Assembly: GCA_028284265.1 (NCBI GenBank)
Contig: JANQRZ010000004.1
Span: 124,001 to 188,000, forward strand
Origin: Rhodothermales bacterium
GTDB lineage: Bacteria > Bacteroidota > Rhodothermia > Rhodothermales > JANQRZ01
DNA: 64,000 nucleotides
Direction: 5' to 3'
Each line of letters opens with the position of its first letter. Positions within the stretch are counted from its first letter, which is position 1. A model generated the notes under the pieces. That model saw nothing but the letters and a program-made list of their open reading frames with translations, did no database searches and had not been told where the DNA came from. The position numbers and the translations under genes are program-made. Shown here piece after piece: positions 1 through 64,000 of the stretch.

Positions 1-35
1 GAGACATCGTAGTCGCCGAACAGACCCTAGAGTAA
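1..35 (+). CDS. possible C-terminal tail of a gene entering from the left edge (partial)
   Basis: From position 3 the frame reads DIVVAEQTLE and then a TAA stop at 33-35. The residues are plausible for the end of a bacterial protein. Ten codons are too few to identify a family, and this could also be chance. Confidence 0.25.
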   Translation, partial: DIVVAEQTLE

Positions 36-533
36 GTAGCGTCCTGCATTCGCTGACGAGGCCGTGCCCTACACCACGGGACGCCCCTCTTCAGCGGATG
101 CAGGGAGGATACTCCGATTCCGCCTCGCCGTAGCTCATCTCAGTCCGCCAACATCGTCTTCGCCGACCTGCTCACCGTGTGTGAGGTGGTTCGCCACGCC
201 GGGGGGAGCCACGAGGTCGCGCGCCGGTTGAGTCTTCCACATAGCGCTGTGGAGCATTTCATCACGCAGGCCAACAGCCTGCCCGTGTGGTTCCTAGACG
301 AGCTGTTTTCAGCACGGGAAGAGGTTCCGGTTGTCGAGTGGGCAAGCGCGGACTGACTGGCATCCGGTGTGCTGCATGTCCTTTTGTTGGACGCAGCCTT
401 GAGGGTTCGGTGAGACGAGTGGTCGAAAACGAGCGAGCATAGGTAGTGATACCGGTGTGACTTTGCCTCGTATAGTGGCGGCTTGGAGAAGTGGAGGCCT
501 TACGAGACCCTCCGTTTCTCAAAGCCACTTCTC
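36..533. other. sparsely coding left-edge region
   Basis: Apart from the small HTH-like frame at 177-356, I see no convincing gene here. The part from 357 to 533 probably carries the promoter and leader of the lipoprotein gene at 534. I could not assign a confident promoter. Confidence 0.4.
177..356 (+). CDS. small putative helix-turn-helix (Cro-like) protein, possibly a remnant
   Basis: A frame ending at TGA 354-356 reads from a GTG at 177 as a protein of about 59 residues. It includes SHEVARRLSLPHSAVEHF followed by NSLPVWFLDEL. This looks like the recognition helix and the following segment of small Cro/YdaS-type repressors. Protein-like sequence continues upstream to about 147 without a canonical start. 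The gene may therefore have lost its 5' end or use an unusual start. No partner gene is visible. The coding call is an inference from composition and the HTH-like pattern. Confidence 0.35.
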   Translation: MCEVVRHAGGSHEVARRLSLPHSAVEHFITQANSLPVWFLDELFSAREEVPVVEWASAD

Positions 534-1073
534 ATGCTTGTTACGATCTCTCGCACGCCCGTCTTCCTGCTTTTCGCACTCGGCTTGCTGGCTTCCGGGT
601 GCGTGCCAACCACCAGCACGGTCCGGTATGACCAGCGCGTACCGAACGTACGCCACGCCTCGCACCGGGCCGACCACCGGGCGCATGCCCACGTAGCCCG
701 CGATGCCCGCCGCCACGTCCGCGAACTGGACCGCCTCCTCCGCCTCAACCGGCGGCAGGAGCGCCGCATCGAATACCTCCTCATCGACCGCGCCGCCGAC
801 CGCCTCCAGCGAACCCGCATCCGCGATTGGCACTACGCCAACCCCTTCCCGCGTCACTACGCAGACCCATTCTCGCGTCGCTGGTGGCACCGCACCGACA
901 AGCACATCGAGCGCGAACTGAATCGTCGCCAGCGTCACATCTATCGGGACTTCGTACACCGCAACGAGCGCCGCGCCCGACGCGGCTATCGCCGGAATCA
1001 TCACGACGGCGGTTACGACGACTATCACCGCCGAGGTGATGATGACTGGGACGACGACGGATACGAGGATTAA
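534..1073 (+). CDS. His/Arg-rich lipoprotein with acidic Tyr/Asp tail, function unknown
   Basis: A 179-residue product. The ATG at 534 is preferred to an in-frame ATG at 483 because it places a signal peptide directly at the N-terminus, ending in the lipobox LASG-C near residue 23. The mature part is dominated by Arg and His in a probable helical or coiled stretch (residues 45-150). The last 25 residues are rich in Asp, Tyr and Gly (for example GDDDWDDDGYED). This suggests an envelope-anchored, highly charged protein that might bind metal or a polyanion. That role is inference from composition, and I recognise no family. It converges on the DUF1684 gene, 6 bp away. Confidence 0.7.
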   Translation: MLVTISRTPVFLLFALGLLASGCVPTTSTVRYDQRVPNVRHASHRADHRAHAHVARDARRHVRELDRLLRLNRRQERRIEYLLIDRAADRLQRTRIRDWHYANPFPRHYADPFSRRWWHRTDKHIERELNRRQRHIYRDFVHRNERRARRGYRRNHHDGGYDDYHRRGDDDWDDDGYED

Positions 1074-1079
1074 CCGTCG

Positions 1080-1691
1080 CTACGGCTTCCCGAAGTTCCG
1101 CTCCCCCGCCCGGACCGGCATCGCCAGCCGGTTCTCGGGCGGCGGGAGCGGGCAGCTATAGATCGGGTTGTAGACGCAGTACGGATTGTAGGCGTAGTTG
1201 AAGTCGAGCACGTAGCGCCCGTCTGCCGTAGGATCGAGGTCGACGTAGCGTCCGGCGGCGTAGGTCGTCCTGCCGCTCGTCGCGTCGGCGAAGGGGAGAA
1301 AGAGGCGCATGTCACCGTCGAGCGGTTGGAAGATGGCGAGGCGATGCGTCCGTCCCTCGAAGGGAAACGAGAAGGTGCCGAAGGGGACGTAGTCGCGCGC
1401 TTCGCCCGTCGAGGTCGCCATGCGGAGCGTGTCGCGCTCCAGCGCCGGGGCCAGCGTGACAGCGAACGCGAGCGACGAGTCATAGGGGAAGAAGTCGAGC
1501 GTCTCGAACTCGGCTTTTTGCGCCGGAAGGAGGGGCGACTCGTCGGTGCGGAACAGTGAGTCCTTCGCCGCACGCCATGCCTGCCATGCCTCAGTGCGCT
1601 CGGACAGTGGCGGTAGTGGGAAGGTGTCCGGCGGTGGCGTGCAGGCTGCTAGGAATGCGAACCACAGGACGAGGGATAAGGCAGGACGCAT
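1080..1691 (-). CDS. DUF1684 family lipoprotein
   Basis: A 203-residue protein with a short signal peptide and lipobox LAAC at residues 14-17, so probably lipid-anchored to an envelope membrane. The body matches DUF1684: an RxxKDxLF region near residue 40, FDFNYAYNPYCVYNP-type and CPLPPPENRL motifs near residues 163-190, and a C-terminal V(R)AGER. The family is widespread in Bacteroidota and Actinobacteria. Its biochemical role is unknown; the conserved Tyr/Asn/Pro/Cys cluster suggests a ligand pocket. It is transcribed away from the sugar dehydrogenase at 1876, across an intergenic region of about 180 bp with an AT-rich patch near 1810-1830. Confidence 0.85.
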   Translation of the reverse strand: MRPALSLVLWFAFLAACTPPPDTFPLPPLSERTEAWQAWRAAKDSLFRTDESPLLPAQKAEFETLDFFPYDSSLAFAVTLAPALERDTLRMATSTGEARDYVPFGTFSFPFEGRTHRLAIFQPLDGDMRLFLPFADATSGRTTYAAGRYVDLDPTADGRYVLDFNYAYNPYCVYNPIYSCPLPPPENRLAMPVRAGERNFGKP

Positions 1692-1875
1692 AGCGAGAGC
1701 GGAGGAGCAGGGGGGGAACGCCGAAAGTTAACTAGGCCGCCTGCGCGGCGCGCCTACCTTTCTGTCTTCTGTCCTTGCGGTTCACGGGATTTACCCTGCG
1801 GCCTGCAGATATTTTAAGTATATACTGGCCTGCACCAGATCGCCTCGCACGCTTCCACCGATTCCACGTACTGCC

Positions 1876-3327
1876 ATGCGTCTGCTTCTCCTCGCTCTCA
1901 TCCTGCTGTTTGCCGGACCTGCCCATGCCCAACTCAGCGTTGAGCGCGCCTTCCCGAATCTCACCTTCTCTGGTCCGATAGGGCTGGAGCACGATCCCAT
2001 CAACGAGGATCGGCTCTACGTTGTCGAGCAGGCAGGCATCGTGCAAATGTTTACGATAGACCCAGACGTGGCCTCGGCGAGCGAGTTCATCGACATCCGG
2101 GACCGGATCAGCGCGGGCGGCGAGAAGGGCCTGTTGGGCCTCGCCTTCCACCCGGACTACGAGACCAATGGCTACCTCTTCGTCAACTACAGTACGCGCA
2201 ACCCCCATCGCTCGCGTGTGTCCCGGTTCTCCCGCTCGACAGCCGACCCAGACGTGGCCGACCCCACCAGCGAACTCATCTTGCTTGAGATCGACCAGCC
2301 CTTCAGCAACCACAACGGAGGCGGCCTCGCCTTCGGCCCGGATGGCTACCTCTATGCCTCGTTCGGCGATGGCGGTTCCGGTGGCGATCCCGAAGAGAAC
2401 GGAGAGGCCGATTCAACCCTCCTCGGAGCGATCCTCCGGCTCGATGTGGATGGTGGTGGGACAGCTCCCGATTGCGGCGAGGTAGGCGGCAAGCCGGCTA
2501 CGAACTACACTGTCCCCCCCAACGACATCGCCGATGGACCGGGTGAGTCGTGCGACGAAATCTATGCGTGGGGCCTCCGCAACCCGTGGCGCTTCTCCTT
2601 CGACCGCGAGACCGGCGAGGGCTGGATTGCCGACGTCGGCCAGAACCAGTGGGAGGAGATCAACCGGATGCAGGATAATGGCAACTACGGCTGGAACATG
2701 TACGAAGCCAATGCTTGCTTCGACGGGCCGTGCGACCCCGAAGGACTCGTCTTCCCGGTTTGGGACTACAACCACTCGCTCGGCTGCTCTGTCACGGGCG
2801 GCTACGTCTACCGCGGCAGCGAGGTGCCGGAACTCGAAGGCCGCTACATCTACGGCGACTACTGCTCGGGCCGCGTCTGGGCGCTGGACGATTCCGGGGA
2901 TGAGGCAGAGAACGAACAGGTGTTTCGGTTTCCTGCTAGCCCGTTTCCTGCCCTAACCTCGTTCGGTGAGGATGCCAACGGAGAACTGTATCTGGTTCGC
3001 CAGAGCGGACAGGTCTACCGCTTCTTCTCCGAGACGCTCTCGACGGGTGGCGATCCCGCAACGGGTGGCATTCGCCTGGACCTAGACGGTCCCAACCCGT
3101 TCACCGCAACGACGATACTGACGTTTGAGCTAGCCGAGGCAGGCCCGATGCGAATCGCGGTCTACGACGTGCTCGGGCGTGAGGTCGCCGTGCTGCGTGA
3201 CGGTCCAGCGTCGGCAGGCGAGGGCACGGTGACGTTCGGCGCGGCGGGGCTTCCGGCAGGGCTGTATGTGGTGCGTCTGGAGGCGGTGGGCACGACCCGT
3301 ACCCGCAAGGTGCTCCTCGTCCGATAG
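1876..3327 (+). CDS. secreted PQQ-dependent sugar dehydrogenase-like protein with T9SS sorting domain
   Basis: A 483-residue protein. An Sec signal peptide (residues 1-19, ending AHAQ) leads into a six-bladed beta-propeller of the glucose/sorbosone dehydrogenase family. Family hallmarks are GLLGLAFHPDY, the NHNGGGLAFGPDGYLY segment with its Asn-His pair, and WGLRNPWRFSFD. The family oxidises aldose sugars with PQQ and Ca2+, outside the cytoplasm. The last 85 residues are a T9SS sorting domain (FTATTILTF, VYDVLGREVAVL, final LVR), so export across the outer membrane is expected. A paralogue follows 27 bp downstream. The substrate is unknown. Confidence 0.88.
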   Translation: MRLLLLALILLFAGPAHAQLSVERAFPNLTFSGPIGLEHDPINEDRLYVVEQAGIVQMFTIDPDVASASEFIDIRDRISAGGEKGLLGLAFHPDYETNGYLFVNYSTRNPHRSRVSRFSRSTADPDVADPTSELILLEIDQPFSNHNGGGLAFGPDGYLYASFGDGGSGGDPEENGEADSTLLGAILRLDVDGGGTAPDCGEVGGKPATNYTVPPNDIADGPGESCDEIYAWGLRNPWRFSFDRETGEGWIADVGQNQWEEINRMQDNGNYGWNMYEANACFDGPCDPEGLVFPVWDYNHSLGCSVTGGYVYRGSEVPELEGRYIYGDYCSGRVWALDDSGDEAENEQVFRFPASPFPALTSFGEDANGELYLVRQSGQVYRFFSETLSTGGDPATGGIRLDLDGPNPFTATTILTFELAEAGPMRIAVYDVLGREVAVLRDGPASAGEGTVTFGAAGLPAGLYVVRLEAVGTTRTRKVLLVR

Positions 3328-3354
3328 ACTGTCGCCCCGTCGCATTACCTCGGT

Positions 3355-4821
3355 ATGATGCTTCGTCTTCTTGCTCTTGTTCTGCTCGGCCTTTTCCTGA
3401 CTCCCATCGCGCCTGCGCAGCCAGTGGATGTCGAGGTGGCATTCCCGAACCTCCCGCGCTTCCGTGTTCCAGTTGGCCTCGAAACGGCTCCCGGCGAGAT
3501 GCGGCTGTTTGTGGTCGACAAGGTCGGTGTCATCCTCTCGTTCGAGAATGATCCTGAGGTGAGTCGGGTCGATACGCTGATAGACCTCCGCTCCGTCGTC
3601 AGCAGCAGCCAGCCCAGTTGGGAGGAAGGGCTGCTCGGCCTCGCCTTCCACCCGGACTTTCAGGAGAATGGCCACTTCTTCGTTCACTACACGGCTCCTC
3701 GTTTGGAGTCGGGCAGAAGTCACCGCACCATCATCTCCCGCTTTGCCCTGCGAGAGCGAACGCCCCCGGTGGCGTATCTCGACAGTGAGGTGGTGATCCT
3801 TGAACTCCAGCAGCCGTTCGAGTGGCACAATGGAGGTCAGCTTGCCTTCCACCCAGATGAGGACGAAGCAAATCTTTACCTCTCACTCGGGGATGGCGGC
3901 TCCGGCCATGATCCGCTGGAGCACGGCCAGAACCCCAAGACACTCTTCGGCTCGATTCTCCGCATCAATGTGGACGATCCCGACGAGGGACTGAACTACG
4001 GCATCCCGTCGGACAACCCGTTCGTCGGCAACACCGGTGGGTGGCGGGAGGAAATCTGGGCCTACGGCCTCCGCAACCCGTGGCGCTTCTCCATCGATCC
4101 CGGCACGGGCGACCTCTGGATCGGCGACGTGGGGCAGGGCCAGTGGGAAGAGGTGACGCCGGTGCGTGAACCGGGAGCCAACCTCGGCTGGGATATGTAC
4201 GAGGGGATGAACTGCTTCGAGGGGCCGTGCGATCCGGAGGGCATCACCTTCCCCGCGTGGGAGTACAGTCACGCCGACGGGCGCTGCTCCGTCACCGGCG
4301 GGTATGTCTACCGGGGCGCCGCCCTACCCGAACTCGTCGGCGAGTACGTCTACGCCGACTTCTGCACGGGCCAGATTTGGGCGCTGAACACGGAGACCAG
4401 CACCCCTGAGAACACGGAACTGGTCGATACCGATTTCCTCCTCTCATCCTTCGGCGTCGATACTGAGGGCGAACTGTACGCGCTCGGCTGGGACACGCGG
4501 CGCATCTACCGGGTCGTGCGTGGCAGCGTCGCCAACGAGCCGGCAGCACCGGGTAGTGGAGCCACGCTTCGGGCGGCGTTCCCCAACCCGTTCACTGATA
4601 CGGCGACGCTGACGTTCGGGCTTACCGAGGCCGGTCGCGTCCAACTGGCGGTCTACGACGTGCTCGGGCGTGAAGTCGCCGTGCTTCACGACGGGCTGGC
4701 CCTGGCGGGCGAGCAGACGGTCCGCTTCCAGGCCGAAGGGCACGCGCCCGGCGTCTACATCGTCCGAATGACGGTGGCAAACGGAGATACAATGGCGCAG
4801 ACACTCACGCTTGTCCGGTAG
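3355..4821 (+). CDS. second secreted PQQ-dependent sugar dehydrogenase-like protein with T9SS sorting domain
   Basis: A 488-residue paralogue of the upstream gene, with signal peptide MMLRLLALVLLGLFLTPIAPAQ (residues 1-21; either of two adjacent ATGs could start it). The propeller keeps GLLGLAFHPDF, the EWHNGGQLAFHPDE His-Asn-Gly motif, WAYGLRNPWRFSIDPG and SVTGGYVYRG. The C-terminal sorting domain (FPNPFTDTATLTF, VYDVLGREVAVL, LVR) predicts T9SS export. The tandem arrangement with 27 bp between genes implies duplication and co-transcription. Divergence of the N-terminal and loop regions suggests different sugar preference; this is inference. Confidence 0.88.
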   Translation: MMLRLLALVLLGLFLTPIAPAQPVDVEVAFPNLPRFRVPVGLETAPGEMRLFVVDKVGVILSFENDPEVSRVDTLIDLRSVVSSSQPSWEEGLLGLAFHPDFQENGHFFVHYTAPRLESGRSHRTIISRFALRERTPPVAYLDSEVVILELQQPFEWHNGGQLAFHPDEDEANLYLSLGDGGSGHDPLEHGQNPKTLFGSILRINVDDPDEGLNYGIPSDNPFVGNTGGWREEIWAYGLRNPWRFSIDPGTGDLWIGDVGQGQWEEVTPVREPGANLGWDMYEGMNCFEGPCDPEGITFPAWEYSHADGRCSVTGGYVYRGAALPELVGEYVYADFCTGQIWALNTETSTPENTELVDTDFLLSSFGVDTEGELYALGWDTRRIYRVVRGSVANEPAAPGSGATLRAAFPNPFTDTATLTFGLTEAGRVQLAVYDVLGREVAVLHDGLALAGEQTVRFQAEGHAPGVYIVRMTVANGDTMAQTLTLVR

Positions 4822-4884
4822 CACTCCTTGCGGACGACCGCCCGTCATTCGTAGCCTTGCGGCCCCACCCACCGACTCGCCGCC

Positions 4885-5550
4885 GTGACGCCCCACACCG
4901 ACCCGCTCACTACCCTTCGTGAACAGATCGCGGCGGACCTGTTGGAGATCAGCGCGCTCGTACTTCGGCCGGATGAGCCGTTTACGTGGGCCTCGGGCTT
5001 GCGCTCGCCGGTCTACTGCGACAACCGGGTGACGCTCGCCTATCCGGCCATCCGCGCCCGCATCACGGCGGGCTTTCAGGAATTGATCGGACGCACCGAC
5101 GCGACGCCCGACGCGGTAGCCGGTGTGGCGACGGCAGGCATCCCGCAGGCCGCGCTCGTCGCCGACCGACTGCAGCTTCCGTTGGCCTATGTCCGGGCGA
5201 GTGCCAAGGGCCACGGACGCGAGAATCGGATCGAAGGGCGCATCGAGGAAGGGCAGCGCGTCGTGCTCATCGAGGATCTCATCTCGACGGGTGGCTCGTC
5301 CGTTGCTGCCGCCGAGGCGCTGCGCTCCGCGGGCGTCGTGCCGACGGCTGTCCTCGCTATCTTCTCCTACGGGTTCGACGCCGCCGCCGAGCGATTCGCC
5401 GAGGCCAGTGTCGCGCACGCGACCCTCACCGATTTCGAGACGCTCCTCCGCGTTGCCGAGCGGGCCGGTGCGCTCGAAGCCTCTTCGCTTGAAACCCTCC
5501 GCGCGTGGCGCGCCGACCCGCACGCGTGGAGCGAAGCCATCACCCCATGA
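4885..5550 (+). CDS. pyrE: orotate phosphoribosyltransferase
   Basis: A 221-residue enzyme of pyrimidine synthesis that converts orotate and PRPP to OMP in the cytoplasm. The GTG start gives the usual N-terminus. FTWASGLRSPVYCDNR (residues 33-48) is the orotate-side motif, and VLIEDLISTGGSS (127-139) is the PRPP-binding loop. KGHGREN near residue 108 is the flexible catalytic loop. Length is normal for the family. Its stop overlaps the ATG of cinA (ATGA), so the two are translationally coupled. The OMP-forming branch also includes pyrD, found elsewhere in this window. Confidence 0.95.
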   Translation: MTPHTDPLTTLREQIAADLLEISALVLRPDEPFTWASGLRSPVYCDNRVTLAYPAIRARITAGFQELIGRTDATPDAVAGVATAGIPQAALVADRLQLPLAYVRASAKGHGRENRIEGRIEEGQRVVLIEDLISTGGSSVAAAEALRSAGVVPTAVLAIFSYGFDAAAERFAEASVAHATLTDFETLLRVAERAGALEASSLETLRAWRADPHAWSEAITP

Positions 5551-6818
5551 ACGCATCGCTTATCACCATCGGCGACGAACTGCTGATCGGGCAGACGGTC
5601 AACACGAACGCGGCGTGGATCGGCGAGCGACTCAGCGCGCACGGCATCACCGTCCGCCGTGCCGCTACCATCTCCGATGAAGCCGCCGACATCCGCGACG
5701 AACTGCGCCGCGCCCTCGGTTCGTCCGATGTCGTCATCCTCACGGGCGGCCTCGGCCCGACGCACGACGACATCACGAAGAAGGCCATCGGCGATGAACT
5801 CGGTCGTCCGCTCATCTTTCGCGATGACCTGTTCGCCGACTTGAAGGCGAAGTTCGAGGCAAGAGGGCGGCCCATGGCCGAGCGCAACCGCGTCCAGGCC
5901 GAACTGCCCGACGGGTTCGAGGCGCTACCGAACCCGGTCGGTACCGCGCCGGGACTGTGGTTCGAGGACGAAGCCTCGGGCTGTGCGATTGCCGTCATGC
6001 CCGGCGTCCCGAACGAGATGCGGACCCTCATGACCGAGTCTATCCTCCCACGGCTCATCGAGCGACGGGGCGATGAGACCGTCGTGCAGAAGACGCTCCT
6101 CACCGTCGGCAAGGGCGAGTCCGACCTCGCCGACGCACTTGGCGATTACGCCGACTATCTCGGGCCTGACCTCCACCTCGCCTTCCTCCCGCGCTATGGT
6201 GTGATCCGCCTTCGCATCACCGCTGCCGGTGCTACCCGCGCCGAAGCCGAGCAACGCCTCGCCGACTTCGAGCACCTCGTCCGCGACCGGGCCGGGGCAT
6301 ACATCTTCGGCGAAGGCGACGACCAACTCGAAGCGGCGGTCGGACGGATGCTCATGGAGCGCGGTCTGACCCTAGCCACGGCCGAGAGCTGCACGGGCGG
6401 TCTCCTCGCCGACCGCATCACGAACATCCCGGGCGCGTCGGCCTATTACGGCGGCGGAGCTGTGGTCTACGGCAACGAACAGAAGGTCAGTTTGCTCTAT
6501 GTCGACAAGGAGGCCATTGATGAACACGGAGCCGTGAGCGAGGCCGTCGCGAAGCAGCTTGCCGCCGGAGTCCGCGCCCGCCTCGGCACCGACATCGGTG
6601 TTTCGACGACCGGAGTGGCCGGGCCGGGCGGTGGGACGCCTGAGAAGCCCGTCGGGACGGTATGGGTCGGGTACTCGGACGAGCACGGGGACTACGCCAT
6701 CCGGCTGCAACTGGCAAAGGACCGGCTGCTCAACAAGCGCCTCAGCATCACCGCCGCGCTCAACCTCGTGCGCCGCCGGCTTCTGCGCCTAGATCATCAG
6801 GGTGCCGAGTCGGTGTAG
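5547..6818 (+). CDS. cinA: CinA, competence/damage-inducible protein (nicotinamide mononucleotide deamidase / ADP-ribose pyrophosphatase)
   Basis: A 423-residue full-length CinA. The ATG at 5547 overlaps the pyrE stop and directly yields MNASLITIGDELLIGQ; an upstream in-frame GTG would run through pyrE and is rejected. The N-terminal MoaB/MocF-like domain (1-170) shows TGGLGPTHDD. The C-terminal CinA/PncC domain (about 255-415) shows AESCTGGLLADRI and STTGVAGPGGGTPEKPVG, the NMN amidase motifs. It recycles pyridine nucleotides. The gene sits 129 bp upstream of recA, the classic cinA-recA arrangement. Confidence 0.95.
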   Translation: MNASLITIGDELLIGQTVNTNAAWIGERLSAHGITVRRAATISDEAADIRDELRRALGSSDVVILTGGLGPTHDDITKKAIGDELGRPLIFRDDLFADLKAKFEARGRPMAERNRVQAELPDGFEALPNPVGTAPGLWFEDEASGCAIAVMPGVPNEMRTLMTESILPRLIERRGDETVVQKTLLTVGKGESDLADALGDYADYLGPDLHLAFLPRYGVIRLRITAAGATRAEAEQRLADFEHLVRDRAGAYIFGEGDDQLEAAVGRMLMERGLTLATAESCTGGLLADRITNIPGASAYYGGGAVVYGNEQKVSLLYVDKEAIDEHGAVSEAVAKQLAAGVRARLGTDIGVSTTGVAGPGGGTPEKPVGTVWVGYSDEHGDYAIRLQLAKDRLLNKRLSITAALNLVRRRLLRLDHQGAESV

Positions 6819-6947
6819 AGAAAAAACCAGCAGGCAGGGTTACACCGAGCGATTTCGCGCGTCTATCCTCGTATGACACAGGGCTGGCACGCCCGCGTGC
6901 GTATCATAGCGCCACACCTTCTACCACTCACGGGGACACCCACGATC

Positions 6948-8033
<1,086 letters not shown>

Positions 8034-8058
8034 GTCTTCGCTCCGACTGTAAAACCTC

Positions 8059-8096
8059 GCAGCGCTGCCGATATCATTCGGCGGCGCTGCTTTTTT
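8059..8096 (+). terminator. intrinsic terminator of recA
   Basis: Two 13-nt arms, 8059-8071 and 8078-8090, pair with one mismatch around a 6-nt loop. TTTTTT follows at 8091-8096. It lies 26 bp after the recA stop, on the same strand. Confidence 0.9.
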
Positions 8097-8142
8097 GTGC
8101 GGGCAGCGCTAGCTTGCAGCCTCACGCTTCACCTCTTCGCTC

Positions 8143-8877
8143 GTGCTATCTCGCGCTCTACCTCTTCTTTTGCTGTTTGTGATCGCCGCTCCGGTGCGGT
8201 CGCAGGATGCGCCCGTTGACACGACGATCATTGCGGAGGACCCGCCGAGCACGCGCGATATCGCGCTCCTCAGGGCGATCTACAACAACGAAGGTCCGGC
8301 TTTCAGCGCCACGATGCGCGCCGCGAATTGGAGTTCGCAGAAGGTGTTTTTCGGAGGTGTACCTGCACTCTGGATCGGCATTCTCGCTCTCGACGAGGAG
8401 CGTGATTTCAAACCGGCTTATCTGATGACGCTGACCGAAGCCGGGACCGTGGCGACCGTCTTTGCGCTCAAGAATCTCATCAAGCGGCCCCGCCCCTATG
8501 CCTCGCTCTCGGATATCACGCCCCGCGCCCGAGGCCACCAAGGCGACACGTTCGACCCCTACTCTTTCCCGTCGGGTCACGCGGCGGTCTCGTTCGCACT
8601 CGCCACCTCGATCAGCATTTCCTATCCCGAGTGGTATGTCATCGCTCCCGCCACGCTCTGGGCGTCGGCGGTGTCTGTCAGCAGGCCGTGGCTTGGGGTG
8701 CACTATCCGACCGACATCGCCGTGGGCGCGGCGCTTGGCGTGGGGATCGCGTTCGCAGTCCACGCGCTCGGCGAGATCATTACGCCGGACTTTCTGCGCG
8801 GCGATGCCGACGACGGAGACGCCATGATGGCCCGTCCGGCCCCGCCCTCCGTGCGCTTCGTGATTCCGCTCCGATGA
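8143..8877 (+). CDS. PAP2-superfamily membrane phosphatase
   Basis: A 244-residue protein starting at a GTG that gives a signal sequence (MLSRALPLLLLFVIAAPVRSQ). The three PAP2 acid phosphatase motifs are visible: K-x6-RP as KNLIKRPRPY (about residue 110), PSGHA (about 145) and SRPWLGVHYPTD (about 186). Several hydrophobic segments lie between them. The family removes phosphate from lipid phosphates such as phosphatidic acid or undecaprenyl pyrophosphate at the outer face of the membrane. Its stop overlaps the ATG of the GDPD gene (ATGA), suggesting a shared role in phospholipid turnover. The exact substrate is not determined by sequence. Confidence 0.9.
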   Translation: MLSRALPLLLLFVIAAPVRSQDAPVDTTIIAEDPPSTRDIALLRAIYNNEGPAFSATMRAANWSSQKVFFGGVPALWIGILALDEERDFKPAYLMTLTEAGTVATVFALKNLIKRPRPYASLSDITPRARGHQGDTFDPYSFPSGHAAVSFALATSISISYPEWYVIAPATLWASAVSVSRPWLGVHYPTDIAVGAALGVGIAFAVHALGEIITPDFLRGDADDGDAMMARPAPPSVRFVIPLR

Positions 8878-9710
8878 GGGTACCGACAGGATTCGATGTG
8901 CAGGGCCACCGGGGGGCGCGCGGCCTCGCGCCGGAGAACACGCTCCCGGCGTTTCGCCTCGCGCTCGACCTCGGCGTGACCACGCTCGAACTCGATACGG
9001 TTGTCTCGGCGGATGAGGAGGTCGTCGTCTCACACGACCCCTACATATCGAGCCTGTTTTGCAGCCACCCCGATGGCACGCCCGTGCAGCCCGAGGAGGA
9101 ACGCGAGTTGCTGATCTACCAGATGCCCTATGCCGAAGTCGCCCGGTTCGACTGCGGGAGTCGGGGCAATCCACGCTTCCCGGAGCAGGAGGCACAGCCC
9201 GTCTCCAAGCCGACGCTGCGCGAAGTAGTCCGCTTCGCTGAGGCCTACACGCGGGAGCACGACCTGCCGCCGGTCTTCTATAACGTCGAGACCAAGTCCA
9301 AGCCGGAGGGTGACGGGCGGCTGCACCCGCCGCCGTCGGTGTTCATTGGGCTGATCTGGGCTATCGTCGAAGCCGAAGACATCGCGGAGCGCTTCACGCT
9401 TCAGTCGTTCGACGTGCGGACGTTGCAGGAGGTGCGCCACAGCGGCCTCCCCATCCGGCTCGCGCTTCTCATCGAGGACACAGGGCGATCGCCGGAGAAG
9501 AGCTTTCGCAGCGGGCTTGGTGCGCTGGGCTTCGTCCCGGATATCTACAGTCCCGACTTCCGGCTCGTGGACGAAGGGGTCATCGAGGCCGCGCACCGAG
9601 GCGGTATGCTCGTGATCCCGTGGACGGTCAACGAGCCGGAGGACATGGTGCGGCTCCGTGCGCTCGGCGTGGATGGGTTGATTACGGACTACCCGAACCT
9701 CGCACTCTAG
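8874..9710 (+). CDS. glycerophosphodiester phosphodiesterase
   Basis: A 278-residue GDPD-family TIM barrel. The ATG at 8874 overlaps the PAP2 stop. HRGARGLAPENT (near residue 12) and LELDTVVSADEEVVVSHDP carry the catalytic His, Glu and Asp and the metal ligands. FYNVETKSKP and the C-terminal VNEPEDMVRLRALGVDGLITDYP are also typical. It hydrolyses deacylated phospholipids to glycerol-3-phosphate and an alcohol. No signal peptide is seen, so it is probably cytoplasmic. It is close to UgpQ-type enzymes, but I leave the symbol blank. Its last bases overlap the end of the convergent usp gene. Confidence 0.92.
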   Translation: MRVPTGFDVQGHRGARGLAPENTLPAFRLALDLGVTTLELDTVVSADEEVVVSHDPYISSLFCSHPDGTPVQPEEERELLIYQMPYAEVARFDCGSRGNPRFPEQEAQPVSKPTLREVVRFAEAYTREHDLPPVFYNVETKSKPEGDGRLHPPPSVFIGLIWAIVEAEDIAERFTLQSFDVRTLQEVRHSGLPIRLALLIEDTGRSPEKSFRSGLGALGFVPDIYSPDFRLVDEGVIEAAHRGGMLVIPWTVNEPEDMVRLRALGVDGLITDYPNLAL

Positions 9711-10168
9711 CTGCTTGGCCCGTCTTCCTCGACGGGCACGACGAGCACCGGGCACGTCGCCGACCGGACGACGCCGTCTGCGGTGCTACCCATGAGGAGG
9801 TGCGTCAGCCCGCGCCGTCCTGTCCGCGTCAGCATGATCAGGTCCACCTCGTGCGCCTCGGCGAACGCCACGATGGCCTCGGCGGCTGCGCCCTCGGCAA
9901 AATGGATCTCCGGTTCCACATCGGGACCAGCGGCGGCGCTGACGGCTCGCTGTATTTCCACGCGCGTACGGTCCTTGATCTCGGGATAGAGGTCGTAGAG
10001 CGGATTGGCGATGTCCTCACCATAGACCGACGGCAGGTCGATGTCTTCGAGGACGTGGAGTACGAGCAGTCGGGCACCATAGTCAGCGGCGAAGGTTTTG
10101 GCGAGAGGGAGGCCACGCAGGCCCGCCGCCGAGAGGTCGAGAGGAACGAGGATGCGGTTGAGCGACAT
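9707..10168 (-). CDS. universal stress protein (UspA family)
   Basis: A 153-residue single-domain USP. It starts MSLNRILVPLDLS with the typical Asp-containing first strand and ends with the ATP-binding motif TGRRGLTHLLMGS followed by ADGVVRSATCPVLVVP. The Gly-x2-Gly...Gly-Ser pattern suggests an ATP-binding subtype. It is a soluble cytoplasmic dimer involved in stress survival. The gene converges on and overlaps the GDPD gene by 4 bp. It diverges from the S46 peptidase across 138 bp that contains a palindrome at 10220-10235. Confidence 0.92.
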   Translation of the reverse strand: MSLNRILVPLDLSAAGLRGLPLAKTFAADYGARLLVLHVLEDIDLPSVYGEDIANPLYDLYPEIKDRTRVEIQRAVSAAAGPDVEPEIHFAEGAAAEAIVAFAEAHEVDLIMLTRTGRRGLTHLLMGSTADGVVRSATCPVLVVPVEEDGPSS

Positions 10169-10219
10169 AGCGATGGGGCAGGGGTTGAGGGCAACCTCCC
10201 AAGATAGGAGGTCGGACGC

Positions 10220-10235
10220 CCGGTAAGATTACCGG
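10220..10235. promoter_or_regulatory. palindrome CCGGTAA-GA-TTACCGG, candidate operator
   Basis: A perfect 7+2+7 inverted repeat midway between the divergent usp and S46 peptidase genes. It is followed by no T-tract, so it is more likely a protein-binding site than a terminator. The role is inference. Confidence 0.35.
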
Positions 10236-10306
10236 TGCGTCAACGCCGGTCGTAAATTCCAGCCTCCTGCTTGCCACCGTTCTCTTTCCGCCTACTGATC
10301 TTCATC

Positions 10307-12418
10307 ATGTTGTTCCGCCGTCTGTTTTTCCTTGCTGCCTTTGTCCTCGCCTCGCCCACCCTCGCGCAGGACGCCGACGTGATGCGTGCCGGGCCGCTTG
10401 ACAATGGCAAGATGTGGCTCTTCGAGAACCCGCCCGTTGAGTATCTCGCCGAGACCTACGACTTGCGCCCCGACGCGGCATGGTTCGAGCGAGCACGCCT
10501 TGCGGCGCTTCGCCTGCCGGGCTGCTCGGCGTCGTTCGTTTCCCGTGACGGCCTCGTCGCCACGAACCACCACTGTGTACGCGGGAGTGTCGTGAGCGTC
10601 GGTCGCTCTGGCGAGACGCTGCTCGACGATGGCTTCTTCGCCCGCTCGCTCGACGAGGAGCGTCCGGTGGAGGGCCTCTACGTCGATCAACTCGTTCAGA
10701 TCACCGATGTGACGGACCGCGTGAACGAGGCGCTCGCCGCAGCCCAGACCGATGCCGAGCGGGCCGAGGCGCGCAGCACCGTGATCGATGAGATCGAGGC
10801 TGAGATGGCGACGGAAGACGGGGTGACGGTGCAGGTGGTGTCCCTCTACAACGGGGGCCTCTACTCAGCCTACACGTTCCGCCGCTACGACGATCTTCGG
10901 ATGGTCGCCGCGCCCGAGGAGCAACTCGGCTTCTTCGGCGGCGACCCGGACAACTTCACCTACCCACGCTACGCGCTCGACTTCGCGTTCCTCCGCGTTT
11001 ACGGTCCCGACGGGCAGCCGCTCGATACGTCTGACTTCCATTTCCCGTGGAGCGTCGAAGGCGTCTCGCCCGGCGATCTCATCTTTGTCATCGGCAACCC
11101 CGGCTCGACGGATCGGGGCGACACATCCGCCCAACTCGAATGGCGGCGCGATGTGCAGGTGCCCGCCCTGCTAGAGTTCCTCGGCGGACGGATCGCTGCC
11201 ATCGATGCCTACCTCGAAGAGCACCCGGACGAGGAGGGCATGCGGAACCAGCGCTTCGGACTGAGCAACGCGCAGAAGGCGTACCGGGGCCGCGAGGACG
11301 CGCTCACGAACGAGGTCATCATGTCGCGCCGCCGCGACTTCGAGCGCCAGTTCCGCCAAGCCATCGACTCTGATCCGACACTTCGTTCAGAGTATGGCGG
11401 GTTAATCAACCGGATGGCGACGATCCAGCGCGAGAAGCGCGAGATCGCCCACGAGTTCAGCGCCTTTGCTGCCATGACGAACTCGAACTACTCGTCGTCC
11501 ACCTTCCGGCGCGGATTCTTCGCCGCCCAGCTTCTGACGATGCAGGATGCCGGGGCCTCGCCGGAGGCGATGGCTGAACTAGAGGTCCAGCTTCGAGGTG
11601 TTGCTGACCTAGATTGGGACCTCGACCAGATGTACCTCGCCGCCCAGCTTCGTCAGTTCCAGCGCTTCCTCGAACCGGGCATCGTCAACCCGATCCTCGG
11701 AGGCCGGACCCCGGCTGCTGCCGCGGAGGCGATCATCCGCTCGTCGCAACTGTCGAGTGGGGTGGGTGCCACCAAGGTGCTCAACGGAAACAGGCTTCGT
11801 GCTGAGGACCCCATCGTGGCCCTTGTCCTTGCCATCCTCCCGCGCTTCAACGACTTTCAGAGCGCGAGTGCCGGACTGAACGAGCAGGAGGCTGAGGTAG
11901 CCCGCCGCCTCGGGCAGGCGCGCTTTGCCGTCTACGGCACCGCCGTCCCGCCGGACGCCACCTTCTCGCCGCGCTTCACGGATGGCGTCGTGCGCGGGTA
12001 TGAGTACAACGGCACGGTTGCCCCGCCGAACACGACGTTCTTTGGGCTGTACGACCGCAACGCCTCGTTCGGGCAGGACTCCGAATGGGCGCTCCCCGAG
12101 GCGTGGCTCCCCGCGCCGCCGGACCTCGACCGCTCGACCCCGCTCAACTTCGTCTCGACCTCCGACACCATCGGTGGCAACTCCGGCTCGCCCGCCGTGG
12201 ACCGCGACCTCCGCCTCGTCGGCCTCAACTTTGACCGGATGATCGAGGGCCTCAGCCGCGACTACATCTACTTCGCCGACCGGGGCCGCAATGTGATGGT
12301 CGATGCCCGCGCCGTGCTCGAAGCGCTCGATAATGTGTACGACCTCGACCGGGTGGTGATGGAGCTTCGCACCGGCTCGCTCGTCGAGACCGAAGCTGAG
12401 GCCGACACGATGAGGTAG
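10307..12418 (+). CDS. S46 family dipeptidyl-peptidase, DPP11-like
   Basis: A 703-residue periplasmic serine exopeptidase. The ATG at 10307 gives a signal peptide ending ASPTLAQ; an in-frame start at 10271 adds 12 residues ahead of it. The chymotrypsin-like His lies in LVATNHHCV (about residue 88). The nucleophile is in GGNSGSP (Ser about 626). Eighteen residues later is the Arg of NFDRMIEG (about 644). In Porphyromonas gingivalis DPP11, Ser655 and Arg673 have the same spacing, and the Arg gives preference for Asp/Glu at P1, whereas DPP7 has Gly. I infer an acidic-specific DPP11-type enzyme that feeds dipeptides to the cell. Confidence 0.92.
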   Translation: MLFRRLFFLAAFVLASPTLAQDADVMRAGPLDNGKMWLFENPPVEYLAETYDLRPDAAWFERARLAALRLPGCSASFVSRDGLVATNHHCVRGSVVSVGRSGETLLDDGFFARSLDEERPVEGLYVDQLVQITDVTDRVNEALAAAQTDAERAEARSTVIDEIEAEMATEDGVTVQVVSLYNGGLYSAYTFRRYDDLRMVAAPEEQLGFFGGDPDNFTYPRYALDFAFLRVYGPDGQPLDTSDFHFPWSVEGVSPGDLIFVIGNPGSTDRGDTSAQLEWRRDVQVPALLEFLGGRIAAIDAYLEEHPDEEGMRNQRFGLSNAQKAYRGREDALTNEVIMSRRRDFERQFRQAIDSDPTLRSEYGGLINRMATIQREKREIAHEFSAFAAMTNSNYSSSTFRRGFFAAQLLTMQDAGASPEAMAELEVQLRGVADLDWDLDQMYLAAQLRQFQRFLEPGIVNPILGGRTPAAAAEAIIRSSQLSSGVGATKVLNGNRLRAEDPIVALVLAILPRFNDFQSASAGLNEQEAEVARRLGQARFAVYGTAVPPDATFSPRFTDGVVRGYEYNGTVAPPNTTFFGLYDRNASFGQDSEWALPEAWLPAPPDLDRSTPLNFVSTSDTIGGNSGSPAVDRDLRLVGLNFDRMIEGLSRDYIYFADRGRNVMVDARAVLEALDNVYDLDRVVMELRTGSLVETEAEADTMR

Positions 12419-12435
12419 AGCTCTTGTCGTCTCAC

Positions 12436-12555
12436 GTCATCCCGAGCGAAGCCCCGAAGGGGTGTAGTCGAGGGATCTTTCCGGGGAAAGCCATGCAGGC
12501 TGTTGAGACTGTGCCCGAAGAGATCCCTCAACTCGCTCTGCTCACTCGGGATGAC
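12436..12555. repeat. 120-bp imperfect inverted repeat with GTCATCCCGAG...CTCGGGATGAC ends
   Basis: The left arm begins GTCATCCCGAGCGAAGCC and contains GAGGGATCT. The right arm contains AGATCCCTCAACTCGC and ends CTCACTCGGGATGAC. The two pair over most of their length. It fills the gap between the S46 peptidase and msrA. It resembles dispersed extragenic palindromes of the 'CCCGAGCG...GAGGGATCT' type that I know from other genomes. It may also attenuate transcription. Confidence 0.75.
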
Positions 12556-12658
12556 CTGTAAGGTGTTACAGAAACGTGAGAAGGTGGGACGTGTCCGGCG
12601 GAGCCTCGGGCGGTGTCGGGCGTAGCAGCGTCCCTCTTCACTGAACCGAGCTTTCCCG

Positions 12659-13207
12659 ATGAGCAACCTCCAAATCGCCACCCTCGGCGGTGGCTGCTTC
12701 TGGTGCGTCGAAGCCGTCATGCAGCCGCTCAAAGGCGTCGAGCGCGTTGTCTCCGGTTACACCGGCGGCAAGGTCCGCAACCCGTCCTACCGCGAGGTCT
12801 GCGGCGGGCGCACCGGTCACGCCGAAGTCGTCCAGGTCTATTTCGACCCCGACGTGGTTTCCTTCCGCGACCTGCTCTACGTCTTCTTCGCCACCCACGA
12901 CCCGACGACGCTCAACCGGCAGGGCGCGGACACCGGCACACAGTACCGCTCCGCTATCTTCTACGCCGACGAGGAGCAGAAGCGTATCGCCGAGGAGGTC
13001 ATCGCCGACCTCACCCAGCAGCAGATCTTCGATAGCGGGATCGTGACCGAGGTGTCGCCGCTTGGCGAGTTCTTCGAGGCCGAGGACTACCATCAGGACT
13101 ACTTCCGGCAGAACCCGGCCCAGCCTTACTGCCAGGCCGTGATCGCGCCGAAGGTCGCCAAGCTCCGCCGCCACTACCTCGACCGGCTCAAGACGGAGAC
13201 CGTGTAA
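12659..13207 (+). CDS. msrA: peptide-methionine (S)-S-oxide reductase MsrA
   Basis: A 182-residue MsrA that repairs oxidised methionine with thioredoxin. The signature [11 protein letters not shown] (residues 10-20) holds the catalytic Cys13. [32 protein letters not shown] and EDYHQDYF complete the family pattern. It has no signal peptide, so it is cytoplasmic. No msrB is adjacent. A strong bidirectional terminator follows 26 bp after the stop. Confidence 0.97.
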
Positions 13208-13230
13208 GCGTACTTCTGGAATGACGTAAG

Positions 13231-13266
13231 AAAGGGGGCAGCGGAAGTGAATCCGCTGCCCCCTTG
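13231..13266. terminator. bidirectional intrinsic terminator
   Basis: Perfect 12-bp arms at 13234-13245 and 13252-13263 enclose a 6-nt loop. TTGTTAT lies to the right, and A-rich sequence to the left gives U-rich RNA on the minus strand. It separates the convergent msrA and T9SS-protein genes. Confidence 0.9.
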
Positions 13267-13286
13267 TTATAGTCTGCTGCCATCGG

Positions 13287-14771
13287 CTAGCGCACGAGGG
13301 CGAGGCGGCCTGTCTGGACCTCGTCGCCCGCTTCGAGCCGCCACACGTAGACGCCGCTCGGCAGGTCAGTCCCATCGAAGGTCACAGTGTGGGAACCGGC
13401 TTGGTACGTGCCCTCCGTTAGCTGGGCGACTTCGCGACCGCGCACATCGTAGACTGCAAGACGTACCTCGCTGCTCTGGTCGAGCGAGAACGTGATCTCA
13501 GTCTGCCGGTCGAAGGGGTTGGGGTAGGCCGCGACGCCATCGGCGGAGACCCGACTTGCGGCGTCCTCGGTGGAAGGCCACGGCGCTGCATGGATCACGC
13601 TCCAGCTTTCCGCCTCTCCTGCCTGTGCCGTGGCATTTACGAACACGGAGAACGACTCCGTATCGACGGGAACAGAAAATTGGCCCACGCGGAGTTCATA
13701 GGTGTAGGGTCCCGGCGGGGCGAAGTTAGGGATCGACTGCGTAAAGCTCGAACTGACGGCTTGGCCGGGAATAATGCTGCCCGATTGGATGGTCCCCGAA
13801 GCGACCTGGTTACCGCTGCGCAGCGCGACGAAGCCGAGGTTTCCCGTGACGGTAGAGCCGGTCGTGTTCGTGACCGTATAGTCGAAAGAGATCGAGCCGC
13901 CGGGCACAACGCTCAGGGGCGATGTGGCCGTAGCCGCTAGCGCGACAGGCGGCGTGTTCGCGCCGCACGGCACGTCGCCGATATGTGTGACGAGACCTGC
14001 CGTGCCCGAAACCCACGCCTCACCCTGCGCGCAGTCCAGCGCGATGCCACTCAGGGATGCGGTTCCGGGGAGCGGGTGCGACTGCACGAAGTCGCCGCTC
14101 GGCGTAAACTCTCCGAGGCCGAGCTCGTCGCTGCTGACGATGAAGAGGTTGCCTGTCTGGTTGGACACGTCGAGGTCGCCGAAGTTGACAGAAAAGATGC
14201 CCGTCGTCTGAAAGCTGTTGAGGACGGCACCCGTGACCGGGTCGATCTCCGCCACCCGGTTGTCGTTTTCTGCAGTGGTCTGACGGTCCTGGACGAGGAA
14301 GAAGGTGTTGCGGATCGAACTGTATCCTCCCCCGACGACATGGCTGTTGCCGAAGGCCGTATTCAGCGTTGCGAGGATCGCGCCCGTGTTCTTGTCGAGG
14401 GCATAAATCTCCGCCGAGCCGGTCTCGCCGTTGATGAAGAGCAGCGTGCCTTCGGGAACGACTGTGCCGTTGAGATTGATGGCTTCGGGCGCGATCTCGA
14501 CTTCTACGTCATTGGCTGACTCGCCCGGACGGGGCACGGAGCCGAGGAAGGTGCCACTGACAGAGTAGCGGTCGATCATGCCATCGTTGCAATCGTAGAC
14601 CCAGACACTGCCCGTCGTCTGATCGAACGCGACGCTGCAAAGCCCACCGGAGTCGGAGGGATCGAATGAGTCCAGCGTAATGATCTGAGCTGTGGCGACC
14701 GAACTCCAAGCGAACAAGGCCGCGAGTATGAGGGCCGAAAGGACGCGATGCCCCGTAAAGAAAGTGGTCAT
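13287..14771 (-). CDS. secreted beta-propeller-like protein with T9SS sorting domain
   Basis: A 494-residue protein with an N-terminal signal segment ending SVATAQ. Residues 30-280 contain repeated blade-like stretches (SVAFDQTTGSVWVYDCNDG, RVAEIDPVTGAVLNSF, LSGIALDCAQGEAWVSG), suggesting an NHL/YncE-type propeller. Residues 280-390 form an Ig-like module (VVPGGSISFDYTVTN, FTQSIPNFAPPGPYTYEL) also found in the subtilase at 25395. The last 90 residues are the T9SS sorting domain (YPNPFDRQTEITF, VYDVRGREVAQL, final LVR). It is expected on the cell surface or outside. Ligand and function are unknown. Confidence 0.8.
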   Translation of the reverse strand: MTTFFTGHRVLSALILAALFAWSSVATAQIITLDSFDPSDSGGLCSVAFDQTTGSVWVYDCNDGMIDRYSVSGTFLGSVPRPGESANDVEVEIAPEAINLNGTVVPEGTLLFINGETGSAEIYALDKNTGAILATLNTAFGNSHVVGGGYSSIRNTFFLVQDRQTTAENDNRVAEIDPVTGAVLNSFQTTGIFSVNFGDLDVSNQTGNLFIVSSDELGLGEFTPSGDFVQSHPLPGTASLSGIALDCAQGEAWVSGTAGLVTHIGDVPCGANTPPVALAATATSPLSVVPGGSISFDYTVTNTTGSTVTGNLGFVALRSGNQVASGTIQSGSIIPGQAVSSSFTQSIPNFAPPGPYTYELRVGQFSVPVDTESFSVFVNATAQAGEAESWSVIHAAPWPSTEDAASRVSADGVAAYPNPFDRQTEITFSLDQSSEVRLAVYDVRGREVAQLTEGTYQAGSHTVTFDGTDLPSGVYVWRLEAGDEVQTGRLALVR

Positions 14772-14915
14772 GATAAAGGTACCTCCACGTAAGCGAATGA
14801 GCTACCAAGGTATAGGTAGCGCTGCGGTTATGCAGCCTACATCAGGCGCACGCGAGATACTCCGGTGGCGCAAAGCGGACCGTTTCTATCTCAACCAACT
14901 CAGACTGAAATCTGC

Positions 14916-17069
14916 TTAATTCGGGTTGGTATTGGCTCGCCCGGCGAGGTCGAGGAGGAAGGCGTAGTCACGGGCGGTCTCGCGGTAGCGGTCGAAGCGG
15001 CCCGAGGCCCCGCCATGCCCGGCTTCCATGTCGGTATGGAGGTAGAGCTTATTCTGGTCCGTCTTGAGCGCGCGGAGCTTGGCGGTCCACTTCGCCGGTT
15101 CCCAGTACTGCACCTGTGAGTCGTGTAGGCCCGTCGTGATGAGAGTGTGGGGGTAGTCCTGCGCGGTGACATTGTCGTAAGGCGAGTACGAGAGCATGTA
15201 ATTGTAGTACGTCTTGTCGTTCGGGTTGCCCCACTCGTCGTACTCGCTCGTCGTGAGCGGGATCGTGTCGTCGAGCATCGTCGTGATCACGTCCACCCAC
15301 GGTACCTTCGCCACGATGCCGTGGAAGAGGTCGGGTCGCATATTCATCACCGCGCCCATCAGGAGGCCGCCCGCCGAGCCGCCCAGCGCATAGAGCCGCT
15401 CATCATCGCCGTAGCCCTCGGCGGCGAGGTGCTCGGCCACGTCGATGAAGTCGGTGAAGGTGTTTTTCTTGGTGAGGAGCTTGCCGTCCTCGTACCACGC
15501 CCGACCGAGCGTTTGGCTGCCCCGGATGTGGGCAATCGCGAAGACGAAGCCTCTATCGAGGAGCGAGAGGCGGGTCGAGGAGAAGCCAGGGTCGATGGTG
15601 GAACCGTAGGAGCCGTAGCCGTAGAGGAGGAGCGGGTTCGTACCGTTCTGCTCGAAACGGTCGGCTCGATAGACCAGAGTGACGGGTACGCGCTTGCCAT
15701 CGCGGGCGGGTGCCCACAGCCGTTCGGCGCGGTAGTCGCCCGAGGCGAAGCCGCCGAGGACAGCCTCTTGCTTGAGGAGCGTCCGCTCGCGCGAGGCCAT
15801 GTCGTAGTCGTAGGTCGTTTCTGGCGTGGTCGGCGATTCGTAGACGAAGCGGAGCGTGCCGGTGTCCGGGTTCGGGTTCTGGCTCGCGTAGACGACGTAG
15901 GCCGGATCGTCGAAGGCGACATAGTGCTCCGTGTCGGGGTTGGCCCACGGGCGGATGCGAAGCTTCGTCAGGCCATCCTCGCGTTCCGAGAGCACGAGAA
16001 AGTCATCGAACAGGTCGATCCCTTCGAGCAGCACGTCGGCGCGGTGGGGGATGACTTCCTCCCAAGCATCCATGCTCATCGCATCTTCAGCAGCACGGAC
16101 GAGGCGGTAGTTCTCGGCTTTGCCCTCGTCGGCGTCTCGGTTCGTGCGGATGTAGAAATGGTCACCGAGGTGATCGACGTGGTACTCGTGGTCGCGCTCG
16201 CGGGGCTGGACGACGCGCCACGCGCCGTCCGGGTCATCGGCATCGAGCACGCGGTACTCCGTCGCCAGCGTCTGGCTCGATCCGATCAGCAAGAACTTGT
16301 CGGAAGCCGTCTTGCTGACATAGGTGCTGAACGTGTTGTCCTCCTCGCGGTAGACCAGCAGGTCGTCCGCCGGGTCGGTGCCGACGGTGTGCTTGTGGAT
16401 GCTCTCCCACTGGAGTGTCGTCGGGTTCTGCTTCGAGTAGAACAGCGTTCGGCTGTCGTTGGCCCACGCGAGGTTGCCCGTCACGGCGGAGATCACATCG
16501 GGCAGCACCTCGCCGGTGTCGAGGTTCTTGAAGTGGATCGTGTAGATGCGGCGGCCCGTCGTGTCGGCGGCCCACGCGAGGAGCCGACCATCGGGGCTGA
16601 CCGAGGCTTGCGAGAAGCGAGCGCTGTAAAAGTCGTGTCCCTCGGCGAGGGCGTTCACGTCGAGGATCACCGCCTCGTCGTCCGGCGCGTCGAGCGGTCG
16701 GCGCGTGTAGACCGGGTACTGCTGGCCCGTCTCGAAGCGGTAGCTGTAGAGGTGGTCGCCAAGGCGGTAGGGCACGCCCGCGTCGTCCTGCTTGATGCGG
16801 CCCTTGATCTCCTCAAAGAGCGCATCCCCGAACGCATCGAGATGCGCGGTCTCTTGCTCGAAGTAGGCGTTTTCGGCTTCGAGGTAGGCGATGACTTCGG
16901 GATTCTCGCGCTCGCGGAGCCAGAAGTAGTTATCGGTGCGGGTGTCGCCGTGCTTCGTCAGCTCGACCGGCTTGACGGCGGCGACGGGCGGGTCGGCGGT
17001 CTGGGCGTGGAGGGGTGTCGTCACGAAAAGAATGGTGCTGAGGAGGAGGGCAATCGAGAACGGGCGCAT
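14916..17069 (-). CDS. S9A family oligopeptidase (oligopeptidase B-like), exported
   Basis: A 717-residue prolyl-oligopeptidase-family enzyme. The ATG at 17069 gives the signal peptide MRPFSIALLLSTILFVTTPLHA; a longer in-frame start adds 42 implausible residues. The N-terminal region (TRTDNYFWLRERENPEVIAY) and propeller precede the alpha/beta-hydrolase. The catalytic Ser lies in GGSAGGLLMGAV, the Asp follows in the ITTGLHDSQVQYWEP region, and the His is in EAGHGGASGRF. These match oligopeptidase B, which cleaves after basic residues in short peptides. The signal peptide puts it in the periplasm, unlike E. coli PtrB. It follows its neighbour at 13287 closely in the transcriptional order. Confidence 0.9.
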   Translation of the reverse strand: MRPFSIALLLSTILFVTTPLHAQTADPPVAAVKPVELTKHGDTRTDNYFWLRERENPEVIAYLEAENAYFEQETAHLDAFGDALFEEIKGRIKQDDAGVPYRLGDHLYSYRFETGQQYPVYTRRPLDAPDDEAVILDVNALAEGHDFYSARFSQASVSPDGRLLAWAADTTGRRIYTIHFKNLDTGEVLPDVISAVTGNLAWANDSRTLFYSKQNPTTLQWESIHKHTVGTDPADDLLVYREEDNTFSTYVSKTASDKFLLIGSSQTLATEYRVLDADDPDGAWRVVQPRERDHEYHVDHLGDHFYIRTNRDADEGKAENYRLVRAAEDAMSMDAWEEVIPHRADVLLEGIDLFDDFLVLSEREDGLTKLRIRPWANPDTEHYVAFDDPAYVVYASQNPNPDTGTLRFVYESPTTPETTYDYDMASRERTLLKQEAVLGGFASGDYRAERLWAPARDGKRVPVTLVYRADRFEQNGTNPLLLYGYGSYGSTIDPGFSSTRLSLLDRGFVFAIAHIRGSQTLGRAWYEDGKLLTKKNTFTDFIDVAEHLAAEGYGDDERLYALGGSAGGLLMGAVMNMRPDLFHGIVAKVPWVDVITTMLDDTIPLTTSEYDEWGNPNDKTYYNYMLSYSPYDNVTAQDYPHTLITTGLHDSQVQYWEPAKWTAKLRALKTDQNKLYLHTDMEAGHGGASGRFDRYRETARDYAFLLDLAGRANTNPN

Positions 17070-17203
17070 GGCTAGGCTCGAATAGATTGGTAGACATGGT
17101 GGAGCCGGAGCAGGGCGGTAGCACAGAAAGTACGTCGCCGTGCTAGCGGTTCCAACGCTGCGCGCCGCCGAGTATCTTGCCCACTCACCTACCACATCTG
17201 TCT

Positions 17204-20005
17204 GTGCCCATTCCCACCTTGCTCCCCGGCGGCCTCGATATCGAAGCCGAAGGCTCCGGCATCTCGACGCCCCTCTCGCGCACCGTCAACCTCCTCGGCG
17301 CGCTCCTCGGTCGGGCCGTCCGCGCCCGCTACGGCGATGATGCGTTCGACCTCGCCGAGACCCTGCGCCGTCGCTGCGGCGAAGGAGCGCACGACGAGGC
17401 AGCCCGGCTGCTGGAGGACCAGTCGCTCGACCGGTTGGTGGCATTGCTGCGGGCATTCACGACGTTCTTTCACCTCGTCAACAAGGCCGAGCAACTCGAA
17501 ATCCTCCGCATCAACCGGGACCGGGCGCGCAAGGCATCGCCGGGCGAACCCCGCGCCGAGTCGGTCGCTGCGGCCATTCATGCGCTGAAGGAGGAGGGAC
17601 ACTCACTCGATGAGGTGCTCGCGCTCATCGCCAAGCTCGATATCCAGCCGACGCTGACGGCGCACCCGACCGAGGCGCGGCGGCGGACTATCCTCTTCCA
17701 TCAGCAGCGACTCGCCGACCTGCTTGGCACGCTCCGCGACCATGACACGACGCCTGCCGAGGACGACGCCCTCGTGGGCGAGATCGAGGATACGATTCGG
17801 TTGCTGCTTGCCACCGACGAGATCCGCTCGACGGCGGTGACCGTCGAGGACGAGGTCCGCCACGGGTTGTACTTCGTCGCGACGAGCATCTGGCACACGA
17901 TTCCCCGCATCCATGCCGACCTTCACCGGGCGCTCGAAACCTACTACCGCGACGAGATAGAGGCGTCCACTCCTTCTCTGTCACCCACCCACTCTCCCTT
18001 GCTCAGATACCGCTCATGGATCGGGGGCGACCGTGACGGTAATCCGCGCGTGACGGCCGAGGTGACCGAATGGACTCTCCGGGTGCATCGGGGCGAAGCC
18101 TTGCGCCTCTACCGCCATGCCCTCGACAAGCTACGCCTCGTGCTGTCGGTTTCCGATCGGCAGACGCCCGGCGATCCGTTCGCCGCGCTCCGTGCCTCGA
18201 TCGAAAAAGACCGCGAGAAGGTCGATCTGGACGAGCGGCGGTGGCGGCAGAACGCGCACGAGCCGGTGCGCCTCAAGCTGCTGCTCATGATCGCCAAGCT
18301 GGACCGATTGCTGGCGGGCCATGACCTCAATTATGCCGCCGCCGATTTCCGCGCCGACCTCGACCTCGTCGCCGAAGGCCTGAATGCTGCGGGGCTGGAT
18401 ATCATCGTCGCCGACGGTCCGCTCGCAGACCTGCGCGTACAGATTGAGGCCTTCGGCTTCCACCTCGCCGCGCTCGACCTCCGCCAGCACAGCCGCGTCC
18501 ACGAGGCCGCCGTCGCCGATCTCCTCCGCCTCGCAGGCGTCACGGACGACTACGCTTCGCTCGACGAAGAAGGTCGGCTGGAGGTGCTCGCCGCCGAGCT
18601 TCGCAACCCGCGCCCGCTGCGGGCACCGGGTGTCGACGTGGGCGAGGACACGAACCGCGTGCTCAGTGTACTCGACGTAGCCCGTCGGGCGCTGGAGCGC
18701 GAGCCGGAGAGCATCGGGTCGTACATCATCTCGATGACCGATGCCGTGAGCGACATGCTCGAAGTCCTCCTGTTGCTCAAAGAGGCTGGGCTGTGGCGCA
18801 TGGCCCCCGACGGCACCGTCACCTGCTTGCTCGACGTGGTTCCGCTCCTCGAAACCGTCGCTGACCTCGATCACGGCGAAGCACTCCTCGACCAACTGTT
18901 CAGCCACCCGATCTACGTCCGGCAACTCGTCGCACGCGGGCGGATGCAGGAGGTCATGCTCGGCTATTCGGACTCGAACAAGGACGGTGGCTACTGGCAG
19001 GCCAACTGGGCACTCCACAAAGCGCAGGGCGCGATAGCTCGCGTGTGCAAGCGGTTCGGCCTCGATCTCCGCCTGTTCCACGGGCGCGGTGGGACGGTCG
19101 GGCGCGGCGGCGGGCGGGCCAACCAAGCAATCCGGGCCATGCCGCCCGAGTCACAGACGGGCCGCATCCGGTTCACCGAGCAGGGCGAGGTGATCTCGTT
19201 CCGCTACGCGCACCCCGGCATCGCCCGGCGGCACTTGGAACAGATCATCCACGCCCAACTCGGGGCGCTCGCCGAAGCGCCCAATTCGGCGGACTTCGAG
19301 GGGCCAACCGAAGACGACACACGCGATCTGATGCAGCAGATCGCGGACACTTCGATGACGGCCTACCGAGCGCTCATCGACGATCCGGCGTTCTGGCCGT
19401 GGTATCTCCAAGCAACGCCCATCGAGCACATCGCGGGCATCCCGATGGCGTCGCGTCCGATCTCGCGCAAGGCCGCGAGCGAAGTCGATTTCGACGGGCT
19501 GCGGGCGATTCCGTGGGTGTTCGCGTGGACCCAGCCGCGCTACACGGTCCCCGGCTGGTACGGCGTCGGTACCGCGCTCGTGCAGACGATGAGCAACTCC
19601 GAGCAGGCCGAGCGGCTCCGGGCGATGCACGCCGAGTGGCCGTTCTTCCAAGCCGTCGTCGGGAATGCACTCCGCGAGATGGCCCGCGCCCGGTTCATCA
19701 TGGCCGAGCGCTACGCTGCACTCGCCGATGGGCGGCAGCACGAGCGCATCGCCGCCGAGTTCGAGCGCGCCGAGCGGTCGCTCCTAGGGATCACTGGGCA
19801 GGAGCGCCTGCTCGCGCACAGCCCCGTCATCGAGAAGTCGATCCACCTGCGGAACCCGTATACGGACGTGCTGAACCTCGTCCAACTTGAACTGATGCAG
19901 CGGTGGCGCAGCGGTGGGCGCGAAGGCGATGAAGCCGAGGCACTCAAAGAGGCGCTGTTCATCTCCCTCAACGGCATCGCCGCCGCCATGCAGAGCACAG
20001 GATAG
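17204..20005 (+). CDS. ppc: phosphoenolpyruvate carboxylase
   Basis: A 933-residue PEPC that fixes bicarbonate onto PEP to make oxaloacetate for the TCA cycle. Conserved motifs are TAHPTEARRRT (catalytic His), SWIGGDRDGNPRVT, GYSDSNKDGGYWQANW, FHGRGGTVGRGGGRANQAI and RFTEQGEVISFRYA. The start is uncertain: GTG 17204 or TTG 17177, nine codons upstream; neither has a clear ribosome site. The C-terminus is QSTG where the family has an almost invariant QNTG. The gene is divergent from the oligopeptidase and ends 1 bp before the convergent oxidoreductase stop. Confidence 0.96.
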   Translation: MPIPTLLPGGLDIEAEGSGISTPLSRTVNLLGALLGRAVRARYGDDAFDLAETLRRRCGEGAHDEAARLLEDQSLDRLVALLRAFTTFFHLVNKAEQLEILRINRDRARKASPGEPRAESVAAAIHALKEEGHSLDEVLALIAKLDIQPTLTAHPTEARRRTILFHQQRLADLLGTLRDHDTTPAEDDALVGEIEDTIRLLLATDEIRSTAVTVEDEVRHGLYFVATSIWHTIPRIHADLHRALETYYRDEIEASTPSLSPTHSPLLRYRSWIGGDRDGNPRVTAEVTEWTLRVHRGEALRLYRHALDKLRLVLSVSDRQTPGDPFAALRASIEKDREKVDLDERRWRQNAHEPVRLKLLLMIAKLDRLLAGHDLNYAAADFRADLDLVAEGLNAAGLDIIVADGPLADLRVQIEAFGFHLAALDLRQHSRVHEAAVADLLRLAGVTDDYASLDEEGRLEVLAAELRNPRPLRAPGVDVGEDTNRVLSVLDVARRALEREPESIGSYIISMTDAVSDMLEVLLLLKEAGLWRMAPDGTVTCLLDVVPLLETVADLDHGEALLDQLFSHPIYVRQLVARGRMQEVMLGYSDSNKDGGYWQANWALHKAQGAIARVCKRFGLDLRLFHGRGGTVGRGGGRANQAIRAMPPESQTGRIRFTEQGEVISFRYAHPGIARRHLEQIIHAQLGALAEAPNSADFEGPTEDDTRDLMQQIADTSMTAYRALIDDPAFWPWYLQATPIEHIAGIPMASRPISRKAASEVDFDGLRAIPWVFAWTQPRYTVPGWYGVGTALVQTMSNSEQAERLRAMHAEWPFFQAVVGNALREMARARFIMAERYAALADGRQHERIAAEFERAERSLLGITGQERLLAHSPVIEKSIHLRNPYTDVLNLVQLELMQRWRSGGREGDEAEALKEALFISLNGIAAAMQSTG

Positions 20006-20006
20006 C

Positions 20007-21272
20007 TCAGAATCGGTCCACGCGGAACGGCGATGGGTCGAACGGCGGCGGGGTACCTTCGATGAGGGAGGCGACGAGGTCGCCCGTGGCGGGGGCGAGG
20101 GTGATGCCGAGCATGGCGTGGCCCGTCGCCACGGTCAGATTGTCGAGCGATGCGGGGCGACCGATGAGCGGAAGGCCATCGGGGGTGCAGGGTCGGAAGC
20201 CTGCCCATGCCTCGGCAGGGTCTATGTCCACTGCATCGAGTCGGAGATAGGCTGGAGCCGCGCGGAGGATGGCGCGGACGCGGCGCTCATTGACCGATCC
20301 GTCAAGGCCCGCAAGTTCGAGCGTTCCGGCGAAGCGGAGGCGGCCCTTGGAGAGCGGTGTCACGGCGACCTTGGCTTCGGTCAGCAGTACCGGAAGCTGC
20401 GGTGCGAGGCCACCCGGCACAACCGTCACACTATACCCCTTCGCCGGTTGCACCGGCAGCCGTAGTCCAAGCTCGTGCCCGATCTTTTCCGACCACGCAC
20501 CTGCTGCGAGCACGACCTCGTCGGCTTCGAGGGTGCCCCGACTCGTCCGAATCGCCGCGATGCGTTTTTCCTGTCGGGCAAAGCCTGTCACCTCGGTGTG
20601 CGGGAGGAACCGGACGCCCTCGGCGTCGAGGTGCCGGTGGAGAGCCGTCGTCATCTGCGCCGGGTCCACCATCGCATCCTGCGGGAAGTAGATGCCGCCG
20701 ATCCCATCGGTTACCGCCGGTTCGAGTGCCTGTACGCCATCGGGGTCCAGCACGTCTACCTCCAGCCCGACAGCCCGAGCATGTTCGGTGAGTTCAGCGT
20801 TGCTATCACGCCCGTGCTCGGTGCGGTGGACCATCAGCAAGCCCGTCGGACGAAACCCGAGGTCGAGTGATTCCTGAAGAGTAGCGTAGTGAGCAACGCT
20901 GCGGAGGCCGAGGTCGGCGAAGAGGGGAGCGGAGCGGCGGACGTGTTCGGCGGTGCCGGATCGGGCGAAGCGCCAGAGCCAGCGGGCGAGGTCGAGGTCG
21001 AAACGCGGGCGGACGTAGAACGGACTTTCGGAGTCGAGCAACCAGCGCAGCCCTTGCGTCACCACGCCCGGCGCGGCGAGGGGGACGACGTGGCTCGGCG
21101 AAACGTAGCCCGCATTTCCCCACGAGCACGCTGCGCCGATCTCGCCCCGGTCGAGCACCGTGACCTCATGCCCGCGCTGCTGCAGGAAATAGGCACACCA
21201 CAGCCCGACGGCTCCGCCGCCAACGACCGCTACCTCTGTGCGAGGCACCACCGACTCAGTCCGCTTCGCCAT
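20007..21272 (-). CDS. FAD-dependent D-amino-acid dehydrogenase-like oxidoreductase
   Basis: A 421-residue DAO-fold flavoprotein. The FAD-binding Rossmann motif VAVVGGGAVGLWCAYFLQQRG is at about residues 13-33. CSWGNAGYVSPSHVVPLAAPG and the C-terminal PCTPDGLPLIGRP and GHAMLGITLAPATG are typical of DadA-type dehydrogenases and of related hydroxyproline/glycine oxidases. It probably oxidatively deaminates a D-amino acid or an imino acid. Its start overlaps the 3' end of the S9 peptidase gene by 17 bp, so peptide cleavage and amino-acid oxidation may be coupled. The precise substrate is unresolved. Confidence 0.88.
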   Translation of the reverse strand: MAKRTESVVPRTEVAVVGGGAVGLWCAYFLQQRGHEVTVLDRGEIGAACSWGNAGYVSPSHVVPLAAPGVVTQGLRWLLDSESPFYVRPRFDLDLARWLWRFARSGTAEHVRRSAPLFADLGLRSVAHYATLQESLDLGFRPTGLLMVHRTEHGRDSNAELTEHARAVGLEVDVLDPDGVQALEPAVTDGIGGIYFPQDAMVDPAQMTTALHRHLDAEGVRFLPHTEVTGFARQEKRIAAIRTSRGTLEADEVVLAAGAWSEKIGHELGLRLPVQPAKGYSVTVVPGGLAPQLPVLLTEAKVAVTPLSKGRLRFAGTLELAGLDGSVNERRVRAILRAAPAYLRLDAVDIDPAEAWAGFRPCTPDGLPLIGRPASLDNLTVATGHAMLGITLAPATGDLVASLIEGTPPPFDPSPFRVDRF

Positions 21273-23304
21273 CGCCCCGGTAGCGCTCGAACCAGCCGAG
21301 GATGTAGGCCACCTTCGCCATAAGCCGACTCGGACGTGAGGCGATGCCGTGCGACGCGCCGGGGATGCGGACGAGCGCCGTCGGGACCTGCTGGAGCTTG
21401 AGCGCCTGGTAGTACTGCTCGGACTCCGAGATCGGCGTGCGGAAGTCCTGCTCGCCGGTCAGCAGCATCGTCGGCGTCGTCACGTTGCCGACGTAGGCCA
21501 GCGGCGAGCGCGCCCAGTAGCCCTCAGGGTCCTCCCACGGCATCGCCGGGAACCAGTATTGCGTAAAGAACGGGTAGGCGTCGGCAGTGAGCACGAAGCT
21601 CGTCCAGTTGATGACCGGCTTCGCCACGACCGCCGCCCGGAATCGGTCGGTGTGGCCGACGATCCACGCCGTCAGCACGCCCCCGCCGGAGCCGCCCGTC
21701 ACGAAGAGTTGGTCCGGGTCCACGTAGCCTTTTTCGATCACCGCGTCGACCGTGCTCATCAGGTCGTCGTAGTCCTGGCTCGGATACGCATGGTGGATCA
21801 GGTTGCCAAATTCCTCGCCGTAGCTCGTCGAGCCACGCGGGTTCGTGTAGAGGACGACGTAGCCCGCAGCCGCCATCAGTTGCACCTCGGCGGAGAAGCG
21901 AGGGCCGTAGTTGGCGAACGGGCCGCCGTGGATCTCGAGGATGAGTGGATACCGCTTGCCCGGTTCGAAGTCCGGCGGCTTGACGATCCACCCGTGGACA
22001 CGTCGCCCGTCGGCACTCGACTCGGTCCACAGCTCCTCGACCTCGCCGAGCGGGGCGTGGTCGAACAGGTCGTCGTTGAGGCGCGTCAGTCGCTGGACAC
22101 TCGTGCCCGTGCGCGGTAGGGCGCGCATCCCGATGGCGAGGTCGGCGGGGTGATCGGGTGCCGTGAGGGTGAAGGCGAAGCGGTCGTCGTTGGACAACGA
22201 GAACGAGCCGCCGCCGTAGGGTCGCCCGAGCGAGGTGCCGCCGAGATTGTTGGCGAGGTTCGTCACCGTGCCGTCGAGCGTGACGTAGGCGACGTGCGTG
22301 GTGCCCCTATCGTCGTACTGCACGAACAGTCCGGAGCCGTCGCTAGTCCACATCGGGCGTTGCACGCTCCGGTCCAAGTTGCCCGTGACGAGGCGCGGGT
22401 TCGAGCCGTCGGCGTCGGCGACGTAGAGCTGCGTGAGCTGGTAGCCCTGCTGCCGGTCGTCGAAGCCGAGGTAGGCGATCCGTCCGTCGGGCGCCACGAC
22501 CGGGCTGCGGTCGGGGCCGTCGCGGTCGGTGAGTTGCGTCAATGTCTCGGTGCCGAGGTCGAGGTGGTAGAGGTCGGACTCGACCGGGTCGAACTCCCAA
22601 TCGTCTTGCCGATTTGCGGAGAGGATAAGGGCTTGGCCGTCGGGCGTCCAGGCGGGCTTGCCGCCGTGGTTGTAGGGTCCGCTCGTCACTTGGCGCGGCG
22701 TCCCGCCCTCGGCGGAGACCACGAAGACCTGGCGGAAGCCCGGTGTCGTATAGCCGCCCCCATCCGCGCGGTAGCGGACCGATTCGATGTAGGTCGGGCG
22801 GTCGGCCCACTCCGCGCCGTCGGGCGGCGACGGCAGCGAGACCAGTGACGCAGCGTCGCCCTCGACGAACATCGTAAACGCGATCTGCTTGCCATCGGGC
22901 GACCATGCGAGGCCGCCGGGAGAGGACGGTAGTTGGGTCAGCGCCACCGAAGCCCCCGTGTCGAAATAGCGAATGAACAGCTGCGCCTTGTCGTGGTCGT
23001 TGGTCGTGACGTAGGCCAGCCGCTCACCGTCCGGCGACCAGCGCGGCGACGAGGCATCGGCGACGAGCGGCCGGTGGTTGCCGCCGTCGTAGTCGATGAT
23101 CCAGAGGTCCGAGCGCGAGCGGTCTTTCATCACGTCCATCCGGTTGCGACGGTAGACGATCTGCTCACCGTCCGGGCTGATCTGCGGATCGGAGACGTAC
23201 TCAAGCTCGAACACGTCCATCAGCTCGAAGCGCTCTATCTCTTGAGCGAGCGTGGGGAGTGCGAAGGCGAGTAGGGAGGCGAAGACGATGAGGCGAAGGC
23301 GCAT
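21256..23304 (-). CDS. S9 family peptidase (dipeptidyl/acylaminoacyl-peptidase type), exported
   Basis: A 682-residue enzyme. The ATG at 23304 gives the signal peptide MRLRLIVFASLLAFALPTLAQ; the longer frame to 23463 runs through an extragenic palindrome and is rejected. TolB/PD40-type propeller repeats (SPDGEQIVYRRNRMD, WSPDGERLAYV, WSPDGKQIAFTM, WTPDGQALILS) precede the hydrolase domain. The catalytic Ser is in TGGSGGGVLTAW, the Asp in LLTGEQDFRTP and the His in IPGASHGIA. It probably trims peptides in the periplasm and is co-transcribed with the overlapping oxidoreductase. Confidence 0.93.
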   Translation of the reverse strand: MRLRLIVFASLLAFALPTLAQEIERFELMDVFELEYVSDPQISPDGEQIVYRRNRMDVMKDRSRSDLWIIDYDGGNHRPLVADASSPRWSPDGERLAYVTTNDHDKAQLFIRYFDTGASVALTQLPSSPGGLAWSPDGKQIAFTMFVEGDAASLVSLPSPPDGAEWADRPTYIESVRYRADGGGYTTPGFRQVFVVSAEGGTPRQVTSGPYNHGGKPAWTPDGQALILSANRQDDWEFDPVESDLYHLDLGTETLTQLTDRDGPDRSPVVAPDGRIAYLGFDDRQQGYQLTQLYVADADGSNPRLVTGNLDRSVQRPMWTSDGSGLFVQYDDRGTTHVAYVTLDGTVTNLANNLGGTSLGRPYGGGSFSLSNDDRFAFTLTAPDHPADLAIGMRALPRTGTSVQRLTRLNDDLFDHAPLGEVEELWTESSADGRRVHGWIVKPPDFEPGKRYPLILEIHGGPFANYGPRFSAEVQLMAAAGYVVLYTNPRGSTSYGEEFGNLIHHAYPSQDYDDLMSTVDAVIEKGYVDPDQLFVTGGSGGGVLTAWIVGHTDRFRAAVVAKPVINWTSFVLTADAYPFFTQYWFPAMPWEDPEGYWARSPLAYVGNVTTPTMLLTGEQDFRTPISESEQYYQALKLQQVPTALVRIPGASHGIASRPSRLMAKVAYILGWFERYRGDGEAD

Positions 23305-23364
23305 AGCGAAAGGGTCAGCGTGAGGTTCCAATAGCTCGGGTGCTTGGTTCGCACCTTTAGACTC

Positions 23365-23432
23365 GTCATCCCCGCGCAGGCGGGGACCCAGAGGTGTGCT
23401 GGCCGGTGGGTCCCCGCCTGCGCGGGGATGAC
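23365..23432. repeat. 68-bp element with perfect 26-bp inverted arms (GTCATCCCCGC...)
   Basis: Arms 23365-23390 and 23407-23432 are exact reverse complements. Each contains its own CCCCGC-GCAG-GCGGGG palindrome, and the loop is 16 nt. It lies between the divergent S9 peptidase and ettA genes. The ends GTCATCC/GGATGAC match the elements at 12436 and 60380. Confidence 0.9.
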
Positions 23433-23563
23433 TTGTTTTGAGGAACTTGAAGTGTACCGACATCCGGTGGCTCTATGCTCGGCTTTCGCGGAGGATTCCC
23501 GACGGCTTGCATCACAACGCCGTAGCTTGCTTCATCTCCACGCACCCAACCCATTGCCCTACT

Positions 23564-25249
<1,686 letters not shown>

Positions 25250-25394
25250 CGGTCGATAGGGAGATATGGTGATTCGGAGGTGTCACATTTGGCTCAAACC
25301 CGGTCGTTTCGTTTGCACTCAGCCCGATGGTTTCGTATCTACGGCCTGTCTGTAAGGACCTGTAGCCTATCTCCTTCACAAACCTCCCTGTGCC

Positions 25395-27734
25395 GTGTCT
25401 GTTGTTTCCTGCCTCCGCCGTAGCCTGACGGCTGCGCTCCTGTGCTTCGTTTTCCTCGCTGCCGCGCCGACTGCCGAGGCCCAGCGCGCCGAGGCCCGCA
25501 TCCCCGGCGAACTCATCGTCCGCCTCGCGCCCGAGGCCGACATCGCCGACCTCACGGAAGCCTCTCGGCTTGCGGGCGAAGGCCTCGTCGCTAAGCGGCT
25601 CCTCGTCCCGGCGCTCAACATCTGGCTCGTCGAGTATGTCGAAGCCGCGCGCAACGATCAAGCGGCCCGCTTGACGCTCGACGCCGTGCGTCGGACGCCG
25701 AGCGTGCAGGTGGCGCAGTTCAACCACGAGGTGACACTCCGCGACACCCAGCCCGACGACACGCGCTTCGACGACATGTGGGGCCTCCACAACACCGGCC
25801 AGAGCGGCGGCACGGTGGACGCCGACATTGATGCGCCCGAGGCGTGGGACTATCTCTCCGGCGGTATCTCCGCCCACGGTGACCGCGTCGCCGTCGCGAT
25901 CATCGACAATGGGTTCGACCTCGACCACCCGGACCTCGACTTCTGGACCAACACCGCCGAGATTCCCGGCAACGGCATCGACGATGACAGCAACGGGTAC
26001 ATCGATGACGTGAACGGCTGGAGTGCCTACACCAGCAGCGGCAATGTCGGCAATGCCTACCACGGTACGCACGTCTCCGGGACGGCCGCCGGGAGCGGCG
26101 ACAATGGCCTCGGCACGACGGGGGTCAACTGGGACGCCCAGCCCGTCGCCATCCAAGGATCGTCGAGCCAAGAGTCCACGGTCATCGAAGCCTATGGCTA
26201 TGCGCTCGCGCTCCGCCAGCAGTACGACGCCACCGACGGAGCCGAGGGCGCGTTCATCGTTTCGACCAACTCGTCCTTCGGGGTCAACTTCGGCGACCCG
26301 GACGATTACCCGATCTGGTGCGGTTTCTACGACGACCTCGGCGCGGCGGGCATTCTCTCGATGGGGGCGACGATGAATATCAACGCCAACGTCGATACCC
26401 AAGACGACGTGCCGACGGCCTGCTCGAGTGACTACATGATCGCCGTCACGAACACGACGCGCGACGACAACAAGAACAGCGGGGCCGCCTACGGTCTGAC
26501 CACCATCGATCTCGGCGCACCGGGTACTTCGGTGCTCTCGACGAACAATTCGGGCGGCTATGGCACGTCCACCGGCACCTCAATGGCAACGCCGCACGTC
26601 GCCGGAGCCGCCGCCTTCCTCGTCTCGGGCATGAGCGGGGCACGCCTTCAGGAGTACAAGGACAACCCCGCTGCGGTCGCGCTCGACATCCGTCGGGCGC
26701 TCCTCGATGGCACCGACAACATCGGCATCCAGACGGTCACCGGCGGTCGGCTCAACCTACTGGGGAGCCTCCTCGAAAGCTTTGAGGATGACGACCAGAG
26801 CGATGTGGTGGCTTCCAGCACGACGCTCGCGAACCTCGTCCTCGAAGGCGACCACCTCTACGTCCCCGACGGCGTCACGCTCACGCTCACCGGCTCGCTC
26901 ACGCTTCGTGCTGACAACGACGGCAACCCGGCGCGCCTGATCGTGCGCGGCACCGTGCAAGGCACCGTCAACCAGTCGATCACTGGCGGCAGCGAGATCA
27001 TCCTCCGCCCCGGCGGTCAGAACAACTTGGAGAACGGCGGCGGTGGGTCCATCGACCTGACGGCTACGGCGACGACCCCGACGACCGTTGCGCCCGGCGG
27101 CTCCGTCTCATTCGATTTCTCGGTAGCGAACTCGACGGCCTCTGCGGTGTCGGGCGACCTCTACTACACGGCCTCGCCGGGTGGGATCTCCGGCATCATC
27201 CGGTCTGGATCGCTGGCTGCCGGAGCTACGGTGAGCGGGGCGTATACACAGAATGTGCCCGCTGCCACGCCGCCGGGTACGTACACATACACGCTGGCCA
27301 TTGGCAGCTTTCCATCGAGGGCTAGCACCCCCGGTCTCGGCATGCGCGTTGCGACGACAGTGAGCTTCACCATCACCGTGACCGGCTCGGCTACGGGTGG
27401 TGACGAAGAATGGACGGTCTCGAACGTCGTGTTGGAGGACGAAGAGACGGTCGCATCGAGCCGTACGGCTCCGGCGGGCCTCGCCCTGACAGCCTATCCG
27501 AACCCGTTTGCCGGTTCGACGATGATCCAAGTCAGCCTTGCCGAGGCGGCTGAGGTACAACTCGTCGTCTACGATGTCCTCGGGCGCGAAGTGGCCCGAC
27601 TTGCCAGTGGCGAGATGGACGCCGGACAGCACACCGTCATCTTCAACGGACGCGGCCTGCCGAGCGGGGCCTATGTCGTGCGCGTGGCCGCGGGCGGTGC
27701 GGTCCAGACGCAACGACTTACGCTGCTACGCTAG
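25395..27734 (+). CDS. secreted subtilisin-like protease (S8) with T9SS sorting domain
   Basis: A 779-residue protein with a GTG start and a signal peptide ending PTAEAQ. An I9-like propeptide spans roughly residues 35-112. The subtilase domain has Asp171 (AIIDNGFDLDHPDL), His223 (HGTHVSGTAAG), the oxyanion Asn292 (STNSSFG) and Ser396 (GTSMATPHVAGA). A beta-rich linker follows. Next comes an Ig-like module (VAPGGSVSFDFSVAN, YTQNVPAATPPGTYTYTL) shared with the protein at 13287. The T9SS tail ends it (YPNPFAGSTMIQV, VYDVLGREVARL, LLR). An extracellular nutritional protease is likely. Confidence 0.93.
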   Translation: MSVVSCLRRSLTAALLCFVFLAAAPTAEAQRAEARIPGELIVRLAPEADIADLTEASRLAGEGLVAKRLLVPALNIWLVEYVEAARNDQAARLTLDAVRRTPSVQVAQFNHEVTLRDTQPDDTRFDDMWGLHNTGQSGGTVDADIDAPEAWDYLSGGISAHGDRVAVAIIDNGFDLDHPDLDFWTNTAEIPGNGIDDDSNGYIDDVNGWSAYTSSGNVGNAYHGTHVSGTAAGSGDNGLGTTGVNWDAQPVAIQGSSSQESTVIEAYGYALALRQQYDATDGAEGAFIVSTNSSFGVNFGDPDDYPIWCGFYDDLGAAGILSMGATMNINANVDTQDDVPTACSSDYMIAVTNTTRDDNKNSGAAYGLTTIDLGAPGTSVLSTNNSGGYGTSTGTSMATPHVAGAAAFLVSGMSGARLQEYKDNPAAVALDIRRALLDGTDNIGIQTVTGGRLNLLGSLLESFEDDDQSDVVASSTTLANLVLEGDHLYVPDGVTLTLTGSLTLRADNDGNPARLIVRGTVQGTVNQSITGGSEIILRPGGQNNLENGGGGSIDLTATATTPTTVAPGGSVSFDFSVANSTASAVSGDLYYTASPGGISGIIRSGSLAAGATVSGAYTQNVPAATPPGTYTYTLAIGSFPSRASTPGLGMRVATTVSFTITVTGSATGGDEEWTVSNVVLEDEETVASSRTAPAGLALTAYPNPFAGSTMIQVSLAEAAEVQLVVYDVLGREVARLASGEMDAGQHTVIFNGRGLPSGAYVVRVAAGGAVQTQRLTLLR

Positions 27735-27754
27735 CGAGCGTCAACGAGACTGAA

Positions 27755-27795
27755 ATGGATCGGGGCCGACGGTCATTCCATCGGCCCCGATCCAT
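27755..27795. terminator. bidirectional intrinsic terminator
   Basis: Perfect 15-bp arms at 27755-27769 and 27781-27795 surround an 11-nt loop, between the convergent subtilase and helicase genes. TTTG follows on the right and A-rich sequence flanks the left. Confidence 0.85.
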
Positions 27796-27817
27796 GTTTG
27801 GCGCTTGGGCTGGAGTG

Positions 27818-29470
27818 TTACGCAATCTCGACGGAGACGAGGTGCTTGCCGAACCGGTATCCCTTGGTCTGCGCGAGCACTTGGGGGACGAACTGCTCCG
27901 GGACATCGACGAAGGTCTGACGGTGTTGCACACTGATCTTGCCGATGGCCTTGCCGGGGATGTTCGCGGTACGGGCGAGGGCGCTCACGACTTGGCCAGG
28001 CCGGACGTGTCGGCTCGTGCCTGCGTCGAGCGCGAGCCGCACCATCCCGTCTTCGTGTGAGGCTTTGCTGGGCGGCGTGTGCCCCCGGGGTGCCCGGTCG
28101 CGCCGGTCGTTCCATTTGCCCTTGCTGGTGTCGCGGTGGTGTTGAAAGCTCGCCTCGCTTACAGCGTCCAGCGCGGGGGCTTTCTCATCGGCGCGGACGA
28201 GAGCGAGGGCCGCGGCAGCAATGTCCATGGGGTCACGCCCTTCAGCGACGAGGGTGGTGACGAGTATCCGTTCACGCTCCGTGCCAGTGCCCTCAAGTTG
28301 AGCAGCGACGCGCTTGGCAAAACGCGCATCGCGTAAGGCTTCGATATCCTGCACAGTCGGTAGCGTGCTCGGCGTCATAGTCTGCTTGGTGTATCGCTCG
28401 ATTTTCTGTACCTCGCGGCGCTGGCTCGGCATCGCGAGCGAGATCGCCACGCCCGATTTTCCAGCGCGGCCTGTCCGTCCGACACGGTGGACGTAGACCT
28501 CGGGATCACGCGGAAGGTCGTAGTTGAAGACGTGCGAAATGTGGTCGATGTCGAGGCCTCGTGCCGCGACATCGGTCCCGACGAGGACCGAGAGGCGGCC
28601 ATCGCGGAATTTCTTGAGGACGGTGTCGCGGGCAGGTTGGCTCATTTCGCCGTTGAGGGCTTCGGCAGCATAGCCACGAGCCGCGAGGGCGTCGGCTAGC
28701 GATACCGTTCCGGCCCTCGTCCGGGCAAACACGAGCGCGCTCTCGACCGGCTCGGCTTCGAGCAAGCGAGCGAGCGCTGCATTCTTGTCGCGGCCATGAA
28801 CCGTGTAGACGCGCTCCTCGATCTGGGTCGCCGTCCGCTGGCCGGTCCCACTGACCTCGCACGTCTGCGGGTTGCGCATGTACTGGCCTGCGAGGGTGCG
28901 GATACCCTTCGGTAGCGTCGCCGACATGCAGACTGTCTGGCGATCAAAAGGTGTCGCTTCGAGGATGGCCGCGAGGTCTTCGCTGAAGCCCATCGAGAGC
29001 ATCTCGTCGGCCTCGTCGAGCACGACCGTCTCGACGTGTACGAGGTCGAGTGCGCCCTGGTTGATGAGATCGAGCAGGCGGCCCGGTGTGCCGACGACGA
29101 CATCGACACCGCGCTGGAGTCGTTTGATTTGGCGGGTGTACGACTGTCCGCCGAAGATCGGGAGCACCTGCACGCCAAGGTCGCGGCCGTAGTTGTAGAC
29201 CGCGCCTGCTACCTGCGTTGCCAATTCCCGTGTCGGGACGAGCACGAGCGCTTGCACGGAGCCGGTGCCGACGGTGAGGCGGCTGAGCGCCGGGAGCGTG
29301 AACGCGGCCGTCTTGCCGGTGCCCGTCTGGGCTTGGCCGATCACGTCTTGCCCACCGAGCATCACAGGGATGAGGGCAGACTGGATCGGGGTGGGATGAG
29401 CGTAGCCGATGGTGGTGATGGTCTGCACCAGCGTGGGATGCAGGTCAAACTTCGAAAAAGAAGAGGTCAA
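27818..29470 (-). CDS. deaD: DEAD-box ATP-dependent RNA helicase
   Basis: A 550-residue helicase. The motifs in order are HPTPIQ (Q motif), AQTGTGKT (I), PTRELA (Ia), TPGRLLD (Ib), DEADEML (II), SAT (III), RTRAGTVSLADAL (IV), ATDVAARGLDIDHI-like (V, here GTDVAARGLDID) and HRVGRTGRAGKSG (VI). The C-terminal 75 residues (DGMVRLALDAGTSRHVRPG...) form a DbpA/CsdA-type RNA-binding domain. The DeaD/CsdA assignment rests on the long extension after the core. It unwinds structured RNA in ribosome assembly and cold adaptation. The gene is monocistronic and ends at a shared terminator. Confidence 0.92.
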   Translation of the reverse strand: MTSSFSKFDLHPTLVQTITTIGYAHPTPIQSALIPVMLGGQDVIGQAQTGTGKTAAFTLPALSRLTVGTGSVQALVLVPTRELATQVAGAVYNYGRDLGVQVLPIFGGQSYTRQIKRLQRGVDVVVGTPGRLLDLINQGALDLVHVETVVLDEADEMLSMGFSEDLAAILEATPFDRQTVCMSATLPKGIRTLAGQYMRNPQTCEVSGTGQRTATQIEERVYTVHGRDKNAALARLLEAEPVESALVFARTRAGTVSLADALAARGYAAEALNGEMSQPARDTVLKKFRDGRLSVLVGTDVAARGLDIDHISHVFNYDLPRDPEVYVHRVGRTGRAGKSGVAISLAMPSQRREVQKIERYTKQTMTPSTLPTVQDIEALRDARFAKRVAAQLEGTGTERERILVTTLVAEGRDPMDIAAAALALVRADEKAPALDAVSEASFQHHRDTSKGKWNDRRDRAPRGHTPPSKASHEDGMVRLALDAGTSRHVRPGQVVSALARTANIPGKAIGKISVQHRQTFVDVPEQFVPQVLAQTKGYRFGKHLVSVEIA

Positions 29471-29579
29471 GAGAAGCTCCTGTGTAGAGAATGGATAGTC
29501 CGGGATGCACCTTTTCAGGCGTGCGATGGCGAAGTCAACAGCCGACCCGGTCTAGCTCCGTGAGCCTCTCTGTTGCAAC

Positions 29580-29603
29580 CAAAACGTCCGGCATAACCGG
29601 ACG
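29580..29603 (-). terminator. terminator downstream of the tsaD-mltG-membrane protein operon
   Basis: Read on the minus strand, CGTCCGG and CCGGACG (29597-29603 and 29585-29591) pair around a 5-nt loop and are followed by TTTTGG. It lies about 110 bp past the stop at 29711. Confidence 0.65.
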
Positions 29604-29710
29604 ACCCTCGTGGGTAGAGCAGCCCCGTCAACCCGTCGCTGCCGCCGAAGATGCCGCTGCGCCGTGACGACTCAGAGAAGAACGGTGCGGCCGGAGACGG
29701 TACAGAGTTG

Positions 29711-31303
29711 CTAGGCGTCGGCCTGTGCTGGCACAAGCGGAGCGTGTTGCCAGTCGGGCTGTGCTGATGGGATGGGGCGGAGGCCGGGGAGCCGACCGAG
29801 CGCTGCATGGACGAGCGCCATGCCCGCAAGCGTGACTACGGCACTCGGCACGGACTCGAACGCGACGATCTGGAGCAGCAGAAACGCAATCGCTGCCGGG
29901 ATCGAGAGGATCAGTGGAATGAACCGCTCGGCGAACGAGAACCGATCCGACCGTTTCGAGAACGGCGGTCGCCGGTGGCACAGCGCCTGCACCCGCGTTA
30001 CGAGCGCGCACGTCCCGAGCCAGAACCCGGCGTGGAGCAGCGCATGGCCGGGCAACATCGAGAGGCTGAGTAGGAGGGCGAGCGCACCGTGCAGCGGCAG
30101 CAGCACCCGAAACACCAGCGCCGACTGGGCACCGACTTGCAGCGCCCGCCCGCTCCGCATCGGCAGCGCCTCGAAGAGCCACGCGGCCCGCTCGTGTGCC
30201 GAGAATTGCAGGGCCTGCACGAGTGTCTGTGCGCTGAACAGCAGCACGACGAGGACCGTGAGGTGCATTTGTACCGCTGGCTCCATAATGACGTTGCGTG
30301 CGCCCCACACGAAGAGGTTGCCGAGGCCGTCCGCCCACCAGCCGAAGACGGCGAAGAGGAAGGCGAGCAGCGCGGCAGGCCATACCCGCCCGCGCATCAG
30401 CCGGTCGCTGCGCAGCGCCGCAACCGTGAAGCCGAACGCGGCACGGGCTTCCGGCGCCCGAATCACGAGGCGCTCCCAGCGGTTCGGGGCGAGCCGCCCG
30501 ACGCGCTCTTTGTGATCTAGCGCTTCGCTCTCTGCCGTGCGCTGGAAGAGGGCGAAGTAGCGGCGGGTGAAGACGAAGCTGAAACAGACCGCGAGTGCGA
30601 CACCGAGCGTCCCGAGGAGGGCGAGGTCGGTCATGCTGTCGGCCAGCCAGAGGCCGTTGAGCACCCAACTTGGCGGCCACCACGCCGCATCAACGATGAG
30701 ATTAGGCTGCGTCCCGATCCACTGGTAGCCTACCACGAGCGCTCCTACGAGGACAGCACGCATAATCCCGAGTGCCACCTTGAGCGCCCGTGGCGGAAGA
30801 GCGAGCGTCAGGCCCCAGATCCCCGCGAGCGCGCCGAACACGACGCCGAAGACCATCGCCACAAACAAACTGCCTGCTACAAAGGCGGCCCCCGCGCCAC
30901 TGGCCCAGCCGACGAGTACCGCCAGCGGCAAGGCCGTCGAGACGCCGACGACGGCGGCGAACAGGGCGATATTGACAAGCCGGGCGACGTAGTGCGTCGT
31001 CTCGGTAGCAGGTAGCGTCAGTGCCCAAGCATGGTCGCGGGGCCGTCCCATCAAATCGTCGTAGGTGCCGATAACGGCGAAGGCCGCAAGCACGGTCGCA
31101 AACGACAGTCCGACGAACAGTACGGTCTCGGTATGCGCCGCGTGCGGCAGGAGCGAGATGGTGAGGATGAGCGAGGAGACGCCATAAGAGACCACCGTCA
31201 TCAGCGCCCGCGACGAGCGCGTCGCCCCGGTCTTCGGGTGCCGCAGGTCCAGCTTGAGCTGGGCCTCAGCGAGCGCACGAACTTGGTCCCAATGGATGGT
31301 CAA
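29711..31303 (-). CDS. large multi-pass membrane protein, function unknown
   Basis: A 530-residue protein with about 12 hydrophobic segments, for example SSLILTISLLPHA, VLFVGLSFATVLAAFAVIG, FVAGSLFVAMVFGVVFGALAG, VWPAALLAFLFAVFGWWADG and FIPLILSIPAAIAFLLLQI. A charged cytoplasmic loop lies near residues 250-290. The N-terminus (VRALAEAQLKLDLRHPKTG) and overall pattern recall ABC-2 type exporter permeases, but there is no adjacent ATPase and I cannot confirm the family. It begins 7 bp after mltG and probably shares its transcript. It is followed by a hairpin terminator. Confidence 0.75.
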   Translation of the reverse strand: MTIHWDQVRALAEAQLKLDLRHPKTGATRSSRALMTVVSYGVSSLILTISLLPHAAHTETVLFVGLSFATVLAAFAVIGTYDDLMGRPRDHAWALTLPATETTHYVARLVNIALFAAVVGVSTALPLAVLVGWASGAGAAFVAGSLFVAMVFGVVFGALAGIWGLTLALPPRALKVALGIMRAVLVGALVVGYQWIGTQPNLIVDAAWWPPSWVLNGLWLADSMTDLALLGTLGVALAVCFSFVFTRRYFALFQRTAESEALDHKERVGRLAPNRWERLVIRAPEARAAFGFTVAALRSDRLMRGRVWPAALLAFLFAVFGWWADGLGNLFVWGARNVIMEPAVQMHLTVLVVLLFSAQTLVQALQFSAHERAAWLFEALPMRSGRALQVGAQSALVFRVLLPLHGALALLLSLSMLPGHALLHAGFWLGTCALVTRVQALCHRRPPFSKRSDRFSFAERFIPLILSIPAAIAFLLLQIVAFESVPSAVVTLAGMALVHAALGRLPGLRPIPSAQPDWQHAPLVPAQADA

Positions 31304-31310
31304 AGCGATG

Positions 31311-32360
31311 CTAGTTGGCTTGCTGGCGTCGGCGCTCGCGCATCAGCGCACGGTAGCGTTCGGCGGCGTTGTTGTGCTCGCGGAGCGTCCGGCTGAAGGT
31401 GTGCGTCCCGTCGCCCGTCGCCACGAAGTAGAGATAGTCGTGCTCCTCGGCATCGAGCACGGCGCGGACCGAGGACTCGGAGGGGTTGTTGATCGGGCCG
31501 GGCGGGAGGCCGTCGATCTGGTAGGTGTTGTACGGGCTGGGGAAGCCGTAGTCCTCGAAGAGGAGGCGGCGCATCCGGCCACCCTCTGCTTGCATCAAGG
31601 CGTACTGCACCGTCGGGTCGGCTTGGAGGCGCATCCGGCCCGCGCGCGTCCGTCCGAGCAGCCGGTTCAGGTACACTCCGGCAATCCGAGGGCGCTCTTC
31701 CGGTAGCCGCGCTTCCCACTCGACGATCGACGCCATCGTCACCACCTCGTCGCGGTTCAGCCCGAGGGCCTCGGCTTTGCGCTGCATGTCTTCGGTCCAG
31801 AATCGGTCCCACTCCTCCTTCAGCCGCTGGACCGCCCCGCGCGCGTCTGTTGTCCAGTAGAGGTCGAATGAGTTGGGCCGCATGTACCCGAAGAGGTGGG
31901 CTGCGTCGGTGCCGAGTTCGGCGGCGAAGGTCGGGTCGAGGAGCGCTTCGTGGACGGCAGCGGAGTCGACGTCTAGGTCGCGGCGGAGGACGGCGGCGAG
32001 GACACCGGGGCGCGTGCCGGGCGGGACGGTCACCCGAACCGGGTCCTGACGGCCTGCGCGAATCTTGCGGAGGATATCCCAGTTGCGTGCGCCCCCCTCG
32101 AAGCGGTAGTAGCCCGGCTTGAGCTGTCGTCCCCAGCCGGTCAGCGTCGCCGCCCACTCGAAGGAGGTCGGCGAGGCGAGCAGGCCCGCGCTATCCAGCG
32201 AGTCCGCGATCACCTCGAACGAAGCGCCTTGGGGCAGCTTGGTCCCGCGGAATCCGTCGTAGTCGGGCGTATTCGGCATAAACAGGAGCCAGTAGACGGC
32301 GAGAGCAGCGATCAGCCCGAGGGCGAGCGCGGCCAGAACGAGGCGAAGCAGGAGTTTCAT
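31311..32360 (-). CDS. mltG: endolytic murein transglycosylase MltG
   Basis: A 349-residue YceG/MltG protein that cuts nascent glycan strands at the inner membrane and so sets their length. The ATG at 32360 gives a single N-terminal anchor (LLLRLVLAALALGLIAALAVYW); a longer frame starts inside the tsaD intergenic region and is rejected. A LysM-like segment (residues 40-100) precedes the catalytic domain with Glu in TMASIVEWEAR. Conserved blocks are RLQADPTVQYAL, YNTYQIDGLPPGPI and FVATGDGTHTFSRTLREHN. It stands between tsaD and a membrane protein in a leftward operon. Confidence 0.93.
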   Translation of the reverse strand: MKLLLRLVLAALALGLIAALAVYWLLFMPNTPDYDGFRGTKLPQGASFEVIADSLDSAGLLASPTSFEWAATLTGWGRQLKPGYYRFEGGARNWDILRKIRAGRQDPVRVTVPPGTRPGVLAAVLRRDLDVDSAAVHEALLDPTFAAELGTDAAHLFGYMRPNSFDLYWTTDARGAVQRLKEEWDRFWTEDMQRKAEALGLNRDEVVTMASIVEWEARLPEERPRIAGVYLNRLLGRTRAGRMRLQADPTVQYALMQAEGGRMRRLLFEDYGFPSPYNTYQIDGLPPGPINNPSESSVRAVLDAEEHDYLYFVATGDGTHTFSRTLREHNNAAERYRALMRERRRQQAN

Positions 32361-32481
32361 CAGGACGAGGTGAGGCGTGGCAGAGATCCTGCCAGCCGGA
32401 CGGAGGGGCCGTAGGAGCCAGAAATTGGGGCGTAGGGTGTCGGCGAGAGGCGGGTAAACGTTGCCGGGGGCCTTGCGGGTT

Positions 32482-33516
<1,035 letters not shown>

Positions 33517-33624
33517 GGTCGAGAAAATACGATCCGCCGCAAGGTCACTGAACCTAGGGCGGGGGTTCCGCGTGGAGAGAGAGACCGGGGGCTTGTCTTT
33601 TCCCACTCCACCACCTCTCGCTCG

Positions 33625-34086
33625 ATGAAACCCTACCACCACTTCCTGATCGGCGGGGCCGGAGGCACCGACGCCATCGCCGATGCCGGTCTCCTTGTGC
33701 TCCGGCTGATGGCGGGCCTCGCGCTCGCCTTCGCCCACGGCCTCGGCAAAGTCCCGCCGTCACCCGGCTTCGTCGAAACAACGGCCGCTCTCGGCTTTCC
33801 GCTGCCGGGCCTGTTCGCTTGGGCAGCGGGCCTCGCCGAGTTCGCGGGCGGGCTGCTGCTCGTCGTCGGCCTGCTGACCCGTCCCGCTGCCTTCTTCGTG
33901 CTTTTCACGATGGGTGTCGTCTTCTTCCTCCAGCACGGCGCTGATCCGTTTGCCTCGAAGGAAAAGGCGTTCCTCTTTGGAGCCGTCGCGATCTGCTTGC
34001 TCCTCACAGGGGCCGGTCGCTTCAGCCTCGACGCGCTGCTCCGCCGACGGCTCGAGCACCGCACCATCAGTCGCTACGTTCGCTAA
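33625..34086 (+). CDS. DoxX family membrane protein
   Basis: A 153-residue protein with four hydrophobic helices. LLVLRLMAGLALAFAHGLGK, PGLFAWAAGLAEFAGGLLL and GLLTRPAAFFVLFTMGVVF are typical DoxX motifs. The ATG at 33625 follows a pyrimidine-rich leader with no Shine-Dalgarno; upstream in-frame starts read through antisense tsaD and are rejected. The family is linked to oxidative-stress membrane complexes or thiosulphate:quinone oxidoreductase subunits. No partner is next to it. It converges on the CPBP gene, 3 bp away. Confidence 0.88.
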   Translation: MKPYHHFLIGGAGGTDAIADAGLLVLRLMAGLALAFAHGLGKVPPSPGFVETTAALGFPLPGLFAWAAGLAEFAGGLLLVVGLLTRPAAFFVLFTMGVVFFLQHGADPFASKEKAFLFGAVAICLLLTGAGRFSLDALLRRRLEHRTISRYVR

Positions 34087-34089
34087 AGC

Positions 34090-34878
34090 CTAGCCGCCCA
34101 ATCCGCGCAGGGCCTCTATGAACGCGGCGGGGCCGAAGCCGGTCGCGCCGGTGCGGAGGCGGAGCGTACAGAACAGGTCGATCAGCAGCATCTGCACGGC
34201 GTGGAGCGGGACGGCGATCCAGAAGCTCCGGCACCGCCAGACGAGCGCACCGAGGGCGAGGCCACCGAGGATCGAGAGGTATGCCTCGGCGGGCGGCTTG
34301 CCGACGTGCAGGATCGCAAACGGCACCGTCTGCACCACGATGGCGAGGTAGCCGAACGCGGGTGCGGTGCCGAAAAGCACGAATCCGCGCCACAGGTACT
34401 CCCACCCGATCCAGTAGAAGATGTAGAGCAACTCGTAGAGCATGAACGTCTGCCAGTCCGTCGCCGCGATGCGGAGGTGCGGGTAGGTCGATTGAAACGC
34501 CGGGTCTGCCGAGAGCACCCACGTCCCGAGAGCGACGAGGGGTATGTACAGCCCGCCGATGAGCGACGCCAACTTCCAGTCGCCCAGCCCGAGGCCGATC
34601 TCGGACGGCTTCCGCTTGAAGAAGACCATCAGGATGCCGACGGGGACGATGAACCCGAGCACGCCCTGCATCACGAACCGCCACGCCCACGACCCCAGCG
34701 CCATGTGCTCCGGTGCGACGGTCTCGGCAAAGGTCTCGCGGAAGAACCCCTTGCTTCCGATCTGCGAGTGCAGGATCACCAGCGCCGCCGCCGCGATCAG
34801 CACCACCGCCGCCTGCCGGTCTATGCCGCCGATCTGCTTCCGCAGTTCAGCCCATTCCTGTTTCAGTCGGTCACGCAT
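34090..34878 (-). CDS. CPBP family intramembrane metalloprotease
   Basis: A 262-residue membrane protein with about eight hydrophobic segments. The CPBP (CAAX protease and bacteriocin-processing) motifs are WEYLWRGFVLF (about residue 160), FAILHVGKPPAEA (about 188) and AVPLHAVQML (about 222). Motif 1 has Glu-Tyr where the classic form has Glu-Glu, and motif 3 ends in Gln rather than Asn, so activity needs checking. Its ATG is immediately preceded by a 14-nt tandem repeat array (34884-34925). It lies downstream of pyrD on the same strand. Confidence 0.82.
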   Translation of the reverse strand: MRDRLKQEWAELRKQIGGIDRQAAVVLIAAAALVILHSQIGSKGFFRETFAETVAPEHMALGSWAWRFVMQGVLGFIVPVGILMVFFKRKPSEIGLGLGDWKLASLIGGLYIPLVALGTWVLSADPAFQSTYPHLRIAATDWQTFMLYELLYIFYWIGWEYLWRGFVLFGTAPAFGYLAIVVQTVPFAILHVGKPPAEAYLSILGGLALGALVWRCRSFWIAVPLHAVQMLLIDLFCTLRLRTGATGFGPAAFIEALRGLGG

Positions 34879-34883
34879 GAGTC

Positions 34884-34925
34884 AGAGGACAGTAGGCAGA
34901 GGACAGTAGGCAGAGGGCAGTGAGC
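34884..34925. repeat. 3 x 14-nt tandem repeat (two 7-nt subunits each) abutting a start codon
   Basis: The unit AGAGGACAGTAGGC occurs exactly at 34884-34897 and 34898-34911, with a variant AGAGGGCAGTGAGC at 34912-34925. The array starts 5 bp upstream of the CPBP start codon, where a ribosome site would be expected. Confidence 0.9.
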
Positions 34926-34959
34926 AGAATAGGCGCGGCGTCGAAAATACGGTGTGCGG

Positions 34960-35062
34960 CCCCCCTGTTTCGAGTGTGCATCGCGCTACGCACTCAGGCA
35001 CACCCAGAACTGTCCCCCTTCGAGGGGAACAGCTTTTCGAGCAACGCAAGAAAAGCAGGGGG
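34960..35062. repeat. palindromic intergenic element with CCCCCTG...CAGGGGG ends
   Basis: The left end CCCCCCTGTTTCGAG and right end GAAAAGCAGGGGG pair. Inside lies a second hairpin, CTGTCCCCCTTCGAGGGGAACAG. The right end stops at the base before the pyrD stop codon (35063). It fills most of the pyrD-CPBP gap. Confidence 0.6.
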
Positions 35063-36157
35063 TCACGCTGCCGTTCCCACCGCTTCGCCGACGGAAGCAA
35101 ACCCGTCTCGTTCCAGCAACCGGATGAGACCCCGGTTGATTCGGCGGATGAGGCCGGGGCCTTCGTAGACCAGCCCGGTATAGAGTTCGACGAGCGATGC
35201 TCCGGCGCGAATCTTCCGGTACGCCGTCTCCGCCGAGTCCACCCCGCCGACCCCGATGATAGGAATGCGGCCTCCGGTTCGGCGGTAGAGATGGCGGACG
35301 AGCGCCGTAGAGCGCTCGGCGAGAGGCCGACCGCTCAGGCCGCCGCGTCCGATCTCTTTCAGACGCGCTCCGTCCGTGCGCAGGCTGGAGCGATCTGACG
35401 CCGTGTTCGTCGCCACGAATCCTGTGATGCCATGACCGAGGGCGAGGTCGATGAGTTCATCGACCGGGCCGGGGTCGAACGACACCTCCGCGGGTGGCGA
35501 GAGCTTGACGAGGACAGGCACTGCTAGGCCGAGTGCGTCTCGCTCGTTCATCACAGCAGTGAGGAGGCCGTCGAAGGCGGCTGGCTCCTCGAAGGTCTTG
35601 CCCTCGGCAGTGTTGGGGCACGAGACGTTGAGGGCGACGTAGTCCGCGAGTGGCGCGAGACGGCGGAAGCTGTAGAGGAAGTCCTCGGTTGCTGTGTCGC
35701 CGAGGATCGCTGGGTCGTGCGTCTTGGCGAGGTTGATGCCGAGTGGAATCGAGCGCGAGGTGTCGCGCAGGTGCTCGGCGACAGCGTCTGCTCCCTCGTT
35801 GTTCAGTCCCATCCGGTTGACGAGCGCCCGGTCCTCCGGCAAGCGGAACGCACGCGGTGTTGGGTTCCCGTCACTCGGCCTAGCCGTCACCGAGCCGACT
35901 TCGGCGAACCCAAACCCGAGCGCCGCCCATGCCCCGACGAGCGCGGCGTTCTTGTCGAACCCTGCCGCCAGTCCGACCGGGTTGGCGAACTCGACGCCCC
36001 ACAGTCGTTGCCCGAGTGCCGCATCTTCGAAACGAAGCGGACGGAGGAGCGCCGGAGCTGTCTGTGCCAGCCGCGCGGCCCGGACCGCCGCATGGTGCGC
36101 TGCCTCCGCGTCGAGCCGGAAGAGGAGCGGACGGAGATATCGGTAGGCAGAAGGCAG
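35063..36157 (-). CDS. pyrD: dihydroorotate dehydrogenase (quinone-type), no canonical start codon
   Basis: About 364 residues if started at CTG 36157. The frame is open from there and reads YRYLRPLLFRLDAEAAHHAA (36145 onward), then NPVGLAAGFDKNA, the FMN-site motif. VGSVTARPSDGNPTPRAFRL, RMGLNNEG, LGINLAKTHD, ALNVSCPN and IGVGGVDSAETAYRKIRAGA follow. These are class 2 DHODH motifs; the Ser in NVSCPN is the catalytic base. The enzyme oxidises dihydroorotate at the inner membrane. No ATG, GTG or TTG occurs in frame between the BamA-like gene and GTG 35890, which lies too far inside. The native start appears to have been replaced by the GGCAGAA repeat. Confidence 0.88.
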   Translation of the reverse strand: MPSAYRYLRPLLFRLDAEAAHHAAVRAARLAQTAPALLRPLRFEDAALGQRLWGVEFANPVGLAAGFDKNAALVGAWAALGFGFAEVGSVTARPSDGNPTPRAFRLPEDRALVNRMGLNNEGADAVAEHLRDTSRSIPLGINLAKTHDPAILGDTATEDFLYSFRRLAPLADYVALNVSCPNTAEGKTFEEPAAFDGLLTAVMNERDALGLAVPVLVKLSPPAEVSFDPGPVDELIDLALGHGITGFVATNTASDRSSLRTDGARLKEIGRGGLSGRPLAERSTALVRHLYRRTGGRIPIIGVGGVDSAETAYRKIRAGASLVELYTGLVYEGPGLIRRINRGLIRLLERDGFASVGEAVGTAA

Positions 36158-36230
36158 AAGGCAGAAGGCAGCGAGCGGGTAGTCAAAATACGACCACCGC
36201 TCACTGCCTTCTGAACGCTGCTCGCTGGTC
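36146..36230. repeat. 7-nt tandem repeat (GGCAGAA) within a hairpin, at the 5' end of pyrD
   Basis: GGCAGAA occurs three times in a row (36146-36166), followed by GGCAGCG. The segment 36162-36178 pairs with 36197-36213 over 17 bp with one mismatch, leaving an 18-nt loop. The element fills the gap between the stop of the beta-barrel fusion (36231) and the first conserved codon of pyrD (36145). Confidence 0.85.
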
Positions 36231-39200
36231 CTACCAGCCCGGCGAGAAGTTGAGGCCCCACACCGTCGGCGTGCCCTGCCGCGAGAACGGGACGGCGTAG
36301 TAGACTTCGAGGATCAGCGCCCCGAGGACGTTGATGCGGGCCGACGCCCCGGCGCTATAGACCGGCTCGGCATTGGAAAATGAGCTACCGAAGTTGAGTT
36401 CTTCGCGCTGATCGTCGAAGCCCAGGATGTACCCCGTCTCGCCCCATGCCATGCCTGCGTCGGCGAAGAGCGTGAGTTCGGTCGGGAGATAGGGGAAGTT
36501 GATGAGGCCGAACTGGCTCGTACCGAAAAATGGGAGCCTGATTTCAGCACTTGCCACGCCGATCCTACTTCCGAAGAGGCGGTCGGTCAAGAAGTCCGCA
36601 TCGGCCGAGGTGAGTGTCGAGGAGCGGTAGCCACGCACCAGTGTGCCGTAGCCGAGGTAGAGGGGGAAAAGCTCCCCGTTCTCAGCGTCCGATCCGTAGC
36701 GCCCGTAGTGCAGCGCGCGGGCAGCAAGCGTGAACGGCTTGGCATAGATGTACCGCCGGTAGTCAGCGGTGGCGGTGAAGTAGTTCAGCGATCCAGCAGT
36801 GGCGTCCAGTCCGAAGCGGTAGCGCCCGCCGCGTACTGGTGATGTGAAGCCGAAGAACGAATAGTCCCCCACATACGCTCCGCCTGCCTCGGCGAGATGG
36901 AAGGTCGGAAGGTCCACATCCAGCCCCTCGCGGTCGACGCGCACGCGGCTTCCGTCGAACGAGATGTTGTCGAACTCGATGCCGTACCCGATGCGGCGGT
37001 AGCCCGCATTTCCTTCAAATCGTCGGGTCTGAGAAAGCGGAAAGCTGGCAAGACCCGCTACCTGCGTGAGGTAGATGCGCTGGTAGTAGCGCGTCAGGTT
37101 TGGGGTGTCATCGTCTCGGTCGATGTAGACCTGAAGGAACGGAATGTGCGAGACGGTCCCGCCCCAGTTGAGGCGGCGGCGCTGGTTGAGGTAGAACACC
37201 TGCCCGCCGATGTCCTTGAACGAGCCGTTGGCCTGGATGGTCGCGCCGACGATGTTGTTGCCGAGCACGTCCGAGAACCGCATCGCTATGCCGCCGCCCA
37301 CACCGAAGCCGTAGTACGGGTCGTAGCCCGCACCAACCGTCGGCTGGGTCACGAAGTCGAGGCCGAGCTTCGGCTTGTAGGCGGCGTCGGGGAAGTCGCG
37401 GGTGTCCGGCAGGCCGCTGCTTTTGTCGGCGAGGTAGCCATCGACCTTGCTCCGGCTGAGGGCGTCCACCGGCGGTAGCAACCCGGCGAGGGCGATACCG
37501 CCCTCTTCCACCGGGGCGATGGGGCTAGCGTCCGTCAGCGGTGTGCCCTGCGCCTCATTCAGGTCAAGCGTGTAGACGTTATAGCTCTGCGCCTCGAACA
37601 CCGAGAACATGACCGTACCCGATTGGGCTGCGACGGTCAGTGTCGGCGAGAGATCGGTGATGCCGCTGACACCGGTGGCGATGTCGGTCACTTGGAAGAC
37701 TTCGCCCGAAGCGAGGGCCGTACGGTAGACGTTCGAGAACCCGCCTTGGTCAGCGACGAAGTAGACGCTCTCGCCGTCCGGGCTGAACTGCGGATTGATG
37801 TGCTTGGCCCCCTCGAAGAGCGAGAGGACCTGGATCTCGCTCGTCCCGAGGTCGAATAGCGCGAGGCGCGAAGCCGCTGTTGCGATCCGGTCGAACGACG
37901 TGCCCGGTCCCCGGTCGGTGGCGAAGGCGAGCATCTGGCCGTCGGGACTCCACGCAGGCTGGAGGTCCATGTAGCGGTCGTTCGTAAGCTGCCGCGCTGT
38001 GCCGCCCTCGACGTCTACGAGGTAGAGGTCGGACAGGCCGCCCTTGATGCCGACAAAAGCGATCTGCCGCCCGTCGGGGCTCCACGCCGGGTCTTTGATC
38101 GCGCCGATGTCGGTGACGCGGATGCGGCGCTCGATCTCGCGCGTGCCCACGTCGAGCACCGCGATTTCATTGTCGCCCTCAACGAAAACGACGAAGGCGA
38201 ATTTCTGCCCGTCGGGGCTCCACGTCCCGGCGGAGTTGATGAACCGGAGCGCGTCGAGATGCCCGTCGCTCGACACATCGCCGAGCTTCTTGAGCACCTC
38301 GCCTGTGCGTGCGTCGGCGAGGAAGAGATCGATCCCGAAGAGGTCTTGGTCCGAGAGGTACGCCACGTAGCGCCCGTCCGGGCTGACCACCGGCGAGACG
38401 TTAACGTTGCCGCCGTCGAGTTCGCGGGCGAGGAGTCGACGCCCGGCCATTTCCGTTACGCCGAGTGAGTCGAGCCGGGCTTCCAGCACGGCGATGTCGA
38501 AGCGGCCCTCGTTGATGTACGGCGGGGCCTCCATGTCTTGCATGAACGGGGCGTAGGTCTCGGCCACCTGCCGCCCCCATCGTGCGCCGAGCGAGTCCGG
38601 CGTCAGCCCCGTCACCGAGACAATGGCCGAGTCGAGCGGCATCGCCAGCGAGGTCTTGAAGAGGTTCACCGCGCCCTCGTCGCCGTAGGTCCCGCCGACG
38701 TAGGCCCAGAATGCTTGGCCGTAGCGGTAGGGGAAGTAGCGTGGGTCGCGCGACAGTTGTTCCAGTGTCGGGAAGGCGTCGCGGAGGACAGCGTCGCGCA
38801 TCCACATCGCTGTGTGTGCATCCTCGCGCCCGACCGAGAGGTATTCGGCGAAGCCCTCGACGATCCAGAGCGGCAACTGGATGAAGTTGGCGAACTGGCC
38901 GTTCCGCTGAGACATGTCGTACTGGAACTGGTGAACCAGTTCGTGCCCGAGGACATGGTCGGTGTCTGCATACGATCCCGTCAGCGGCATCACGATGCGT
39001 TGCTTGAAGCCTTCTGTCACGCCGCCCGTGCCCTGCCCGATCTGACCACTGATGACGTTCGTCTGCTGGAAGTCCGCGTCGTCCGCATAGAGCACGATGG
39101 CCTTGCGCTCGTCGAACTCATGGTCGAGGATGGTCGAGAGGCGGGTGTACCAGCGCTCGGCCATGCGGGCAGCGTCGCGCACGCCCTCTTCTGCCTCGGG

Positions 39201-39365
39201 GTAGTAGTAGATGTCGAAGTGCTCGGTCTTGAGCACACGGAAGTCGAAGTCGTCGTACTGGACCTTGTTGCGACCGAAATACTGGGCCACTGCCTCCTGC
39301 ACGGGAGCAGCGAAGAAGAGGGCGACCACAAAAAGAATGATAGACCGAAGGGCCGAGGCGTTCAT
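36231..39365 (-). CDS. exported fusion: HEXXH metallopeptidase domain + TolB-like propeller + BamA-like beta-barrel
   Basis: A 1044-residue protein with a signal peptide (MNASALRSIILFVVALFFAAPVQEAVAQ). Residues 35-260 look like a peptidase-MA gluzincin: LGHELVHQFQYD (HEXXH at 141-145) and LWIVEGFAEYLS with a candidate third ligand Glu170. Residues 300-620 carry PD40 propeller repeats (VSPDGRYVAYLS, WSPDGQKFAFVV, WSPDGRQIAFVG, WSPDGQMLAFAT, FSPDGESVYFVA). Residues 670-1044 are an Omp85/BamA-type barrel (LYLGYGTLVRGYRSS, FADAGMAWGE, terminal NFSPGW). It is probably an outer-membrane protein. It is upstream of pyrD on the same strand. Function is unknown. Confidence 0.85.
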   Translation of the reverse strand: MNASALRSIILFVVALFFAAPVQEAVAQYFGRNKVQYDDFDFRVLKTEHFDIYYYPEAEEGVRDAARMAERWYTRLSTILDHEFDERKAIVLYADDADFQQTNVISGQIGQGTGGVTEGFKQRIVMPLTGSYADTDHVLGHELVHQFQYDMSQRNGQFANFIQLPLWIVEGFAEYLSVGREDAHTAMWMRDAVLRDAFPTLEQLSRDPRYFPYRYGQAFWAYVGGTYGDEGAVNLFKTSLAMPLDSAIVSVTGLTPDSLGARWGRQVAETYAPFMQDMEAPPYINEGRFDIAVLEARLDSLGVTEMAGRRLLARELDGGNVNVSPVVSPDGRYVAYLSDQDLFGIDLFLADARTGEVLKKLGDVSSDGHLDALRFINSAGTWSPDGQKFAFVVFVEGDNEIAVLDVGTREIERRIRVTDIGAIKDPAWSPDGRQIAFVGIKGGLSDLYLVDVEGGTARQLTNDRYMDLQPAWSPDGQMLAFATDRGPGTSFDRIATAASRLALFDLGTSEIQVLSLFEGAKHINPQFSPDGESVYFVADQGGFSNVYRTALASGEVFQVTDIATGVSGITDLSPTLTVAAQSGTVMFSVFEAQSYNVYTLDLNEAQGTPLTDASPIAPVEEGGIALAGLLPPVDALSRSKVDGYLADKSSGLPDTRDFPDAAYKPKLGLDFVTQPTVGAGYDPYYGFGVGGGIAMRFSDVLGNNIVGATIQANGSFKDIGGQVFYLNQRRRLNWGGTVSHIPFLQVYIDRDDDTPNLTRYYQRIYLTQVAGLASFPLSQTRRFEGNAGYRRIGYGIEFDNISFDGSRVRVDREGLDVDLPTFHLAEAGGAYVGDYSFFGFTSPVRGGRYRFGLDATAGSLNYFTATADYRRYIYAKPFTLAARALHYGRYGSDAENGELFPLYLGYGTLVRGYRSSTLTSADADFLTDRLFGSRIGVASAEIRLPFFGTSQFGLINFPYLPTELTLFADAGMAWGETGYILGFDDQREELNFGSSFSNAEPVYSAGASARINVLGALILEVYYAVPFSRQGTPTVWGLNFSPGW

Positions 39366-39774
39366 AATGCCGGGAGTCAGTGTCCCCGCAGGCTGCGGCG
39401 ACAGGAACGAAGGTGTGTCTGAGTAGCCGGGCGCAAGGCGGCGGCGAGTAACAAGGGGATCGAGAACTGCCCTCCGAGGCGGAACGGTTGGCCGGTCCGA
39501 CGCAGCGCGTCGGGTATCGGTGTACCCAATATGCCCCTCGGGGTTCTTTCGTGACTAGGCAAAGGGTCTGGATGGCAGCAAGAAGGGCGTGATTGGTGAG
39601 CAGCGGGCGCTGAGTCGGTAAGCGATGAACGAAATTGAGACGGGGAGCGTGCCCGCCGAAACCTAAAGGATGTGTAACAGACGAATCCACGCCGAGCCGC
39701 TGGCGTGTAAGCAGTGCGCCGAAATATCGGTGAGGCTCAAACGTTCTGTCGGCACCTGACGCTCTTGCTACTCG
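39366..39774. other. 409-bp divergent intergenic region without a gene
   Basis: This lies between the leftward fusion gene and rightward mrdA. I found no coding frame with protein-like sequence. A small GGGTA...TACCC hairpin sits near 39512-39527. It must hold promoters for both directions, but I could not place them confidently. Confidence 0.5.
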
Positions 39775-41622
39775 ATGAAACCAGACACCACCGCCGTCCA
39801 AGAAAAGAGCGGCCTCCGGCTCGCCATCTTCTCCGGCCTCGTCGTGCTCCTGCTTGGTCTGCTGGCCGGTCGGCTCGTGCAGATGCAGCTCCTCGACCAG
39901 ACCGTGTACACCGACGAGGCACTCGCCAACTCGGTCGATCAAAAAATCGTCGGTCCGGCGCGGGGGCTGATCTACGACCGCAACGGAGTCCTGTGGGTTG
40001 ACAACGAGCCGATCTACTCGATCACGCTGACGCCGCGCTACTTCGAGCGCGAGAAGCTCGGCCTGCTCGCCCGCCTCGCCGGGGTGCCCGACTCGCTCGC
40101 CGAGGCGAAGTATGCCGAGATCAACGACTACTCGTCCTACAAAACCTCGCTTTTCCTTAAGGACATCCCATTCCATGCCTTTGCCCGCGTCAAAGAGGAA
40201 AGCTGGCGGCTCCCTGGTGTCGGCTTCGAGATCGCTCAGAAGCGGGGCTACCACACCGAGGCCCGTGCCTCGCACGCGCTTGGCTATGTCCGCGAGATCA
40301 CGGACCGCCAGCTCGACCAGATGGAGCAGGAGGGCTACCGGCTCGGCGACATCGTCGGGCAGGCGGGCATCGAAAGGTCATACGAGACCGTGCTTCGCGG
40401 CCGTCCGGGGCGCGAGTTCGTACTCGTCAACGTTCACGGTATGGAGGTGATGCCGTATCAGGAAGGCACCGAGGACATCGACCCACAGAGCGGCTACGAA
40501 CTCCACCTCACGCTCGACGCCAAGGTGCAGGCTCTCGCCGAGAGCCTGATGGTGAATATGCGCGGCGGGGCCGTCGCGATGGACGTGAACACGGGCGGTA
40601 TCATCGCGATGGCGAGTGCGCCGGACTACGACCCAACGCGCTTTGCCGGTCGGCTGAATCAGGAGTTCGTCGACTATATCTACCGCAATCACGCGAAGCC
40701 GCTGTTCAACCGGGCGACCCAGATGGTGCAGCCGCCGGGATCGACGTGGAAGCCGTTCATGGGAGCCATCGCACTCGAAATGGGCATGATTGACGAGGAT
40801 ACCGACCTCTATTGCGGCGGTGGCTACGTTCTCGGCGGGCGGCTCTTCAAGTGCCATGGTGGCTCGCACGGCAACATCTCCGTCAAGCGTGCCATCCAAG
40901 TCTCGTGCAATACGTTCTTCTTCCGGCTGATGAACGACACCATCAACGGCCAGCGGATGGACCTCACGACGTGGGGCAACTGGGCGCGGCGCTTCGGCTT
41001 CGGCACGCTCGCGCCGCTCGACTTCCCGGACCAAAGCCCCGGCCTGATCCCCGACTCGTCGTACTACGACCGCGTCTTCCCGCACGGTTGGGGACCGGGC
41101 TATACGGTCAATCTCGGCATCGGACAGGGCAACATGGGCGCGACGCCGCTCCAGTTGGCGCGTCACACCGCAGCCATCGCCAACGGCGGCAAGCTCGTCA
41201 CGCCACACCTCGTCGCCTACGAGGTGAACCCCGAAACGGGAGAGCGGATCGAGTCGACGCACCGCGTCCGCCAAATTCCGATTTCCGACGAGAACTTTGA
41301 GATTGTCAAGCGCGGAATGGAGTTGGTCGTTGAGGCCGGGACGGCGCGGCGGGCGCAGATTCCGGGCATCGCGGTGGCGGGCAAGACGGGGACCGCGGAG
41401 AACCCATTGGGCGACGACCACTCGGTCTTCATCGCCTATGCTCCCGCCGACGATCCACAGATCGCCGTCGGTGTCATCATCGAGAACGCGGGCTACGGCT
41501 CCACGGCGGCGGCTCCGATTGCCAGCCTGATGATCGAGCAGGCCCTCACCGGCGAAATTAAGCGGCCCGACCTCGTCGCCTTCACGCGGCGGCAGAGTAG
41601 CTCCCCGATTGAGACGAATTAA
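39775..41622 (+). CDS. mrdA: penicillin-binding protein 2 (elongasome transpeptidase)
   Basis: A 615-residue class B PBP that crosslinks peptidoglycan during side-wall growth. An N-terminal anchor (LAIFSGLVVLLLGLLAGRLV) is followed by the pedestal domain (GPARGLIYDRNGVLW). The transpeptidase motifs are STWK (Ser323), SCN (377) and KTG (about 537). It is followed 21 bp later by rodA, the matching SEDS polymerase. The usual mreBCD genes are not next to it in this window. Confidence 0.96.
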   Translation: MKPDTTAVQEKSGLRLAIFSGLVVLLLGLLAGRLVQMQLLDQTVYTDEALANSVDQKIVGPARGLIYDRNGVLWVDNEPIYSITLTPRYFEREKLGLLARLAGVPDSLAEAKYAEINDYSSYKTSLFLKDIPFHAFARVKEESWRLPGVGFEIAQKRGYHTEARASHALGYVREITDRQLDQMEQEGYRLGDIVGQAGIERSYETVLRGRPGREFVLVNVHGMEVMPYQEGTEDIDPQSGYELHLTLDAKVQALAESLMVNMRGGAVAMDVNTGGIIAMASAPDYDPTRFAGRLNQEFVDYIYRNHAKPLFNRATQMVQPPGSTWKPFMGAIALEMGMIDEDTDLYCGGGYVLGGRLFKCHGGSHGNISVKRAIQVSCNTFFFRLMNDTINGQRMDLTTWGNWARRFGFGTLAPLDFPDQSPGLIPDSSYYDRVFPHGWGPGYTVNLGIGQGNMGATPLQLARHTAAIANGGKLVTPHLVAYEVNPETGERIESTHRVRQIPISDENFEIVKRGMELVVEAGTARRAQIPGIAVAGKTGTAENPLGDDHSVFIAYAPADDPQIAVGVIIENAGYGSTAAAPIASLMIEQALTGEIKRPDLVAFTRRQSSSPIETN

Positions 41623-41643
41623 CGCTACGGCGACCCGACCCGC

Positions 41644-42915
41644 ATGAACCGCACTTGGTACAAGAACATCGACTGGACCGTCATACTGGCGTGGGCGGGC
41701 CTCGTCTTGGTCGGCCTCACGGCGATTTACAGCGCGACCCATGGCCCGGCGTCGGAGTTCTTGCTGGACTCGGTGCAGCGCAACTTCGACCGGCAGTTCA
41801 TGTGGTTCGGGATTTCGGCGGTCGCGTTTGCCGTGATCCTGCTGATCCCGGCTCGGTTCTGGGACCGGATGTCGTACCCGGCCTACGCCATCGTGATCTT
41901 GCTCCTCGTGGCGACGTTGCTGTTCGGGCGCGTCGTCAACGGGGCGAAGGCGTGGCTCTACATCGGGCCTTTCGGGTTGCAGACGGCGGAGTTGGCAAAG
42001 ATCGGCACCCTGATGGCGGTGGCGAAGTTCTTGTCATCCAAGCAGGCGCGGACGGGGCGGCTTCGCTATGCGCTCGTCGCGGTCGGGATTGTGATGCTGC
42101 CGGTTGCGATCATCATCGCGCAGAACGAGACGGGGACGGCCCTGATCTTTCTGGCGATGATCCCGTTCGTGCTGTTCTGGGGCGGCGTCCCGCTCTCGCT
42201 CATGGCACTGATGGTGGCCCCGGCGGTGGCGGGTTACCTCGCCGTAATCCAGAATGACGCGGTGTTCCCGACCTACGTGCTCCTCTTCGCACTTCTCTTC
42301 ACCGCCGCCATCCTCGCCGCGACGCGCGACAAGTGGTGGAGTGCCGCTGCGTTCGCCTTCACCGGGGTCTTCGGGATTGCCGCGTGGATCGGGCTGACGA
42401 AGATCCTCAAGCCGCACCAAGTTGACCGGATCATCGCGTTCACCAACCCCGAAGCGTTTGCCTCGACGACGGGCTACCACGTCATCCAGTCGAAGGCCGC
42501 TATCGGGTCGGGTGGGCTGCTTGGGAAGGGCTATATGCAGGGAACGCAGACGCAGCTTGCGTTCATTCCCGAGCAGTCGACCGACTTCATCTTCACCGTG
42601 ATTGGCGAGGAGTTCGGGTTCATCGGGACGATGACGGTGCTCGCGTTCTTCGGGTACCTCTTGATCCGGCTGGCGTCGCTCGGAAGCTGGGCGGCGCACA
42701 CGTTCATCAAGGTCTTCGCGGCAGGTGTGGCCGGGATTTTCCTGACCCACGTCATCATCAACGTCGGGATGACGATTGGCGTCGTGCCGGTGATCGGGAT
42801 TCCGCTGCCGCTTGTGTCCTACGGCGGCTCGGCGCTCTTAGCGAACACCATCCTCGTGGCGATGGCGGTCAACCTCTACGCTCGCCGCGATGCGTTCTCG
42901 ATCTACCGGATCTGA
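41644..42915 (+). CDS. rodA: peptidoglycan glycosyltransferase RodA (SEDS family)
   Basis: A 423-residue polytopic inner-membrane protein that polymerises lipid II in complex with PBP2. Conserved SEDS features are NGAKAWLYIGPFGLQTAELAK, QNETGTALIF (about residue 160), KPHQVDRIIAF, GYHVIQSKAAIGSGGLLGKGY, PEQSTDFIFTVIGEEFGFIG and PLPLVSYGGSALL near the C-terminus. It forms an operon with mrdA and converges on the lipoprotein gene at 42925, 9 bp away. Confidence 0.96.
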   Translation: MNRTWYKNIDWTVILAWAGLVLVGLTAIYSATHGPASEFLLDSVQRNFDRQFMWFGISAVAFAVILLIPARFWDRMSYPAYAIVILLLVATLLFGRVVNGAKAWLYIGPFGLQTAELAKIGTLMAVAKFLSSKQARTGRLRYALVAVGIVMLPVAIIIAQNETGTALIFLAMIPFVLFWGGVPLSLMALMVAPAVAGYLAVIQNDAVFPTYVLLFALLFTAAILAATRDKWWSAAAFAFTGVFGIAAWIGLTKILKPHQVDRIIAFTNPEAFASTTGYHVIQSKAAIGSGGLLGKGYMQGTQTQLAFIPEQSTDFIFTVIGEEFGFIGTMTVLAFFGYLLIRLASLGSWAAHTFIKVFAAGVAGIFLTHVIINVGMTIGVVPVIGIPLPLVSYGGSALLANTILVAMAVNLYARRDAFSIYRI

Positions 42916-42924
42916 GATCAGTGG

Positions 42925-43380
42925 CTAGCCGCGCTCGTAGATCGTTCGCCGCCCGCGCGGGTCGGTGAAGACGAGGCGGCCATCGCTGCGGATTTCGAGC
43001 GTGGCCTCACCCGGTAGATCGTCGAAGGTGAGGGCGTTGCCCGTGACGCTGCCCTCGTAGTATTCCGGCTCGGTACCCGCACGGCGGTCCTCTCCCCAGA
43101 GCATCGCGTGCCCGCCGCGTTCGATGGTAAGACGCCGGGCCAGCATACCGCTTCGCAGGTCGCGGTCGGCCTCCGGTTCGTCGAGGGCACCCACGGCGGT
43201 CCACTCACCGGTGATAGCGATGCCGCTAAGCAGTACCTCGGCGGCTGGGGCGTCGGGTGGGGGCATGTCCGCAGGTGGGGCGGTGGAGGGGACGCCGCCT
43301 CCGGCAGCACGCGGCGGGGCCGTGGGCGCGCATCCGGCGACGAGCAGAGCGAGGGCGCAGGCGAGGAAGGGAAGACGCAT
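42925..43380 (-). CDS. small lipoprotein, function unknown
   Basis: A 151-residue protein with signal peptide and lipobox LVAGC (Cys17). A Pro/Ala-rich linker (residues 18-47) leads to a compact domain of about 100 residues with ITGEWTAVGAL, RLTIERGGHAMLWGED, TGNALTFDDLPG and RSDGRLVFTDPRG. The alternating pattern recalls small beta-barrel lipocalin-like domains of the META/DUF4488 type, but this is a guess. It is divergent from argS. Confidence 0.7.
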   Translation of the reverse strand: MRLPFLACALALLVAGCAPTAPPRAAGGGVPSTAPPADMPPPDAPAAEVLLSGIAITGEWTAVGALDEPEADRDLRSGMLARRLTIERGGHAMLWGEDRRAGTEPEYYEGSVTGNALTFDDLPGEATLEIRSDGRLVFTDPRGRRTIYERG

Positions 43381-43539
43381 GACGATCAGGCGGAAGCAGG
43401 TGAACGACTCGAACGCCTCGCCTACCCCGTGCGTTTCAGCGGGCGGAATTCACCGAAACCTGCGTGCCTTCGCGGATGCCCACGACACATCACGGCGGTG
43501 CGGTTGGCTATCATGATGCCCCCTTTGCCCCATGTGACT

Positions 43540-45276
43540 ATGATCGACTATCTCACACAGCACGTCCGCGCCGCCCTTGCCAAACTCGACGGCTTACCGG
43601 ATGACTTCGACGTTGAAGCGCTTGAAATCGAGTTCCAGAGGCCGAATGATCCTAGTCATGGTGATCTCGCGACTAACGTTGCACTCCAACTCGCACGTCC
43701 GCTTCGGCGGGGTCCGCGCCAAATTGCGGACGAAATCGTCGGTAGGCTTTTAGAGTTTGACTCTGCCCACTCTCGTATTGAGGGCTTCGAGTATGATGTC
43801 GCTGGTCCGGGTTTTATCAACATCTGGTTTGCTTACTCCTATCTCACGGACGGTGTCGCCGAGATTCTGAAGCAGGGCGCGGAGTATGGGCGCGTCGAGA
43901 AGACCGGGCAGACGGCGATGGTCGAGTACGTCTCGGCCAACCCGACCGGGCCGCTGACCGTCGGGCACGGACGCAACGCAGTCCTCGGCGACACGATCGC
44001 CAACCTCCTCGACTGGTCGGGCTACTACGTCACGCGGGAGTATTACTTCAACGACGCCGGGCGCCAGATGCGCGTCCTCGGCGAGAGCGTCCGCGCCCGC
44101 TACGAGGCTCTCGTCAACCCCGACCTCCCAACGAAGACGCTCGACGATGGCACCGTCGTTTCGGAGAGCTTCCCCGACGACGGGTACCGGGGTGAGTACA
44201 TCGTCGAAATTGCCCAGGCCCTCGTGGATGAACACGGCGACGAACTGATGAGTGCGGTTCGGTCCGACGACACCGGGCCGTTCCAGCAAGCCGCGCAGGA
44301 GGCTATCTTCGCCGACATCGAGGCCACGCTGAAGCGCCTTGGGGTGGAGATAGATACCTACTTCAACGAGCGCTCGCTCTACGACTCCGACGCGGTTTGG
44401 GACGTGGTGGCGAAGCTACGCGAGCAGGACCTCGCCTACGACAAGGACGGAGCTGTCTGGTTTAAGACCGGCGCACTCGGCAAGACGGTGACTAACGAGG
44501 AGGGCGAGCAGCCCGTCGATACCGTCCTCGTCAAGTCGTCCGGTGAGCCGACCTATCGCCTACCCGACATCGCTTATCACATGGATAAGCTCTCTCGTGG
44601 GTTCGATAAGGTGGTAGACATCTTCGGAGCCGACCACATTGCGACGTATCCCGATGTGCTGCGCGGGGTCGAAGCCCTCGGCGGCGAGCCAGAGAAAATC
44701 GACGTGGTCGTGTACCAGTTCGTGACCCTCATGCGCGGCGGCAAGCCTGCGAAGATGAGCACGCGCAAAGCCACCTTCGAGACGCTCGATGGGTTGATTG
44801 ACGAGGTCGGGCCGGACGTGGTGCGGTTCTTCTTCCTCATGCTCAGTCCCGGCACCCACCTCAACTTCGATCTCGACCTGGCGAAGGAGGCGGGCGAGAA
44901 GAACCCGGTGTTTTATCTCCAGTACGCCCACGCCCGCATCCGCTCCATCGAGCGCAAGGCGGAGGAGACGGGCGTTGCAGTGACGGACGAGCCAGACTGG
45001 AGTCTGCTCGATGGCGAGAGCGAGGCGACGCTGATGAAAGAACTGCTCCGCCTGCCCGAGCAGATTGCCTCGGCTGCCGAGCGCTACGAGCCGCACCGGC
45101 TGGCGACGTACCTCCGCGACGTGGCGACGGCCTTCAACGGGTTCTACCGCGACTGCCACATCATCGGCGAAGCGCCAGACCTCGCGGCGGCCCGACTCGC
45201 CCTTGCCCGCGCCGCCCGGATCACGCTGGCGAACGGTCTCGCCGTCCTCGGTATCTCGGCACCGGAGCAGATGTGA
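43540..45276 (+). CDS. argS: arginyl-tRNA synthetase
   Basis: A 578-residue class I aminoacyl-tRNA synthetase. The ATG at 43540 gives MIDYLTQHVRAAL, the Arg-S N-terminal domain; longer in-frame starts run through antisense lipoprotein sequence. The HIGH-type motif appears as ANPTGPLTVGHGRN, with Thr at the first His position. The KMSKS-type motif is KMSTRKATF. The C-terminal anticodon-binding domain ends VLGISAPEQM. The first 330 bp look clearly less GC-rich than the rest of the gene. The stop overlaps the next start (TGATG). Confidence 0.95.
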   Translation: MIDYLTQHVRAALAKLDGLPDDFDVEALEIEFQRPNDPSHGDLATNVALQLARPLRRGPRQIADEIVGRLLEFDSAHSRIEGFEYDVAGPGFINIWFAYSYLTDGVAEILKQGAEYGRVEKTGQTAMVEYVSANPTGPLTVGHGRNAVLGDTIANLLDWSGYYVTREYYFNDAGRQMRVLGESVRARYEALVNPDLPTKTLDDGTVVSESFPDDGYRGEYIVEIAQALVDEHGDELMSAVRSDDTGPFQQAAQEAIFADIEATLKRLGVEIDTYFNERSLYDSDAVWDVVAKLREQDLAYDKDGAVWFKTGALGKTVTNEEGEQPVDTVLVKSSGEPTYRLPDIAYHMDKLSRGFDKVVDIFGADHIATYPDVLRGVEALGGEPEKIDVVVYQFVTLMRGGKPAKMSTRKATFETLDGLIDEVGPDVVRFFFLMLSPGTHLNFDLDLAKEAGEKNPVFYLQYAHARIRSIERKAEETGVAVTDEPDWSLLDGESEATLMKELLRLPEQIASAAERYEPHRLATYLRDVATAFNGFYRDCHIIGEAPDLAAARLALARAARITLANGLAVLGISAPEQM

Positions 45277-45836
45277 TGACGGTGGCTTTCGACGGAACGC
45301 CGAGCGGCAAAGCTGCCGCGCTCACGCTTGTATCCGAGGCGGAGGTCGTCGCCCTCGCACGAGGCGAGCGGGTGATCGAAGCGGTCGCGACAGGCGAGGC
45401 CAAGCGCGGCGTCGTTGCAGTGGAGGATGGGATCGTCGGCAGTCACAGTGCCGTGCTCGATCTACTGATAGACTCGGAGCCAATCCGCGTCATCGGTGAG
45501 ACGTGGCAGGAGGATGAAGCCGCCACGCGCTTTCTACTGATCGGTCCCGCCGATACCAAACCGGACGGCGCGGCGACGAAGACGACCTTGGCGATTACGC
45601 CGAAACCCGAGGTGCCGAACGCCCTCTTTCGCAGCCTGACCGCGTTCGTCGGGCGGCGGCTCGCGGTGTACAACGTGGTCTCCCGACCACGCCCCGGTCA
45701 GTCGGGTGCATACCGCTACGTGATTGATGTGGAGGGTGATGCCGAGGCAGAGCCGCTGGCGTCGGCGCTCACGGACCTTGCCGCGCTCAACGATGCGGTG
45801 CAGGTACTCGGTTCGTATCCGGGGGACACGCCGTAA
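45276..45836 (+). CDS. shortened prephenate dehydratase-like protein with ACT domain
   Basis: A 186-residue protein (a GTG one codon upstream is also possible). It begins like prephenate dehydratase (MTVAFDGTPSGKAAALTL, then AVATGEAKRGVVAVEDGIVGS). It jumps from PIRVIGETW to ATRFLLIGP (the catalytic TRF motif, 84-86). It then has an ACT domain (KTTLAITPKPEVPNALFRSL, VVSRPRPGQSGAYRYVIDVEG, VLGSYP). The family is usually near 280 residues, so the central lobe of the catalytic domain, about 85 residues, is missing. It may be regulatory or inactive. It is translationally coupled to argS. Confidence 0.8.
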   Translation: MTVAFDGTPSGKAAALTLVSEAEVVALARGERVIEAVATGEAKRGVVAVEDGIVGSHSAVLDLLIDSEPIRVIGETWQEDEAATRFLLIGPADTKPDGAATKTTLAITPKPEVPNALFRSLTAFVGRRLAVYNVVSRPRPGQSGAYRYVIDVEGDAEAEPLASALTDLAALNDAVQVLGSYPGDTP

Positions 45837-45879
45837 GTCAGGCGGAGGTATACTTGGGGCGCTGACTCAAGCCGTTCCG

Positions 45880-46806
45880 ATGCCGAAACGCTGGCTCTCC
45901 GTCCTGCTTCTCCTCGCCGCCTGCGCCGCGCACGCGCAGCCGACGGTGCCCGCGCTCACCGGGCGCGTCATGGACCGCGCCGATGTGCTCTCGTCCTCAA
46001 CCGAGCAGGCGCTCACCGGCATGCTCGCCGCGCACGAAGAGGCTACGAGCAATCAGGTGGTCGTCCTCACCGTGCCGTCGCTCGAAGGCGAATCGGTCGA
46101 GCGCGTGGCCGAAGCGGTGTTCAACGACTGGGGGCTTGGGCAGGCCGACCGCGACAATGGCGTCCTCGTCCTCATCGCCCGCGACGATCGCGAGATGCGG
46201 ATCGAGGTCGGCTATGGGCTGGAGGGCGACTTGACGGACGCGCAGGCGGGCCGGATCATCCGCTCGGCCTTCGTCCCGGCCTTCCGCAACGGCGACTACG
46301 ACGCGGGCACGCTCGCAGGCGTCACGTCGATCCTTGGGACCATTGAAGGCACCTACGAGCCGCCCGACGATGGCGGTGGTGACGAAGACATCCCGTGGTT
46401 CGTCCGCCTCATCTTCGGGTTCACGCACGTTCTGATCCCGGCGGGGATCGCTTCGATGATGCTGTTTCAGCCGGGGTGTGCGCGGTACTTCACGCTGCTC
46501 TTCTTCCTCGCCTTCATCGGCATCGGCGGCATCTTCGTCTTCCCGCTGCCCTACGGGTTTGCCGCCGGGCCTACGTTCCTCATCCTTTGGCTCGCAGCGG
46601 ATATCTACATGAGCCGGTCGCCGAAGTGGCGGGCCATCCGTGAGAAGGTGCGTGACCGGGCGAAGAAGGGCAAGACGACGAAGGTGACGGTCGGCGGAAT
46701 GACGTTCAGCGTCGGCGGGTCGTCTTCCAGCGGGGGAAGCAGCAGCGGCGGATTCAGCGGAGGCGGCGGGTCATCGGGCGGCGGCGGGGCCTCGGGAAGC
46801 TGGTAG
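45880..46806 (+). CDS. TPM domain protein, exported, with Gly/Ser-rich tail
   Basis: A 308-residue protein. The signal peptide MPKRWLSVLLLLAACAAHAQ leads to a TPM domain (residues 30-160: GRVMDRADVLSS, NQVVVLTVPSLEG, RDNGVLVLIARDDREMRIEVGYGLEG, IIRSAFVPAFRNGDY). Two or three membrane helices follow (about 190-245). The tail is SSSSGGSSSGGFSGGGGSSG-like. TPM (YgcG/TPM_phosphatase) proteins occur with LemA in the envelope and have been linked to photosystem repair and Psd-like roles. LemA is not adjacent here. It is downstream of the dehydratase-like gene by 43 bp. Confidence 0.9.
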   Translation: MPKRWLSVLLLLAACAAHAQPTVPALTGRVMDRADVLSSSTEQALTGMLAAHEEATSNQVVVLTVPSLEGESVERVAEAVFNDWGLGQADRDNGVLVLIARDDREMRIEVGYGLEGDLTDAQAGRIIRSAFVPAFRNGDYDAGTLAGVTSILGTIEGTYEPPDDGGGDEDIPWFVRLIFGFTHVLIPAGIASMMLFQPGCARYFTLLFFLAFIGIGGIFVFPLPYGFAAGPTFLILWLAADIYMSRSPKWRAIREKVRDRAKKGKTTKVTVGGMTFSVGGSSSSGGSSSGGFSGGGGSSGGGGASGSW

Positions 46807-46823
46807 TCTGGGAGGACGGAGAT

Positions 46824-46907
46824 GTGTGGGAGTTTGAGGGTGTGAGCATGCGTCCTAAAGAAGGGGTCACTCTCACACGCCCAACCACCTCTACCCTCAT
46901 ACTACTC
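46824..46907. repeat. hairpin element with degenerate 8-nt units between convergent genes
   Basis: The left arm reads GTGTGGGA, GTTTGAGG, GTGTGAGC (46824-46847). The right arm reads CACTCTCA, CACGCCCA, ACCACCTC, TACCCTCA, TACTACTC (46868-46907). The arms are G/T-rich and C/A-rich and partly complementary (GTGTGAG with CTCACAC). The right arm runs into the stop codon of the VOC gene (46906-46908). Confidence 0.6.
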
Positions 46908-47352
46908 AAGCGCAGCCGGTGACTTTGAGACGGAGACCGTCGGGGTCGTGGAGGATGAGCGTCTCTTCGCGCTGTTTGTAGCCGACGGCCTGTGTGTTGA
47001 GCCGGGCGCGGAGCGCGTGCCACGAGCGCTTCGGCAGCCGGAAGCTGAGTTGGCTCACCAACTCATTCGTGCGGGTGGCCTCAGCCTTATCCTGTGTCTC
47101 AACAAGTTCGATCATGTCGTGGCCCTCGGCGTCAATGAGCACGGCACGGAGCCGGTCAAAATGGAGCGGATGGCGTTCGACCGTCCGCAACGAGAGGCCG
47201 AGCGTGCCAGAATAGAAGCCCAGCGCTTCCTCGAAGCGCGGTGTGATGACGCGGATCGGGCCGAGCCAGACCGTCGAGGACGGTTGGCGAATCGCTCGGT
47301 CGAGGACGCTTTCGGGAGAGGTGAGGGACGAGGTCGTGGGAACGTGGCCCAT
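46906..47352 (-). CDS. VOC (glyoxalase/dioxygenase superfamily) protein
   Basis: A 148-residue single VOC domain: GPIRVITPRFEEALGFYSGTLGL, the ILIDAEGHDMIELVE segment and a C-terminal LILHDPDGLRLKVTG with the usual Asp-Pro-Asp-Gly turn. Probable metal ligands are the N-terminal His/Arg position, Glu in MIELVE and the C-terminal strand. The family spans glyoxalase, fosfomycin resistance and dioxygenase activities. Nothing in the neighbourhood selects one. It is cytoplasmic. Confidence 0.82.
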   Translation of the reverse strand: MGHVPTTSSLTSPESVLDRAIRQPSSTVWLGPIRVITPRFEEALGFYSGTLGLSLRTVERHPLHFDRLRAVLIDAEGHDMIELVETQDKAEATRTNELVSQLSFRLPKRSWHALRARLNTQAVGYKQREETLILHDPDGLRLKVTGCA

Positions 47353-47494
47353 GAAGGAATAGCGCAGGATGAATAGGTCGTATGCCCCTGAGGTGGCACA
47401 GGCCGTGCCAGCGCATGCAACCCCTGTTCAAGCCGATTCAGCGTAACGGGCCGACTCCGGGCCTGTTCGCAGAAACCGCCAAACCCCTTCGCCG

Positions 47495-48772
47495 TCAGTC
47501 TGCTGAGACAGTGCGACGTTTGGTGAGTGCCGTATACGCGACGTGCAGCGCCTCGGCGAGTCGGTCAGCGTCGGCGAGGGTATTGTAGACGTAGGCACTC
47601 GCCCGGAGCGAGGTCGCCGGATAGGCTCCGTCGGCAGATAAGTGGGCGTGGAGCGGCATCGTGCAGTGGTGACCAGCGCGGCACATCACCCCTTGCGCGT
47701 CGAGGAGCACCGCGAGGTCGTGCGGGTGGAGCCCCTCCATCTGGAGCGCGACGATCCCGCCCTCGGCCTCGTGGTCGCCGGGTGGCCCGATGAGGCGGAC
47801 GCCGGGAATCTGCCGGACCTGCTCAATGGCGTACTGTCCCCAGTCGTGCTCATAGGCTGCGACAGCGGCCATACCTGTTTCACCGTCGTAGCTCAGGCTG
47901 TCGAGGTAGTCGCATGCCGCCGCTAAGCCGACCGCCCCTGCCGCGTGCGGCGTCCCGGCCTCGAAGCGGTGGAACCCGTCGAGGTATTCCGAGCCTCCGA
48001 CCGCGACCGTGCGGATCATCCCACCGCCAGTCTGATAGACGGTCATTGCCTCCAACACGTCCGTCTGTGCCACGAGGGCGCCGATGCCCGTCGGGCCGAG
48101 CATTTTGTGAGCGCTGAACGTGAGCGCGTCGCAGTGCAGATCGGTCAGGTCTACAGGCCGTGTCGGGACGCTCTGCGCGCCGTCAAGCACGGTGAGGGCA
48201 CCGACCGACTTCGCCGCGGCGAACACCTCGCGCACGGGGTTCTCGATCCCGAGCACGTTCGAGACGTGCGCCATCGCGACCAGCTTGGTCTTTGGCCCAA
48301 TGAGGTCGAGTGATCCGTCGAGGTCGAGAGTGCCATCCGCGTTTAGCGGGAGGAAGCGGAGGGTCGCGCTGGTGCGTTTGGCTAGCTCCTGCCACGGGAG
48401 GAAGTTGGAGTGGTGCTCCTGTGGCGAGACGAGGATCTCATCACCGGCCCCAAGTCGCTCCTCGGCCCAGGCCCGTGCTACGATGTTCAGCCCTTCCGTC
48501 GTCCCCCGCGTGAAGACCACGGACTCCGCGCTCGCCCCGACGAACGCGCCGACCGTCTGGCGCGCCTGCTCGTAGAGGTCCGTCGCCTTGGCGCTCAGCT
48601 CGTAGACGCCCCGGTGGACGGGCGCATTCTCGAATGCATAAAACTGCGCGATCCGGTTCACCACGGCCTTCGGCTTGAGCGAGGTCGCCGCCGAGTCGAG
48701 GTAGCACGGACGCTCGTCCTCGGGCACATCGAGGAGCGGAACTTCGGATGGGACGAGAGGAAGGGAGATCAT
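47495..48772 (-). CDS. sufS: cysteine desulfurase SufS
   Basis: A 425-residue PLP enzyme that takes sulphur from cysteine for Fe-S cluster assembly. The ATG at 48772 gives MISLPLVPSEVPLLDVP; a longer in-frame start lies inside a repeat. YLDSAATSLKPKAV, FTRGTTEGLN, PQEHHSNFLPW and LDGAQSVPTRPVDL are conserved. The PLP Lys is in FSAHKMLGPTG, and the active-site Cys in RAGHHCTMPLH. It is the last gene of the SUF operon, separated from sufT by an 8-nt periodic repeat that fills the gap exactly. No SufE or SufU is adjacent. Confidence 0.95.
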   Translation of the reverse strand: MISLPLVPSEVPLLDVPEDERPCYLDSAATSLKPKAVVNRIAQFYAFENAPVHRGVYELSAKATDLYEQARQTVGAFVGASAESVVFTRGTTEGLNIVARAWAEERLGAGDEILVSPQEHHSNFLPWQELAKRTSATLRFLPLNADGTLDLDGSLDLIGPKTKLVAMAHVSNVLGIENPVREVFAAAKSVGALTVLDGAQSVPTRPVDLTDLHCDALTFSAHKMLGPTGIGALVAQTDVLEAMTVYQTGGGMIRTVAVGGSEYLDGFHRFEAGTPHAAGAVGLAAACDYLDSLSYDGETGMAAVAAYEHDWGQYAIEQVRQIPGVRLIGPPGDHEAEGGIVALQMEGLHPHDLAVLLDAQGVMCRAGHHCTMPLHAHLSADGAYPATSLRASAYVYNTLADADRLAEALHVAYTALTKRRTVSAD

Positions 48773-48851
48773 TGGCTGATTCGCTGATTTGCTGATTGAG
48801 TGATTGAGGGAGCCAATCACCCAATCACCCAATCACCCAATCGCCCAATCA
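48773..48851. repeat. 8-nt periodic hairpin element filling the sufT-sufS gap
   Basis: On the plus strand, four units (TGGCTGAT, TCGCTGAT, TTGCTGAT, TGAGTGAT; 48773-48804) precede TGAGGGAGCC. Then come AATCACCC x3, AATCGCCC and AATCACAT (48815-48854). The GTGATTG units pair with CAATCAC units. One end abuts the sufS ATG and the other overlaps the sufT stop codon (48849-48851). Confidence 0.9.
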
Positions 48852-49208
48852 CATAAACCCGAGCGTGAGTTTGGCCTCGTCGGTCATGTAGTCCGGGTGG
48901 TACGGCGGGTCGAACGTGATGTCCACCTTGCAGTCGCGCACGTCGGGGATCATCGAGACCTTTTCCTGCACCTCGCTCGGCATGCTCTCGGCGGCGGGGC
49001 AGTTCGGGGCGGTCAGTGTCATCTTGACGTAGACCTCGTTCTGGTCGTCCACGTCGATGAGGTAGATCAGCCCGAGGTCCCAGATCGGCACCGGAATCTC
49101 CGGGTCGTAGATGCCTTTCAGCACCTCCACGACCTGCGACCCAATGGGGCCGAAGTCCTGCTCGCGGTCGAGGGGCGAGGCGAGGGGTTCGTGCGGATCG
49201 TAGGGCAT
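48849..49208 (-). CDS. sufT: SufT-like MIP18/DUF59 family Fe-S assembly factor
   Basis: A 119-residue protein starting at ATG 49208, 4 bp after the sufD stop; an upstream TTG would overlap sufD. The DUF59 core is VLKGIYDPEIPVPIWDLGLIYLIDV, then VYVKMTLTAPNCPAAESMP with the conserved Cys, and VDITFDPPYHPDYMTDEAK. The family helps Fe-S maturation, and in SUF operons is called SufT. Placement between sufD and sufS supports that role. The symbol is by context and motif. Confidence 0.88.
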   Translation of the reverse strand: MPYDPHEPLASPLDREQDFGPIGSQVVEVLKGIYDPEIPVPIWDLGLIYLIDVDDQNEVYVKMTLTAPNCPAAESMPSEVQEKVSMIPDVRDCKVDITFDPPYHPDYMTDEAKLTLGFM

Positions 49209-49212
49209 CGGA

Positions 49213-50550
49213 CTAGCCAAGAAGCTGGGCGTTGAGGCGGTCTTCGATGAGGGCGTCGAGGTACGTGCGGAGCGCTTCGTGCGGAAGCTCGGTCACGATG
49301 TCGTGCGCGAAGGCGTAGAGCAGGAGTGACTTCGCCTGCTGCTCGCTGAGGCCCCGGCTGCGGAGATAGAAGACGTGCTCCGGCTCCACCTCGCCCGTCG
49401 TCGAGCCGTGCGAGCACTTCACATCGTCGGCGTAGATCTCCAGTTCGGGCTTCGAGTGGTGGCTCGCGTCGTCGCTCAGGACCACGCCCTGGCTCGACTG
49501 GTAGGCGTTTGTTTGCTGCGCGTCGCGGCGGACGAAGACCTTGCCGTTGAACACGCCCGTCGAGCGACCGTCCACGATCCCGCGATAGAGTTCGTTCGAG
49601 AAGCAGTTCGGCTTGGCGTGGTCGACGAGCGTGTGGTTGTCGACGTGTTGCTCGCCGTCGAGAATGTAGAGGCCGTAGAGGTGCGTCTCGCAGCCCTCGG
49701 CGTTCGGGACGGCGTTGACGTTGTTGCGGACGAGCGCGCCGCCGAGCGTGTAGGTGTGCGCCGCGAAATAGCTTGCGGCGTCCTGCTCGATCTGGAGCGT
49801 ATTGACCTGCGAGGCATTGTCGCCCTCCGTCTGAAGCTGGAGCAGGTTGATCCGCGCCGCCCGCTCGACTACGACCTCGGACACCCGGTTGCCGAACGTC
49901 TTCACGTCCGAGGCCGAGTGGTAGGTCTCGACGACGAGCGCTTCGCTGTTCTCACCGAACAGGTACAGGTTGCGCGTCTGCACGAAGGCATCCTCGTCGG
50001 TGTTGGTGACGTGGACGATCTGGATGGGCCGCTCCAGCGTCACGCTCTTATCGATCTGGAGAAATACGCCGTTGAGGTCGGACGCCGTGTTGAGCGCGAT
50101 GAAGGCTTCGCTCTCGACATCCGCATATTGGCCGAGGTGGCGCTCGACTACGTCTGCATGCGACGTAGCTGCTTCGCGCAGGCTCCCGATATGGACGCCT
50201 GCCGGTAGCCCATCTGTATCGCTCAACTCGGGCACGACGGTGCCGTTGACGACGACGAGCGTGTAGGCATCGAGGCCGTCGATTCGGTAGTCGGCCACGT
50301 CGCTCGCATCAACGATGGGCGTGGCGTCCGAGTCGAGCAGTGCGTAGTCATGGCGGAGCGCCTTCTCGATATTCGTGTACTTCCACGCTTCGTCTTTGCG
50401 CGTCGGGATGCCGAGGTGGTCGAAGGCGGTGCGGGCACGGGCGCGGAGGGCGGCGAAGGGCGTCGCGTGCCCGTTCACGTAGTCTCCGGGTCCGGCCTCG
50501 ATCCACTCGCGGAGGGTGGGCGTCTGTTCCAAAGTGTCGATCATAGTCAT
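49213..50550 (-). CDS. sufD: Fe-S cluster assembly protein SufD
   Basis: A 445-residue SufB/SufD-family beta-helix protein. It has the N-terminal GIPTRKDEAWKYTNIEKAL motif found in SufD and the conserved C-terminal YADDVKCSHGSTTGEVEPEHVFYLRSRGL region with His in the assembly interface. It forms the SufBC2D scaffold with the neighbours. Two ATGs lie two codons apart at the start. It is 34 bp downstream of sufC in the same operon. Confidence 0.96.
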   Translation of the reverse strand: MTMIDTLEQTPTLREWIEAGPGDYVNGHATPFAALRARARTAFDHLGIPTRKDEAWKYTNIEKALRHDYALLDSDATPIVDASDVADYRIDGLDAYTLVVVNGTVVPELSDTDGLPAGVHIGSLREAATSHADVVERHLGQYADVESEAFIALNTASDLNGVFLQIDKSVTLERPIQIVHVTNTDEDAFVQTRNLYLFGENSEALVVETYHSASDVKTFGNRVSEVVVERAARINLLQLQTEGDNASQVNTLQIEQDAASYFAAHTYTLGGALVRNNVNAVPNAEGCETHLYGLYILDGEQHVDNHTLVDHAKPNCFSNELYRGIVDGRSTGVFNGKVFVRRDAQQTNAYQSSQGVVLSDDASHHSKPELEIYADDVKCSHGSTTGEVEPEHVFYLRSRGLSEQQAKSLLLYAFAHDIVTELPHEALRTYLDALIEDRLNAQLLG

Positions 50551-50584
50551 ATCCAGTCTTGGCAGTGGGCGATGGCTGGGTTCG

Positions 50585-51358
50585 CTAGGCGACCACCGCG
50601 TCGTCGGCGTGCTCGCGGATCCACTCGTAGCCCTTGGCTTCGAGTTCCTCGGCTAGCTCGAAGCCGCCGGACTTCACGATGCGGCCGTCCATCAGGATGT
50701 GGACCACGTCGGGACGGATGTAGTTGAGGAGGCGCTGGTAGTGCGTGATGAGCACAAACGCCCGGTCGTCGGCGCGCAGCTTATTCACGCCCTCCGAGAC
50801 GATCTTCAGCGCGTCGATGTCGAGGCCGGAGTCGGTCTCGTCGAGGATGCCGAGCTTCGGGTCGAGCATCGCCATCTGGAAAATCTCGGCGCGCTTCTTC
50901 TCGCCGCCCGAGAAGCCCTCGTTGACCGAGCGCTGCATCAGGCTGTGGTCGAGGTTCACGAAGTCGGCCTTCTCGCGCATGAGTTTCATGAACTCGGCGA
51001 CGTTCATCTCGTCCTCGCCCCGGTGCTCGCGCATCGCGTTGACCGCGGTGCGGAGAAACTGCATCGTGCTCACGCCGGGCAACTCGACCGGGTACTGGAA
51101 CGCGAGGAAGACGCCGTCGCGGGCGCGCTCCTCGGGGTCCATGTCGAGGAGGTCTTGGCCGTTGTAGGTCACGGAGCCTTCGGTGACCTCGTACTCCTCG
51201 CGTCCGGCGAGGACGTTGGCGAGGGTCGATTTGCCGGAGCCGTTCGGTCCCATGATGGCGTGGACCTCGCCGGGGTTGACCGTCAGGTCGAGGCCGCGGA
51301 GGATCTCGTTGTCCTCGATCTCAGCGTGGAGGTTTTTGATGTCGAGCATGGCGGACAT
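50585..51358 (-). CDS. sufC: Fe-S cluster assembly ATPase SufC
   Basis: A 257-residue ABC ATPase. The ATG at 51358 (or 51349) gives MSAMLDIKNLHAEIED; a longer frame runs into the sufB tail. Walker A is GPNGSGKST, the signature is FSGGEKKRAEI, Walker B is LGILDETDSGLDID, and the switch His is in ITHYQRLL. It drives conformational change of the SufBCD scaffold in the cytoplasm. The gene lies between sufB and sufD. Confidence 0.97.
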   Translation of the reverse strand: MSAMLDIKNLHAEIEDNEILRGLDLTVNPGEVHAIMGPNGSGKSTLANVLAGREEYEVTEGSVTYNGQDLLDMDPEERARDGVFLAFQYPVELPGVSTMQFLRTAVNAMREHRGEDEMNVAEFMKLMREKADFVNLDHSLMQRSVNEGFSGGEKKRAEIFQMAMLDPKLGILDETDSGLDIDALKIVSEGVNKLRADDRAFVLITHYQRLLNYIRPDVVHILMDGRIVKSGGFELAEELEAKGYEWIREHADDAVVA

Positions 51359-51401
51359 AGCAGTCAGAATCAGGTGATGCAGAAAGGGAGGAAGAGGGGA
51401 T

Positions 51402-52898
51402 TTAGCCGACCGAGCCTTCGAGCTGGATCGAGAGGAGCTTCTGGGCCTCGACGGCGAACTCCATCGGGAGCTTGGCGAGGATCTGCTTGGCAAAGCCGTT
51501 GACGATGAGGTTGAGCGCGTCCTGCTCCGAGATGCCGCGCTGCATGCAGTAGAACATCTGGTCCTCGCCGACCTTCGAGGTCGTCGCCTCGTGCTCCACC
51601 TTGGCCGTCGAGTTGTTGATCTCGATGTAGGGGAACGTGTGCGCGCCGCATTTGTCGCCGAGGAGCAGCGAGTCGCACTGCGAGAAGTTACGCGCGCCCT
51701 CGGCCTTCTTGTTGATCTTGACGAGGCCGCGGTACGAGTTGTTCGACGTGCCTGCCGAGACGCCCTTCGAGATGATGGTCGACTTGGTGCGCTTGCCGAG
51801 GTGGATCATCTTGGTCCCGGTGTCAGCCTGCTGCGCGCCCTTCGTGAAGGCGACCGAGTAGAACTCGCCGACCGAGTCGTCGCCTTTGAGGATGACGCTG
51901 GGGTACTTCCACGTCACGGCGCTGCCGGTTTCGAGCTGGGTCCAACTGATCTTGGAGCGCTTGCCCTCGCAGATGCCGCGCTTGGTGACGAAGTTGTAGA
52001 CCCCGCCGACGCCCTCGTCGTTGCCGGGGTACCAGTTCTGGATCGTCGAGTATTTGACCTCGGCGTCCTCCTTGGCGATGATCTCGACGACAGCGGCGTG
52101 GAGTTGGTTCTCGTCGCGCATCGGCGCGGTGCAGCCTTCGAGGTAGGAGACGTAGCCGCCGTCCTCGCAGACGATCAGCGTTCGCTCGAACTGGCCGGTC
52201 CCGGCGGCATTGATGCGGAAGTAGGTGGACAGCTCCATCGGGCAGCGGACGCCCTTCGGGATGTAGCAGAATGAGCCGTCGGAGAACACGGCGGAGTTGA
52301 GCGCTGCGTAGAAGTTGTCGGTGTAGGGCACGACCGAGCCGATGTACTCGCGGACCAAGTCGGGGTGGTTTTCGATGGCCTCGCCCATCGAGCAGAAGAT
52401 GATGCCCTGCTTGGCAAGCTCCTCCTTGAACGTCGTCGCGACCGACACCGAGTCCATCACCACGTCCACAGCGACCGGCATCGTCTCTTTGTCTTCGATG
52501 CCGACGAGCCGCTTCTGCTCCATCAGCGAAATGCCGAGCCGCTCGAAGGTCTCCAACAGCTCGGGATCGACCTCGTCGAGCGAGTTGTATTTCGGCTTCT
52601 TGCCGGGGGCGGAGTAGTAGGAGATCGCCTGGAAGTCCGGCTCGGTGTAGTCGAGGTGTGCCCAGCGCGGATAGTGCTCATCGTCTTCGAGCAGCGTCAG
52701 GACGTGGCGATAGGCTTTGAGTCGCCATTCGAGCATCCATTCTGGCTCGCCCTTCTTCTCGGAGATCAGGCGGACGACCTCTTCGCTGAGGCCCTTCGGG
52801 ATGGTGTCGGCGTCGGTTTCGGTGACGAAGCCATACTTGTAGCCGCCTTCTTCTTTCTCGATGTCGGCGATCAGGTCGTGTTCGGTATACGTCGGCAT
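51402..52898 (-). CDS. sufB: Fe-S cluster assembly protein SufB
   Basis: A 498-residue scaffold subunit on which the cluster is built. [45 protein letters not shown]-like [56 protein letters not shown] (with the conserved Cys) and [15 protein letters not shown] are all present. It is the first gene of the leftward SUF operon and diverges from the A-type carrier across 121 bp. Confidence 0.97.
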
Positions 52899-52923
52899 AG
52901 TCAGAAATGGGGAGACGTGGGGC

Positions 52924-52999
52924 GGGGAAACTTGCCTGTTGCAACGATAGTATGCTGCGCGCCCTCTAGGGTTGCCTCATCGCCTGTTAAGTTCTCCCC
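52924..52999. promoter_or_regulatory. candidate control region between sufB and the A-type carrier
   Basis: GGGGAAACTT (52924-52933) pairs with AAGTTCTCCCC (52989-52999) with a 1-nt bulge. GCCTGTT occurs as a direct repeat at 52934-52940 and 52982-52988. The symmetric layout in a divergent Fe-S promoter region suggests a regulator site. Which regulator binds is unknown. Confidence 0.3.
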
Positions 53000-53019
53000 A
53001 AGTCAGACCGTTTTTCATC

Positions 53020-53367
53020 ATGGAAGGCATCACGATCACCGAAGCCGCCGCCGAGCGCATTCAGGAAATCGCCGCACGCGAAGGCATCCGCACGGACGAG
53101 CAGTTTCTCCGCGTCGCCGTCGTCTCGGGCGGCTGCTCGGGGCTGACCTACGACCTCGGGTGGGACTCCGTTGAGCAGGAAAAAGACCGCGTCGTCGGCG
53201 ACCCGGAGAATGGCGCACCGATGAAGGTGGTGATGGACCTCAAGAGCTTCCTCTACCTCGACGGGACAACGCTCGACTTTTCGGACGGGCTGGAGGGGCA
53301 GGGCTTCCACTTCCACAACCCGCAGGCTGCCCGCACCTGCGCCTGCGGCGAATCCTTCTCATTGTAG
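53020..53367 (+). CDS. A-type Fe-S carrier protein (SufA/ErpA/IscA family)
   Basis: A 115-residue HesB-like protein. The ATG at 53020 gives MEGITITEAAAERIQEIAA; an in-frame ATG at 52972 adds 16 residues and is rejected. The three ligand cysteines are visible: GGCSGLTYDLG and the C-terminal RTCACGESF. It transfers clusters from the SufBCD scaffold to apo-proteins. It is divergent from the SUF operon. Sequence alone does not separate SufA from ErpA. Confidence 0.93.
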   Translation: MEGITITEAAAERIQEIAAREGIRTDEQFLRVAVVSGGCSGLTYDLGWDSVEQEKDRVVGDPENGAPMKVVMDLKSFLYLDGTTLDFSDGLEGQGFHFHNPQAARTCACGESFSL

Positions 53368-53376
53368 CGGTAGACC

Positions 53377-53982
53377 ATGCGTAACCCGATTCGTCGAAGT
53401 CGAAAGATTGGAAAGACGCAAGGTGGACGTGTTCAGGATGGGCGCGCTACCGAGAAGTGGAGTCGCGTATTCCCGCAGAACCTCTATCGGCGTCTCTCTG
53501 AGAATGGGGGAAAGTGGCAGATCATTCGCGAGAATCCGTCTCGTGACTTTTACCACCCCTGTTCGGGTGACGATTATCACCGCGTCCTAGAACGGATGCC
53601 GGGGAGCCTCACGAAGTATGTGCGTGCCGTCATTCTCCGTCGTACTTCATCTGAGGACGAGCGGCTCGGGATCGATGCGCGACGCCGATATTCGTGCGTC
53701 ATCATGAACGCATTCCCAGCATCGAACATCATGCTGTGGCCGGAACGGCCGACTGATGCTGCTGTGCGACATCTCGCGCCGTGGTGTGACCGTTGGCGCT
53801 CAGACGGAGGACAGTGGCGACTTGAATGGAAACCGGATGAGGTCAAGCGATACTACCTCTATCACGTCTTCCTTCATGAGGTCGGGCACATTAACCAGCC
53901 TTGGTTTCATGCTGCACATCGTCGCGAGTCGTTCGCAGAAGATTTCGCCCTGAAGTGGGCACGCGAGCTTGGCGAACTATAG
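53377..53982 (+). CDS. uncharacterised HEXXH-containing protein
   Basis: A 201-residue soluble protein of unknown family. The basic N-terminus (MRNPIRRSRKIGK) is followed by WSRVFPQNLYRRLSENGGKW and NPSRDFYHPCSG. The C-terminal part has YLYHVFLHEVGHINQPW (HEXXH at 167-171) and RRESFAEDFALKWA, where Glu184 or Glu188 could be the third zinc ligand. This pattern suggests a zincin-like metallopeptidase or a related metal-binding fold. The base composition looks less GC-rich than its neighbours. It follows the Fe-S carrier by 9 bp and overlaps the DapA-like gene by 14 bp. Confidence 0.7.
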   Translation: MRNPIRRSRKIGKTQGGRVQDGRATEKWSRVFPQNLYRRLSENGGKWQIIRENPSRDFYHPCSGDDYHRVLERMPGSLTKYVRAVILRRTSSEDERLGIDARRRYSCVIMNAFPASNIMLWPERPTDAAVRHLAPWCDRWRSDGGQWRLEWKPDEVKRYYLYHVFLHEVGHINQPWFHAAHRRESFAEDFALKWARELGEL

Positions 53983-54880
53983 ACACCCACCCGTTAACGA
54001 CCTCTGGCCGTTGCGCGGTGTACTCGCGCCCAATCTCACGCCGTTCGAGGACGATGGGCGCATTGCCGAAAACCTGTACATCGAGCACGCGACGCACCTG
54101 CTGGCGCAAGGGTGCGCCGGGCTAATCCCGTTCGGGACGACAGGCGAGGCCGCGTCGGTGGGACTGGAGGAGCGGATGCGAATGCTCGGTCGGCTCGCCG
54201 AGGCGGGCATTCCGGCGAACCAACTGATGCCGGGGACCGGGCTGACGAGCCTGCCCGATACCGTCCGTCTCACGCGGCACGCGACGGAACTAGGCTGTGC
54301 TGGTGTGCTCGTGCTGCCGCCGTTCTACTTCAAGGCGGTCTCAGACGACGGCCTCTTCGCGTACTTCGCCCGGCTCATTGAAGACGTGGACGAGCTGCGC
54401 GTGGTGCTTTATCACATCCCGCAGGTGGCCGGCGTCGGGTTGTCGGTGTTGCTCGTCCGGCGGCTGCGCGAGGCGTTCCCCGAAACGGTCGTCGGGATCA
54501 AAGACTCGTCGGGCGATTGGGCGAACACGTCGGCGTTGCTGGAGATCGATGGACTGACGGTCTATCCCGGCACCGAATTGCTGCTGCCGCAGGCGATGGC
54601 GGCAGGCAGCCCCGGCTGCATCACGGCGACGGCCAACGTCAACGCGCCTGCGCTCGTCCGGCTGGCTCGGTTGGTCCACGACGATCCCGACGAAGCAACG
54701 GTCGCGTTCGAGGAGGTTCGCCGGGTCCGCCTCGCCGTGCAGGCGCACCCGCCGATCCCTGCGCTGAAGGCGCTCCTCGCCCGTCGCTCTGGCGACGACC
54801 GTTGGCGGAACGTGCGCCCGCCGTTGCAGCCGCTAGCCCATGACCGGGAGGCGGTATTGGCCGAGCAGGTCGCCGCTTGA
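53969..54880 (+). CDS. DapA/NanA-family class I aldolase
   Basis: A 303-residue TIM-barrel enzyme. PFGTTGEAASVG (residues 50-61) is the pyruvate-binding motif. VLYHIPQVAG holds the catalytic Tyr, and VGIKDSSGDW the Schiff-base Lys. These could fit dihydrodipicolinate synthase, N-acetylneuraminate lyase or KDG aldolase. YHIP instead of YN(V/I)P suggests a sugar-acid aldolase rather than housekeeping DapA; this is inference. The TTG start overlaps the preceding gene; a GTG at 54019 is an alternative. It converges on the FMN reductase. Confidence 0.85.
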   Translation: MANYRHPPVNDLWPLRGVLAPNLTPFEDDGRIAENLYIEHATHLLAQGCAGLIPFGTTGEAASVGLEERMRMLGRLAEAGIPANQLMPGTGLTSLPDTVRLTRHATELGCAGVLVLPPFYFKAVSDDGLFAYFARLIEDVDELRVVLYHIPQVAGVGLSVLLVRRLREAFPETVVGIKDSSGDWANTSALLEIDGLTVYPGTELLLPQAMAAGSPGCITATANVNAPALVRLARLVHDDPDEATVAFEEVRRVRLAVQAHPPIPALKALLARRSGDDRWRNVRPPLQPLAHDREAVLAEQVAA

Positions 54881-54887
54881 CGAGGTC

Positions 54888-55544
54888 CTACTCGTAAGGC
54901 ACGCCCTCGGCGCGGGCGGCTTTCAGAGCGCGGGCATACCAGCACAGCTCGCCGAGGAATTTGGCGATGCGCTTTTCGTAGGCCTCGTCCTTCACTGTGC
55001 CGTCCTCCTCGAAGGCTGCCGACACCCTCGGCACGGGAAACATCGAGGGGACGGTGACGAGGCCGACCTCGCCGAGCACGGCGCGCAGGTGGACCGCCGC
55101 CCGGACGCCACCGAAGCTGCCCGCCGAGTAGGTCACGATGCCCGCGGGTCGCCAGAAATACTCGTGCAGGAAGTGGTCGATGAGGTTCTTCAGCGCGGGC
55201 GGTGGGCTGTGGTTGTACTCGCCCGAGACGAACACGAAAGCGTCGGCTTGGCGATAGAGGGCAGCCAGCCGTTCGAGCGGTTCCGGGGCCTCGCCGTTGG
55301 CGTAGCTGGAGTAGGCCCGGTCGAGGAGCGGCAGGTCAATCTCCAGCGGGTCGATCAGATCGACATGGTGTCCGCGCGATTCGAGTTGGCGGACGATGAA
55401 CCGGGCGGCGCGAATGCCCTGTCGCTGCGAGCGGACGGAGCCGTAGACCACGACGAAGCGCAGGCCGCCGTTTCCGTCATCGGGTGCATCGGGACTCACT
55501 TCGCAGGGCGAGCGACCGGCGAGATCGGCAGCAGAGGTAGACAT
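54888..55544 (-). CDS. NADPH-dependent FMN reductase family protein
   Basis: A 218-residue flavodoxin-fold protein. RFVVVYGSVRSQRQGIRAARF is the FMN phosphate loop, FVSGEYNHSPPPALKNLIDHF the second FMN motif, and PAGIVTYSAGSFGGVRAAVHLR the third. This is the SsuE/ChrR/azoreductase-like family, which reduces FMN or quinones with NAD(P)H in the cytoplasm. The N-terminal 28 residues are variable. No sulphonate or chromate genes lie nearby to narrow the role. Confidence 0.88.
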   Translation of the reverse strand: MSTSAADLAGRSPCEVSPDAPDDGNGGLRFVVVYGSVRSQRQGIRAARFIVRQLESRGHHVDLIDPLEIDLPLLDRAYSSYANGEAPEPLERLAALYRQADAFVFVSGEYNHSPPPALKNLIDHFLHEYFWRPAGIVTYSAGSFGGVRAAVHLRAVLGEVGLVTVPSMFPVPRVSAAFEEDGTVKDEAYEKRIAKFLGELCWYARALKAARAEGVPYE

Positions 55545-55589
55545 GGCGAGGCGGGGCGAGGGTGAGCGCGCAAAATAAGGCGGCCCTTG

Positions 55590-56129
55590 CTACGACTCGT
55601 CCACCACGTCGTCAATCACACAGGCGATGGCGAGCCACAGGCTGCCACCGTTGAGCGAGCCGCCCACGAATGTACCCTCGCCGACGAGCGTGAGCGTGCC
55701 ATCGTCGAGCGTGAGCGGTGCGCCGGTGGCGTCGAGTTCCGGCTGGTCGATCCGGGCATCGGACGAGAGTGCGAGCGTCACCCGCGACTTCCGGGCGAGG
55801 ACGTGCTTCGGGTTGAATGTGAGGTCTACCTCGATCTCGACGTGGCCGGTCTCTGGATCGAAGGTGCCCTCCGGGTCGCCTTCAATCGTCACCGTCGCGG
55901 AGACCTCGCCGAGGTCGGTGCCGACGTGGTCTGTGACGGGCGGGAAGTCGAGGAGGTAGACCGTGCCCGCGTCGCGGTCGAGGGAGGCACGGAACAGGAT
56001 CGGGTCTTGGCCTTCGCTGGGTTCGTGGACGAGGTGGCGGTTGTCGCCGTCAAGGATGCGGTGGGCGAGGAGCGCGTAGACGTCGGCGTCGAGGTGGGCA
56101 GAGAACCGCGTCGGTAGGTCAACCAGCAT
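55590..56129 (-). CDS. hypothetical protein, beta-rich, acidic
   Basis: A 179-residue protein with no signal peptide and no family I recognise. It is rich in Asp, Leu and Val, with alternating patterns typical of beta strands (GTVYLLDFPPV, GHVEIEVDLTFN, SRVTLALSSDA, GTLTLVGEGTFVGG). The codon use and protein-like composition match neighbours. It stands alone between the FMN reductase and a terminator-like double hairpin. Confidence 0.65.
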   Translation of the reverse strand: MLVDLPTRFSAHLDADVYALLAHRILDGDNRHLVHEPSEGQDPILFRASLDRDAGTVYLLDFPPVTDHVGTDLGEVSATVTIEGDPEGTFDPETGHVEIEVDLTFNPKHVLARKSRVTLALSSDARIDQPELDATGAPLTLDDGTLTLVGEGTFVGGSLNGGSLWLAIACVIDDVVDES

Positions 56130-56161
56130 GGGCGGAGGGGCAGCGGGAGACGAGCGAGCAT

Positions 56162-56225
56162 AAAAAACCCCAGCAGCCTTACGGGGCTGCTGGGGCGCTG
56201 CTTGTCGCAGCCTTACGGGGCTGCT
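56162..56225 (-). terminator. terminator with duplicated 19-nt hairpin unit
   Basis: Arms 56168-56178 and 56185-56195 (11 bp) flank a 6-nt loop and, read on the minus strand, run into TTTTTTA. A 19-nt unit, GCAGCCTTACGGGGCTGCT, occurs exactly at 56173-56191 and again at 56207-56225, giving a second weaker hairpin. It would end the hemW-DUF192 transcript. Confidence 0.8.
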
Positions 56226-56333
56226 AGCATCGTACTCTCTAAACGGGAAAACGAGATTCTTAGTTTCTGGGGGCCACGCATTAACGCACGCTTCATAGTG
56301 ATCGCAAAACGCTCACAAACATGGGCTTTGGCC

Positions 56334-56825
56334 CTAGTTTCGGGTCCAGCGGATACGGTCTCCGGCGGTGATACCCCACGTATCGGTAAATCCGGCCTGC
56401 GTCTCAACTATAAAGCGTGATTGACCCTCGGCGGAGACCGATTCCGACGAGAACGGCCTCGTGTATTTCGCTGTGTTGATCACCGCCGAGTCCGGGCTGA
56501 CGAAGGTGATGTCGAGCGAGAGGGGGGTGTTCGCCATCCAGAAGCTGTGGCGCTGCGTCGTGGGCATGAGGAAGAGCATGCCGCTCCGCTCGGGCAGCGA
56601 CGTCCGGTCCATCAGGCCGCGTGCCGTCGCCGAGTCGCCCTCAGCAATTTCGATGTCGATGGTGACGATGGCCTCGCCGTCCTCCCGGAGAAACGTGAGC
56701 GAGCCGTCTTTGCGAAACGGAATCTCCTCGGCGGTGTCGTCGCCGGGCGATGGGGCGGGTGCTTCGGGTTGGCATCCGGCGGTGAGCAGGAGGGCGAAGA
56801 AGGCGAGAGGAAGAAGGCGGAGCAT
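56334..56825 (-). CDS. DUF192 family lipoprotein
   Basis: A 163-residue protein with signal peptide and lipobox LTAGC (Cys18). A short Pro/Ala linker precedes the DUF192 domain: EIAEGDSATARGLMDRTSLPERSGMLFLMP, HSFWMANTPLSLDITFVS and the C-terminal FIVETQAGFTDTWGITAGDRIRW. DUF192 proteins are small beta-barrel envelope proteins of unknown activity. It is 70 bp downstream of hemW on the same strand, across a repeat-filled gap. Confidence 0.9.
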   Translation of the reverse strand: MLRLLPLAFFALLLTAGCQPEAPAPSPGDDTAEEIPFRKDGSLTFLREDGEAIVTIDIEIAEGDSATARGLMDRTSLPERSGMLFLMPTTQRHSFWMANTPLSLDITFVSPDSAVINTAKYTRPFSSESVSAEGQSRFIVETQAGFTDTWGITAGDRIRWTRN

Positions 56826-56843
56826 GGAAAGGAGGGGCTTTAA

Positions 56844-56897
56844 AGCTGTTAGCTATTAGCTCGCAGTCTGGAACACTAAAAGCTAAAGCCAACAGCT
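56844..56897. repeat. hairpin element with TAGCT-type 7-nt units between hemW and the DUF192 gene
   Basis: AGCTGTTAGCTATTAGCT (56844-56861) pairs imperfectly with AGCTAAAGCCAACAGCT (56881-56897). Units of about 7 nt containing TAGCT or AGCTA recur in both arms. The right arm overlaps the hemW stop codon (56896-56898). Confidence 0.8.
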
Positions 56898-58044
56898 ATC
56901 CGATCAGTTTAGCCGTGACGGCATCGGCGACGAGGGCACCCTCGTCGGTGAGGCGGACGGTGGAGGCGACGGGGTGAATTAGCCCAGCGGCTTCGAGTTC
57001 GGCGAGGGCGCTGATCTTTTCGGTGAGGAGGTCCACGCCGTAGTCTGCCTCGAATACGTCTAGGTTGAGGCCGTCTTCGAGGAGGCGAAGGCGGAGCAGA
57101 AGGTACTCATCGGCGAGGGTGTCGGCCCCGAGGCGTTCTTGGTGTTCCAGCGGGCGGTGGCCTTGCCGGAGCAGCGCCTCGTACCGTTTCAGGTTGCGGA
57201 CGTTGGCCCAGCGGCCTGCGAACGACGGTGTCTCGCGCCAGAACGAGTGCGCGCTCGGACCGAAGCCGAGGTAGTTGCCATGCCGCCAGTAAACCTGGTT
57301 GTGGCGGCTCCGTGCCCCCGGTTGGGCGAAGCTCGATATCTCGTAGTGTTCGTACCCGTGCTGCCGGAGGTACGACATCGTGTCGAGGAAACGCTCACCC
57401 ATTGCCTCGTCGGGCGTCGGGGTGACGGTGCCGCGCGCGACCATCTTCGCCAGCGGGGTCCGCTCCTCGACGGTCAGTCCATACGTCGAGAGGTGCGGTA
57501 CGCCGAGGTTCGCGGCCCGCTCCAAGTTCGCCATCCAGTGCTCGGGCGGCTGCTCCGGGATGCCGAAGATGAGGTCGACCGAGTACGTGTCGAACCCGAC
57601 TTGCTCGATGGCCTCTATGGAGCGCATCGCTTCGTTGGCGTCGTGGACGCGGCCCATGAACTGTAGGTCGTCGTCGAAGAACGACTGGACGCCGAGCGAG
57701 AGGCGCGCCACCCCGAGGTCGCGCAGGCCGGTGAGGTAGTCCCGTGTCGCGTTTTCCGGGTTGACCTCGAACGTCACCTCCTCGACCGCCGCCGTGTCGA
57801 AGTGCCGCTCGATCTCGCGCATCAGAAGGGCCACCTCATCGAGGGGCAGGAGCGACGGCGTGCCTCCGCCGAAGTAGATCGTCTCGATGGCTTCGCGCTC
57901 GCCATACTCGCGCCCGTAGGCGTCAATCTCGATACACAGCGCGTCCACGAACGGGCGCGTCAGGCGGTACGTCGTCGTGAAGTAGAAGTCGCAGTAGACG
58001 CAGCGCTGCGTGCAGAAGGGGATATGGAGGTAGAGTCCGGCCAA
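56896..58044 (-). CDS. hemW: HemW, heme chaperone (coproporphyrinogen III oxidase-like radical SAM)
   Basis: A 382-residue radical SAM protein. MAGLYLHIPFCTQRCVYCDF gives the CX3CX2C cluster ligands at 11, 15 and 18. IETIYFGGGTPSLL, EVTFEVNPENAT, LSLGVQSFFDDDLQFMGRVH and GFDTYSVDLIFGIPEQ follow. HemW lacks true HemN activity and inserts heme into respiratory enzymes; HemW rather than HemN is inferred from the length and the short N-terminus before the cysteines. It is divergent from nurA. Confidence 0.93.
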   Translation of the reverse strand: MAGLYLHIPFCTQRCVYCDFYFTTTYRLTRPFVDALCIEIDAYGREYGEREAIETIYFGGGTPSLLPLDEVALLMREIERHFDTAAVEEVTFEVNPENATRDYLTGLRDLGVARLSLGVQSFFDDDLQFMGRVHDANEAMRSIEAIEQVGFDTYSVDLIFGIPEQPPEHWMANLERAANLGVPHLSTYGLTVEERTPLAKMVARGTVTPTPDEAMGERFLDTMSYLRQHGYEHYEISSFAQPGARSRHNQVYWRHGNYLGFGPSAHSFWRETPSFAGRWANVRNLKRYEALLRQGHRPLEHQERLGADTLADEYLLLRLRLLEDGLNLDVFEADYGVDLLTEKISALAELEAAGLIHPVASTVRLTDEGALVADAVTAKLIG

Positions 58045-58124
58045 GCGAGTCGGGCAAACGGGCGGGGCGAATCGGCGTTAAGTTCTGGCTCTCCCAACGC
58101 ACGACCCGCGTCCCGCTTCCGCCT

Positions 58125-59285
58125 GTGCTCGATTTTCACCGGCTCCACCCTCAGCTTTCCGACTTCGGCGCGTACCGCGTGGACGAGGACGCCCGCCGCG
58201 AAGTCAAGCTCCGGCTCGCGTTGGAAGCCTTCCGTGACTGCGCGCCTCGATGGGAGGGGCTTCGCGACCGCGTGACGCAGGAGCGCCCGAAGACGCTAGT
58301 GGCGGGACTTCGGGAGCGGCCTGACAACCGCGCCGTGTGCGGCGAGCGCCCGACGCCGATCACGGTCGTCGCCACCGACGGCTCACAGATCTACCCCGAC
58401 CGGCATGTCGAACCGGCGTGCTACCTCCTCAACGTCAGCCGGATCGCGTTCCACTACGGGACCGAGGAGCCGCCGCTGATGACCGCCGAGCCGGACCTCC
58501 GCTTCCGCCGCCGCGACCTCGACGAACTCAACGCCGACGAGGGCGAGGGCGCGCTCCTCAACCTCACCACGGAGGTCGTCTCCGCGCTGCGCGACGAGCA
58601 GGAGTTGCACTGGCTCTTCGAGACGGCCTTCGAGGAGCGAAAAAGTGCCCGCCCCGTGTTGGCGATGGCCGACGGGACGCTCATCCGGTGGATGCTGCGC
58701 GGGATGAACCACCGCGCCCTCGAAGACAAGCTCATCGCGCGCTATCTCGCGATTCTCGAACGGTTCTACGACGAGGGCATCCCCGTCTGCTCCTACGTCT
58801 CGATGCCCGCCAACACCGAACTCGTCAACCTCCTCGGCCTCCACCGGCGCGAGACCGACGAGACGCCGGACGAGGAGTCGGTACGCGGGATCGTGGACCG
58901 GCTCGTGTTCGAGCACACGCTCGATGTCGGCGAGCGGTCGGCGCTGTTCGAGTCGGGGTCGAAGATTCAGAAGGACTATGGGCCGCACCACCGGATCTGC
59001 TACTTTTACGTCCGCCTGCCGGAAGAAATCGGGCGCGTCGAACTCCCGGCGTGGGTAGCCGAGCAGCCGGGGTGGCTCGACATGATCCACGCCGTCGTCG
59101 TCGATCAGGCGGCGAAGGGTGGTGGCTACCCGGTCATCCTCACTGAGGCCCACGAGCGCGCCGTGATCCGCCATCAGGAGAAGGCGATGTTCTATCGCAT
59201 CTTGGAGCGCGAGATGCAGCGAGCCGGGCTGCGCGGCTACGCCGGGTCACAGAAGGCCGCCTCGAAACGAGCACCGAGGATTTGA
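58125..59285 (+). CDS. nurA: NurA-domain nuclease
   Basis: A 386-residue protein with a GTG start. The NurA catalytic motifs are VVATDGSQIYPDRH (Asp85) and VLAMADGTLIRWML (Asp183). A C-terminal FYVRLPEEIGRVELPAW and ILTEAHERAVI region with conserved His is typical of bacterial NurA. In archaea NurA is the 5'-3' nuclease partner of the HerA helicase in double-strand-break resection. HerA itself is not in this window, but a HAS-barrel protein resembling the HerA N-terminal domain is encoded two genes downstream. Confidence 0.9.
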   Translation: MLDFHRLHPQLSDFGAYRVDEDARREVKLRLALEAFRDCAPRWEGLRDRVTQERPKTLVAGLRERPDNRAVCGERPTPITVVATDGSQIYPDRHVEPACYLLNVSRIAFHYGTEEPPLMTAEPDLRFRRRDLDELNADEGEGALLNLTTEVVSALRDEQELHWLFETAFEERKSARPVLAMADGTLIRWMLRGMNHRALEDKLIARYLAILERFYDEGIPVCSYVSMPANTELVNLLGLHRRETDETPDEESVRGIVDRLVFEHTLDVGERSALFESGSKIQKDYGPHHRICYFYVRLPEEIGRVELPAWVAEQPGWLDMIHAVVVDQAAKGGGYPVILTEAHERAVIRHQEKAMFYRILEREMQRAGLRGYAGSQKAASKRAPRI

Positions 59286-59295
59286 GGTGGGTTTT

Positions 59296-59712
59296 ATGTC
59301 TTTCGCAGCGTGGGGAAGGGGGAACGTAGTTTTGGTTTTTCTCGCCGGATTGGTCGGCTGCACGGGTACTCCGCCGACTAGGCTAGCGTGTCCCAACCCT
59401 GCTCGGAGCGTCGTTACCGTAGATACTCTTACTGTGTCAACTTTGGACTCTGTACATGTTCGAGGGACGGTTTCTGAACTTGGCTACGGAGACCCGCTTC
59501 CCGGTGCCATTGTCCGCGCAGAGTGGAATACGGATTCGGATGTTGTTCGCACCGACTCGGTCGGTCATTATGAGCTTCACCTTGCTCCCGGTACCTATGT
59601 CTTTACTGCCTTTTTTGTCGGCTATGCGACCGGCGTTACAGAACCTATTGCTGTGCAATCGGGAACCGACTTGGGGATTGATTTCGAATTAGAGTGCCAA
59701 AGCTTCCATTGA
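59296..59712 (+). CDS. small lipoprotein with carboxypeptidase-regulatory-like beta-sandwich
   Basis: A 138-residue protein. The ATG at 59296 gives a signal peptide with lipobox LVGC (Cys22); a GTG at 59287 is an alternative. The domain VRGTVSELGYGDPLPGAIV, DSVGHYELHLAPGTYVFTAFFVGYAT is a CarboxypepD_reg/Cna-B-like fold common in Bacteroidota surface proteins. Composition is lower in GC than the flanking nurA and HAS-barrel genes, which suggests insertion between them. Function is unknown. Confidence 0.78.
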   Translation: MSFAAWGRGNVVLVFLAGLVGCTGTPPTRLACPNPARSVVTVDTLTVSTLDSVHVRGTVSELGYGDPLPGAIVRAEWNTDSDVVRTDSVGHYELHLAPGTYVFTAFFVGYATGVTEPIAVQSGTDLGIDFELECQSFH

Positions 59713-59755
59713 GTGAGTTCCAGTTCCTCCTTTTCGAATCGACGGCTTCTAAACT

Positions 59756-60358
59756 ATGAACCTAGAGTTACCACCCATCGCCGAAGTCATCGAGTCGAGC
59801 ACGCGACACGTCGTGGCCGAGGTGCTGCGTGAAGCCGAAACGCCGGACTTCGGGGCGTGGGTCGAGATCGAGGTCGAGGACGGGACGACGCTGTTCGCGG
59901 TCGTAGCGCACGTCGAGACGGGGAGCGTGGAGCCGGGGCGGCAGGCCGTCGCCCTCGGGATGGACCGCTCGGAGCTTCGCCGCGAGATGCCGCAGGTCTT
60001 GGAGTTGATCCGCACGACGTTCCGCGCCCAGGTGCTCGCCTACCGCGACCATCGCGGCACCGTCCAGCAGACGCTCCCCCCGCGCCCCGCCGCCCTCCAC
60101 GACATGGTCCGCGCCTGCGACGACGCGGCCGTCTGTTCGCTCGGCGCGCCGTTCGACTTCCTCCGCACCCTCGTGCGCCACCCGGAGATGGGGGTTCCAA
60201 CGGACGATCTGCTCGTCGCGCTGCTGCGCCGGTTGAACCTCGCCTACGGCGCGGGCGACGAAGGCCGCCGCGCGCTCCTCGCCGCCGGTCGCTCCCTCAG
60301 CCGCCTCCTCGACGACGACCACGAACGGCTCCAGTCCATCCTCCGCCGCGTCGCTTAG
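59756..60358 (+). CDS. stand-alone HAS-barrel domain protein (HerA-associated type)
   Basis: A 200-residue protein. Residues 15-95 match the HAS barrel that begins HerA and the F1 ATP synthase: VVAEVLREAETPDFGAWVEI, LFAVVAHVETGSVEPGRQAV, ELRREMPQVLELIRTTFRAQVLAYRD. No Walker A or B motif is present. The C-terminal half is helical (DLLVALLRRLNLAYGAG). Being next to nurA, it could modulate a HerA-NurA complex or bind NurA directly; this is inference. I base the family on pattern, not on a search. Confidence 0.7.
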   Translation: MNLELPPIAEVIESSTRHVVAEVLREAETPDFGAWVEIEVEDGTTLFAVVAHVETGSVEPGRQAVALGMDRSELRREMPQVLELIRTTFRAQVLAYRDHRGTVQQTLPPRPAALHDMVRACDDAAVCSLGAPFDFLRTLVRHPEMGVPTDDLLVALLRRLNLAYGAGDEGRRALLAAGRSLSRLLDDDHERLQSILRRVA

Positions 60359-60378
60359 CCCCAAGCTCTCAATCTGGC

Positions 60379-60457
60379 TGTCATCCCGGACTCCGATCCG
60401 GGATCTCATGAGGTCTACGAAGTCGCTACGAGATCCTGAAACGAGTTCAGGATGACA
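60379..60457. repeat. 79-bp composite palindrome with TGTCATCC...GGATGACA ends
   Basis: The left half holds TCCCGGACTCCGATCCGGGA, and the right half ATCCTGAAACGAGTTCAGGAT, each a hairpin. The ends and AGATC core also pair with each other. It lies between the convergent HAS-barrel and outer-membrane protein genes and could terminate both. Confidence 0.85.
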
Positions 60458-60481
60458 GTGATAGTAGCTTCCAAGTAGAGC

Positions 60482-60994
60482 CTAAAAGATCACGCCGACG
60501 CGGGCGGGGATGATGATCGCCGTCCGCGTCTCACCGATCACAATCGACGGGTTGATCTCGACGTAGAGCGAGGTCTCGTTGAGCGGCTGCGCCCAGCCGA
60601 GGCCGAGGTGGAGGGACGGGCCGCCCTCCTTCATGCTGTCGCCGAGCGGGAAGTAGCCGCCGAAACCGCCGATCAGGTAGCGCGCCCAGCGCGGCGAGCG
60701 CGGCAGCGTCAGCACGCCCGAAACCTGCGGGTTGAAGAGGTACGTCGCATCGTCGCGTCCGCCGAGGAGGAAGCCCGCGAACCCGGCTCCGACCGCGAAC
60801 GAGAAGTCGGCATTGACCGGGAACGAGGCGCGGCCCCGGACGCCGAGGCCGAAGCCATCGTCGAGCACCTCGCCGCTGGCGACGGACAGGAGTGCGTCGA
60901 AGCCCACGCCGAAGCGGGGGTTCAGGCCGCCTTGGGCGAGGGCGGGTGCAGCGAAGAGGCAGAGGAGTAGAGCAAGAGAGAAGAGGCGAGACAT
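60482..60994 (-). CDS. small outer-membrane beta-barrel-like protein
   Basis: A 170-residue protein with signal peptide MSRLFSLALLLCLFAAPALAQ. The rest alternates hydrophobic and polar residues with many Gly and aromatic positions (NPRFGVGFDALLSVASG, FSFAVGAGFAGFLLGG, YLIGGFGGYFPLG, LHLGLGWAQPL, IIPARVGVIF). It ends in Phe, as outer-membrane barrels do. An eight-stranded OmpA/OprF-like fold is likely. Ligand and role are unknown. Confidence 0.75.
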   Translation of the reverse strand: MSRLFSLALLLCLFAAPALAQGGLNPRFGVGFDALLSVASGEVLDDGFGLGVRGRASFPVNADFSFAVGAGFAGFLLGGRDDATYLFNPQVSGVLTLPRSPRWARYLIGGFGGYFPLGDSMKEGGPSLHLGLGWAQPLNETSLYVEINPSIVIGETRTAIIIPARVGVIF

Positions 60995-61152
60995 GAAGAG
61001 CGTGGTGGCGGAGGGGAACAGGCAGAGGCGGCTACGTGGAGGTGAGCCGCAGGATGCGCGCCCGAAGTTACTTCCGGCCTATCCGTCCAGCGTCTCGCAA
61101 CCGGGAGCGATCCCAAGCCGTAAGCGGCGCATCACCAACCTCCCCTGCCCCG

Positions 61153-61485
61153 ATGGAGTTTTTCGAGTTCCTCGTCGTCTTCTTCATGGCCTTCGTGCTG
61201 CCAGTCACCATCATCAAGTCCGTGCTGGATTACAAAAGCAAACGGCTAGAGATGGAACGAGAGAGCGGCGGAGGGCTTCGCTTAGGCGAACTCAAGGCGT
61301 TGCTGGCCGAGGTCGTGCAGGATGCCAACGAGCCACTGCTTGAACGGCTCGACGCTCTCGAACGGGAGTTGCTTCCAGCGCACGAGGAGGCGGAGGATCA
61401 GGAGGAGTATGAGGAAGACTACGAAGGCGACCTCTTCGAGGGCCGGTCAGCGGAGCGCACGCTCGGGCGCCGCACGCGGGGCTGA
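61153..61485 (+). CDS. small membrane protein with C-terminal coiled coil (PspB-like architecture)
   Basis: A 110-residue protein. The ATG at 61153 starts a single transmembrane segment (FFEFLVVFFMAFVLPVTIIK). A basic stretch DYKSKRLEMERE, a helix likely to form a coiled coil (LGELKALLAEVVQDANEPLLERLDALEREL) and an acidic tail (EDQEEYEEDYEGD) follow. PspB of the phage-shock system has a similar layout, but identity is not established. It is 1 bp upstream of the next small gene, so the two probably act together. Confidence 0.7.
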   Translation: MEFFEFLVVFFMAFVLPVTIIKSVLDYKSKRLEMERESGGGLRLGELKALLAEVVQDANEPLLERLDALERELLPAHEEAEDQEEYEEDYEGDLFEGRSAERTLGRRTRG

Positions 61486-61486
61486 C

Positions 61487-61759
61487 GTGAAGCTCGACCG
61501 CGATGACGCCTTCTGGGAAGCGCTCGCCGAGCGGACGTGGCACCGCGCCAAGTGGCACCGCACGGACGGCACGCCCGCTACCGAGCGCTGCGCGGCCTAC
61601 GATACGCCGATCCACCGACCCGGCACCTACTATCTCCGTCCGGCCTACACCGATGGTGAGGTGTGGCTGTGCCAGCGCGCCTACGAGGAGATGACTCGAC
61701 GCACCGAAGGCTATCGCCCGAGCCGTCGCTATAGCGAGCCGCCAGATGAGAAGGGGTAA
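61487..61759 (+). CDS. small hypothetical protein with two cysteines
   Basis: A 90-residue protein with a GTG start one base after the preceding stop. It is rich in Trp, Arg, Tyr and Asp (FWEALAERTWHRAKWHRTDG, RPGTYYLRPAYTDGEVWLCQ). The family is not recognised. Cys at about 34 and 67 could form a site or a disulfide. Tight coupling to the membrane protein upstream suggests a partner. Confidence 0.6.
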   Translation: MKLDRDDAFWEALAERTWHRAKWHRTDGTPATERCAAYDTPIHRPGTYYLRPAYTDGEVWLCQRAYEEMTRRTEGYRPSRRYSEPPDEKG

Positions 61760-61844
61760 GCCACATGGGGCACTAGGGGCTGTGTGACTCGCGTTTTCTC
61801 AGGGTGTGGTCCCGTACCTTCCCGGTCCCTCTCTGTACGCTCCG

Positions 61845-63197
61845 ATGATCCGCAGCGCACCTCTTCTTTTCCTCCTGCTCCTCGCGCCCGCTCTCGCCGC
61901 GCAGGACGCCCGCGTCGAGTTCGTGTGGTCGGGTGCGCTTCAGCCGACGTCGGTGCGGATCGTGGCCGGGCTGTTGCCGGGGACTGACAGCGTTCGGGTC
62001 GCCCTCGCCGACAGCACGGGGTTCGACGAGCCGTTCTTCTCGGCCTTTCGCACCGTCAACCCGGAGAGTCGGACGGTGGCTTTCACCTTCGATGAGTTAG
62101 AGCCGGACACGCCCTACCGTTACGCGGTCGAGGTGGACAGTGCGCTCGACACGCTGAGGGCCGGGCGCTTCCGCACGATGCCCGACGGCCCAGCCTCGTT
62201 TCGCCTCATCGCTTCGGGTTGTGCCCGGACCGGTTCGGACCGGCCGGTTTTCGACGTGATCCAACGTCAGGAGCCGCTGTTCTTTCTCCACCTCGGGGAT
62301 ATGCACTACTCCGATATCGAGTCGTCGAACGTGCAGGCCTACCGCGACGCCTACCGCGAGGTGCTGGCCTCGCCGGTGCAGGCCGCACTCTTCCGCGACG
62401 TGCCAATTGCCTATACGTGGGACGATCACGACTATGGCCCCAACAACAGCGACCGCCGGGCACCGGGGCGCGACGCCGCACGGCAGGCGTATCAGGAGAT
62501 GATTCCCCACTATCCCCTCGCGGCAGGCTCCGGCAACGTGCCGATCTTTCAGTCGTTCTCGGTCGGTCGGCTCCGGTTCATCCTGACCGATCTGCGGTCC
62601 TCGCGTCGCCCGTTCCGCCGCGCCCTGCAGAATACCCCGACGATGATGGGGGACCGGCAGAAAGACTGGTTCAAGGAAGAGTTGCTCGCCGCGCACGAGG
62701 CGGGCGAGGTGATCGTCTGGGTCAGTAGCGTGCCGTGGATTTACCGGGACAACCCAGAGAGCGACTCATGGGGGGGCTATGCCGAGGAGCGTGAGGAGAT
62801 CGCCAACTACATCAAGGAGGCGGGAATTGAGAACATGGTAATCATGGCGGGCGACTCGCACATGACCGCGATGGACGATGGGACCAACAGCGACTACACC
62901 ACCGATGGTGACGGCCCCCGCATTCCTGTCATCCAAGCTGCCCCGCTCGACCAGGCAGGCTCGACGAAGGGCGGGCCGTACAGCGAAGGCGAGTTTCCGA
63001 CGCGCAGCCTCTTCCCGCCGCACAACGGTCAGTGGGTGCTGATGGAGGTTGAGGACGACGGGGGCGATGAGCTGTGCATCTCGTGGATTGGCTACCGGAC
63101 GCGATGGGATCGTCCTAGCTCCCGGCCCCTCGTGGACATGAAGCGCTGTTTCGAGGTGCAGGAGGTGGCAGGCGACGGCCTCGGAGCGGGCGAGTGA
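61845..63197 (+). CDS. PhoD-like phosphatase/phosphodiesterase, exported
   Basis: A 450-residue protein. The ATG at 61845 gives the signal peptide MIRSAPLLFLLLLAPALAAQ. A fibronectin-like N-terminal domain (about 25-110, VEFVWSGALQPTSVRIVAG) precedes a metallophosphatase domain with FRLIASGCARTG, FFLHLGDMHYSD, AYTWDDHDYGPNNSD, MIMAGDSHMTAMDD-like VIMAGDSHMTAMDDG and FILTDLRSSR. These are alkaline phosphatase D motifs with metal ligands Asp, Asp/Tyr, Asn and His. Substrates in the family are phosphomono- and diesters or teichoic acid. A paralogue overlaps its stop. Confidence 0.9.
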   Translation: MIRSAPLLFLLLLAPALAAQDARVEFVWSGALQPTSVRIVAGLLPGTDSVRVALADSTGFDEPFFSAFRTVNPESRTVAFTFDELEPDTPYRYAVEVDSALDTLRAGRFRTMPDGPASFRLIASGCARTGSDRPVFDVIQRQEPLFFLHLGDMHYSDIESSNVQAYRDAYREVLASPVQAALFRDVPIAYTWDDHDYGPNNSDRRAPGRDAARQAYQEMIPHYPLAAGSGNVPIFQSFSVGRLRFILTDLRSSRRPFRRALQNTPTMMGDRQKDWFKEELLAAHEAGEVIVWVSSVPWIYRDNPESDSWGGYAEEREEIANYIKEAGIENMVIMAGDSHMTAMDDGTNSDYTTDGDGPRIPVIQAAPLDQAGSTKGGPYSEGEFPTRSLFPPHNGQWVLMEVEDDGGDELCISWIGYRTRWDRPSSRPLVDMKRCFEVQEVAGDGLGAGE

Positions 63198-64000
63198 GGA
63201 CGCAGGCACTCGTCGTTCTTGCCGCGTGCCTACTGCTCGGCGGGTGCCGGAAGTCGGGCGGCGGCGCGCAGTTCGCCGCTGGCATCGTGCAGCCTCCGAC
63301 CACCTTCGTCTGGTCCGGCGCGCTCACCCCCACCTCTATTCGCATCGTGGCCGGGCTGCGGGCAGCGAGTGACAGTGTACGATTGCGCCTAGACCCGGAG
63401 CCGGACACGCTGCGTGGGACGGTGTCGGACGCCTTCACGCTCGCGCCGGGCGGAGCCGTCATCACGGCTGCCCTAGACCATCTCACGCCCGGTGTGCAGT
63501 ATGCGTACTCGTTCGAGGCGGGCGGGGAGGTGCTACTGGAAGGAACGTTTCGCACGCCCGAGGCCGGGCCGTTTTCGTTCGGGGTTGCCGCGTCGGGGTG
63601 TTCGAGCACCGGCTCGAATCGCCCGGTCTTCGAGGCGATTCGGGAGCGCGACCCGCTGTTCTTCCTCCACCTCGGCGATATGCACTACACCAACATCGCG
63701 GTGAACCAGCCCGACGTGTTTCGCCGGGCCTATGGCCGTGTGCTGCGCGCCCCGCGCCAAGCCGCGCTCTATGCCGACACGCCCATCGCCTACGTGTGGG
63801 ACGATCACGACTTCGGCCCAAACGACAGCGACCGGACGGCACCGGGGCGCGAGGCCGCGTGGGAGGTCTACCGCGAACTCGTCCCGCACTATTCGCTCCC
63901 CGCCGAAGGCCCGATCTACCAAGCTTTCACCGTCGGGCGTGTCCGCTTCATCCTGACCGACCTTCGCTCGATGCGCGACCCGAAGACGGACGGTGAGCGC
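63194..64000 (+). CDS. second PhoD-like phosphatase, lipoprotein (cut by window end)
   Basis: The first 269 codons of a paralogue of the preceding gene. The GTG at 63194 overlaps its stop (GTGA). The N-terminus VRTQALVVLAACLLLGGC has a lipobox (LGGC), so this copy is lipid-anchored while the upstream one is soluble. TFVWSGALTPTSIRIVAGLR, FGVAASGCSSTGSNRPVFE, FFLHLGDMHYTN, AYVWDDHDFGPNDSD and FILTDLRSM match the upstream copy in order. The C-terminal part lies outside the window. Confidence 0.9.
   Translation, partial: MRTQALVVLAACLLLGGCRKSGGGAQFAAGIVQPPTTFVWSGALTPTSIRIVAGLRAASDSVRLRLDPEPDTLRGTVSDAFTLAPGGAVITAALDHLTPGVQYAYSFEAGGEVLLEGTFRTPEAGPFSFGVAASGCSSTGSNRPVFEAIRERDPLFFLHLGDMHYTNIAVNQPDVFRRAYGRVLRAPRQAALYADTPIAYVWDDHDFGPNDSDRTAPGREAAWEVYRELVPHYSLPAEGPIYQAFTVGRVRFILTDLRSMRDPKTDGER

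Follow-up and report, generated by a model that had tools for sequence, protein, structure and literature searches.

A pyrD gene without a canonical start codon in a Rhodothermales bacterium, with a putative near-cognate start inside a heptamer array

The window, that is, the whole stretch of 64,000 nucleotides analysed here from a Rhodothermales bacterium (genome G000), carries pyrD on its minus strand, where its conserved coding region (first conserved Tyr codon to stop) spans 35063..36145 according to Pfam and NCBIfam matches. Upstream of it on the same strand lies a gene for a protein with a TolB-like propeller and a BamA-like barrel (36231..39365; TIGR02800 and TIGR03303, below cut-off), which ends at TAG 36233-36231, and the spacer between the two genes (36146..36230, minus strand) folds as one hairpin (-49.0 kcal/mol, z -7.1). 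The pyrD product matches Pfam PF01180 with 259 bits and matches the family models of class 2 dihydroorotate dehydrogenase (DHODH) over their full length and above the curated cut-off (TIGR01036, 361 bits, cut-off 200; NF003652, 400 bits, cut-off 267). The N-terminal extension that forms the membrane/quinone part is present as approximately 44 residues ahead of the PF01180 match, and these residues align to 1f76 and others. Given these clear family-model matches, we file the protein as a putative quinone-dependent class 2 DHODH with an atypical catalytic residue: in place of the class 2 catalytic Ser (NxSSPN) it has Cys (NVSCPN). The replacement of this Ser by the class 1 residue, contained in NVSCPNTAEGKTFEE (within 35063-36145), is seen in 93 of the 94 relatives in which the motif was found. 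Such Ser-to-Cys exceptions have been described in fungal class 2 DHODH, and some of these enzymes work without oxygen (PMC8520639). PF01180 was matched once in the whole G000 genome, by pyrD, making it the sole DHODH gene; the second intact pyrD that an earlier sequence-only reading of this DNA had considered is thus not there. An open pyrE-like frame is present; that reading had described pyrE as intact.

The TIGR01036 model starts exactly at Tyr 36145, which is where the conserved N-terminus had been placed, directly after a repeat. This repeat is a heptamer array (36145..36171, minus strand; TRF: period 7, 3.9 copies, 100% matches) that reads CTGCCTT on the coding strand and AGGCAGA on the forward strand and reaches into the first conserved codon. 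Over the 45 nt before Tyr, lag-7 identity is 0.66 versus 0.20-0.29 at other lags, a value equalled by 0 of 2000 shuffles. The CTGCCTT unit occurs at three places in the genome. A second heptamer array, with a period of 14 (2 x 7), lies in the window at 34883..34928 on the minus strand and stops 4 nt before ATG 34878, the start codon of the next gene, which encodes a CPBP-family protein.

The pyrD frame (minus strand) runs without interruption from 36313, a position within the upstream gene, down to the stop codon at 35063, and not one of the 56 codons preceding Tyr 36145 is ATG, GTG or TTG. The first canonical start in the frame is GTG at 35888..35890 (minus strand), and a start there would cut off the conserved N-terminus together with the FMN-binding AAGFDKN segment. 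The sequence-only reading had described precisely this, a pyrD without ATG, GTG or TTG ahead of GTG 35890 and with a frame open into the previous gene, and both descriptions hold at each coordinate. A stop-free stretch of 56 codons without a canonical start is not rare when taken alone (approximately 5% of shuffles); here the missing start is meaningful because relatives carry ATG directly before Tyr and because the sister species also lacks one.

In this sister species (G001, 84% identical), pyrD is again without a canonical start, its frame is closed by a stop 22 codons upstream, and the 86-nt spacer before pyrD contains no ATG, GTG or TTG in any frame. These observations bear on the three options that had been offered for translation of pyrD, namely a rare start, read-on or re-initiation, and a newly broken gene. 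Read-on, with translation entering the open frame from a start farther upstream, could draw on the G000 frame being open to 36313, but it faces 56 codons without a canonical start, and stops close the frame in G001 and other relatives; it is contradicted in G001, and we consider it extremely improbable. If pyrD were broken and the strain took its pyrimidines from outside, the missing canonical start would be accounted for. However, dN is 0.10 and dS 0.73 between the G000 and G001 genes (360 codons), the first 11 residues from Tyr onward are identical, and the comparison points to strong purifying selection across the whole gene; moreover, an open pyrE-like frame is present and several lineages are in the same state, leaving a broken gene very unlikely. 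The rare start is supported as the best reading of the three. An assembly error hiding an ATG, which had also been raised, is unlikely, since G001 and the single-contig genome G012 share the state of G000 and the 27-bp array is short. The findings in G001 likewise make it unlikely that a start is hidden by a miscounted repeat.

Across the 78 Rhodothermales genomes surveyed, the conserved Tyr is usually preceded immediately by ATG and sometimes by GTG or TTG. ATG, GTG and TTG are absent within six codons of Tyr in five of the 78 (G000, G001, G012, G046, and G071). The codons present instead are CTG (-2) and ATC (-5) in G012, CTG (-1) in G046, whose frame is closed by a stop at -6, and ATT (-1) in G071; in addition, G039 combines CTG at -1 with GTG at -6. 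Both G000 and G001 have CTG at codon -4, a shared position that may be due to chance, since CTG recurs in every array unit. The state without any of these starts takes at least four changes on the pyrD tree, which shows that the canonical pyrD start was lost repeatedly, in about four lineages. A period-7 array enters the Tyr codon in each of the five genomes and in G039, and lag-7 identity exceeds that of shuffles (p <= 0.01) in all genomes with a lost or shifted start, including G039. G032, G072, and G013 show background lag-7 identity, and the values for G059, G053, and G070 lie in between; these genomes have kept ATG or GTG. Since G070 and G053 combine a moderately elevated period-7 identity with a retained ATG, the array alone is no predictor of start loss. 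The DHODH gene is single in G000, G001, G046, and G039. The comparison with relatives thus supports the proposal that a repeat occupies the start position of pyrD.

The absence of a usable start appears to be particular to pyrD. Start codons were compared in syntenic DNA of seven genomes, comprising 172 gene instances with homologs, with flags judged by eye and no formal rate; among the 26 flags raised, only the four pyrD genes were without a usable start, and no convincing non-canonical start besides pyrD was found among the approximately 170 gene instances. By eye, the other flags were antisense or shadow ORFs, or alignments that extend past a canonical start into its leader. As a positive control we used infC, the gene for IF3, which is known for its rare AUU, AUC or AUA start, carries a Shine-Dalgarno-like sequence and is subject to a known autoregulatory loop. 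In our genomes, infC has a conserved N-terminus without a canonical start and a rare codon at one fixed place, ATC in G000, G001, G002, and G012 and ATA in G059 and G071. The conserved ATC or ATA start is found at L256 (G000:C8:178758) and at L260, L262, L263, L264, and L265, and a GGAG-like sequence precedes it in G000 and G002. pyrD resembles infC, which in G000 has ATC at the expected place, in that a near-cognate codon would be the normal start. It differs in that its near-cognate codon is conserved neither in kind nor in place, and in showing neither a GGAG-like or other Shine-Dalgarno-like sequence ahead of the start nor an autoregulatory loop.

Between 36313 and residue 25 of G000 pyrD, the only in-frame near-cognate codon (CTG, ATT, ATC or ATA) is CTG 36157-36155 (36155..36157, minus strand), four codons before Tyr, confirming the earlier statement that this CTG is in frame. 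With no ATG, GTG or TTG at its conserved N-terminus and a near-cognate codon in frame, pyrD has the features of a near-cognate start gene. On balance, our results favor a model whereby pyrD is functional and its translation starts at a near-cognate codon, most probably CTG 36157 within the heptamer array. In this model, the ancestral ATG before Tyr would have been replaced as the pyrimidine-rich array, a leader element found next to many start codons in this lineage, extended or turned over across that site. Initiation at CTG 36157 would yield the product fMet-PSAYRYLRPLLF and would be independent of Shine-Dalgarno pairing. Unless other features help, PyrD output would be expected to be low because CUG is weak in E. 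coli and the initiator tRNA is of the normal kind. The output from CUG in E. coli is 0.86% of that from AUG, and CUG accounts for 0.024% of bacterial starts (PMC11497404). A relaxed M1-type initiator tRNA was not found; the anticodon stem is normal and G-C-rich, so that relaxed CUG recognition is not expected. A search for 16S rRNA gave no match in the G000 assembly. Alternatively, translation might begin at another non-AUG codon near Tyr (GCC 36148 or similar), or on a leaderless mRNA from near the Tyr codon. Position -1 is the ancestral start position, occupied by GCC in G000 and GTC in G001; however, neither codon is one base from AUG, and three relatives without ATG hold CTG, CTG or ATT at exactly this position, so that we regard such a start as distinctly unlikely.

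The spacer hairpin has arms at 36162-36178 and 36197-36213 that are 94% complementary, the 3' arm being the heptamer array, and similar hairpins precede pyrD in G001, G002, G039, G046, and others. Its loop holds TATTTTGA (36183..36190, minus strand), a TAnnTTyG-like motif and candidate -7 promoter element based on its counterparts in relatives (TATCTTCG in G001 and TAGCTTCG in G002) and on motif enrichment: TA[GT][CT]TT is found upstream of genes 20 times in forward orientation versus 6 in reverse and 5.3 in shuffled sequence. More generally, a TAnnTTCG-like motif is enriched upstream of genes in G000, G001, and G002, several copies lying 30-40 nt upstream of the start, and it may be the lineage's -7 promoter element. 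With such promoter activity, the mRNA would begin in the hairpin loop and its leader would probably be the unstructured, C/U-rich 3' arm, for which a fold of -1.3 kcal/mol is calculated if transcription starts in the loop, while in read-through RNA the pyrD start would be buried in the -49 kcal/mol hairpin. A Shine-Dalgarno signal is absent in the lineage (8/113 versus 15/113 in the control interval), and leaders are C+T-rich (65% in -10..-1). In agreement with this, Shine-Dalgarno sequences are known to be missing in Bacteroidetes (PMC6847099).

The hairpin might also act in termination-reinitiation by placing stop and start close to each other, so that ribosomes ending at TAG 36233 would reach the pyrD start and resume there at a non-AUG codon. 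G000, G001, G002, and the f12 genomes share both the upstream gene and the hairpin, and the pyrD start sits at the 3' foot of the hairpin. Nevertheless, the distance from stop to start is about 75-85 nt, the burial of the start in read-through mRNA and the promoter-like motif in the loop both speak against this mechanism, and G012 is without a canonical start though the same hairpin is absent; we therefore think reinitiation unlikely. Enteric bacteria control pyrC and pyrD in the leader by switching the transcript start, with a hairpin at the ribosome-binding site hiding the Shine-Dalgarno sequence. Here, too, a hairpin adjoins the pyrD start, but there is no Shine-Dalgarno sequence and no sign of nucleotide-dependent control.

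Phase variation or a collapsed repeat could likewise conceal a start, because a heptamer shifts the frame by one: an extra unit in G000 would put a spacer TTG or GTG (e.g., the TTG in TATTTTGAC) in frame with pyrD, and the assembly would then represent the off state or have lost a unit. Arrays do trouble assembly in this genome, in which contig ends C3, C5 (L330), C17, and C21 lie within long CTGCCCT arrays and the longest arrays probably broke the assembly. On the other hand, reads easily span the 27-bp array at pyrD, the TTG overlaps the promoter-like motif, the G001 spacer offers no ATG, GTG or TTG in any frame, and G046 has an in-frame stop six codons up, making this explanation quite improbable.

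Returning to initiation at CTG 36157, if it does occur, an entire lineage would express a central biosynthetic gene from a start of approximately 1% of AUG efficiency (as in E. coli), and, with a leader that lacks a Shine-Dalgarno sequence, start selection in bacteria without such sequences would become directly testable. pyrD would also provide a concrete case in which repeat turnover erased a start codon without killing the gene. Our results further suggest that pyrD would be truncated or missed by annotation pipelines that accept no starts other than ATG, GTG, and TTG.

Heptamer arrays are not confined to pyrD; in G000 and G001 they form a class spread over the whole genome. The array pattern CYGYCYT x 3 also matches in controls, and only the large excess in G000 (76 matches, control 18), G001 (303, control 68), and G071 (228, control 38) was used; seven other genomes were near control level. 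The prevailing unit depends on the species, CTGCCCT or CTGCCTT in G000 and CTGTCCT or CCGTCCT in G001. In these two genomes, 32 arrays are followed by a coding sequence, and for 22 of them a canonical start lies between -12 and +13 nt relative to the array end, with the pyrimidine-rich strand as the coding one. Most arrays stop 0-13 nt short of a start codon. The cysteine desulfurase gene of G000 and its G001 ortholog carry arrays at an equal place with different units, and the same holds for pyrD. At the cysteine desulfurase loci (L348 and L224, minus strand 19581, in G000; L267 in G001), the start beside the array is GTG in G000 and ATG in G001 and G002; the GTG is a milder form of the start erosion at pyrD. 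In two G001 genes (L319 and L327), a GTG start lies inside the array, and in the G001 lipoprotein gene L317 (minus strand, array end 1595) the hydrophobic stretch of the signal peptide, VWRVALLPSVFCLLSSGC, is encoded by the array. It is tempting to speculate that start-anchored arrays are a self-renewing leader element that supplies GTG and CTG starts and signal-peptide stretches and undergoes concerted turnover within a species, orthologous leaders holding place and period while the unit changes; the pyrD start would then have been handed over repeatedly and PyrD output would depend on near-cognate initiation. We hold this broader reading only tentatively.

Similar elements are known. The TAACTGA heptamers of Beggiatoaceae, Cyanobacteria, and some Bacteroidetes most often end one or a few nt before a start (MacGregor 2015, PMC4679880). 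Like these, our arrays are 7-bp direct repeats in spacers that are oriented toward the start and end beside start codons, and in both cases the genes mostly have no ribosome-binding site. They differ in that the units here are C/T-rich and species-specific (CTGCCCT, CTGCCTT, CTGTCCT, CCGTCCT), and in that the pyrD array makes up one hairpin arm and takes the place of the start codon. Judged by sequence, the arrays are therefore like the TAACTGA type in position and period and are not members of it by unit. The short tandemly repeated repetitive (STRR) heptamers of cyanobacteria, which are dispersed, degenerate 7-bp arrays in spacers, also resemble the arrays by description. Thus start-adjacent heptamers (TAACTGA) and weak starts of the infC type are already known kinds, while the apparently new features are arrays that recurrently replace the start of one gene and a species-specific turnover of units at conserved places. 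Finally, we note that at L322 in G001 (plus strand, array end 1509) the nearest ATG and the lipobox are in different frames, one heptamer apart, and that this gene could be switched by slippage.
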